This document shows, in pieces, positions 1 to 35,828 of a stretch of DNA of 35,828 nt; positions within the stretch are counted from its first letter, which is position 1, and every line of letters begins with the position of its first letter. A program made the position numbers and the translations under genes. Under the pieces are notes generated by a model. The model saw only the letters and a list, made by a program, of their open reading frames with translations. It searched no databases and was not told where the DNA came from. The stretch is taken from positions 1 to 35,828 of the forward strand of contig JAIPDT010000012.1 in NCBI GenBank assembly GCA_021737545.1, read 5' to 3'. The DNA comes from Desulfobacteraceae bacterium. GTDB lineage: Bacteria; Desulfobacterota; Desulfobacteria; Desulfobacterales; Desulfosalsimonadaceae.

Positions 1-97
1 AAGTCCAATATCTGCGTTGCGCTGCATATCTGCGGAATTTCACGTACGATTAAGTACGCTGCATTCCTCGATATTTGCGCGCCTTGATCTTGAACTT
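1..97. repeat. Imperfect ~95-nt palindrome, probably a dispersed intergenic repeat
   Basis: The segment can fold back on itself. The core CGTAC (43-47) / GTACG (54-58) flanks a 6-nt loop GATTAA, and the arms keep matching imperfectly outward: GCGCTGCATATCTGCGGAAT on the left resembles the reverse complement of the right arm, and the ends read AAGTCCAA and TTGAACTT. No coding potential was seen. Elements of this form look like the REP/MITE-like intergenic repeats found in many copies in desulfobacterial genomes. That identity is inference, because only one copy is in this window. The left end coincides with the window edge, so the element may extend further. Confidence 0.55.
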
Positions 98-215
98 TTT
101 ACTTTGCCATCTAAAAATTGACTTTTTACGAAACTGTCATGTTTTGTCTTGCCAAAAATAACGTTTTACGGAAAAATAATTAAAGTTGGTTTTTTTCACG
201 AAAAGAGAGGGCGTT

Positions 216-968
216 ATGAAGGTAATTTTCGATGAATTTTTTTACAGGGTATACAGTTCGGATCCCGCCTCTGCGCCCGGCAGGATGGAAGCGATTGTGG
301 ACGGTTTGCCCTCGCATGCCGAGATGGTAGAACCGGAGCCTGCAACAGAAGAGCAGATTCTGCAGGCTCACACTGATGCCCACGTCCGCGGAATCAGGGC
401 TCAGGGATTATACGATTTTGCCGCCCTGGCGGCCGGCGGCGCGATACAGACAGCCCGCATCGCTCTTAAAGAGCCCGCTTTCGGACTGATCCGGCCGCCC
501 GGCCACCATGCCTCGGAAGACAGCGCATGGGGGTTTTGTTTTTTTAACAATATGGCAATCGCACTGCTGACTTTAAAGCAGGAAAAACTTATTGAAAACG
601 CGCTGATCCTGGATATTGATCTGCATTTCGGAGACGGCACGGTCAATATCCTGGGTAACTCGGACTGGGTGAGGATTTACAATCCCGTGGAAAACTCCCG
701 GGAAGAATATATGGAAGAAGTCGAAAAGATTCTTTCCGGACAAGCTGTTGATATTATAGGTATTTCAGCCGGATTTGACAATCATATGCAGGACTGGGGC
801 GGGTTGATGGCCACTATGGATTACTATCATATCGGCCTCATGGCCAAAAAAGCTGCAGTAAGGGCCGGAGGGGGTTGCTTCGCAATCCTTGAGGGCGGAT
901 ACAACCATTCCGTGCTTGGCAAAAATACGGCATCCCTGATAAACGGAATGGCAGAGCCGGCGGATTAA
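216..968 (+). CDS. Histone deacetylase-family amidohydrolase (AcuC/acetylpolyamine amidohydrolase-like)
   Basis: Zinc-dependent deacetylase of the arginase/deacetylase fold. Its likely substrates are acetyl-lysine or acetylated polyamines and the substrate cannot be told from sequence. All family signatures are present in 250 aa: RPPGHH (the His pair at about 97-98), GFCFFNN, DIDLHFGDGT (zinc ligands D125 and H127), AGFDNH (third ligand D178) and EGGY with the catalytic Tyr219. The start at 216 is chosen because AGAGAGG lies 5 nt upstream; an upstream in-frame TTG at 186 has no such site. At 250 aa it is shorter than the usual 300-340 aa because the N-terminus is compact, but no catalytic residue is missing. 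It is the first gene of a co-directional run and is followed after 43 nt by the SWIM gene. Cytoplasmic. The family call is secure and the substrate open. Confidence 0.88.
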   Translation: MKVIFDEFFYRVYSSDPASAPGRMEAIVDGLPSHAEMVEPEPATEEQILQAHTDAHVRGIRAQGLYDFAALAAGGAIQTARIALKEPAFGLIRPPGHHASEDSAWGFCFFNNMAIALLTLKQEKLIENALILDIDLHFGDGTVNILGNSDWVRIYNPVENSREEYMEEVEKILSGQAVDIIGISAGFDNHMQDWGGLMATMDYYHIGLMAKKAAVRAGGGCFAILEGGYNHSVLGKNTASLINGMAEPAD

Positions 969-1011
969 CTTGATCCTGATTTTCCAAGTTCTATAAGCTT
1001 GCAGGCTGTAT

Positions 1012-1365
1012 ATGGAAGACAAAAAACCAGAAAACGATCCATTTCGCGAATTGACCTGGGGAGATCTGACGGTCTGGGTCGGCCGTGACACGGTGTCACC
1101 CGGACAGCGTCTGCAGAGGCGGGGTGCCGTAGACGAGTTGGCCAAAACACCGAACGGTGGACTTTTGGCCTGGGTCAGGGCCGAGGAGAGGTTTGCCGCA
1201 TATGTGGTGTTTGAAGATGGAGAGCTGTTATGCAGGTGCGCCTGCCACGGAGAGTCCGCCTGTGAACACGGAATAGCTGTGATTCTCGAATATATTGCAC
1301 ATTTGAAGAAAAATCTAACGGTTCCCATTGCCCCTTCAAATGACCAGCGGTTTTACCTTGTCTGA
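1012..1365 (+). CDS. Small SWIM zinc-finger protein
   Basis: A 117-aa protein whose recognisable element is a SWIM-type zinc finger near residues 75-92: the CxC...CxH pattern appears as CRCACHGESACEH followed by a hydrophobic helix. The N-terminal ~70 residues have no motif I recognise. SWIM domains are known to bind DNA or protein and usually sit in larger proteins (SNF2 helicases, transposases); here the domain is nearly the whole protein. The ATG at 1012 lacks a strong ribosome-binding site and may be translated by coupling to the deacetylase 43 nt upstream. It is followed by ispF after 51 nt. A role as a nucleic-acid or protein-binding accessory factor is only inferred. Confidence 0.72.
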   Translation: MEDKKPENDPFRELTWGDLTVWVGRDTVSPGQRLQRRGAVDELAKTPNGGLLAWVRAEERFAAYVVFEDGELLCRCACHGESACEHGIAVILEYIAHLKKNLTVPIAPSNDQRFYLV

Positions 1366-1416
1366 GGGCCGCCTGCCAATGACGATTCTTTGAGTTGCGG
1401 GAAGGATGGTTTGTGA

Positions 1417-1884
1417 ATGCGTTCAGGCATAGGCTATGACATCCACCGGCTGGTTTCCGGTCGCCGCCTGGTGCTGGGCGGTATAGAAATAGAGTGTGAA
1501 AAAGGCCTGCTGGGACATTCTGATGCAGACGTGCTGCTCCACGCAATTTGCGATGCTTTGCTGGGAGCCGCAGCCATGGGCGATATCGGCCGGCATTTTC
1601 CGGATACCGATCCGGCATGGAAAGACGCATCCGGCATTACCCTGCTGGAAAAAACCTGGAGGATGGTTTCTGAAAAATTCTGCTCGGTGATAAACATCGA
1701 TGCAACCATATTCGCACAGGAGCCCAGGCTTTCGCCTTACATGACGGCGATGACTGAAAAAATTTCAGACTCTCTTGGAACCGAGAGCTCTCGGGTCAAC
1801 ATAAAAGCAACCACCACAGAAGGTCTCGGCATCATTGGAGATGCATCCGCCATAGCAGCCATGTGCGTAGTACTGCTTGAATAA
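1417..1884 (+). CDS. ispF: 2-C-methyl-D-erythritol 2,4-cyclodiphosphate synthase
   Basis: Converts CDP-ME 2-phosphate to ME-cPP and CMP in the non-mevalonate isoprenoid pathway; the family is a cytoplasmic homotrimer with active sites at subunit interfaces. The 155-aa product matches the usual ~159 aa. The zinc ligands D8, H10 (GYDIH) and H42 (LLHAICDALLGA) fall at the same numbers as in E. coli IspF, as do T132 and E135 in ATTTE. GHSDADV and DIGRHFPDTD are also present. GGGAAGGA ends about 10 nt before the ATG. Here it stands without ispD and precedes cysS by 70 nt, so ispD, if separate, lies outside the window. Confidence 0.97.
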   Translation: MRSGIGYDIHRLVSGRRLVLGGIEIECEKGLLGHSDADVLLHAICDALLGAAAMGDIGRHFPDTDPAWKDASGITLLEKTWRMVSEKFCSVINIDATIFAQEPRLSPYMTAMTEKISDSLGTESSRVNIKATTTEGLGIIGDASAIAAMCVVLLE

Positions 1885-1954
1885 ACCGATTTTTGATTTA
1901 TTTTTCAAATACCCGTAACCCGGATAACATGAGAAAAAAACGGATAAGGCTTAA

Positions 1955-3424
1955 ATGACCATAAAAGTATACAACACTCTTAGCCGTCAAAAAGAGATCC
2001 TGGAACCGCTAAACCCGGGAAAAATCCGGATGTACGTCTGCGGGCCGACCGTGTATGATTCCTGTCACATAGGCCATGCCCGCTCGGTGGTTGTTTTTGA
2101 CGTAATTTACAGGTATTTCAAGGCCCGCGGGTATGATGTCTTTTATGTGCGAAACTTCACGGACGTGGACGACAAGATCATCAACAGGGCCCGCTCCCTG
2201 GGCATGAGCCCGGATGAGGTGGCGCGAAAATATATCAACGAGTTCCATGAAGACATGGTTTCCCTGAACATGCGCCCCCCTGACCTGGAGCCGCTTGCAA
2301 CCGCTCATATCCCGCAGATTATCAGGATTGTAAAAATACTGGAAAAAAAGGGGTACGCATACTCCAGGGGTGGAGATGTGTTTTTTTCAGTCAACCGGTG
2401 GCCGGAGTACGGCAAGCTTTCGGGCAGGCGGCTTGATGATATGGAGGCCGGGGCCAGGGTGGAGGTGGATCCGCGAAAGGAAAACCCTTTTGATTTTGTT
2501 TTATGGAAGGCCTCCAAGCCCGGGGAACCTGCCTGGGACAGTCCGTGGGGCAGGGGGCGGCCCGGCTGGCATATCGAGTGCTCGGCAATGAGCGCTCAAT
2601 ATCTGGGCGAGACTTTTGATATTCACGGCGGCGGCAAGGACCTGATCTTTCCGCATCATGAAAACGAAATCGCCCAATCAGAGGCGGCTTTTGGAAAGTC
2701 GTTTGTAAGATACTGGATCCACAATGGGTTTATCAACATTAACCAGGAAAAAATGTCCAAGTCCCTGGGCAATTTCCTGATGGTAAAAGATATAGTAAGA
2801 GCCTGGCACCCTGAGGCGATGCGGCTGTTTCTGCTGTCAAACCATTACCGCTCGCCCCTGGATTACACTGAACAGGCCATGTACGAGGCCGCATCCGGAC
2901 TTGAAAAGATTTACGGACTTCTTTTGCGCATTGCTGATTTATTCGATAAATGGCCTCCCGGACCGGGGCTTGATAAAAATTTGTCTGAAACCAGCTCCGG
3001 AGAGCTGTGGGAACGATTTTGCGATGCCATGGATGATGATTTTAATACAGCCAGGGGCATCGGGGTTTTGTTTGAGGCTGTGCGACTTTTAAACCGCGAA
3101 CTCGATGAGAGAGGTTCAGCCGCGGTGGTGGACGACACCGAAGGGCTTTGCACGATTAGAGATATGATGCGCATAGGTGATGTTCTTGGAATTATGGCGC
3201 AGAATCCCGGCGGGTATTTTGAGCAGCACAAGGAGGCTGTGCTTGAATCCGGCGGCATTGATGAAGACTGGATTGAAAGCAGGATCAATGAACGCGCCGA
3301 AGCCCGCAAGGCAAAGGATTTTGCCAGGGCAGATGCGATCCGCGACGAGCTGAAGGAATTAAATATTGTTTTAGAGGACAGACCTGAGGGTACTGTCTGG
3401 AAGCACGGAGATGGAAAAGCGTAA
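1955..3424 (+). CDS. cysS: Cysteinyl-tRNA synthetase
   Basis: Class I aminoacyl-tRNA synthetase charging tRNA-Cys with cysteine, a cytoplasmic monomer. The 489-aa protein has the HIGH signature as CHIGHA (H38-H41) and KMSKS at 266-270. The four zinc ligands that discriminate cysteine are intact: C29, C209 (HIECSAMS), H234 and E238 (FPHHENE). The C-terminal DALR-type anticodon-binding segment is followed by the typical [16 protein letters not shown] helix, which ends the family. An AAGG sits about 6 nt before the ATG. The 3' end overlaps uvrB by 14 nt in another frame, which suggests coupled translation. No abnormal feature was seen. Confidence 0.98.
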
Positions 3425-5429
3425 GTTAAGGCTTCAGACCCAAATGGTGCCAAAGGGCGATCAGCCCGGGGCCATAGAGTATCTGAGCCGGGGAGTCAAA
3501 GAAGAAAGGACTCATCAGGTCATGCTCGGGGTCACGGGTTCGGGCAAGACCTTTACCATGGCAAATGTAATAGAGTCCGTACAGAAGCCCACACTGGTGA
3601 TTGCGCCGAACAAAACACTTGCGGCACAGCTTTACACTGAGTTTAAATCGTTTTTTCCCGAAAACGCCGTGGAGTATTTTGTCAGCTACTACGACTATTA
3701 CCAGCCCGAGGCCTATATCCCTGTCTCTGATACCTATATACAAAAGGACTCCTCGATCAATGAAATGATCGACAAGATGCGCCATTCAGCCACCCGCTCC
3801 GTGTTGTCAAGAAGGGACGTGCTGGTAGTGGCAAGTGTATCCTGCATTTTCGGTTTGGGTGCACCCGAGGACTACCTTGCCATGAGGGTGAACCTGGACA
3901 CCGACATGGAAATGTCGCGAGGAAAGCTGCTGTCCGATCTTGTCGAAATGCAGTATCAGCGAAACGATATTGATTTCTCCCGCGGTGTTTTTCGGGTGCG
4001 CGGAGACCGGGTTGATATTTTTCCCGCATATGAAGAGGACCTGGCCGTGCGGGTGGAGTTTTTCGGAGATGTGATAGACGCCTTATCAGAGATAGATCCC
4101 CTTACGGGGCGTGTAAAACGGCGGTTAAACGGGGTTACAATATACCCTGCCAGTCATTACGTGACCCAGCGGCGCAGCAGGCGGCGCATCATTGAAGACA
4201 TCCAGCAGGAGTTAAAGGAGCGATTAGAATATTTCAGAGACGCCGGAAAGCTCATCGAGGCCCAGCGTATAGAGGAGCGTACCAATTATGACATGGAGAT
4301 GATCCAGGAACTCGGCTATTGCAACGGCATTGAAAATTATGCCAGACACATTACAGCCCGGGAGCCCGGTCAGCCCCCGCCCACGCTGCTCGACTATTTT
4401 CCTGAGGATTTTTTGATATTTATAGATGAAAGCCACATCTGCGTGCCCCAGTTGGGCGGCATGTTCAACGGCGATCGATCCAGAAAACAAACACTTGTGG
4501 AATACGGATTCCGCCTGCCATCGGCCCTGGACAACCGGCCACTGACATTTGACGAATTCCGCGCCCGCGTCAATAAAACAATTTATGTATCTGCCACTCC
4601 TGCCGATTATGAACTAAAAAAAGCCGGAGATGCGGTAGTCGAGCAGATCGCGCGGCCCACGGGCTTAATTGATCCTGAAATCGAAGTAAGAGGGGCGCAA
4701 AACCAGGTGGATGACCTGTTTGCCGAAATCCGGAAATGTGTGGAGGCAAATCAGCGTGTCCTGGTTACAACGCTTACCAAGCGCATGTCAGAAGACCTTA
4801 CGGAATACTATTTTGATCTGGGGATACGGGTCAGGTACCTGCACTCGGATGTAAAGACCCTGGAACGAATAGAGATTATAAGGGACCTGCGGGCCGGGGA
4901 ATTCGACGTGCTGGTGGGCATCAACCTGCTGCGCGAGGGCCTGGACATTCCCGAGGTTTCCCTGATGGCCATATTTGACGCGGACAAGGAGGGTTTTCTG
5001 CGCTCTGCACGCTCCCTGATTCAGACTTTCGGAAGGGCGTCTCGAAACGTGGACGGCAGGGTTATCATGTACGCAGATAAAGTCACCCCTGCAATGCGCC
5101 AGGCCATTGATGAAACCGAGCGCAGGCGGGCTATCCAGAAAGAATACAATGAAAAGCACGGTATAGTGCCTGCTACCATCGAAAAAACTCTGGTATCGGC
5201 ATTTGCGGCAAATTACGGTTCTGCTCAGGCTTCGCCGGCGCATCGGGTTTCGGAAAAAGCCGCGGCCTACGGCTCTGAAAAGGATCTGGAACGGCAGGTT
5301 ACGGATATGGAAGATAAAATGCGCAAAGCCGCCGACAACCTGGAGTTTGAAAAAGCGGCGGAGTACCGCGACCGCATTCACGAGTTAAAAAAAATGATGG
5401 TTTTTGATTTTGAAGCCGCAGCCGAATAG
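3411..5429 (+). CDS. uvrB: Excinuclease ABC subunit B
   Basis: Damage-verifying helicase-like subunit of nucleotide excision repair; UvrA loads it on DNA and it recruits UvrC. At 672 aa it is almost identical in length to E. coli UvrB (673). Walker A is GVTGSGKT (40-47). The Tyr-rich beta-hairpin that inserts into the duplex is [13 protein letters not shown] (about 92-104). Walker B/motif II is DESH (339-342), and motif VI is QTFGRASRN. The C-terminal UVR domain (about 635-672, [18 protein letters not shown]) is the part that contacts UvrC. The start overlaps the end of cysS, and uvrC starts inside its last codons. uvrA is not in the window. Confidence 0.98.
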
Positions 5430-7275
5430 TCAAACACCGGAGCAAAATGCGGACGGCCACGGGGCCGGGCTTGCAGAGACTCTGGCCCGCGTGCCGCACA
5501 GCCCCGGCGTTTATCTGATGAAAAATTCCGCCGGCAAAGTTATTTACGTAGGCAAGGCTGCGGATCTTAAAAACCGTCTGGGGTCATATTTTTCAAACTC
5601 GAGCCGGCTGGATGCCAAGACCGGCGTGCTTGTAAAACATATCTCAGAGTTTGAAACCATTGTGACGGCCTCCGAGGCCGAGGCCCTGATCCTGGAATCC
5701 AACCTGATCAAGCGCCACCGGCCCCGCTACAATGTGATCTTAAAGGATGATAAGCGCTATCCGTCCCTGCGCATAGATGTCAACCAGAAGTATCCAAATC
5801 TTACGATTGTGCGCAGGACAAAAAAGGACGGAGCCCTGTATTTCGGGCCGTACCCTTCTGCCGGAGCCGTCAGGCAGACTCTTAAGATGATTCACCGGAT
5901 GTTCAGGCTGCGAAAGTGCCGGTATTCACAGGTTAAGCCCCGCGAACGTCCCTGTTTAAACTATCAGATCGGAGCCTGTCTTGCACCGTGTTGCCGTGAA
6001 GTTGACCCTGAGGAGTACCGCAGAATTGTAAACGAGGTACGGATGTTTTTACAGGGCCGCACCCCTGATCTTATCCGCAGAATTGAATCCCAGATGCAGG
6101 AGGCTGCGGAATCCCGGGATTTTGAAACAGCCGCCAGGCTGAGAGACAAGATGTATGCCCTGGAAAAGACCATGGAAAAACAGGTGGCGGTTACCACCGA
6201 CTTTGTGGACCGCGACGTGATAGCATTCAAACGGGCACAGTCAAAAGCGGTGGTCATGTTGCTCAAGGTGAGAAACGGCTATCTTCAGGGGATGCGCGAT
6301 TTTTCCTTCTCAGACGAAATCTCGGCGGATCAGGAAATCCTGGGAGCATTTATCAAGCAGTATTACGGAGAAAACGAGTCGATACCGGATGAAATGCTGA
6401 CCGGCATAAAGTTGCCAGACCAGGAGTTATACGGGAGATGGCTGTCTGAAATCCGGAACAGAAAAGTGGTTCTGCGCACTCCCGTCCGCGGGGAAAAAGC
6501 CCGCTTGGTACGCATGGCTTATGAAAACGCCGGCCAGCGACTGGCAGCCATTACAGAAGAACAGAATACAGCAGCCCTTCTGCTTTCAGGTCTGCACAAA
6601 AGGCTGTCCCTTATGCGCTATCCCCGCAGGATCGAGTGTGTGGACAATTCCGGGCTTTTCGGCACCGACCTGGTTGCCGGTCTTGTGGTATTTGAAGACG
6701 GCGCGCCGGAAAAATCCGATTACAGGCAGTACAGGATAAGGCAAATTTCCGCCCAGGACGATTACGGTTGCATGAGGGAAGTGCTTTCCCGCAGATTTGC
6801 AGACATGGAAAAAGAAGATGCCATGCCAAAACCGGATCTGCTGATGGTAGACGGCGGCAAGGGGCAGCTCAATATCGCGCTTGCAGTATTAAAGGAACTG
6901 GGTATCTCCGGGCGTTTCAATGTAATCGGTATTGCCAAGAAAGACGAGCGCAAAGGCGAGAAAGAAGACAAGATCTATCTTCCCGGCAGGGCCAATCCAA
7001 TCAATTTTCAGAACAATATAGACGAGCTGCATCTTCTGCAGCGTATCCGGGATGAGGCCCACCGCAGGGCAATCTCCTTTCACAGGAAACGCCGCACCGA
7101 TCGCTCCCTTAAATCAGCATTAGACGATATTCCGGGAATCGGAAAGAAGCGCAAAGAGGTTCTGCTAAAGTACTACGGCAGCGTGCATGCCATTGGCAAT
7201 GCCCCGGTCGATGAACTGGCGGCCCTGCCGGGCATGACGAAAAAGGCGGCCGAAACCCTCCGCTCGGAGTTATAA
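5404..7275 (+). CDS. uvrC: Excinuclease ABC subunit C
   Basis: Dual-incision nuclease of nucleotide excision repair. Domains run in order: GIY-YIG nuclease making the 3' cut (about 29-110, GVYLMKN and VIYVGKA), a Cys-containing region, the UVR domain binding UvrB (about 220-255, [19 protein letters not shown]), the RNase H-like nuclease making the 5' cut (ECVDNSG, VDGGKGQ and the conserved His in [14 protein letters not shown]), and a C-terminal tandem helix-hairpin-helix ([25 protein letters not shown]). The length of 623 aa is typical. The start is uncertain: no ATG precedes the GIY-YIG domain, so TTG 5404 (or TTG 5410), overlapping uvrB by about 26 nt, is proposed with translation coupled to uvrB. 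The conserved part begins around residue 24, so a later GTG start cannot be excluded. Confidence 0.96.
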
Positions 7276-7304
7276 GCTTTACCGGCACAGGGCTCCCGAT
7301 TTTT

Positions 7305-7333
7305 ACAGGGAAGGCGTTAACCGCCTTCCCTGT
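7305..7333. terminator. Stem-loop between convergent uvrC and mdh
   Basis: A perfect 12-bp stem (ACAGGGAAGGCG pairing with CGCCTTCCCTGT) closes a 5-nt loop, TTAAC. It begins 29 nt after the uvrC stop and ends 8 nt before the mdh stop, so it could end transcripts from both sides. Neither side has a proper U-tract: the + strand continues ATGTCAATTTATT, and the - strand continues with an A run. It may therefore act mainly as a 3'-end stabilising hairpin or need Rho. Confidence 0.7.
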
Positions 7334-7341
7334 ATGTCAAT

Positions 7342-8373
<1,032 letters not shown>

Positions 8374-8479
8374 TCATTGCCGCCGGCACTTGTCAAGCGC
8401 ATTTTTTTATTCCGGGCTGCCGCCTTTCGGTCTTGTATGCACCGCAGATGCAAACTCGGACGATTGCTGAAAAAATGTC

Positions 8480-8508
8480 TTGAGCAAACAGTATTTACAA
8501 AGTATTAT
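8480..8508 (+). promoter_or_regulatory. Putative sigma-70-type promoter for the DUF4388 gene
   Basis: TTGAGC (8480-8485), a 17-nt spacer, then TATTAT (8503-8508); the -10 matches the consensus at 5 of 6 positions and the -35 at 4 of 6. It lies about 60 nt before the ATG at 8570. Taking this as a promoter argues against the in-frame TTG at 8480 being the start codon. The rest of the ~295-nt mdh/DUF4388 divergent gap holds only a small hairpin (ATCTTTT/AAAAGAT, near 8348-8366) and no clear gene. Confidence 0.5.
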
Positions 8509-8569
8509 TTTATCGTATTTTAGCTACCGGCTTCAAAGAGAATTCATATGGACGCAGGAATGTGCTGTA

Positions 8570-9739
8570 ATGACCGATAAACCGGTTTTGAGAGGAAGTC
8601 TGGAATTTATTGGACTGGCGGAGCTGCTCCAGCAGCTCGGAGGCAACGCCAGCAGCGGAGTGCTCAAACTGGTAAGCGACTACGCGGAATATCCGGGTTA
8701 TATTTATTTAAAAGGCGGTGATCCCGTGGATGCGGAATTCGGAACTGAAACAGGTCTGAAAGCGTTTAATGAGTTTTTCGGCTGGAAGCAGGCCGAGTTT
8801 GAGTTTATAAACGAGGAGGTGGCCTGTGAGCGGGTCATCAAGAAAAGCCGAATGGAACTTATACTGGACGGTTTGAGAATGATTGACGAAGGACAGATTC
8901 CCACCAGAGGTCCGGACGAATCCGGGCAGAAAAAAAGCAGGTCCGAGAGCGCAGGGTTACCGCTGCTTAAAGGACCGGTAGTGGATTATGTTTATGTGGT
9001 AGACGAAGAAACCTTTGAAGACGGCCGGGAGATTGTAGCCCAGAACAGATTCGGCAACTGGTTCTGGGTCATTCTGGAGGGTGTAGCAGAAGTCGTGCGT
9101 GTAATGCCTGAAGGCCGCGCCCCGATTCTGCGTCTTTCCGAAGGCGCCTATATAGGCAGCATCGTATCGTTTTTAAGAGAAGGAAATGTCAGAAGCGCCA
9201 GCGTATACGCGGTAGGCCGGGTGCAGCTCGGGGTAATCGAGTCCGAACTCATAGCCAGGGAGTACTCGAATCTTTCGGAGTTGTTTCAGAACATACTGAT
9301 TTCAATTGACAAGCGCATGAGGCAGGTTACGGATGTTTGCGCAAAACTTGTTCTCAACCGGTTTGAGGCCGACGGCCAGAGCCCCCCGGGCAAGCTTTTC
9401 ATCGGACAGGGCAGAAACGAGGACCAGGTTATCAGAATTACAAGCGGACAGGCAGTGGTGTGCATCAAGACCGACATGGGATATGTACACCTGCTTACTC
9501 TTGTCCCCGGAGATATTCTGGGCCGGCTCCCTTATCTGAACACTGCTCATGAACCTTATTCAGCAGAAGTTTATGTATCCGGGGAATTTAATGCCACAAG
9601 GCTGGATACCGGGCAGGTGGAGCGGGAATACGAGCAGTTGTCAGGCACATTTAAAAACATGATACAGAATATGACCAATGGAATTTCCGTAACAACCGGC
9701 CGTGTTTTCGACCTGATCCGGAAGGCGGGAAAAGAGTAA
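8570..9739 (+). CDS. DUF4388 protein with two cyclic-nucleotide-binding-fold domains
   Basis: A 389-aa predicted cytoplasmic signalling protein. Residues 6-110 look like DUF4388 (RGSLEFIGLAELLQQLG, SGVLKLV, GYIYLKGGDPVDAEFG), a domain common in delta-proteobacterial regulators and related to the GTPase-associated MglA/gliding regulators. Two cNMP-binding-like beta-barrels follow: about 140-260 (NRFGNWFWVILEGVAEVV, LSEGAYIGSIVSFL) and about 280-375 (VIRITSGQAVVCI, LVPGDILGRLPYL). Neither carries an obvious cAMP phosphate-binding cassette (the RxA motif), so ligand binding is doubtful. No DNA-binding domain follows. The start at 8570 has AGGA 10 nt upstream; an upstream TTG (8480) overlaps the proposed -35. 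It lies 55 nt before a PilZ gene on the same strand, suggesting a joint role in c-di-GMP-linked motility or adhesion control. Confidence 0.75.
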   Translation: MTDKPVLRGSLEFIGLAELLQQLGGNASSGVLKLVSDYAEYPGYIYLKGGDPVDAEFGTETGLKAFNEFFGWKQAEFEFINEEVACERVIKKSRMELILDGLRMIDEGQIPTRGPDESGQKKSRSESAGLPLLKGPVVDYVYVVDEETFEDGREIVAQNRFGNWFWVILEGVAEVVRVMPEGRAPILRLSEGAYIGSIVSFLREGNVRSASVYAVGRVQLGVIESELIAREYSNLSELFQNILISIDKRMRQVTDVCAKLVLNRFEADGQSPPGKLFIGQGRNEDQVIRITSGQAVVCIKTDMGYVHLLTLVPGDILGRLPYLNTAHEPYSAEVYVSGEFNATRLDTGQVEREYEQLSGTFKNMIQNMTNGISVTTGRVFDLIRKAGKE

Positions 9740-9767
9740 GAAAACCAGCCCTCATTATTTTTAAGGA

Positions 9768-9783
9768 CCTTATAATTATAAGG
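9768..9783 (+). promoter_or_regulatory. Perfect 16-nt palindrome overlapping the PilZ ribosome-binding site
   Basis: CCTTATAATTATAAGG is perfectly self-complementary. As RNA it would form a 6-bp hairpin with an AATT loop whose 3' arm contains AAGG of the AAGGAG ribosome-binding site used by the ATG at 9795. As DNA it could be a dimeric operator. Either reading is an inference. Confidence 0.45.
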
Positions 9784-9794
9784 AGTACAGAACA

Positions 9795-10145
9795 ATGGAC
9801 AAACAGAAAAAGCGTCGTCAGCAGAGATATGAGTCGGTAAACCTGCTGTCATATGTTTGCCTCGATTCCGAGGGCAAGGAATGGAAACAGGGTATGGGCA
9901 GAAGCCTTAATATCAATGAGACAGGCGTCAAGCTCGAGACCCATGAACCAATCGAAACTCAGTACATTGTGCTTCTTGCAATCGGTATAGAAGACGAGGT
10001 CGTTGATATCAAGGGACAGGTGGTTTACTGTAATCGGGGCGAGTCAGGGCGGTTTGAATCAGGGATCGAGTTCTGTGAAATGGATTCAGACTCACTTGTA
10101 GTGTTAAGGAAGTTTGTGCAGGAGTTTAACAGAAAGTACGAATAA
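9795..10145 (+). CDS. Single-domain PilZ protein
   Basis: A 116-aa protein that is essentially one PilZ domain, the c-di-GMP receptor fold. The basic N-terminal cluster (KKRRQQRYE) supplies the RxxxR-type motif. The second motif, normally (D/N)xSxxG, reads NINETG: Asn in place of Ser at the third position, so affinity for c-di-GMP may be altered. The remainder ([17 protein letters not shown]) is the usual PilZ barrel. There is no signal peptide or membrane segment. A good AAGGAG lies 9-10 nt upstream, inside a palindrome. It follows the DUF4388 gene by 55 nt and precedes purC by 14 nt, so purC may be co-transcribed. Confidence 0.85.
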
Positions 10146-10159
10146 AAGCGGGGAGATTT

Positions 10160-11059
10160 ATGACAAAGACCGTATTTGAAACTCAGTTTGAGGAACTGCC
10201 GGTTTTCAAGCGCGGGAAAGTGCGTGATATATATGATCTCGGGCAAAACCTGCTGATGGTGGCCACGGACAGGATTTCCGCCTTTGACGTGATTATGAGC
10301 GATCCAATACCGGAAAAAGGGCGGCTTTTGACCCGGATTTCTCTTTTCTGGTTTGAAATAATGAAGTCGATCATAGACAACCACGTGGTTGCAAGCGATG
10401 TTAATGAATATCCTGATTCATGCCGCCCCTATGCGGAAATTTTAGAGGGGCGAAGCATGCTGGTGAAAAAGACCCAACCCCTGCCGGTAGAGTGTGTTGT
10501 CAGGGGGTATATTTCGGGTTCGGGCTGGCAATCCTACCAGGCTACCGGTAAAATCTGCGGTATTGAGCTGCCTGATGGGCTGCGCGAATCAGATCCGCTG
10601 CCGGAGCCCATATTTACGCCCTCCACCAAAGCCGAGCTCGGCGAACACGATATGAACATCGGCTTTGACGAAGTCGTTGAAATGATAGGGGCCGGGCGTG
10701 CGCAAGAGGTACGGGATCTGAGCTTGCAGATCTACAAGAAAGGTGCTGAAATAGCGGAAAAAAGCGGTATTATCATAGCTGATACCAAATTCGAATTCGG
10801 CTTGGATGAAAACGGCGGCCTTGTCCTGATAGATGAAATCCTGACCCCTGATTCCTCCAGGTTCTGGCCCAGGGACACCTACAAGCCCGGCGGCCCGCAG
10901 GAAAGTTTTGACAAACAGTACTTAAGAGATTACTTAAACTCCGTTAACTGGGACAAAACACCGCCCGCGCCGCAGCTTCCCGGACAAGTGATTGAAAACA
11001 CCCGGCGCAAATACGAAGAGGCGCTTCAAGCTCTTGTCAGTCAGGCAGATGCAAGCTGA
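10160..11059 (+). CDS. purC: Phosphoribosylaminoimidazole-succinocarboxamide synthase (SAICAR synthetase)
   Basis: Ligates aspartate to CAIR using ATP, in de novo purine synthesis; cytoplasmic. The 299-aa sequence is the longer form of the family. It has the start region [11 protein letters not shown], the block [28 protein letters not shown], the nucleotide/substrate loop [25 protein letters not shown], and the magnesium/active-site block [21 protein letters not shown] is 7 nt before the ATG. The last 11 nt overlap the start of the ParB-like gene, so the two are probably translated together although their functions appear unrelated. Confidence 0.97.
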
Positions 11060-12035
11060 ACATACGGCAATCGACACAGCTTTTATTGACTTATCAGATA
11101 AGCGTTATCTGTTCACGGATCAGCGGGGCATTGACACCCTTGCCGACTCCGTTGGCCGTGTGGGGCTGATAAATCCCCCGATCCTCCAAATGCGACAGAA
11201 TGGCGATTATAGGGTGGTTTCGGGTTTCAGGCGGGTATCGGCATGTATAAGATTAAATTTCCGGCAGATCCCGGCCCGCACAATCGGATCAGAGGCGGAT
11301 TTTCTGTATTGCATCCGGATAGCTGTAGCTGACAATGCATCGGCCCGGGCGCTGAGCCTGGCAGAACAGCGCCGCCTGGTGGAAAAACTTTATGATCTAT
11401 GCGGTTCAAAAGAGGCCGTATCTTCTGCCCTGGATCAGATTGGTGTTTTCATGCCCGGCGAGCTGGTGGAAAAGTTTATCCGCATCTCGACACTTCCGCC
11501 AGCCGTTCAAGAAGGTTATGCCGAAAATTATATTTCTCTTAATACAGCCCTTGCCATGGAATCCATGTCCCGGGCCTCTGCAGAAGCCGTTGCAAGGCTT
11601 TTTGAAATCCTGCGGCCGACAGTCAATCGGCAGAAGGAAATCCTTGGCGGGTTAAACGATCTTGCCGGCAGGCAGGGGATAACGATTGAGTCGGTGCTCA
11701 GAAGCAGGGAATTTGCCGATATACTTGAGGCTATGGATATTGACCGTGGCCGGCGCATGCATTTACTTCGCTCGGAAATTTACAAACGCAGATACCCTGC
11801 ACTCAGCAGCGCAGAGGCCGAATTTTTCCGGCACAAGAACAATCTGGGGTTGGAAGAAGGCATGGATTTAAAGCCGCCCCAGAATTTCGAGGATACAACA
11901 TATACTGTTATTTTACGGTTTTCTTCGACCCGGCAGCTTTGCTGCCAGGCTGAAACTCTGGGCAGGATCTGCCGAAACCCTGATTTGGAAGTCATATTAA
12001 AGCGCGAAATTGAAGATCAGCAAGATCTATATTGA
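11049..12035 (+). CDS. ParB/Srx-fold N-terminal domain protein
   Basis: A 328-aa protein. Residues about 10-90 form a ParB-like domain: [25 protein letters not shown] (the GxRR motif of the ParB CTP-binding fold) and then [15 protein letters not shown] in the place of the ENxQR-type second motif. The middle is helical ([34 protein letters not shown]), resembling the helix-turn-helix-bearing central part of ParB. The C-terminal third has no motif I recognise. It lacks a parA partner here, so chromosome segregation is unlikely. The ATG at 11049 overlaps purC by 11 nt; the frame is open upstream (to about 10992) but lies inside purC. The end overlaps the SplB-like gene by 26 nt, suggesting the two work together. 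Substrate and DNA target are unknown. Confidence 0.78.
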
Positions 12036-13116
12036 TGCTTCCGCTGAAGACGATCCCCTCGCCCGGCAAATCCCTGATCGGCTTGGAGTTCCTGTAGACC
12101 ATATCGGCGATCCGGCATGGCTCTACAAAGGTGTGGCAAAAGCCCCGGACCCTGAATCCGCAGGGAAATCGGTTCTTTTGTTGACACGGAACAAAGGGAG
12201 TTTTATCCGAAACTGCCCCGGCACATCGCATTACACCTGCTGCGGTTACCGGATTCTCCATATCGGTGCGTATTGCTCCATGGATTGTGCTTACTGCATC
12301 CTGCAGGCTTATTATCATCCCCCGGTTCTGCAGTTTTTTACCAATCAAGGACAAATGTATGAAGAGTTGGACGGTTTTTTTGCAGAGGGACACACGGGAA
12401 GGATCGGAACCGGGGAGTTTACAGACAGTCTTATATGGGAACGAGTATTTCCGATAGCAAGATATCTTGTAAATTATTTTTCAGGTCAGGATACGGCGAT
12501 TCTGGAACTCAAAACCAAAACCGCCGCAGTTGACAGCCTTCCGCAAACCGGCCATTGCAAAAAAACCATCATGGCATGGTCCTTGAACACCGAGTCTGTT
12601 ATCAGGGAACAGGAGCGGAGCACGGCCTCTCTTGAATCAAGGATCGCTGCGGCTGAAAAGGTTCAGGCAAACGGATACCCCCTGGCTTTTCACTTCGATC
12701 CCATGATCCTGTATCCAGGGTGCCATCAGGACTATGCCGGGGTCGCAGACAGGCTGTTTTCCCGCATTGATCCTTCAAACATAGTCTGGATCAGCCTGGG
12801 TTCTTTCAGGTTTATGCCTGAGCTAAAAGAGGTGGCCGCCAGGCGCTTTCCGGACTCAGGAATCGTATACGGCGAGTTTATTAAGGCATTGGACGGAAAG
12901 ATGCGTTATTTTAAACCTCTTCGCATTCGTCTCTACAGAAGCCTCATAGAAAGGATCCGCGAAAAAGCCCCTGGAGTTTTGCTTTATTTCTGCATGGAAG
13001 ACCAAGAGGTCTGGGAAAAAGCGCTCGGTTATACCCCTGAAGCATACGGAGGGCTTTCCCGTATGCTTGATATGCGCGCCGAAAAGATGTGCGGCCTTAA
13101 ACGGACGGGGCAATAA
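12010..13116 (+). CDS. SplB-like (spore photoproduct lyase family) radical SAM protein
   Basis: A 368-aa radical SAM enzyme. C89, C93 and C96 (CSMDCAYC) form the CxxxCxxC cluster for the 4Fe-4S centre, followed by ILQAYY. The N-terminus [16 protein letters not shown] and the segments RIAAAEKVQANGYPLAFHFDPM and ISLGSFRF align with the B. subtilis SplB layout. Two features differ from true spore photoproduct lyase. The position of the catalytic Cys141 (SCTSD in SplB) is Glu136 here (GTGEFTD). There is also an extra CCGYRIL segment (C77, C78) before the cluster. The organism type is not expected to sporulate. TTG 12010 is taken as the start because the first residues are already conserved and the gene overlaps the ParB-like gene. 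The reaction is unknown; photolyase activity is unlikely. Confidence 0.85.
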   Translation: MKISKIYIDASAEDDPLARQIPDRLGVPVDHIGDPAWLYKGVAKAPDPESAGKSVLLLTRNKGSFIRNCPGTSHYTCCGYRILHIGAYCSMDCAYCILQAYYHPPVLQFFTNQGQMYEELDGFFAEGHTGRIGTGEFTDSLIWERVFPIARYLVNYFSGQDTAILELKTKTAAVDSLPQTGHCKKTIMAWSLNTESVIREQERSTASLESRIAAAEKVQANGYPLAFHFDPMILYPGCHQDYAGVADRLFSRIDPSNIVWISLGSFRFMPELKEVAARRFPDSGIVYGEFIKALDGKMRYFKPLRIRLYRSLIERIREKAPGVLLYFCMEDQEVWEKALGYTPEAYGGLSRMLDMRAEKMCGLKRTGQ

Positions 13117-13148
13117 GGTTTATTTTTGGGGTTCGAGAAATAAACAGC

Positions 13149-13176
13149 TTGCAAATATATGAAAATGTGCTAAAAA
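13149..13176 (+). promoter_or_regulatory. Possible promoter of the HD-GYP gene
   Basis: TTGCAA (13149-13154), a 16-nt spacer and TAAAAA (13171-13176) lie in the AT-rich 123-nt gap after the SplB-like gene. The gap also has an AT-only inverted repeat GTTTATTT/AAATAAAC (13118-13145) that could be a weak terminator. Both readings are tentative. Confidence 0.28.
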
Positions 13177-13239
13177 ATTAAAACAAAAATGATTTTCGGT
13201 GTTAACCTTTAATCCGGTTTTTGAGGCGATCCGAGCGCT

Positions 13240-15210
13240 ATGAAACCAGAAAATGAATCCCACCTGTCAAATGCGCCGCTTTACAACAGTCGTATTATAA
13301 AAACCTATATACAACTGCTCAGGAAAAAATATCCGCATGTCAATATTTCGGAGATCCTGGAAGATGCCGGCATAACCTTATGCGAGGTCGAGGATCAGGG
13401 ACACTGGTTTACCAGTGATCAGATGGACCGTTTCTATGAGGAACTGGTCACAGCAACCGGCAACAAGAATCTTGCAAGAGATGCCGGGCGTTATGCCTCG
13501 CTTCCCGAGTCAATCGGCGCAATTCGCTATTATGTGCACAGCTTTTCGAGTCCCGCAAGATTCTACGAAATGGTCGGCAACGCTTTTGCCCGCTTTACCA
13601 GAACGGTTTATTCCCGGTCGCGCCATATCGGTTCGGACAAGGTTGAGGTCACGGTAAAACCGAAATCCGGGATAACTGAAAAACCGTACCACTGCGAAAA
13701 CCGCAAGGGTTTCTTCGAAGCCGTGCTCAGTATTTTCAATAACCGGTTGATCCATATCGAACACCCCGAATGCATGTTTGACGGCGGCAGTGTGTGCCGC
13801 TACATTATTTCCTGGAACAAGTCTGCCGGCGATTATTTCCGGATGATCCGGAACTACGTGCTGATAATCTTTCTGCTTGCAGGTCTTTTCTCGATTGTAT
13901 ACCTTCCCGTCACTCAAGGATTGATCGTAGTGTCCACTTTGATGGTGCTGCTTTTGGCAACTGCCTTTTTCGGCGAGCGGTTTGATAAGAGAAATCTGGC
14001 GGTTGCCATGCACAACTTGCAGGAGTCAAGCGAGCAACTCGTGGACCAGATCGATATCAATTACAATAATTCACTGGTCACCCGGGAAATCGGACAGGTT
14101 GTAAACCGTTACACCAACCTGGAAGATGTGCTGTCTGCCATCGTGGATGTTTTAAGTTTTCGGTTGGACTATGACAGGGGCATGCTTATGCTCTGCGATC
14201 CGGACAAGAAAAAGCTGCGGTTTGCCGCGGGCTTCGGGTACACAGAAAAGCAGCACAAATTTCTTAAAAATATCGAGTTCCAGCTTGACAGGCCCGAATC
14301 CAGGGGGGTTTTCGTGCTCTCGTTCCGGGAGCAAAAGCCTTTTTTGATCAATGATTTAAACGATATAGAAGCTTCTCTTTCTCCCCGCAGTATTGAATTT
14401 GCCAGGCAAATGGGAGCCATCTCCTTTATCTGTTCCCCGATAATCTGTGATAATGAAAGCCTGGGCGTGATAGTGGTTGATAATGTGCGCTCCAAGCGCC
14501 TGCTCCTGCAAAGCGATATGAGTCTGCTGGTGGGCGTATCCCACATTATCGGCATCAGCATCCGTCACACCCAGCATCTGGAGGCAAGAGAAGAGCAGCT
14601 ACATTCCGTGCTCAGGATCATGGTTTCGAGCATTGACGCTCGTGATCCCGTAACCAAGGGGCATTCCGAGTTGGTTGCTGAATATTCCACCGGTATTTGC
14701 GAAGAGCTCGGACTGGACAAGGAATACCGCGAGGTGGTGCGGGTTGCGGCTCTTCTGCACGATTATGGCAAGATTGGTATTCCGGATGCGCTTTTAAAGA
14801 AAAATGACGGTTTGACCTCCAATGAATATGAATATATAAAGAGCCATGCTGAAAAGACCCGTGAAATCCTTGAACAGATCAATTTCGAGGGGGCGTTAAA
14901 GCATGTGCCGGCAATTGCCGGAGCCCACCACGAAAAGATGGACGGAAACGGATATCCCAGGGGGCTCAAAGGGAAGGATATTCCTCTGGGAGCACGAATT
15001 GTCGCGGTTGCAGATAATTTCGAGGCGCTTACCGCCTGCCGATATTATAACGTCCCCATGCCTCCGGCCCGGGCCATTGACATGATCCTGCAGAATATCG
15101 GCACCTATTTTGACGGGGATGTGGTAGAGGCGTTTATACGTTATTATAACCGTGTTTATCGGAGTCATCAGGCCGGGACGGGCCAAAACAGCCGCAGGAT
15201 GAGAGGTTAA
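13240..15210 (+). CDS. Membrane-bound GAF/HD-GYP c-di-GMP phosphodiesterase
   Basis: A 656-aa protein expected to hydrolyse c-di-GMP. Residues 15-195 form an N-terminal sensory-type domain (GHWFTSDQMDRFYEEL, GNKNLARDAGRY, ENRKGFFEAVLSIFNN, ending C186RYIISW), seen in desulfobacterial signalling proteins but of unknown ligand. Two membrane helices follow (about 204-222 and 227-244), then a GAF domain (about 285-445), then HD-GYP (455-640). The catalytic signature is complete: H507 and D508 in LLHDYGKIGIPD, H536, H563-H564, HHEKMDGNGYP (GYP at 571-573) and D592. GAGG precedes the ATG by about 13 nt. It faces the large PilZ gene with 13 nt between stops, which places a c-di-GMP degrader beside a c-di-GMP receptor. 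Confidence 0.9.
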   Translation: MKPENESHLSNAPLYNSRIIKTYIQLLRKKYPHVNISEILEDAGITLCEVEDQGHWFTSDQMDRFYEELVTATGNKNLARDAGRYASLPESIGAIRYYVHSFSSPARFYEMVGNAFARFTRTVYSRSRHIGSDKVEVTVKPKSGITEKPYHCENRKGFFEAVLSIFNNRLIHIEHPECMFDGGSVCRYIISWNKSAGDYFRMIRNYVLIIFLLAGLFSIVYLPVTQGLIVVSTLMVLLLATAFFGERFDKRNLAVAMHNLQESSEQLVDQIDINYNNSLVTREIGQVVNRYTNLEDVLSAIVDVLSFRLDYDRGMLMLCDPDKKKLRFAAGFGYTEKQHKFLKNIEFQLDRPESRGVFVLSFREQKPFLINDLNDIEASLSPRSIEFARQMGAISFICSPIICDNESLGVIVVDNVRSKRLLLQSDMSLLVGVSHIIGISIRHTQHLEAREEQLHSVLRIMVSSIDARDPVTKGHSELVAEYSTGICEELGLDKEYREVVRVAALLHDYGKIGIPDALLKKNDGLTSNEYEYIKSHAEKTREILEQINFEGALKHVPAIAGAHHEKMDGNGYPRGLKGKDIPLGARIVAVADNFEALTACRYYNVPMPPARAIDMILQNIGTYFDGDVVEAFIRYYNRVYRSHQAGTGQNSRRMRG

Positions 15211-15223
15211 AAGCTGAATACAA

Positions 15224-17314
15224 TTATTTCAGAGAATTGTAAACCTTGAAGAATTCGTCCGTATATTCCATATTCATTGCCCACAGACAGTATACCCTGT
15301 CATAGGAAATCCCTGCGTTTTCCACATAGGAAAGAGGATAGATAAGAACCGGGGTTTTTGCTGCGGAATAATAGTCTTCCATCATTGACAGCGCCTGCCG
15401 GAGAATTTCATACGGAGTATTCTGATCGATAACAAAGACGCTGATGCAGTTTGTCAGATCCGACAGGTTCAGGGCGAAGTCTGAAATATTGGCCATTATC
15501 ACCGCTTTTGCATCATTTCCCCGCCGCAATGCAAATACCCGTCGTTCCCGCCACAATCCCATTTCGTGATACCGGTCGGATAAATCGTTTCTGGTTCGGA
15601 CCGGTTTTTCAGCAACCAGGTCGAGCGCGTTTATCATTTGTCCGCCGGAATACTGTCTGTAAAAGTCTCTCAATTCACAAAGATCTTCATACTCGGATTG
15701 TGCCAGGCTCCATCCACTGGTAAGCTGCTTGCCCCCCCTCGCCAGTATGGTATGGTGATATGAGAATTCGTCTATAGAGCATGCCTCAGGATTGTTAATA
15801 TGTTTTGCCGCCCCGCCGAAGAAATGTGCGGGGAAATGGTTTGACGGCCTGTAATAACATATCAGGTATGACATTTGTGAAGAGGCCAGCCTGTGGGTGT
15901 CATAGGCAAATGAGCTGATCTGGTCCACCATCTCAACACCGGAGCCCAAACGCTTTCCCGTTCTGGCGGCCAGGTGATGAATCAGCCATGTTTTTTCGTA
16001 AAAACGCAGCATAGCCAGATGGGCGAGGATAGTGCCGTTTTGTTGCCAGGTAAAGTGTCTGGCCACAGTGGACTGGCATGTGTAAAGTTTTTCGTAGGTC
16101 TTTTTTATTTCCTCTTTGTAGGGCCTGATAAAAGCATATTTCTTTGGATATATAAACCCGGTTTCAAAGAAAAAGTCCCACAGCGAATCTATATCCACTT
16201 GATTGCATATGTATGAATGAGTGTTTTCCGCCTGGTGAATCAGGGACATCAAGCGTACATGGTCATTGGGGTCCATGTCGAGAAACGCGATGCCGCACCT
16301 GATGAATTCCTGCCCCTGTTTTGATGTAAAGCTTCGGGTGTAGGTTATTTGGGCCTGGCACCGGATGCTGAATGCATTGGAAAAATTGATGTTCATTTCC
16401 GGTAGGATCAGGCCTGCAACCATGACGGTATCTTTCCTGAACTCTTCTACCGAGATGCCTGCTCCTGAAATGTCAGTCGCCTTGAGATTGACCAAGTGCC
16501 CTGTAAATGGATGCCGGAAGACTATATCCGGAGACGGTGAAATCGAGACCCGTCTGCTTCTATACTCCCTGGGGGCAAATCTCTGGATGGTGTCATTTAC
16601 GGGCTCGAGCACCAGAGTCTTTTCATCCCTCTGGCGGGCTCTCTTGAGTACGCGGCATTCACCGGAATAAAGGGTGCCTTTCTCTGATTCCAGAAGAAGG
16701 TTTAAAGTGTTGGTAGTGTTGAGAAACTGGATAGGTAAGGCATCGTCTGACAGGGTCAGTGTCACGCAGAATGCCGAAGCGTTGAAGTCCTTTAATTTCC
16801 CTGTAAACATCAATCCGTTCTGTAGAAGCCTGGCATGGATCGAGCGGCACTCATATCTGATAGACAGGCGTGATGATGTAATCTCCGCTTTTTCCGGAAG
16901 TACAAGGCAGACGCCTTTTTCACTGGCCGCACGGAGTTGGGTTTCAGCGTAAATCAGTTCGGTGCCCCATGAAAACGAGAATCCGTGTATCCGGTAATTT
17001 TCAAGCCCGGTATAAAAAGCGGAAATATTGCGCCACAGGCAAAGCAGGTATTTTTCGAAGCAGGGCTGGGGAATGGCTTCAACGACCAGCTTGCGGGAGG
17101 TCTCAACATGTTGGAAATGTATGCGGATGTTTTGGTTTCTGAAATGTCGGAGGTTTAAAATATTGACAAGTTTATTTTTCCCCAGGGTCCTTTTTCCCTG
17201 CGAAGATTTGGTGTCAAGATCGGTGTCGATCAGGCGGCGGCTAAAGAGCGTAACTTCGTCATCCTTTTTCCGGGCAGTTGTATGTGAACCGGAGGGATTG
17301 CGAAGATAATCCAT
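15224..17314 (-). CDS. Large PilZ-domain protein with uncharacterised C-terminal half
   Basis: A 696-aa protein. Residues about 60-240 form a region of beta-strand character that may be a YcgR-N-like or second divergent PilZ barrel. Residues 243-365 are a canonical PilZ domain: a basic cluster RFAPREYRSRR (245-255) and DISGAG (281-286, the DxSxxG motif), so c-di-GMP binding is likely. The C-terminal ~325 residues (from about 372) lack a motif I can name with confidence; HFTWQQNGTILAHLAMLRF and later Trp/Tyr/His-rich stretches are reminiscent of a GNAT acyltransferase-like fold. No signal peptide or membrane span is evident. AGAGG lies 7 nt before the ATG. Convergent with the HD-GYP gene, divergent from the DHH gene. 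Likely a c-di-GMP-controlled enzyme or regulator. Confidence 0.8.
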   Translation of the reverse strand: MDYLRNPSGSHTTARKKDDEVTLFSRRLIDTDLDTKSSQGKRTLGKNKLVNILNLRHFRNQNIRIHFQHVETSRKLVVEAIPQPCFEKYLLCLWRNISAFYTGLENYRIHGFSFSWGTELIYAETQLRAASEKGVCLVLPEKAEITSSRLSIRYECRSIHARLLQNGLMFTGKLKDFNASAFCVTLTLSDDALPIQFLNTTNTLNLLLESEKGTLYSGECRVLKRARQRDEKTLVLEPVNDTIQRFAPREYRSRRVSISPSPDIVFRHPFTGHLVNLKATDISGAGISVEEFRKDTVMVAGLILPEMNINFSNAFSIRCQAQITYTRSFTSKQGQEFIRCGIAFLDMDPNDHVRLMSLIHQAENTHSYICNQVDIDSLWDFFFETGFIYPKKYAFIRPYKEEIKKTYEKLYTCQSTVARHFTWQQNGTILAHLAMLRFYEKTWLIHHLAARTGKRLGSGVEMVDQISSFAYDTHRLASSQMSYLICYYRPSNHFPAHFFGGAAKHINNPEACSIDEFSYHHTILARGGKQLTSGWSLAQSEYEDLCELRDFYRQYSGGQMINALDLVAEKPVRTRNDLSDRYHEMGLWRERRVFALRRGNDAKAVIMANISDFALNLSDLTNCISVFVIDQNTPYEILRQALSMMEDYYSAAKTPVLIYPLSYVENAGISYDRVYCLWAMNMEYTDEFFKVYNSLK

Positions 17315-17411
17315 ATACGGCCTCTATGGCAGATCCCTGGAAAATGAACCGGGATCTTTTTTGCCGGTTTGTTATGGGTTTATGAAGTCCGGATTTTATT
17401 TCTGTTTTATT

Positions 17412-17441
17412 TTGTTATTAATACCATTCAATATTTATGAT
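17412..17441 (+). promoter_or_regulatory. Putative promoter of the DHH/CBS gene
   Basis: TTGTTA (17412-17417), an 18-nt spacer and TATGAT (17436-17441, 5 of 6 to consensus) in the divergent gap between the large PilZ gene and the DHH gene. It would give a 5' leader of about 90 nt before the ATG at 17539. Confidence 0.42.
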
Positions 17442-17538
17442 ATGCAAGACAAATCCCTCAAGAAGACCTAAAATGGTTGAAAATTTAATTGATATTGTCA
17501 TATATTATCATGAATTAATCAACGGCCGGGAGGTTTGG

Positions 17539-18840
17539 ATGCAGATAGCCACCACGCACAAAAATACCGATTTTGACGCTCTGGCCTCGCTGGTTGCGGC
17601 ATCCCTGATTTATCCGGGCACCGTGGCGATTCTCCCCAAAGCCGTCAATCCCAATGTTAAGGCATTTCTTTCCATCCACAAGGATATGTTCGACTTGGCA
17701 AGTATTGACGAAATCGAGCTTGCCGGGGTTGAAAAATTGATCGTAGTGGATACCAACAAATGGTCCAGACTTGAAAAAATGGAAAAACTCCGTGACAGCG
17801 CCAATCTGGAAATCCTGATGTGGGATCACCATGATGCGGTTGACTGCGATATTGATGCTTCATGGGAGTGCCGGGAAAAAATCGGCGCCACTATTACGCT
17901 TATGCTCCGTGCCTTAAAAGAAAGCGGAACACGGATTTCATCAATCCAGGCGACCCTTTTTCTCTGCGGGTTGTACGAGGATACCGGCAACATGACCTTC
18001 CCATCAGCAACGGCGGAGGATGCTTATGCCGCAGGTTATCTGCTGGACAAAGGGGCGGACCTGGGCATTCTTAACACCTTTTTGCAGCCTGCTTATGGAG
18101 AAAAACAGAAAGATCTTCTGTTTGAAATGCTGAGACATGCAACCAGGCGCAAAATAAACAACTACAGCGCAAGCATCAACATCGTCAATATCGAAGGTCA
18201 TATCAACAATCTCTCTATAGTTGTTCACATGTACCGCGAGATCGTAAATGTGGACGTGGCTGTGGGAATTTTTGTCCATAAGGAAAACGGCAAGTGCATC
18301 ATTATCGGAAGGAGCGTAGTAAGCGACATTAACATCGGGTCCGTTATGCGCAGCATGGGCGGCGGAGGGCATCCCGGAGCGGGTTCCGCGCTGCTTAAAT
18401 CCGTGGCTCCTCAGTCGGTCAGGCAATGGATTACAGAGCTTTTGAAAGGCAATCAGGAAAGCTCCGTTCAGGTGCGGGATCTTATGTCATCACCCGTTAT
18501 ACAGGTTACAAGCGATACATCCATGTCTGAAGTGGCCCGGATTTTAGAGGAAAAGGGGTGCACCGGTCTGCCGGTTATAGACAACGGGAAATTAAGAGGG
18601 GTTATTTCAAGAAGAGATTTTAAAAAGCTTAAAAAGCAGTCTCAACTCAACTCTCCGGTCAAGGCTTTTATGAGCACGAAAAATATCACCATTGTTCCTG
18701 AGCAAAGCCCGATGCAGGCCGCCAGACTGATGGTCAAGCACGATATCGGTCGTCTGCCGGTAGTAGAAAAGGATCAAATTGTCGGTATTATTTCCAGGTC
18801 CGATGCCATGCGGTATTTCTATGATGCGCTGCCGGAGTGA
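17539..18840 (+). CDS. DHH-family phosphoesterase with two CBS domains
   Basis: A 433-aa protein. The DHH domain (about 1-170) carries THKNTDFDALAS (metal ligands D11 and D13), IVVDTNKW, the name-giving DHH at 96-98 and LYEDTGNMTF. The DHHA1 domain follows with GGGGHPGAGSA (about 275-285). Two CBS domains close the protein (about 312-366 and 374-428, each ending in a GVISRRD / GIISRSD-type strand), which normally bind adenine nucleotides and regulate. In many deltaproteobacteria the same architecture continues into a tRNA/poly(A) nucleotidyltransferase domain; here it stops after CBS. The start at 17539 has GGGAGG 5 nt upstream, although the frame is open back to 17437. Likely a Mn-dependent nucleotide or oligonucleotide phosphoesterase; the exact substrate is unknown. 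Confidence 0.85.
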   Translation: MQIATTHKNTDFDALASLVAASLIYPGTVAILPKAVNPNVKAFLSIHKDMFDLASIDEIELAGVEKLIVVDTNKWSRLEKMEKLRDSANLEILMWDHHDAVDCDIDASWECREKIGATITLMLRALKESGTRISSIQATLFLCGLYEDTGNMTFPSATAEDAYAAGYLLDKGADLGILNTFLQPAYGEKQKDLLFEMLRHATRRKINNYSASINIVNIEGHINNLSIVVHMYREIVNVDVAVGIFVHKENGKCIIIGRSVVSDINIGSVMRSMGGGGHPGAGSALLKSVAPQSVRQWITELLKGNQESSVQVRDLMSSPVIQVTSDTSMSEVARILEEKGCTGLPVIDNGKLRGVISRRDFKKLKKQSQLNSPVKAFMSTKNITIVPEQSPMQAARLMVKHDIGRLPVVEKDQIVGIISRSDAMRYFYDALPE

Positions 18841-18869
18841 ATCGGATAGTTGGTCTGAGATGTTTTGCT

Positions 18870-19523
18870 TTACGCCATTTCCAGTATTTTTTTTACCAGT
18901 TTTTCAATGCCTGCTGCAACCTCGCATATAGACGTCCCGATCATATAGGCCGGAGTTGTGACCAGCCTGTTGTCGGTATCCACATGTATGGAGTCGGCTT
19001 CGCATACTGCATGACCACCTCCCATGGCCTCGATGGCTTCAGCTGTTCCAAGCTCGTTGCCTATGGTTACCTGAGGGTGGCGGTCCTCGAGTACCTTTGC
19101 CAGCATTGCCGGTGATATGCAAAGGGCGCCTATCGGCTTTTTCGCATCCGCCATTTCAGTAATCAGGCGCCTTACTCCGGGATGCACTTCCGCATCTTTG
19201 CCCTTGATGGCAAAATCGCTGAGGTTTTTTGCAGCGCCGAATCCGCCGGGAATCACAAGAGCATCCAGGTCCGCGGTTCGTACGTGCGTGATGTCCATAA
19301 TTTCCCCCCGGGCGATGCGGGCGGATTCCACCAGCACATTTCTGGTTTCGTCGGTGGGCTGGCCTGTAAGATGGTTGACCACGTGATGCTGGGGTATGTC
19401 AGGTGCTATGCAGACAGTGCTGGCACCGTTTCGTTCCAGGGCCAGAAGGGTAACTACTGCTTCATGAATTTCAGAACCGTCATAGACACCGCATCCTGAC
19501 AATAAGACACCGACATTTTTCAT
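18870..19523 (-). CDS. elbB: ElbB-type DJ-1/PfpI glyoxalase-like protein
   Basis: A 217-aa single-domain protein of the class I glutamine amidotransferase-like superfamily. The sequence carries the ElbB signature from the start (GVLLSGCGVYDGSEIHEA). The nucleophile is C135 in the elbow IGALCISPAM, and GGFGAAKNLSDFA and NELGTAEAIEAMGG are typical. E. coli ElbB has been described as a glyoxalase and linked genetically to isoprenoid synthesis; its physiological role is unsettled. AGGAG lies 7 nt before the ATG. It reads toward the DHH gene with 29 nt between stops and follows a 97-aa gene on its own strand after an AT-rich gap with its own possible promoter. Confidence 0.94.
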   Translation of the reverse strand: MKNVGVLLSGCGVYDGSEIHEAVVTLLALERNGASTVCIAPDIPQHHVVNHLTGQPTDETRNVLVESARIARGEIMDITHVRTADLDALVIPGGFGAAKNLSDFAIKGKDAEVHPGVRRLITEMADAKKPIGALCISPAMLAKVLEDRHPQVTIGNELGTAEAIEAMGGGHAVCEADSIHVDTDNRLVTTPAYMIGTSICEVAAGIEKLVKKILEMA

Positions 19524-19563
19524 ACCGGACTCCTGCCAACAGATGTTTCAGATTAAGTTTTTA

Positions 19564-19606
19564 ATTATAAGTATTAATAATTATCAGTGAATATCCTTTG
19601 AGTCAA
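19564..19606 (-). promoter_or_regulatory. Possible promoter of elbB
   Basis: The 87-nt AT-rich gap contains, on the minus strand, an exact TATAAT (19569-19564) about 40 nt before the elbB ATG, and a TTGACT (19606-19601) further upstream. The two are too far apart to be one promoter; TATAAT with a weak -35, or TTGACT with a weaker -10, are alternatives. Confidence 0.35.
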
Positions 19607-19610
19607 TAAT

Positions 19611-19904
19611 TTAAGGTTCGATCTGCTCCAGGATTCGTCCTTTACCGTCGAGCACGAAAATTAAAAATTCGTTTCTGCGCGCATCTTCCGCCAAGTGATC
19701 GAGCATGACCGCCTGGACCTCGTATTTCTTGCCGGTCCTGCGGGGAAGATTTAGCATGCAGCTCAGGGCATCCTCCTTTTCCTTAAATGCAGGTATGTAT
19801 GAAACTTCTGTTTTTTCATCATAAAGACCCATGAAATTTTCATCGCCGCCCGGATCCTCTACAGCAACATAAATCCAGGATTCGTTCTTGGTATTTTCAT
19901 TCAT
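19611..19904 (-). CDS. Hypothetical protein, 97 aa
   Basis: I do not recognise this protein. It is soluble, acidic and without signal peptide, membrane helix or cysteine pattern; only one Cys is present. Alternating hydrophobic stretches (WIYVAVEDPGG, VSYIPAFKEKEDALSCML, YEVQAVMLDHL, NEFLIFVLDGKGRILEQI) suggest a small alpha/beta fold, loosely like the SseB N-terminal type; this is weak. It is supported as a gene by AAAAGGA 7 nt before the ATG, a complete frame and its position upstream of elbB on the same strand, 87 nt away. Divergent from the giant activase gene. Confidence 0.65.
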   Translation of the reverse strand: MNENTKNESWIYVAVEDPGGDENFMGLYDEKTEVSYIPAFKEKEDALSCMLNLPRRTGKKYEVQAVMLDHLAEDARRNEFLIFVLDGKGRILEQIEP

Positions 19905-20024
19905 AAGCTATTCCTTTTCGGCTGCGGTTGTCTGTCTGATATAGCCTCATACGTGCCTGTATTTTGCATAATTTCCGATATCCGGAATCAAAAGTCAATA
20001 TCTGTATTCGCATCCGGCTGCACA

Positions 20025-20053
20025 TTGACATGCAACTGTTTATCGATTACTAT
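20025..20053 (+). promoter_or_regulatory. Putative sigma-70-type promoter of the activase gene
   Basis: A perfect TTGACA (20025-20030), a 17-nt spacer and TACTAT (20048-20053, 4 of 6). The predicted transcript start near 20060 leaves a leader of about 35 nt before the ATG at 20095. It is the best -35 element in the window. The remaining part of the 190-nt divergent gap shows no other structure I can support. Confidence 0.55.
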
Positions 20054-20094
20054 GTCTGTTTATAAAATTTAACCTTTCAACGTGGATTCTGCTG

Positions 20095-23000
20095 ATGAAA
20101 GAACCGAAGTCATATACCGGATATGCAGATCGAATAGAGGCCGAAAGCACGGAAACCGAGACCATGGGCATATGCCTGGGCGCTTCCACGGTCTCCCTTG
20201 TGCACCTTGGAATTTCTGAGCAGGGTTCACCCTCCAGAATTATTTCGGCTTCAGCCGGTCCCCACGGCGGCAACCCCAGAAAGACCCTGCTGTCGATGCT
20301 CAAAGATTCGGATGCGGAACGCTGCAGCAGTGTAGTGGCAACCGGCAGGCGTTTCAGGGAGTTTGTAAACCTTACCACCATCTCCGAGCCGGAAGCAGTG
20401 GAACACGCCTATCGCCATGTTAGGCCCGCCAACACGCATTGTCCGGCAATTGTATCCGCAGGCGGAGAGACTTTCATGGTATATGTACTCGATGAAAGGG
20501 GGCGGATCGCAAATGTGCTCACAGGAAACAAGTGCGCTTCCGGCACGGGCGAATTTTTCATGCAGCAGTTAAGGCGCATGGGAGTAAACCTTCAAGAGGC
20601 CGCGCACTGGTCCGCCACAGAAACTCCGTATCAGGTCTCCGGAAGATGCTCGGTATTCTGCAAATCGGACTGCACTCACGCCATAAACAAGGGCGTGCCC
20701 AAGTCCAGGGTCACCGCCGGGCTTTGCCGTATGATGGCAAACAAGATCCTGGAGCTTTTAAAACACATAGACAAGAAAAATATCATGATAGTGGGCGGAT
20801 CAGCCCAGAACAAGATGATGATAGACTATCTGGATCAGGCCGTTTCCGGTTTGATCGTGCCTGATGAGGCCCCGTATTTCGAGGCCCTGGGCGCGGCTCT
20901 CTGGGCTGGGCAAAATAACGCATCCCCCCTGCCTGATAAAGAAGAGAATCTGTTTGTTCGTGGTGCGGCCTCGTTTGATATTCTTCCCAGGCTCAAAGAC
21001 TATGAAGACAGGGTTACCTTTAAATACGTCAACAGAAGAGAAATAAAAGAAGAAGACGAATGCATCCTGGGCCTGGATGTGGGCTCCACAACCACCAAGG
21101 CGGTGTTGATGCGAATTCAGGATGACGCAATTGTCGCATCCGTTTATCTTTACACTCACGGCGATCCTGTCGGAGCCTCCCGTGCCTGCTACCGGGAGCT
21201 TTTAAACCAGGTGGAACAAAAAGTGGACCCCGGCCGCATTTCTGTCACCGGCCTGGGGGTCTGCGGCTCCGGGCGCCAGATCGCGGGCCTGCACGCGCTC
21301 ACTGACGGGGTTATAAATGAAATAGTGGCTCACGCCGCGGCAGCGGTGCACTTTGATCCCGAGGTGGACACTCTTTTTGAAATAGGCGGACAGGACGCCA
21401 AGTATACATATATCACAAGCGGGGTGCCTTCTGATTACGCCATGAACGAGGCATGCTCTGCAGGCACCGGCTCTTTTCTCGCCGAATCAGCGGAAGAAAC
21501 CCTCGGCGTTGATGTGGAAGAAATCGCCGATGTTGCCATGCAGGCAGAGATGCCGCCGAATTTCAATGACCAGTGCGCGGCCTTTATATCCTCCGACATT
21601 AAGACCGCCGTACATGAGGGGGTGGCACACGAGGACATTATCGCAGGGCTGGTCTATTCAATCTGTATGAACTACATAAACCGGGTCAAAGGCAACCGCC
21701 CGGTAGGCGGCAAGGTGTTCATGCAGGGCGGGGTGTGCTACAACAAAGCCGTCCCGCTTGCCATGGCCGCCTTGTCTTCCAAGCCAATAATCGTGCCTCC
21801 TGAACCGGGCTTGATGGGAGCTTTCGGCGTAGCTCTGGAGATTAAGAAACGCATTGACATGGGGCTGATGGGAAAAAAGGATTTTGACTTGAAAACTTTG
21901 GCTGAAAGGGAGGTGGCCTACAAGAAGTCCTTTATCTGCAAAGGCGGCAAAGAGAAATGCGATCGGGGATGCGAAATCGCGGTTATAGAGCTTGAAGGGA
22001 AAAAATATCCTTTCGGCGGTGCATGCAACCGATATTACAACCTGCGCTATAATATTGAATACGATATAGAGGCCCTGGATCTTGTAAAGAGGCGTGAACA
22101 CCTTGTGTTTGACAAGTATGCGGCAGACGGAGCCGATATCTCCGAGATGCGGGGCAGTATCGGCATCAACAAGAGTTTTCTGACAAACACATATTATCCG
22201 CTCTATTCCAATTTCTTTGCCGGCACAGGTTTCAAGCCTGTACTATCCCCACGGCCCGAGACCGGGGGGATAGATATGAGAAATGCGGCTTTCTGCTTCC
22301 CGGCTGAGCTGTCGCACGGATATTTCTATTCATTGATAAATGATACCGATCCGCCGGATTTCCTTTTCCTTCCTCATGTCAAGGCAATCAGCGTGGAAAA
22401 CGGCCTTCCCAATGCCCAGGTCTGCCCTTTTGTGCAGGGAGAACCCTATTATTTGTCCACGACCTTCCGCGGGCGCCTGGCTGAGTTGAAGGAAAAAGGA
22501 AGCCATGTCCTGTCTCCTTTTATCGACATGACACGGGGGCTGGATGAAGCCCGTCAGCCCCTGATCGATTGCGCCCTTGAGATGGGAGTGGACCGAAAGA
22601 CAGCCGAGACCGCGTTTGAAGCTGCAAAGCAGAGTCAAATTGCTTGTTTTGAAGAAATGAAACAAATCGGCTCACAAGCCCTGGCACAGCTGGAAGCCGA
22701 TTCCGATAAAATCGGGGTGGTGATTTTTTCCAGACCTTATAACGGACTGGTGGAAGAAGCCCACATGGGCATTCCTCATAAACTGGCATCCAGGGGTGTC
22801 TACGTAATCCCCCTGGATTTTCTGCCCATAGAGCATGAGGATTCCAAACGCCATATGTACTGGGGCATGGGGCAACTGATTTTGAAAGCCGCCAGATACG
22901 TAAAAAAACATCCCCGGTTGTTCGGTACCTATATCACCAATTTTTCATGCGGCCCCGATTCTTTTGTGGTCGGTTATTTCAGGGAGGTCATGGGCAGAAA

Positions 23001-24489
23001 ACCCTCGCTGACCCTGGAGCTTGACAGTCATACTGCGGATGCAGGCATCGAGACCCGTATAGAAGCGTTTCTGGATATTGTTGCCGAGTACCGTCAGCTG
23101 CTGCTTTCAGGAAGCCAGCCTCAGGAACGGGAACCTTTCACACCCGCCCGGGCATTTATGGAAAACGGCACCCCAAGGGTCAAAATTTCTGACGGAAGCG
23201 TTCTTCCACTGACAGACCCGAAGGTTACTTTTCTGATTCCTTCCATGGGGCGGCTGGGCACCGAATTGGTGGCTGCCGCATTCCAGGCATCGGGGTTTCA
23301 CGTAGCGCCCCATCCGCCGGCTGATGAAAACGTGCTCAAGCTGGGAAGAGCGCATACATCATGCAAGGAATGTCTGCCGCTGATTCTGACAACAGGGACC
23401 CTGTTGAATTATGCGTACAACAAGAAACGCGGGGATGAGATTCTGGTCTATTTCATGGCATCCGCGTCAGGACCGTGCCGTTTCGGCCAGTACTCTGTTT
23501 TCATGGAGGATTTGGTACGCAGGCTGGAATTAAAGGACGTGGCCATTTTTTCGCTTACTTCGGATAATACTTATTTCGGCCTCGAGCAGCACTTAAATTA
23601 CTACAAGACGTGGTGGGCTCTTGTGATCTCCGATTTGATGGAGGACATCCGTTCCATGTTGCTTGCAAATGCCGTGGATACCGACCATGCAATGCGGGTA
23701 TTCGAGTCCCGGTGGCAGCCGATAGTGGACGCAATGATCAGCGGGGGATTCAAGCAGATTATTGGCCGGTTGGAAGAAAGCGTGGATGCGCTTTCCTCAA
23801 TTCCTATGCAGAGGGACCCGGCAGATGTGCCCACAATCCTGATTACAGGAGAAATTTTTGTCAGACGCGATTCTCTTTCAAGGCAGTATCTGACAGAGCG
23901 GCTTGCGGAAAAGGGCTTTGCGGTGATTTGCTCGCCGGTTTCCGAATGGATAAGATATTCGGATTATTGTATCGAAACCGACAGCGAAAACTGGGCCCAA
24001 ATGTCTTTGGGACAGCGGCTCAAATTCCGGATCAGAAAGCTTTTCATGAACCGCTACGAAAAGCGGATCGCAGAGACTCTTGCAAAAAGCGGTCTGTCTC
24101 ACAACAATTCCTCAGAGGTTGGCACTGTAATCGAAAACGCTTCCCCTTATATTTCTCCAAGATTGGGAGGCGAGGCTATACTTACCGTGGGCTCCGCCCT
24201 GACCGAAATAGCTTCCGAGGTTTGCGGGGTGGTTGCCATCGGCCCGTTCGGATGTATGCCCAACCGGGTATCAGAGTCAATTCTCACCGAGGTAATGACG
24301 CGGCGCGACAAGCTGAATATCCCGAACAGGGAAGCCTACACGGAGACCGTTCTTTCAGATGTGGAATCCCTGCCGTTTTTGCCGGTTGAAAGCGACGGAT
24401 CCCCGTTTCCCCAATTAATCGAAGCCAAATTGGAAGCCTTCTGCCTTCGGGCCAGGCGGCTGCATGAGCGGATGCGAACGCTGAACTGA
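20095..24489 (+). CDS. Giant acyl-CoA dehydratase activase (BadF/BadG/BcrA/HgdC family, double ATPase plus DUF2229 and HgdB-like region)
   Basis: A 1464-aa protein of the family that uses ATP hydrolysis and a 4Fe-4S cluster to drive low-potential electron transfer, as in 2-hydroxyacyl-CoA dehydratases and benzoyl-CoA reductases. Two ASKHA ATPase halves are fused. The first (about 22-275) has both cluster-type cysteines, C147 in NKCASGTG and C185 in GRCSVF, but its phosphate-1 loop is degenerate (ICLGASTVS). The second (about 323-585) has an intact LGLDVGSTTTK, C454 in NEACSAGTG and C494 in NDQCAAF. A four-cysteine patch follows (C615, C622, C626, C644), then DUF2229 (from about 685) and a C-terminal ~700-residue part with HgdB/HgdC-like Cys motifs (NFSCGPDSF, TSCKECLPL, SGPCRFGQYS). 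Start ATG 20095; only a weak ribosome-binding site. The true substrate of this fused type is not established. Confidence 0.88.
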   Translation: MKEPKSYTGYADRIEAESTETETMGICLGASTVSLVHLGISEQGSPSRIISASAGPHGGNPRKTLLSMLKDSDAERCSSVVATGRRFREFVNLTTISEPEAVEHAYRHVRPANTHCPAIVSAGGETFMVYVLDERGRIANVLTGNKCASGTGEFFMQQLRRMGVNLQEAAHWSATETPYQVSGRCSVFCKSDCTHAINKGVPKSRVTAGLCRMMANKILELLKHIDKKNIMIVGGSAQNKMMIDYLDQAVSGLIVPDEAPYFEALGAALWAGQNNASPLPDKEENLFVRGAASFDILPRLKDYEDRVTFKYVNRREIKEEDECILGLDVGSTTTKAVLMRIQDDAIVASVYLYTHGDPVGASRACYRELLNQVEQKVDPGRISVTGLGVCGSGRQIAGLHALTDGVINEIVAHAAAAVHFDPEVDTLFEIGGQDAKYTYITSGVPSDYAMNEACSAGTGSFLAESAEETLGVDVEEIADVAMQAEMPPNFNDQCAAFISSDIKTAVHEGVAHEDIIAGLVYSICMNYINRVKGNRPVGGKVFMQGGVCYNKAVPLAMAALSSKPIIVPPEPGLMGAFGVALEIKKRIDMGLMGKKDFDLKTLAEREVAYKKSFICKGGKEKCDRGCEIAVIELEGKKYPFGGACNRYYNLRYNIEYDIEALDLVKRREHLVFDKYAADGADISEMRGSIGINKSFLTNTYYPLYSNFFAGTGFKPVLSPRPETGGIDMRNAAFCFPAELSHGYFYSLINDTDPPDFLFLPHVKAISVENGLPNAQVCPFVQGEPYYLSTTFRGRLAELKEKGSHVLSPFIDMTRGLDEARQPLIDCALEMGVDRKTAETAFEAAKQSQIACFEEMKQIGSQALAQLEADSDKIGVVIFSRPYNGLVEEAHMGIPHKLASRGVYVIPLDFLPIEHEDSKRHMYWGMGQLILKAARYVKKHPRLFGTYITNFSCGPDSFVVGYFREVMGRKPSLTLELDSHTADAGIETRIEAFLDIVAEYRQLLLSGSQPQEREPFTPARAFMENGTPRVKISDGSVLPLTDPKVTFLIPSMGRLGTELVAAAFQASGFHVAPHPPADENVLKLGRAHTSCKECLPLILTTGTLLNYAYNKKRGDEILVYFMASASGPCRFGQYSVFMEDLVRRLELKDVAIFSLTSDNTYFGLEQHLNYYKTWWALVISDLMEDIRSMLLANAVDTDHAMRVFESRWQPIVDAMISGGFKQIIGRLEESVDALSSIPMQRDPADVPTILITGEIFVRRDSLSRQYLTERLAEKGFAVICSPVSEWIRYSDYCIETDSENWAQMSLGQRLKFRIRKLFMNRYEKRIAETLAKSGLSHNNSSEVGTVIENASPYISPRLGGEAILTVGSALTEIASEVCGVVAIGPFGCMPNRVSESILTEVMTRRDKLNIPNREAYTETVLSDVESLPFLPVESDGSPFPQLIEAKLEAFCLRARRLHERMRTLN

Positions 24490-24609
24490 ACTATTCGACC
24501 TTTTTTTCCAACCGGCAGCAGGTAAAGGGGCCGGGTTTTATTGTGCAGGTCCAGTTTAAAATAATCTTCAGCGGCTTTCGATTCAACATTAAGTTGGCGG
24601 GATTAAAAA

Positions 24610-25575
24610 GTGATTGAACCGGGCGTATATATTCTCGGTGTGGACAGAAGCGGTCTGTTTGAAGGCATTGATCCGGAAGGGCTTGCCGAAACTCATCCGT
24701 TTTGGGCGGCAGATGTAAAGCGCATGGCTCCGTGGAGGGCGACTCAAATACCTGACCGCAGCCGGTACGAAGGAGGTATACCCGCCCGGTATTCCGGGAG
24801 TGGGGTCGTTGATTCTGTTGCTCTTATTTGCGGCAGGTGTTCGTCCACTATGGACGTGCTAAGAGATTTGATTCATACAGCGGGGCTTTCCCACTGGGAT
24901 TCTCTGCTGGCGGTTGCACAAAAACAGGGCAGGGGACAGAAGCAGCGTTCCTGGATTTCCCCGCCGGGAAACCTTTATGTTTCATGGTACTGGCCTGATC
25001 CCGGGAAAATCGAAGGTGCGGCTCCGGGTTGGCCGGGCATGATTTCGCTGATAGCGGGAGAACTGACCGCAACAGTCCTGGAGTCTTTCGGTGCGAAGAT
25101 ACGGATAAAGTGGCCCAATGACCTGCTTGTAAATGACCGAAAGGTCTGCGGTATCCTTGTGGAGTATCGGGCCGGACATTTGATCGTGGGCATAGGTTTA
25201 AACCTTGCTTCTGCGCCGGAAGCGCACATGCTGAATGATACATTTTCCTTACCTACGGCAAGCCTTTGTGATTACGGCCTGAAGATAACTCCGCTTGAAT
25301 TATGGCTCAGGCTGCAAGACCTCGGCCGCAGAAGATTTTATCAAATAGTAGGCAATATGACGCCGGAAGCTTTCGTGGAAACGGTGGACAGGCGTCTGGC
25401 ATGGAAGAACAGCAAGGTTACGGTAAGGAAAAGTTTGCACCAGGCTTATACGGCCGAGATCAAAGGGCTTGCTTGTGATGGCGGACTGGTTGTCGCTAAG
25501 AACGGCAAAACTGAGATTATATATACCGGCAGCATCCTTCCGGCGGATAATATCAGGGTAAAGGTAGAAAGTTAG
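24610..25575 (+). CDS. birA: Biotin--[acetyl-CoA-carboxylase] ligase with N-terminal extension
   Basis: Joins biotin to the carrier lysine of biotin-dependent carboxylases via biotinyl-5'-AMP; cytoplasmic. The 321-aa sequence has the ligase core from about residue 70: CSSTMDVLRD, the biotinyl-AMP loop GRGQKQRSW (107-115), SPPGNLYVSW, RIKWPNDLLVNDRKVCGILVE (the Lys168 region) and VGIGLNL, followed by the C-terminal SH3-like domain. There is no DNA-binding wHTH domain as in E. coli BirA, so it is probably not a repressor. Instead there is a ~70-aa N-terminal segment I do not recognise. The GTG start is chosen because the extension has a clear open frame, but the ribosome-binding site is poor. 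It meets the acyltransferase gene tail to tail with 3 nt between stops. Confidence 0.9.
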   Translation: MIEPGVYILGVDRSGLFEGIDPEGLAETHPFWAADVKRMAPWRATQIPDRSRYEGGIPARYSGSGVVDSVALICGRCSSTMDVLRDLIHTAGLSHWDSLLAVAQKQGRGQKQRSWISPPGNLYVSWYWPDPGKIEGAAPGWPGMISLIAGELTATVLESFGAKIRIKWPNDLLVNDRKVCGILVEYRAGHLIVGIGLNLASAPEAHMLNDTFSLPTASLCDYGLKITPLELWLRLQDLGRRRFYQIVGNMTPEAFVETVDRRLAWKNSKVTVRKSLHQAYTAEIKGLACDGGLVVAKNGKTEIIYTGSILPADNIRVKVES

Positions 25576-25578
25576 CTG

Positions 25579-26931
25579 CTAACAGTGAACTGTGGGATCT
25601 GCATCTGCGGGCCATTTTTCCAGGTTCACCCGGTATCCGAGCGCTGCCGTGCGGCAAAGTGCGAAAGCGAGATCAAGCAGGGCGGGCTGCTTGCCGTTGG
25701 TGCCGTCTAATGAATAAGCGTCATGCGGCAGATCAGACAGGATTTTTTTTACAAGTCCGGTAAGAACCGCCTTGGGCCCAACTTCGATAAAGGTGCGAAC
25801 CCCTGCTTCATACATGCCGACAATCCCATCGATAAAATTTACGGGTTGAATCAAATGATCGCCGAGCAGGGCTTGCGCAGCCTCCTTGTCTTTTGGATAC
25901 GGGGCGGCGGTGGTGTTGGAATAAACCGGAATGCTGCCGGGAAAAAACCGGGTGGCAGAGACGAGTTCTTTGAACGGGGCTGCGGCATCCAGTATCAGCC
26001 TGGAATGAAAAGCTGCCGAAACAGGCAGTCTGGCTGAAAGGATTCGGTTTTTTTTACAGATTTCCCGCATCCTTTCAATTTCTTCTGTCGGACCGGAGAT
26101 GACCGCCTGCTTCGGGCTGTTTTTGTTTGCAAGCACTACGTCAGCGCTGTGCTTTTCTATCAGGGCTTCTATAGTTTCCATGGAGGCGCGGACTGCCAGC
26201 ATTCCGCCTCTGTCTGTCGATGTCCCGCCGGCCTCAGCCATAAATTTTCCTCTTGCCACGGCCAGTTTCATGAAATCTGTTTCCCGTATCCGTTCTCCCG
26301 CGCAAAGCGCTGTCAATTCTCCGAAGCTGTGGCCGCATGCTGCATCTGCAAAAATCCCGTGACGCTGAAGGATTTTAAGCATTATCAGGCTTACTGTTCC
26401 TATGGCCGGCTGGGCCACGTCTGTTTCCTGCAAAGCTTTTATTTCGGTGTTTTTCGCCTTTCCGGAAGTGTTGTATTCAGGATATATCCGGGACAACAGC
26501 GGCGGATTGCGGTCAAAAGTTTGCTCTGCAGCTTTTATGACCGGATCAGATTCCGGGAAGGTTTCAGCCAGACCCATGCCCATTAGCGGGTACTGGCTGC
26601 CCTGGCCGGGAAACACGAATGCAAGTTTTCCTTCGGGTTTATATTTCCCGAAAAACAAACCGGGCAAAGGCTGGAAGCTTTCAGGTTGCAAACTTTCGAG
26701 TTGCTTTAATGCGTAATCAAGGAGTTCGGGCACAGCTTCAGGGGCCGCCGCTGCCACAAGCATGCGGTAGTCGGCTTTTGCATCAAACTGACTGCGGGTT
26801 TTCGCCCCTGTTTCAGAAAGGTCCGATATTGCGGAAAGATCCCGCCTTGCCGATCTTATCTGTGCTACAAGCCCTGGTATGCTATCTTCGCAAAAGGCAA
26901 GTATTTCAACATGTCCTGCTGGGGTTTTCAT
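25579..26931 (-). CDS. Stand-alone polyketide/PUFA-synthase-type malonyl acyltransferase
   Basis: A 450-aa acyltransferase of the FabD/PKS-AT family that transfers malonyl from CoA to an acyl carrier protein. The core has GQGSQ (109-113), the nucleophile elbow GHSFGE with Ser202, the RG loop with Arg227, and AFHSRL containing the second catalytic His. GHSFGE suits malonyl specificity. It is longer than housekeeping FabD (~310 aa): residues 1-100 resemble the linker that precedes AT in PKS/PfaA-type synthases (ending PGLFFGKYKPEGKLAFVFPGQ), and the last ~50 residues resemble a post-AT linker (LLDLAFALCRTAALGYRVNLEKW). No ketosynthase, ACP or other PKS gene is beside it, so it may act in trans or belong to a lipid system elsewhere. 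Single-gene unit, divergent from the gsp operon. Confidence 0.85.
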   Translation of the reverse strand: MKTPAGHVEILAFCEDSIPGLVAQIRSARRDLSAISDLSETGAKTRSQFDAKADYRMLVAAAAPEAVPELLDYALKQLESLQPESFQPLPGLFFGKYKPEGKLAFVFPGQGSQYPLMGMGLAETFPESDPVIKAAEQTFDRNPPLLSRIYPEYNTSGKAKNTEIKALQETDVAQPAIGTVSLIMLKILQRHGIFADAACGHSFGELTALCAGERIRETDFMKLAVARGKFMAEAGGTSTDRGGMLAVRASMETIEALIEKHSADVVLANKNSPKQAVISGPTEEIERMREICKKNRILSARLPVSAAFHSRLILDAAAPFKELVSATRFFPGSIPVYSNTTAAPYPKDKEAAQALLGDHLIQPVNFIDGIVGMYEAGVRTFIEVGPKAVLTGLVKKILSDLPHDAYSLDGTNGKQPALLDLAFALCRTAALGYRVNLEKWPADADPTVHC

Positions 26932-27065
26932 GAACGCTCCTGTTAATACTCTGTCTGCAACTCAAACAAAATTTTTTAACATAAAGCGGCCTTCGGGGCA
27001 ATATTATAGATGATATACCGGCGGCTCATTATCACCCCGAAATAAAGCTCTTGATCAAATTTCCG

Positions 27066-27094
27066 TTGTTATGTAATTTATATACTATTGTAAT
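27066..27094 (+). promoter_or_regulatory. Putative promoter of the gsp operon
   Basis: TTGTTA (27066-27071), a 17-nt spacer and TGTAAT (27089-27094, 5 of 6 to TATAAT) in the 217-nt divergent gap between the acyltransferase and gspG. It would start transcription near 27101 and give a ~48-nt leader to the ATG at 27149. No sigma-54 site with correct -24/-12 spacing was found in this gap. Confidence 0.45.
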
Positions 27095-27148
27095 AATGGC
27101 CGGGAAGCGGTTTGCCCGGAGGTTAAAAAAATTAGTCACGGTCCGAAT

Positions 27149-27619
27149 ATGGAAAAATTTTCAAAATTTGGTAAAAAAAGGTGGTTTTTTGAAAACCGGC
27201 CGGGTTTTACGCTAATAGAGCTGATGGTCGTAATCGTGATTTTAAGTATTCTTGCCGTCTATATGATGCCCAGAATCATGGGACGGCCCGAACAGGCCAG
27301 AAGGCTTAAGGCCAAGGTTGATATCCAGGCATTGGAAACCGCACTTAAGCTCTACAAGCTTGATAGCGGAAGGTATCCAACCACTGAGCAGGGCTTAGAA
27401 GCTTTAGTGGAGCCGCCCGACTCAAGTCCTCAACCCAAAAGCTGGCGGGAAGGCGGCTACATTGAAAAGGGAAAGATCGCAAAAGATCCGTGGGGCAATG
27501 AATACGTATATATCTGCCCCGGAGTTCACGGCGATTATGATATCGTATCCTACGGCGCAGACGGTGAACCCGGAGGAGAAGGTCAAAATGCCGATGTCAA
27601 GAGCTGGGAAATCGAATAG
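27149..27619 (+). CDS. gspG: Type II secretion system major pseudopilin
   Basis: Main subunit of the periplasmic pseudopilus. The 156-aa prepilin has a 19-aa basic leader and the peptidase site [17 protein letters not shown], with the required Glu at +5 of the mature protein, followed by the hydrophobic N-terminal helix. The rest matches Gsp[33 protein letters not shown], and the C-terminal calcium-binding loop [13 protein letters not shown]...[12 protein letters not shown]. First gene of the gsp operon here, with gspC, D, E and F not upstream. The ATG at 27149 has a weak upstream site. Cleaved by GspO/PilD, which is not in the window. Confidence 0.97.
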
Positions 27620-27676
27620 GATACCCGCACGACCCTCGGGGTCCGGTTGACGCTGTTGAGTCTGGAGGCTCCGGAC

Positions 27677-28192
27677 TTGTCTGTGAAAAATTCACTTGCC
27701 GGTACAGCCGCATTCACGCTAATTGAGCTTATCGTTGTTATCAGCCTTATCGGGATTATGCTGTTTTTTGCCGTTCCCAGGCTGGACCGTTCCTTTTTAA
27801 CGGATGATTCCCGCAGATTCTCCGGCTGGCTGCTTGCAAATGTCCGGGCGTTGAAAAACAGCTCTTTTGAAAAGCATGCCACTTTTGCCCTTTATCTGGA
27901 TCTGGACGGAGACAGGGCCTGGAATGGCCCGGCAGGCATGGGAGAAGACGGGAGCCCTGATAACGATGGCTCCAAAGGGATCAGTCTGCCGGGAAACAGC
28001 CGCCTCACAGATGTAATGTTTTCCGAGCAGGTCAAGGTGACAAGCGGCATTGTCAGGATTTGTTTTTATCCAGGGGGGTATTCTGACAGGGCTATTATCC
28101 ATGTCCGTAAAAATGACGGCTCCCGCGTGTCTTACAGGATTGAACCTTTTCTTCCCGATGTTTCGGTTATGGAGGGTTATGCGGAATTTTGA
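27677..28192 (+). CDS. gspH: Type II secretion minor pseudopilin GspH-like
   Basis: A 171-aa prepilin-like protein with the hydrophobic helix AFTLIELIVVISLIGIML and Glu at +5. The residue before the cleavage site is Ala (TAA/FTLIE), where Gly is the rule in this family. The C-terminal domain (FALYLDLDGDRAWNG, ISLPGNSRL, VRICFYPGGYSD) and the position between gspG and gspI support GspH. No ATG is available: TTG 27677 has GGAGG 8 nt upstream and gives a 12-aa leader; GTG 27683 would give a 10-aa leader. The first possible in-frame TTG at 27647 has no good site. Confidence 0.85.
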   Translation: MSVKNSLAGTAAFTLIELIVVISLIGIMLFFAVPRLDRSFLTDDSRRFSGWLLANVRALKNSSFEKHATFALYLDLDGDRAWNGPAGMGEDGSPDNDGSKGISLPGNSRLTDVMFSEQVKVTSGIVRICFYPGGYSDRAIIHVRKNDGSRVSYRIEPFLPDVSVMEGYAEF

Positions 28193-28601
28193 CACCCGGC
28201 CGGTAAATAAAAGCGACCCGAAAGGATTTACCCTGATGGAAGTCCTGGTTGCGCTTTCAATAATTGCGATTGCGCTGATAAGCGTGATTCGACTGCAGGG
28301 CCAGACAATCGGCATGTGTGAGGCGGTAAAGTTTTATTCATCAGCCCCATTTTTGGCCCAGGCCAAAATATCCGATGCGGTTATGGATTTCGACTCCTAC
28401 ACCGGCGGAGCTTCCGGGGATTTCGAGCCTCAGTATCCGGATCTTTCCTGGAAAGTGGATATCATCGAAAAACAGATCGGACCTGCGGAGTATCCTGAGG
28501 TCTTTGTTGCCGAGATAAAAGCGAAGATTATCCAGAAGGACGGCCGGGGTATGACATACACGGTTTCCACGTATCGGCCGCAGGCGGGAGAGGGGCTTTA
28601 G
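28179..28601 (+). CDS. gspI: Type II secretion minor pseudopilin GspI-like
   Basis: A 140-aa prepilin: 16-aa leader ending KSDPKG, cleavage before FTLMEVLVALSIIAIALISV with Glu at +5. GspI nucleates the tip complex with J and K. The rest (FYSSAPFLAQAKISDAV, SWKVDI) fits the family. GGAGGG ends 2 nt before the ATG at 28179, and the start overlaps the last 14 nt of gspH. The reading frame is open further upstream (to 28050), but the earlier start would lie inside gspH and lacks a prepilin leader of normal size. Confidence 0.9.
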   Translation: MRNFDTRPVNKSDPKGFTLMEVLVALSIIAIALISVIRLQGQTIGMCEAVKFYSSAPFLAQAKISDAVMDFDSYTGGASGDFEPQYPDLSWKVDIIEKQIGPAEYPEVFVAEIKAKIIQKDGRGMTYTVSTYRPQAGEGL

Positions 28602-28603
28602 CA

Positions 28604-29371
28604 GTGAAACCGGGATGCAGGGCAACAGATGGCGCCTGGATGCAGTGCGGATTTACACTGCTTGAAATGCTGATCGCCGTTGCCATATTCGGAGTGATTG
28701 CCACCATAGTTTACAGCTCCTTTAATGCTCTGATATCAAGGACGGATACAATCAAGTCGGAAGCCGCTGTTCATGAAATGGCGGCCAACTGCCTGAACCG
28801 TATAAGCAGGGATCTGCAGGCGCTTTATGTGGAACAGCCTCCGTTATACAAGCCGCCCGACTACGATGATGATCCCGATCCATACCGGTTTGCCGGAGAA
28901 ATGGATTATACCGGCAGTAAGCGGTTTTCAAGGCTTGGTTTTGTCTCAAGCGAGCATCTTGTCATGACCGGGCAGCGGCATTACGATCCCGAAGGTAAAA
29001 CACCAACGCGCTCGGGCCTGGCAAGGATCCGATATCATGTGGACACGTATCAGGACAAGGAGTCGGATTCCGGGTATGCATTAAAAAGGGGGGATAAGCC
29101 GTTTCCATACGATGAACTCCACGGCACAACCGAGCCTGAAAAAGACCCGGTCCTGTGTACCGGAATAACCGAATTGTCGTTCGTCTATCTGGATTCAGCG
29201 GGAAACGAGTTTGAAACCTGGAACTCCGAGGATGAAGGCAGGGATTATGCCACCCCCCGGGCCGTGCAGGTGGCATTGAAAATCAATGCCGACGGCAGGG
29301 AGCATAGTTTTTCAACCCGTATTGTTTTGCCTGTCTATAGGGAGCCCATAGAACGTGTTAAACGACAATAA
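28604..29371 (+). CDS. gspJ: Type II secretion minor pseudopilin GspJ-like
   Basis: A 255-aa prepilin with a 16-aa leader ending WMQCG, mature start FTLLEMLIAVAIFGVIATIVYSSF and Glu at +5. The large globular domain, with AANCLNRISRDLQALY, TGITELSFVYLDSAGNEFE and AVQVALKI, is typical of GspJ, a tip-complex partner of GspI and GspK. The start is GTG 28604, 2 nt after the gspI stop, with GAGAGGGG upstream. The last 17 nt overlap gspK. Confidence 0.93.
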   Translation: MKPGCRATDGAWMQCGFTLLEMLIAVAIFGVIATIVYSSFNALISRTDTIKSEAAVHEMAANCLNRISRDLQALYVEQPPLYKPPDYDDDPDPYRFAGEMDYTGSKRFSRLGFVSSEHLVMTGQRHYDPEGKTPTRSGLARIRYHVDTYQDKESDSGYALKRGDKPFPYDELHGTTEPEKDPVLCTGITELSFVYLDSAGNEFETWNSEDEGRDYATPRAVQVALKINADGREHSFSTRIVLPVYREPIERVKRQ

Positions 29372-30440
29372 GGGCATAGCGCTGTTAATTACCCTGTCTG
29401 TTGTTGTGATTCTGGTTGCCACGGGTTTTGAGTTAAACCGGCAGATCAGTTCCTCTGCCTCAAACACCGGGATCCGGCGGGATATGATGACGCTGCAGCA
29501 AAAGATATCCTCGGGCGTGCGCATTGCAGAGTCGATTCTTGTTGCTGACAAAAAAAACACAGAAGTCGATTCAGTCCAGGAGGACTGGGCTGATCCGGAA
29601 ATTGTGCAGCAATATTTAAACAAGACCGGATTTGAACAAAGCAGTCTTTCAGTGAATATTACAGACGAGCTGAGCCGTCTTCAGATAAATGCGCTGGTCG
29701 GATTTCCAGCGGGAAAAGAGTTTAATGAAGCCCAGCGAAAGCTGTGGGTGAGGTTTTTCGATCTTGCAATAAGCCTTCAGGAAAACAGTGAAAATCAAAA
29801 TTTATTATCTGAAACACTTGAACCTGACATGATAATAAATCCTGTAAAAGACTGGCTTGATTCCGGAGACAATGACGCCATTACTGGCTTAAGCGGGGCG
29901 GAACAGGACTATTACAGAAATCTTAACCCGCCCTATGCCTGCCGCAACGGACGGTTCAGGCATGTTTCCGAACTGCTGCGGGTAAAAAATATCAATGCAG
30001 ATATGTTTTTCCGGATAGATGAAAATGGAGGCATAAGGGATTTTATAACCGTTCACGGCATGGCGCCCTCGGGAAAGGACCGCAATAATGCCGCATATCC
30101 CGGCAAAATAAATATCAATACCGCCCCTGAACCGGTGCTTGCAGCCATGCTGCCGGCAGGCCATGAATTTCTTGCATCAGAAATCGCCGCATACAGAAAA
30201 GAGACCGCAGGCGGTGATTTTGTCAACAACCTGCATGATGCCAACTGGTATAAAAACGTCCCGGGCATGGGAGACGTAGATATCGACAGCAATCTGATCA
30301 CCACGAAAAGCGACCTGTTCCGCATCAGTTGCGAGGCCGGCAAACAGGGAAGCCGGCTTGCCGCAACCGTAATAGTAGGAAGGGAAAAAGACGAATCCGG
30401 AAAATGGCAATGCAAAGTGTTGAATTGGGAGTATGAATAG
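29355..30440 (+). CDS. gspK: Type II secretion minor pseudopilin GspK
   Basis: A 361-aa protein, the large tip pseudopilin. It has a very short leader (MLNDNKG) before IALLITLSVVVILVATGFELN; as expected for GspK the mature position 5 is not Glu. The two helical SAM-like insert regions appear in the central and C-terminal parts (PVKDWLDSGDNDAITGLSG...YYRNLNPPYACRNGRF; INTAPEPVLAAML). It starts with GTG inside the end of gspJ (17-nt overlap), implying translational coupling. It is followed by the heptamer-repeat array before gspL, the only large interruption in the gsp operon. Confidence 0.93.
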   Translation: MLNDNKGIALLITLSVVVILVATGFELNRQISSSASNTGIRRDMMTLQQKISSGVRIAESILVADKKNTEVDSVQEDWADPEIVQQYLNKTGFEQSSLSVNITDELSRLQINALVGFPAGKEFNEAQRKLWVRFFDLAISLQENSENQNLLSETLEPDMIINPVKDWLDSGDNDAITGLSGAEQDYYRNLNPPYACRNGRFRHVSELLRVKNINADMFFRIDENGGIRDFITVHGMAPSGKDRNNAAYPGKININTAPEPVLAAMLPAGHEFLASEIAAYRKETAGGDFVNNLHDANWYKNVPGMGDVDIDSNLITTKSDLFRISCEAGKQGSRLAATVIVGREKDESGKWQCKVLNWEYE

Positions 30441-30449
30441 GCTATTGGT

Positions 30450-30561
30450 GACGGAGGGCAGAAGACAGAGGACAGAAGACAGAGGACAGAGGACAGAGGA
30501 CAGAATGCGGAAGGCAGAAGGTAAAGGGTAGAGGGTAGAGGGTAGAGGGTAGAGGATGGAA
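30450..30561 (+). repeat. Array of 16 purine-rich 7-nt repeats between gspK and gspL
   Basis: From 30450 the sequence divides exactly into 16 heptamers with consensus G-R-Y-R-G-A-R; 14 of the 16 fit at every position. The first block is mostly GACAGAG/GACAGAA and the last block is GGTAGAG four times in a row. The length is 112 nt with no interruption. The + strand is nearly all purine apart from one pyrimidine per unit. It occupies almost the whole gspK-gspL gap and ends 5 nt before the gspL ATG, so the AGAGGATGGA at its end may serve as ribosome-binding site. It contains no gene. Confidence 0.9.
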
Positions 30562-30566
30562 CGTAA

Positions 30567-32033
30567 ATGAGCAGCAGAATTTTTGCACTCGATATTCGTG
30601 AATCCGGTCTGAGCGCGGTTCTGGTCAAAACCGGCATAAAGGAGAACAGACTGGAAAACCGGATATACGTGGATTTTGCCAAGGCGCCGGATCCTGAGCA
30701 CAAACTGGACTGGGCGGTCGAAAGGGCGGTCGCAGGTATTGACCCGGCAGGGGCTTATTGCCTTGTTTCCATTCCGCCTTCCGTGGTCTCTTTTCGCAAT
30801 ATTTCGGTGCCCTTTAAGAACCGGAAAAAAATCAGACAGATCCTCCCTTTTGAACTCGAACCCACCCTTCCCCTGGAAATCGAGAAGGTAAAACTTGATT
30901 TCATGGTGGTGCGCCAGGCAGAGCAAACCGATCTGATCGTTGCCGCCGCGGAAAGACAGAAGCTGGAGGATACACTCGATCTGCTGGGCCGCCACGGCAT
31001 CTCCCCCCGTTATGTAACCACGGGCGGAGTGCCTGCGGCGATGTGCCTTGCTGAAAGTTCGGCCTTTGGTTTAAAGGATTTTCTTTTTATAGACAACGAC
31101 CGGTCCGGTGCAACCGCTTGCCTGGTTGTCGAGGGCAGGGTTTCGCTGGTCAGAACACTGCGAAAAACCCCGCAGTCCGGGGACGCCGCCTCATCTGCAA
31201 AAGAGCTTTCCGCCGAAATCCGTCGTATGCTCTCGGCATTCGAATCCATCTATGATACTGAACTAAACCTTGAAAAACTTGTGATTTCAGGTTTTGGGGC
31301 CGAGGATCAGTACTTTGTCTCAGCCCTTGAAACCGCTCTGGGAATTAATGCGGACTGCCTTAACTTAAAGAATGATACGGATCTTAATATTTCAGTTGCC
31401 GAAGATATGCAGGCCGGCCCTGAGATATACGGGGCGTTCTGCCTTGTCGGGGTCGAGGTCCCGGGCTTAAAGCCTTTCAATTTCGGCCGTCGTCATTCGG
31501 CCTTTGAAAAATACTGGAATGAAAACCGGCCCCTGATTATTACGTCCGTAGCCCTGGTGTTTTTTGTTTTACTTCTGTTTATCACCCAGGTTGCCATGGA
31601 AGCGCATTTTCTGGAAAGACGGGTTTCCGCTGTAGAAAGACGGATTGTTGAGCAATACAGATCTGCTTTTCCGGACGACGGGCGGATTGTTGCTCCGGTC
31701 CAGCAGATGAAAGCAAAGCTCGGGCAGGCCAAGGGAAAAGACGGCTTTGTCAAACAGGCCGGCTCAGATATTTTGAATGTAGATATTCTGAAAAATATCA
31801 GCCGGCTGATCCCGGAAAGAACGGATGTAGTAATAACCCGGTTTGTAAGGGACAGCGGCGGTGTTCAGCTGTCAGGTCTGACCGGAAGCTTTAATGCCGT
31901 GGATGATATAAAGATGCAGCTTGAAAAATCACCGCATTTGAATCAGATTGCCATAAGTTCTGCAAATATGGACAGAAACGCAGAGCGTATTCGTTTCAGA
32001 ATAAAGGCCGGGCTTGCAGGTGAGGGTCAATGA
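30567..32033 (+). CDS. gspL: Type II secretion inner-membrane platform protein GspL
   Basis: Couples the cytoplasmic ATPase GspE to the inner-membrane assembly. The 488-aa protein has a PilM/actin-like cytoplasmic domain (about 1-310: IFALDIRESGLSAVLV, VSFRNISVPF, ILPFELEPTLPLEIE, FIDNDRSGATACLVVEG), one membrane helix (about 322-341) and a periplasmic ferredoxin-like domain (VDILKNISRLIPERTDVVITRF...LSGLTGSFNAVDDIKMQL). The stop overlaps gspM by 4 nt (ATGA). The start follows the purine repeat array directly. Confidence 0.93.
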   Translation: MSSRIFALDIRESGLSAVLVKTGIKENRLENRIYVDFAKAPDPEHKLDWAVERAVAGIDPAGAYCLVSIPPSVVSFRNISVPFKNRKKIRQILPFELEPTLPLEIEKVKLDFMVVRQAEQTDLIVAAAERQKLEDTLDLLGRHGISPRYVTTGGVPAAMCLAESSAFGLKDFLFIDNDRSGATACLVVEGRVSLVRTLRKTPQSGDAASSAKELSAEIRRMLSAFESIYDTELNLEKLVISGFGAEDQYFVSALETALGINADCLNLKNDTDLNISVAEDMQAGPEIYGAFCLVGVEVPGLKPFNFGRRHSAFEKYWNENRPLIITSVALVFFVLLLFITQVAMEAHFLERRVSAVERRIVEQYRSAFPDDGRIVAPVQQMKAKLGQAKGKDGFVKQAGSDILNVDILKNISRLIPERTDVVITRFVRDSGGVQLSGLTGSFNAVDDIKMQLEKSPHLNQIAISSANMDRNAERIRFRIKAGLAGEGQ

Positions 32034-32581
32034 TCCGGGAGATTTTGCGCATGGTACCGTTAAATATCAGCAGCCGAGAAAAGCTGTTTCTCGGCGCAGG
32101 AGCAGGTTTTGTCCTGTTATTTCTGATATTTTTGCTTTTGATTCAGCCGGTGTTCCAAAAGCGTACCCAACTTGCCGGCAAGCTTGCCGCAAAACAGCAG
32201 AGCCTGTCTGAAATAAAGCAGATGTACCGGGAATACCAATCGCTTCAATCAAGGACGCAAAAAGCCGAAAAACGCTACTCCGAAAGACCCGAAGGCTTTA
32301 CCCTTTTTTCCTTTATGGACAGGCTGGCGGGAGAAACCGGGATAAAGGAAAATATTACCTACATGAAGCCGGGTTCAACCGAAGATGAATCACGCGGCCT
32401 GAAGATTTCGCATGTTGAGTTAAAGCTCCAGGATGTAACCATAGAGGAACTGATTTCATATCTGTTTCACATAGAAACATCTAAAAGCATGGTCCGTATA
32501 AACAGGCTTTCAATTTCCAGGGAGGGCGAGGGAAAAAGCCTGCTTTCAGTGGTAATGCAGGCAGAAACATTTGAAACATGA
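32030..32581 (+). CDS. gspM: Type II secretion inner-membrane protein GspM
   Basis: A 183-aa bitopic protein: short cytoplasmic N-terminus, one membrane helix (about 20-42), a coiled-coil stretch (TQLAGKLAAKQQSLSEIKQMYREYQSL) and a small periplasmic domain with ferredoxin-like strand pattern (KISHVELKLQDVTIEELISYLFHIETS, MVRINRLSISR). GspM forms a complex with GspL and helps localise it. The start overlaps the gspL stop as ATGA, a classic coupled pair. Assigned mainly by topology and gene order because the family diverges strongly. Confidence 0.87.
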   Translation: MIREILRMVPLNISSREKLFLGAGAGFVLLFLIFLLLIQPVFQKRTQLAGKLAAKQQSLSEIKQMYREYQSLQSRTQKAEKRYSERPEGFTLFSFMDRLAGETGIKENITYMKPGSTEDESRGLKISHVELKLQDVTIEELISYLFHIETSKSMVRINRLSISREGEGKSLLSVVMQAETFET

Positions 32582-32623
32582 TCTGCTGCTGCGCATTTGG
32601 TCTTTTGATTCCGGCGGGTGGTG

Positions 32624-33484
32624 ATGAAAAATATTAAAAAATGGCTTGCATATCTTTTGTATGTGATTGCACTGGCCCTGGTTTTTCTTTATGTATGCTT
32701 TCCATCAGAAGCTGTTGTGCGATATGCAGAGCAGCGCATCAATGCTGCGTTTTGCGGTGTTGAAGCCGATATCGGCAGCCTTGGCCCGGGGTTGCCGCCT
32801 GCAATAGTGGCTGAAGATATCGAAATCACATATAAAGATACAAAAACGGTCTTAGTTAATCGCCTGGCTGTAAGCCCCAGTTATGCCGACCTCGTGATGG
32901 GGAAGCGTTTTTTCAACGTGTATGCAGAGGCTGCAGAAGGCATAATTCAGGGGCTTTTGGGGATAAAGGAGGCTTCCGGGAATTCCACGGAGATTTCTTT
33001 GAATCTGGATTTAAAAGATATCCAAATAGAGGAGTTTAACCGGATTCTTTCCTTGCAGGTGGGACATTTTGTGGAAGGCGGACTTGAGGGGAAAATTGAA
33101 TACACCGGTCCCCCGGATGTTACGGGAAACGGAAACGCGGTTTTAGACCTGCGGAAATGCAGAGTGCGGTTTAATTCGACATTTTACGGTATGGAGGAGC
33201 TTGAGTTTAGAAGCGGCAAGGCGGTGGCGGAGATGAAAAATCGCAGAGTGACAATTTCCGAATTCTCGCTTGAGGGAAGCCAGTTTTCAGTAACCGGCAG
33301 CGGAAATATAATGTTAGCCTTACCTGTTGAAAACAGCAAAATCAGACTTTCTGCCAGGATTGCTCCGCATCAGGCCCTGTTCAAATCGATCGGAGGCATG
33401 CTTCCTGCAAAATATAAAAGAGAAGGGGAGATACCGGTCCGTCTCACCGGAACCCTGGGCAATCCCGGACTTTCCCTTCGTTAG
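32624..33484 (+). CDS. gspN: Type II secretion system protein GspN
   Basis: A 286-aa protein with one N-terminal membrane helix (about 8-26, WLAYLLYVIALALVFLYVC) and a periplasmic beta-rich part: VEADIGSLGPGLPPAIVAED, LDLKDIQIEEFNRIL, LEGKIEYTG, VTISEFSLEGSQFSVTGSG, KYKREGEIPVRLTGTLGNP. This AsmA-like, repeat-rich pattern is what the GspN family shows in deltaproteobacteria. GspN is absent from many type II systems and its role is poorly defined. The ATG at 32624 follows GGCGGG by 5 nt; GTG codons at 32618 and 32621 are alternatives. Confidence 0.85.
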   Translation: MKNIKKWLAYLLYVIALALVFLYVCFPSEAVVRYAEQRINAAFCGVEADIGSLGPGLPPAIVAEDIEITYKDTKTVLVNRLAVSPSYADLVMGKRFFNVYAEAAEGIIQGLLGIKEASGNSTEISLNLDLKDIQIEEFNRILSLQVGHFVEGGLEGKIEYTGPPDVTGNGNAVLDLRKCRVRFNSTFYGMEELEFRSGKAVAEMKNRRVTISEFSLEGSQFSVTGSGNIMLALPVENSKIRLSARIAPHQALFKSIGGMLPAKYKREGEIPVRLTGTLGNPGLSLR

Positions 33485-33499
33485 CCGAAACGGAAATCA

Positions 33500-34405
33500 A
33501 TGCTGGATAAAGGCCTTAAAATACTCAACCTGGCGCTTGTTGCAGCAGCCGTCTTTCTCGGAGTGGGAATATTTTACGAAACGGTTGAATACAAGCTGGA
33601 TACGGCGGTTATGTCTGTGCCGAGCGCTAAAGATAATCCCGCCCAAAAGCCTTCCCGGGCGGGCGGCGGCTTCGTGTCCACAAGCAGCGCCGGATTTAGC
33701 GAGTACGATGTAATTGTAGAGCGTAATCTGTTTGACGCCCGGACAAAGGAGAAAAAAGAAAAGGAAATTAAGGCTTCGCAAATCGAAGATCTGGAAAAGA
33801 CAGGGCTTAATCTCCGGCTCTGGGGAACGATTGCCGGCCCTGAGGGCAAATCCTACGCGGTGATCGAGAAGAAATCCAGCCGGCAACAACAGCTCTACCG
33901 TCCGGGAGATACTGTTGAAGGGGCGCGCATAAAGGTGATTTTGCGCAAAAGGGTGGTGCTTAGTGTAAACGGAAAAGACGAGGTCCTGGAAATGGAGGAT
34001 CTGGTGGAGCATGCGGACATGAGTTCCGGGCGGAGCAGAGAAATGGGCCGCGGCTCCGAAATGATAGGCGAGTCCGGGGGCAGCGAAACCACCATAGAGA
34101 TCGAGCGCGAACAGATTTCTTCTGCAATGCAGAATGTCAGCAACCTGATGCGCCAGGTTCGCATCCGTCCTTATTTTGAAGACGGCAACCCCGGAGGCGT
34201 TATGCTGAGCAGCATTCGCAGCGGTTCAATTTTCGAGGAAATGGGCCTTGAAAGCGGTGATATCATCAAAGGGGTAAACGGACGAGAAATCCGCTCCATG
34301 GATGATGCCATGCAGTTTTATGAAAACCTGAAGTCTGCCGGTGAAATTAATCTCCAGCTTCAGCGCAACGGTTCACAGCGAAACATTCGTTATAGGATAG
34401 AATAA
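33500..34405 (+). CDS. gspC: Type II secretion inner-membrane protein GspC
   Basis: A 301-aa clutch protein linking the inner-membrane platform to the secretin. One membrane helix (about 7-26), a Pro/Ser/Gly-rich linker, the homology region that contacts GspD N0 (YDVIVERNLFD, LRLWGTIAGPEGKSYAVIE, YRPGDTVEGARIKVILRKRVVLSVNG), a Ser/Gly/Glu-rich spacer, and a C-terminal PDZ domain (RIRPYFEDGNPGGVMLSSI, FEEMGLESGDIIKGVNG). In most proteobacteria gspC begins the operon; here it lies after gspN and just before gspD, 15 nt behind gspN. Confidence 0.95.
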   Translation: MLDKGLKILNLALVAAAVFLGVGIFYETVEYKLDTAVMSVPSAKDNPAQKPSRAGGGFVSTSSAGFSEYDVIVERNLFDARTKEKKEKEIKASQIEDLEKTGLNLRLWGTIAGPEGKSYAVIEKKSSRQQQLYRPGDTVEGARIKVILRKRVVLSVNGKDEVLEMEDLVEHADMSSGRSREMGRGSEMIGESGGSETTIEIEREQISSAMQNVSNLMRQVRIRPYFEDGNPGGVMLSSIRSGSIFEEMGLESGDIIKGVNGREIRSMDDAMQFYENLKSAGEINLQLQRNGSQRNIRYRIE

Positions 34406-34432
34406 ACTGTGCCTGATACGAGGGAAACAGCT

Positions 34433-35828
34433 ATGAAGACATTTTTGCAGCAAAGTCGGCAAAGGCAGCTTGGAATTTCGGCCCTGCCGGTTCTGATAAT
34501 AGGGATATGCCTTGTTTTTTTCTTTTTCGCCTTCAGTGCACCGGCTTTTGCTCAGAGTCCCGGTGCCAAAGAGTCCGGGCCGGTGAGCTCTGCTGATGCG
34601 GAACAGGATTTAAAGGGAAACGAGGAACAACGGGTTTCCCTTGATTTCAATGATGTTGACATAAGCGTATTCATCAAGTTTATAAGCGAGTTGACCGGGC
34701 GAAACTTTATCGTGGATCCGAGGGTAAAAGGGAAGATAACCGTGGTCTCGCCGTCGGGAATTTCGGTCAAGGAGGCTTACCGGGTGTTTGAATCAGTGCT
34801 TGATGTCCACGGCTATGCAACAGTGGACTCCGGCGAGGTAACAAAAATTATTCCCGCCCCCTATGCCAGAACCATGAGTATTGAGACCAAACTGAAGCGG
34901 GAGACTGATTCAGAACAGGACAAAATTATCACGCAGGTACTTAATCTAAAATATGCCGATCCTAACGAAGTCAAGCAGATTTTTGCCCCCCTGGTATCAA
35001 AAAGCGCTGTAATAATGTCATATCCCCCCACCAACATGCTTATCGTAACCGATGTTTATTCCAACATCAGGCGCCTGATGCGCCTCATAGATGCAATAGA
35101 TGTTAAAGGAACCGGCAGGGAAATCAAGGCGATCCCTGTTGAGCACGCCGATGCTGAAAAACTGGTTAAAATCACCAATTCTTTGTTCAATACACGGCAA
35201 AAGGCGCAGCGAGGGCAGGATCAGGGAATAGTGGCAGTGGCCGATACCAGGACCAACACCCTTATAATCCAGGCAGGCGAGCAGGACGTAAAGCGCGTTC
35301 ATAAGCTGGTGGAAATTCTGGACAGACAGATGCCCAAGGGCAGTGAAAAAATTCATGTGTACTATCTTGAAAATGCAAATGCCGAAGACCTTGTCAGCGT
35401 TCTGGAGGCGCTTCCTTCGAAAAAAGCCGGCGGCGAGCAGGGCCAGAAGGAGGCGCCGATTGTATCCGAAGATGTGGAGATTGCAGCGGATAAGTCCACC
35501 AACAGCCTTATTATCCGTGCGGAAAAGGAGGATTACGAGGTGCTCAAATCCGTAATCGCAAAACTCGATATCCCGAAGCCCATGGTATATATTGAATGTC
35601 TGATCATGGAGGTCAGCAAGGACAAGTCTTTCCGCCTGGGCGCGGAATGGATCGCCGGGGGAGAGGCAAGCTACGAGGGCAGGGAAGGGGTTTACGGCGG
35701 AGGTTTTTCCGGCGGCACAATGGGCGGGGACAAGGGGTATAACTATGCTTTGCCTGAATATTCCGCAAGCAGCTCAGCTCTTTTGCCGCCGGGATTTTCT
35801 CTTGGAATACTTGGTGAAAATATAGAGA
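34433..35828 (+). CDS. gspD: Type II secretion outer-membrane secretin GspD (partial, 3' end beyond window)
   Basis: The frame from ATG 34433 stays open to the window end (465 complete codons); the gene must continue. GAGGG lies 8 nt upstream. A Sec signal peptide with a long hydrophobic core ends at APAFA before QSPG (cleavage about residue 40). The N0 domain follows (VSLDFNDVDISVFIKFISEL, VKGKITVVSP), then N1 (about 165-225, YPPTNMLIVTDVYSNIRRL), N2 (about 235-310, RTNTLIIQAGEQDVKRVHKLV) and N3 (about 320-400, STNSLIIRAEKEDYEVLKSV), and the start of the secretin core (VYIECLIMEVSKDKSFRLG, then a Gly-rich loop). Forms the multimeric outer-membrane channel. Confidence 0.95.
   Translation, partial: MKTFLQQSRQRQLGISALPVLIIGICLVFFFFAFSAPAFAQSPGAKESGPVSSADAEQDLKGNEEQRVSLDFNDVDISVFIKFISELTGRNFIVDPRVKGKITVVSPSGISVKEAYRVFESVLDVHGYATVDSGEVTKIIPAPYARTMSIETKLKRETDSEQDKIITQVLNLKYADPNEVKQIFAPLVSKSAVIMSYPPTNMLIVTDVYSNIRRLMRLIDAIDVKGTGREIKAIPVEHADAEKLVKITNSLFNTRQKAQRGQDQGIVAVADTRTNTLIIQAGEQDVKRVHKLVEILDRQMPKGSEKIHVYYLENANAEDLVSVLEALPSKKAGGEQGQKEAPIVSEDVEIAADKSTNSLIIRAEKEDYEVLKSVIAKLDIPKPMVYIECLIMEVSKDKSFRLGAEWIAGGEASYEGREGVYGGGFSGGTMGGDKGYNYALPEYSASSSALLPPGFSLGILGENIE

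Follow-up and report, generated by a model that had tools for sequence, protein, structure and literature searches.

A GRYRGAR heptamer array between gspK and gspL in a Desulfobacteraceae genome, and the frequent placement of similar arrays after sense stop codons

The hmw genes of Haemophilus influenzae carry phase-variable 7-bp repeats. The heptameric repeats of Xanthomonas and Nostoc have the units GGGAATC and GGGGA(C/T)T (Rehm et al. 2015, PMC4692102). The same study noted an over-representation of heptamers among bacterial repeats, conjectured its cause, and left a role unproven; none was assigned, and the idea cited is that a heptamer fits the segment of DNA held by the polymerase. In another report, TAACTGA direct repeats are described from Beggiatoaceae, Cyanobacteria and Bacteroidetes, and in BOGUAY they mostly lie just before start codons (MacGregor 2015, PMC4679880). 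Two further sources describe the satellite (GATAGRA)n of Chloroflexus aurantiacus, with 22 satellites of family Fam_1_14_23 scattered in one genome (Satellites in the prokaryote world, PMC6749651), and 49 four-unit heptanucleotide elements of Geobacter metallireducens, which have the consensus GGACCGG and are annotated as predicted regulatory RNA (PMC2700814). Here we describe an array of a different unit, GRYRGAR, within a gsp operon. We consider it probable that this array is a slippage-grown, dispersed SSR that forms an unstructured, co-transcribed spacer, its influence on gspL being small at most.

The array lies in contig JAIPDT010000012.1 of assembly GCA_021737545.1 (Desulfobacteraceae bacterium). 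By the window we mean the whole stretch of DNA that was analysed, 35,828 nucleotides of this contig. Its relevant features are as follows.

29355 to 30440, plus strand: gspK (T2SS protein K), an ORF with a predicted start; Pfam T2SSK_1st, 6e-11; TAG stop at 30438-30440.
30450 to 30561, plus strand: heptamer array of 112 nt, with 16 in-phase GRYRGAR units; the purine strand is the sense strand.
30464 to 30505, plus strand: sub-block A, six GACAGAR units (units 3-8).
30526 to 30549, plus strand: GGG(TAGAGGG)3, a predicted canonical G-quadruplex motif of type G3N4; 17 nt separate its end from the gspL ATG.
30527 to 30554, plus strand: sub-block B, four GGTAGAG units (units 12-15).
30552 to 30555, plus strand: GAGG, within the array, the closest Shine-Dalgarno-like match found before gspL.
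30567 to 32033, plus strand: gspL (T2SS protein L), an ORF; Pfam T2SSL, 1.5e-9, and PilN.

The initial annotation had described 16 in-phase 7-nt units of the form GRYRGAR, with sub-blocks of GACAGAR and GGTAGAG, separating gspK from gspL, and all of this was confirmed. Fourteen of the 16 units match GRYRGAR at 7/7 positions and the other two, TGCGGAA and GGTAAAG, at 6/7; both sub-blocks are present, and the ORFs and Pfam place gspK and gspL on either side. Pfam also recognizes GspG, GspM and GspC of the T2SS cluster near the array, with a weak GspJ match under the cut-off. The gap between gspK and gspL is 126 nt, of which the array takes 112, starting 9 nt past the gspK stop and ending 5 nt ahead of the gspL ATG. 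TRF reports period 7 over 30450-30504 and 30516-30555, and the lag-7 identity is 0.81 across the 112 nt of the array versus 0.40 in the best other 112-nt stretch of the window. Adjacent units are more similar than in shuffled order (20 differences versus a mean of 31.6, p = 0.00085). A strict-threshold scan of lags 2-15 in two samples gave nothing beyond this array, which appeared at lags 7 and 14; we infer that the lag-14 signal is the same array. The outermost units may be ancestral flank, as a comparison by eye with two relatives suggests: at one end GCTATTGGTGACGGAGG is similar to GGTATTGGTGATAGGAT of relative G016, and at the other GATGGAACGTAAATGAGC is similar to TATGAAACGTCTATGAGC of relative G006. 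Elsewhere in the window, positions 20095-24489 encode a 1464-aa protein with the Pfam families BcrAD_BadFG ATPase and DUF2229, a large ORF resembling a CoA-enzyme activase.

Of 60 genomes, 59 gave GspL matches with E <= 0.001, and the weakest matches are perhaps PilM-like relatives only. Among eight named genomes compared, the highest GspL identity is 30-31%, in uncultured Desulfobacterium TRIP AH-1 and Desulfobulbaceae UBA2213. The gspL loci of 30 genomes, our own included, were compared. None of the 29 relatives has an array before gspL (0/29) in a loose-score scan of up to 300 nt of upstream sequence; for one locus the sequence scanned is just 5 nt. The upstream ORF can be read in 25 of the 29, where the gap to gspL ranges from 0 to 263 nt and is at most 60% purine, apart from one 10-nt gap. 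Because the relatives have no array and their gaps vary, the gsp array appears to be a lineage-specific addition to a gap that is free to vary in length. A conserved gsp element is ruled out by the absence of an array from the scanned stretch before gspL in the 29 relatives. The 263-nt gap between gspK and gspL in relative G016 (L041) contains a repeated TTTTTACGAGACCATAAACTATGA and is perhaps a small mobile insert in the same place. In five relatives of genus g2 (G009, G024, G029, G032 and G035) the GspL match has one TAA inside the aligned stretch, which may be the natural end.

Similar arrays occur at other sites in the same genome, where the initial annotation had proposed looking for copies. 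A degenerate 28-nt pattern, allowing up to three mismatches, matched on six contigs, that is, on five in addition to the window's contig. One array lies between ATP-sulfurylase/APS-kinase and UDP-glucose/GDP-mannose dehydrogenase genes and another between the gene for a PALP enzyme (trpB-like) and trpA; one follows an RloB gene, one follows a PhoU gene, and one is antisense beside an amidohydrolase gene. One neighbouring ORF has no Pfam family. Three arrays are located inside a single Zn-dehydrogenase/Gfo-Idh ORF on contig C17 (L063:3769-5475). Set against four homologues, the first appears as an in-frame insertion of 17 residues and the second falls in a linker longer than those of all four; these two arrays add residues in frame. 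The third, which is short and antisense, occupies a variable loop with no net gain relative to two of the four. The sequence GGTGACGG opens three of the arrays in this genome, the gsp array among them. On contig C180 the arrays at L066:3430-3563 and 5630-5706 change from GTCAGTR to GACAGAR units with the phase kept, the second following an RloB-like gene. The end of contig C17 also overlaps a contig end of relative G001 (L231, G001:C115) over 177 nt at 96.6% identity, versus 58% identity between the GspL proteins of the two genomes, which suggests a recent transfer or a mixed bin.

Within the family, the pattern matches in 20 of 36 genomes. Among named genomes at least 115 stretches hold three tandem copies of GACAGAR, mostly in metagenome-derived genomes among the matches listed, in agreement with the earlier statement that similar arrays occur in other environmental bacteria. 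Eighty loci among the matches listed come from Acidobacteria, Deltaproteobacteria, Accumulibacter, Gallionella, Omnitrophota and others, and further titles among them include Planctomycetota, Verrucomicrobia, Bacteroidales, Turneriella and Coleofasciculus. We found no report on GRYRGAR arrays from this bacterial group in the open-licence literature, and of the 21 open-licence papers that print a copy of the unit, none among the 20 listed seems, by title and abstract, to be a bacterial repeat study.

The repeats of Rehm et al. and the GRYRGAR arrays are alike in being heptameric, G- or purine-rich on one strand, dispersed, mostly intergenic with some intragenic copies, and variable in unit number, the latter for GRYRGAR arrays at two orthologous sites in relatives. 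As with the repeats of Rehm et al., copies stand in unrelated contexts (six contigs with mixed neighbours in this genome), and the gsp array, 9 nt past the gspK stop, shares their position within 50 bp after a stop on the coding strand. Four G-tracts, also typical of those repeats, are present in the gsp array (30526-30549, a predicted quadruplex) but in only one of the eight arrays of its own genome. Unlike those repeats, the arrays described here have the unit GRYRGAR, with A and G mixed at three positions, and carry the G-quadruplex motif in just 2 of the 27 arrays from the own and family genomes. The Geobacter elements are likewise dispersed inter- and intragenic heptamer arrays, although four-unit and GC-rich; (GATAGRA)n of Chloroflexus is a purine-rich heptamer close to GAYAGAR in sequence, in another phylum; and the TAACTGA repeats, whose role is proposed and unproven, are also intergenic heptamer arrays with a patchy distribution across distant phyla.

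The position of the arrays relative to the upstream gene is biased. The own and family set comprises 26 loci, in which a loose score gives 37 arrays; we picked its 20 family stretches from the matches listed. In 25 of the 29 arrays of this set with both flanks known, the purine strand is the coding strand of the upstream gene, and the gene downstream of these 25 points the same way in 15 and is convergent in 10. A stricter count over the own, family and named sets gave 64 intergenic arrays. In 24 of the 64 (own 3/6, family 9/17, named 12/41) a sense stop lies no more than 15 nt from the 5' end of the array; these arrays are not phylogenetically independent, two of them being one orthologous thiolase pair. 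The mirror test, for an antisense stop no more than 15 nt from the 3' end, gives 1/64. The repeats of Rehm et al. are also found near starts on the non-coding strand, whereas only 2/64 GRYRGAR arrays have such an antisense start no more than 15 nt from the 5' end. The remaining 40 of the 64 lie more than 15 nt from any sense stop. Because crude ORF calls might mislead, the 24 stop-adjacent upstream ORFs were scanned with Pfam; 23 have a family and one has none, and their functions are very mixed.

In the named set tight stop adjacency is biased and overall orientation is not, with 33 upstream genes in sense and 26 in antisense (n = 59). Among 16 arrays on viral contigs, four are near a sense stop, none is near an antisense stop, and four are near a sense start. 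The absence of strand bias inside genes depends on the gene caller, sense and antisense arrays numbering 11/11 by one caller and 11/4 by another (11/5 in the viral set). The Pfam check of genes thus strengthens the stop association, and the dependence on gene caller weakens one supporting point. Convergent partner arrays within 200 nt, a further trait of the repeats of Rehm et al., accompany 13/59 named and 11/32 viral arrays, counts in which a pair may be entered twice, and 0/26 own and family arrays; divergent partners within 200 nt were found for no named or viral array, and the one-strand background for partner arrays is 31/2794 pieces. A dinucleotide Markov null with one copy per locus yielded 0 arrays at the same score. 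It replaced a reversed-sequence null (26 matches versus 37 arrays), which was discarded since the real unit and its reversed form overlap. A hairpin following the arrays, suspected by eye in some named-set loci, was ruled out by 50-nt folding energies, which are -10.5 downstream, -10.3 upstream and -10.5 at random positions (p 0.83 and 0.94).

Pyrimidine-rich RNA in untranslated mRNA is a loading site for Rho. The bias in position and strand might accordingly stem from selection alone, arrays with pyrimidine-rich sense RNA being removed and purine-sense arrays surviving within operons. The sense orientation of the upstream gene in 25/29 family arrays with both flanks known is what such selection would leave. 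However, termination past a stop ought to be harmless in convergent gene pairs, yet antisense arrays adjacent to a stop amount to just 1/64, and we regard selection alone as an improbable source of the bias. It concerns the bias rather than the array itself, and is compatible with a dispersed repeat grown by slippage.

The end of the array near gspL raises a separate question. The initial annotation had proposed that the array could tune gspL translation, and tuning or phase variation might operate through spacing, through Shine-Dalgarno-like repeats, or through a GGGTAGA quadruplex switched by the loss of a unit. The array does end 5 nt before the ATG, the Shine-Dalgarno-like GAGG matches found just upstream of gspL (30538, 30545 and 30552) are all borne by it, the canonical G-quadruplex motif has a single other occurrence in about 290 kb of stretches from this genome, likewise inside the window, and unit turnover is observed in relatives. 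Against this, start-proximal arrays are rare and stop-proximal ones common: a sense start lies no more than 15 nt from the 3' end of 3/64 intergenic arrays, the gsp array included, versus the 24/64 beginning near a sense stop. In addition, the motif occurs in 1/8 own, 1/19 family and 0/74 named-set arrays, the relatives have no array before gspL, and a change in intergenic length moves no reading frame. We consider control of gspL by the array unlikely. The place of the array had also been tied to the gspL ribosome-binding site, a claim that found no support, given that arrays track the stop of the upstream gene with the downstream gene in either orientation. As a general rule, a ribosome-binding-site array is ruled out, for the arrays accompany stops and not starts.

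The RNA from 30420 to 30620 is no more stable than its shuffles (z +1.43, from a folding program that, as far as is known, ignores quadruplexes), by which a structured leader is ruled out. A known structured RNA is likewise ruled out, with 0 Rfam matches in the window at the gathering score. The block of four G-tracts would leave a small chance of a local effect on gspL. The most likely reading for the gsp operon is a harmless spacer.

A regulatory site for an RNA- or DNA-binding protein, by analogy with what was proposed for the TAACTGA repeats of Beggiatoaceae, would account for dispersed arrays with a common consensus, and binding by S1, Csp or Csr-type proteins is proposed for this other heptamer (MacGregor 2015, PMC4679880). 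The units differ, however, and so does the placement: the TAACTGA repeats of BOGUAY mostly lie just before starts, as described there, whereas GRYRGAR arrays follow stops, occur inside ORFs as well, and come close to a sense start in just the 3/64 noted above. The relatives examined have no array at the gsp site, and the genes ahead of GRYRGAR arrays are functionally mixed. A binding site would thus be a quite improbable reading of the gsp array.

The initial annotation had further stated that the array can change in length. Unit number does differ at two orthologous arrays of relatives, each pair following a common gene end, with 9 versus 7-8 units in G005 and G004 (13 differences in 237 nt of adjoining coding flank) and 12 versus 16 units in G030 and G023. 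A change was not seen at the gsp array, which has no counterpart in the 29 relatives, so that the differences in unit number come from these two other sites. Together, the two unit alignments span 133 columns; 28 of these differ, with 18 transitions. Such differences at orthologous sites point to family arrays that keep their place while their unit content turns over. Like the hmw repeats, the gsp array is a heptamer repeat whose unit number may change, although it adjoins no surface-antigen gene and switching would be hypothetical here.

In the slippage explanation that we prefer, the array would have arisen in this lineage in the gap past the gspK stop, and units would then have been duplicated, lost and substituted (mostly by transitions), so that the array grew or turned over as slippage in replication or repair would give. 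Between gspK and gspL it would be co-transcribed as an unstructured purine-rich spacer, probably neutral at this locus. Two observations speak against simple slippage as the copying step. Like units are clustered (p < 0.05) in just 1/7 own and 2/18 family arrays, and A and G appear to be freely mixed at unit positions 2, 4 and 7, which is unexpected under simple slippage. Moreover, slippage enlarges a seed, and the recurrence of GRYRGAR at new sites in one genome is left unaccounted for.

The heptameric SSR found here is ordinary in kind. The more interesting matter is the frequent start of such repeats at stops, with the purines on the sense strand. In eukaryotes, RNA:DNA hybrids arise at purine-rich GAA/TTC repeats. 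As a guess at the post-stop preference, ribosomes would have left the mRNA past the stop, and behind RNA polymerase a purine-rich non-template strand would allow RNA:DNA hybrids that favour expansion. We tentatively extend this idea to unrelated phyla, and think it rather doubtful, that their post-stop, sense-purine heptamer arrays are products of one shared transcription-coupled process, in which RNA:DNA hybrids formed where ribosomes leave lead to 7-base slippage. If this is true, the end of translation marks the birthplace of such repeats and quadruplex formation is incidental. The association with stops in arrays that mostly lack G-tracts, in many phyla, sets the rule of placement apart from the formation of quadruplexes, and makes the stop-codon rule a testable clue to the origin of heptamer repeats.

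GRYRGAR is one among several heptamer repeats of the lineage. In 256 kb of its own genome, a non-random TRF sample that includes the window and other array-bearing contigs, four of the five repeats with at least four copies have period 7 or 14. The heptamer units are CATACCC, CAAGGTT, CTTTCAC and GACAGAR, and the fifth repeat is an 18-mer. In 400 kb of relative G005, all repeats with at least four copies have period 7 (5/5), with the unit ACTTAAC or its complement, and are mostly copies of one interspersed repeat. A privileged status of the unit across the phylum is not clear: three exact copies of GACAGAG occur in 4 of 395 genomes (14 matches), and the mirrored heptamer occurs in equally many (4/395, with 5 matches).

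Several distinct units within one genome also bear on the proposal that the repeats are written from an RNA template by a telomerase-like reverse transcriptase of the DRT10 type. DRT10 does produce tandem-repeat DNA, with 9-nt repeats in the studied system (PMC12632851). The multiplicity of heptamers argues against such a source, as does the finding of 0 RVT_1 (PF00078) matches in our 93% complete genome, a result that led us to disfavour reverse-transcriptase templating; we hold it to be extremely unlikely.

Other heptamer arrays have features of their own. On contig C2 of this genome a CAAGGTT array (L319:2489-2534) is directly followed by a partly inverted copy. In G005, ACTTAAC arrays with shared flanks are located at L293:9963-9994, L297:19691-19722, L301:8324-8355 and L301:19586-19617. 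These ACTTAAC arrays are followed by a palindrome like CCTGTAAAAAAGACTTTTTACAGG, and each thus forms an interspersed repeat in which a heptamer block stands beside a hairpin.
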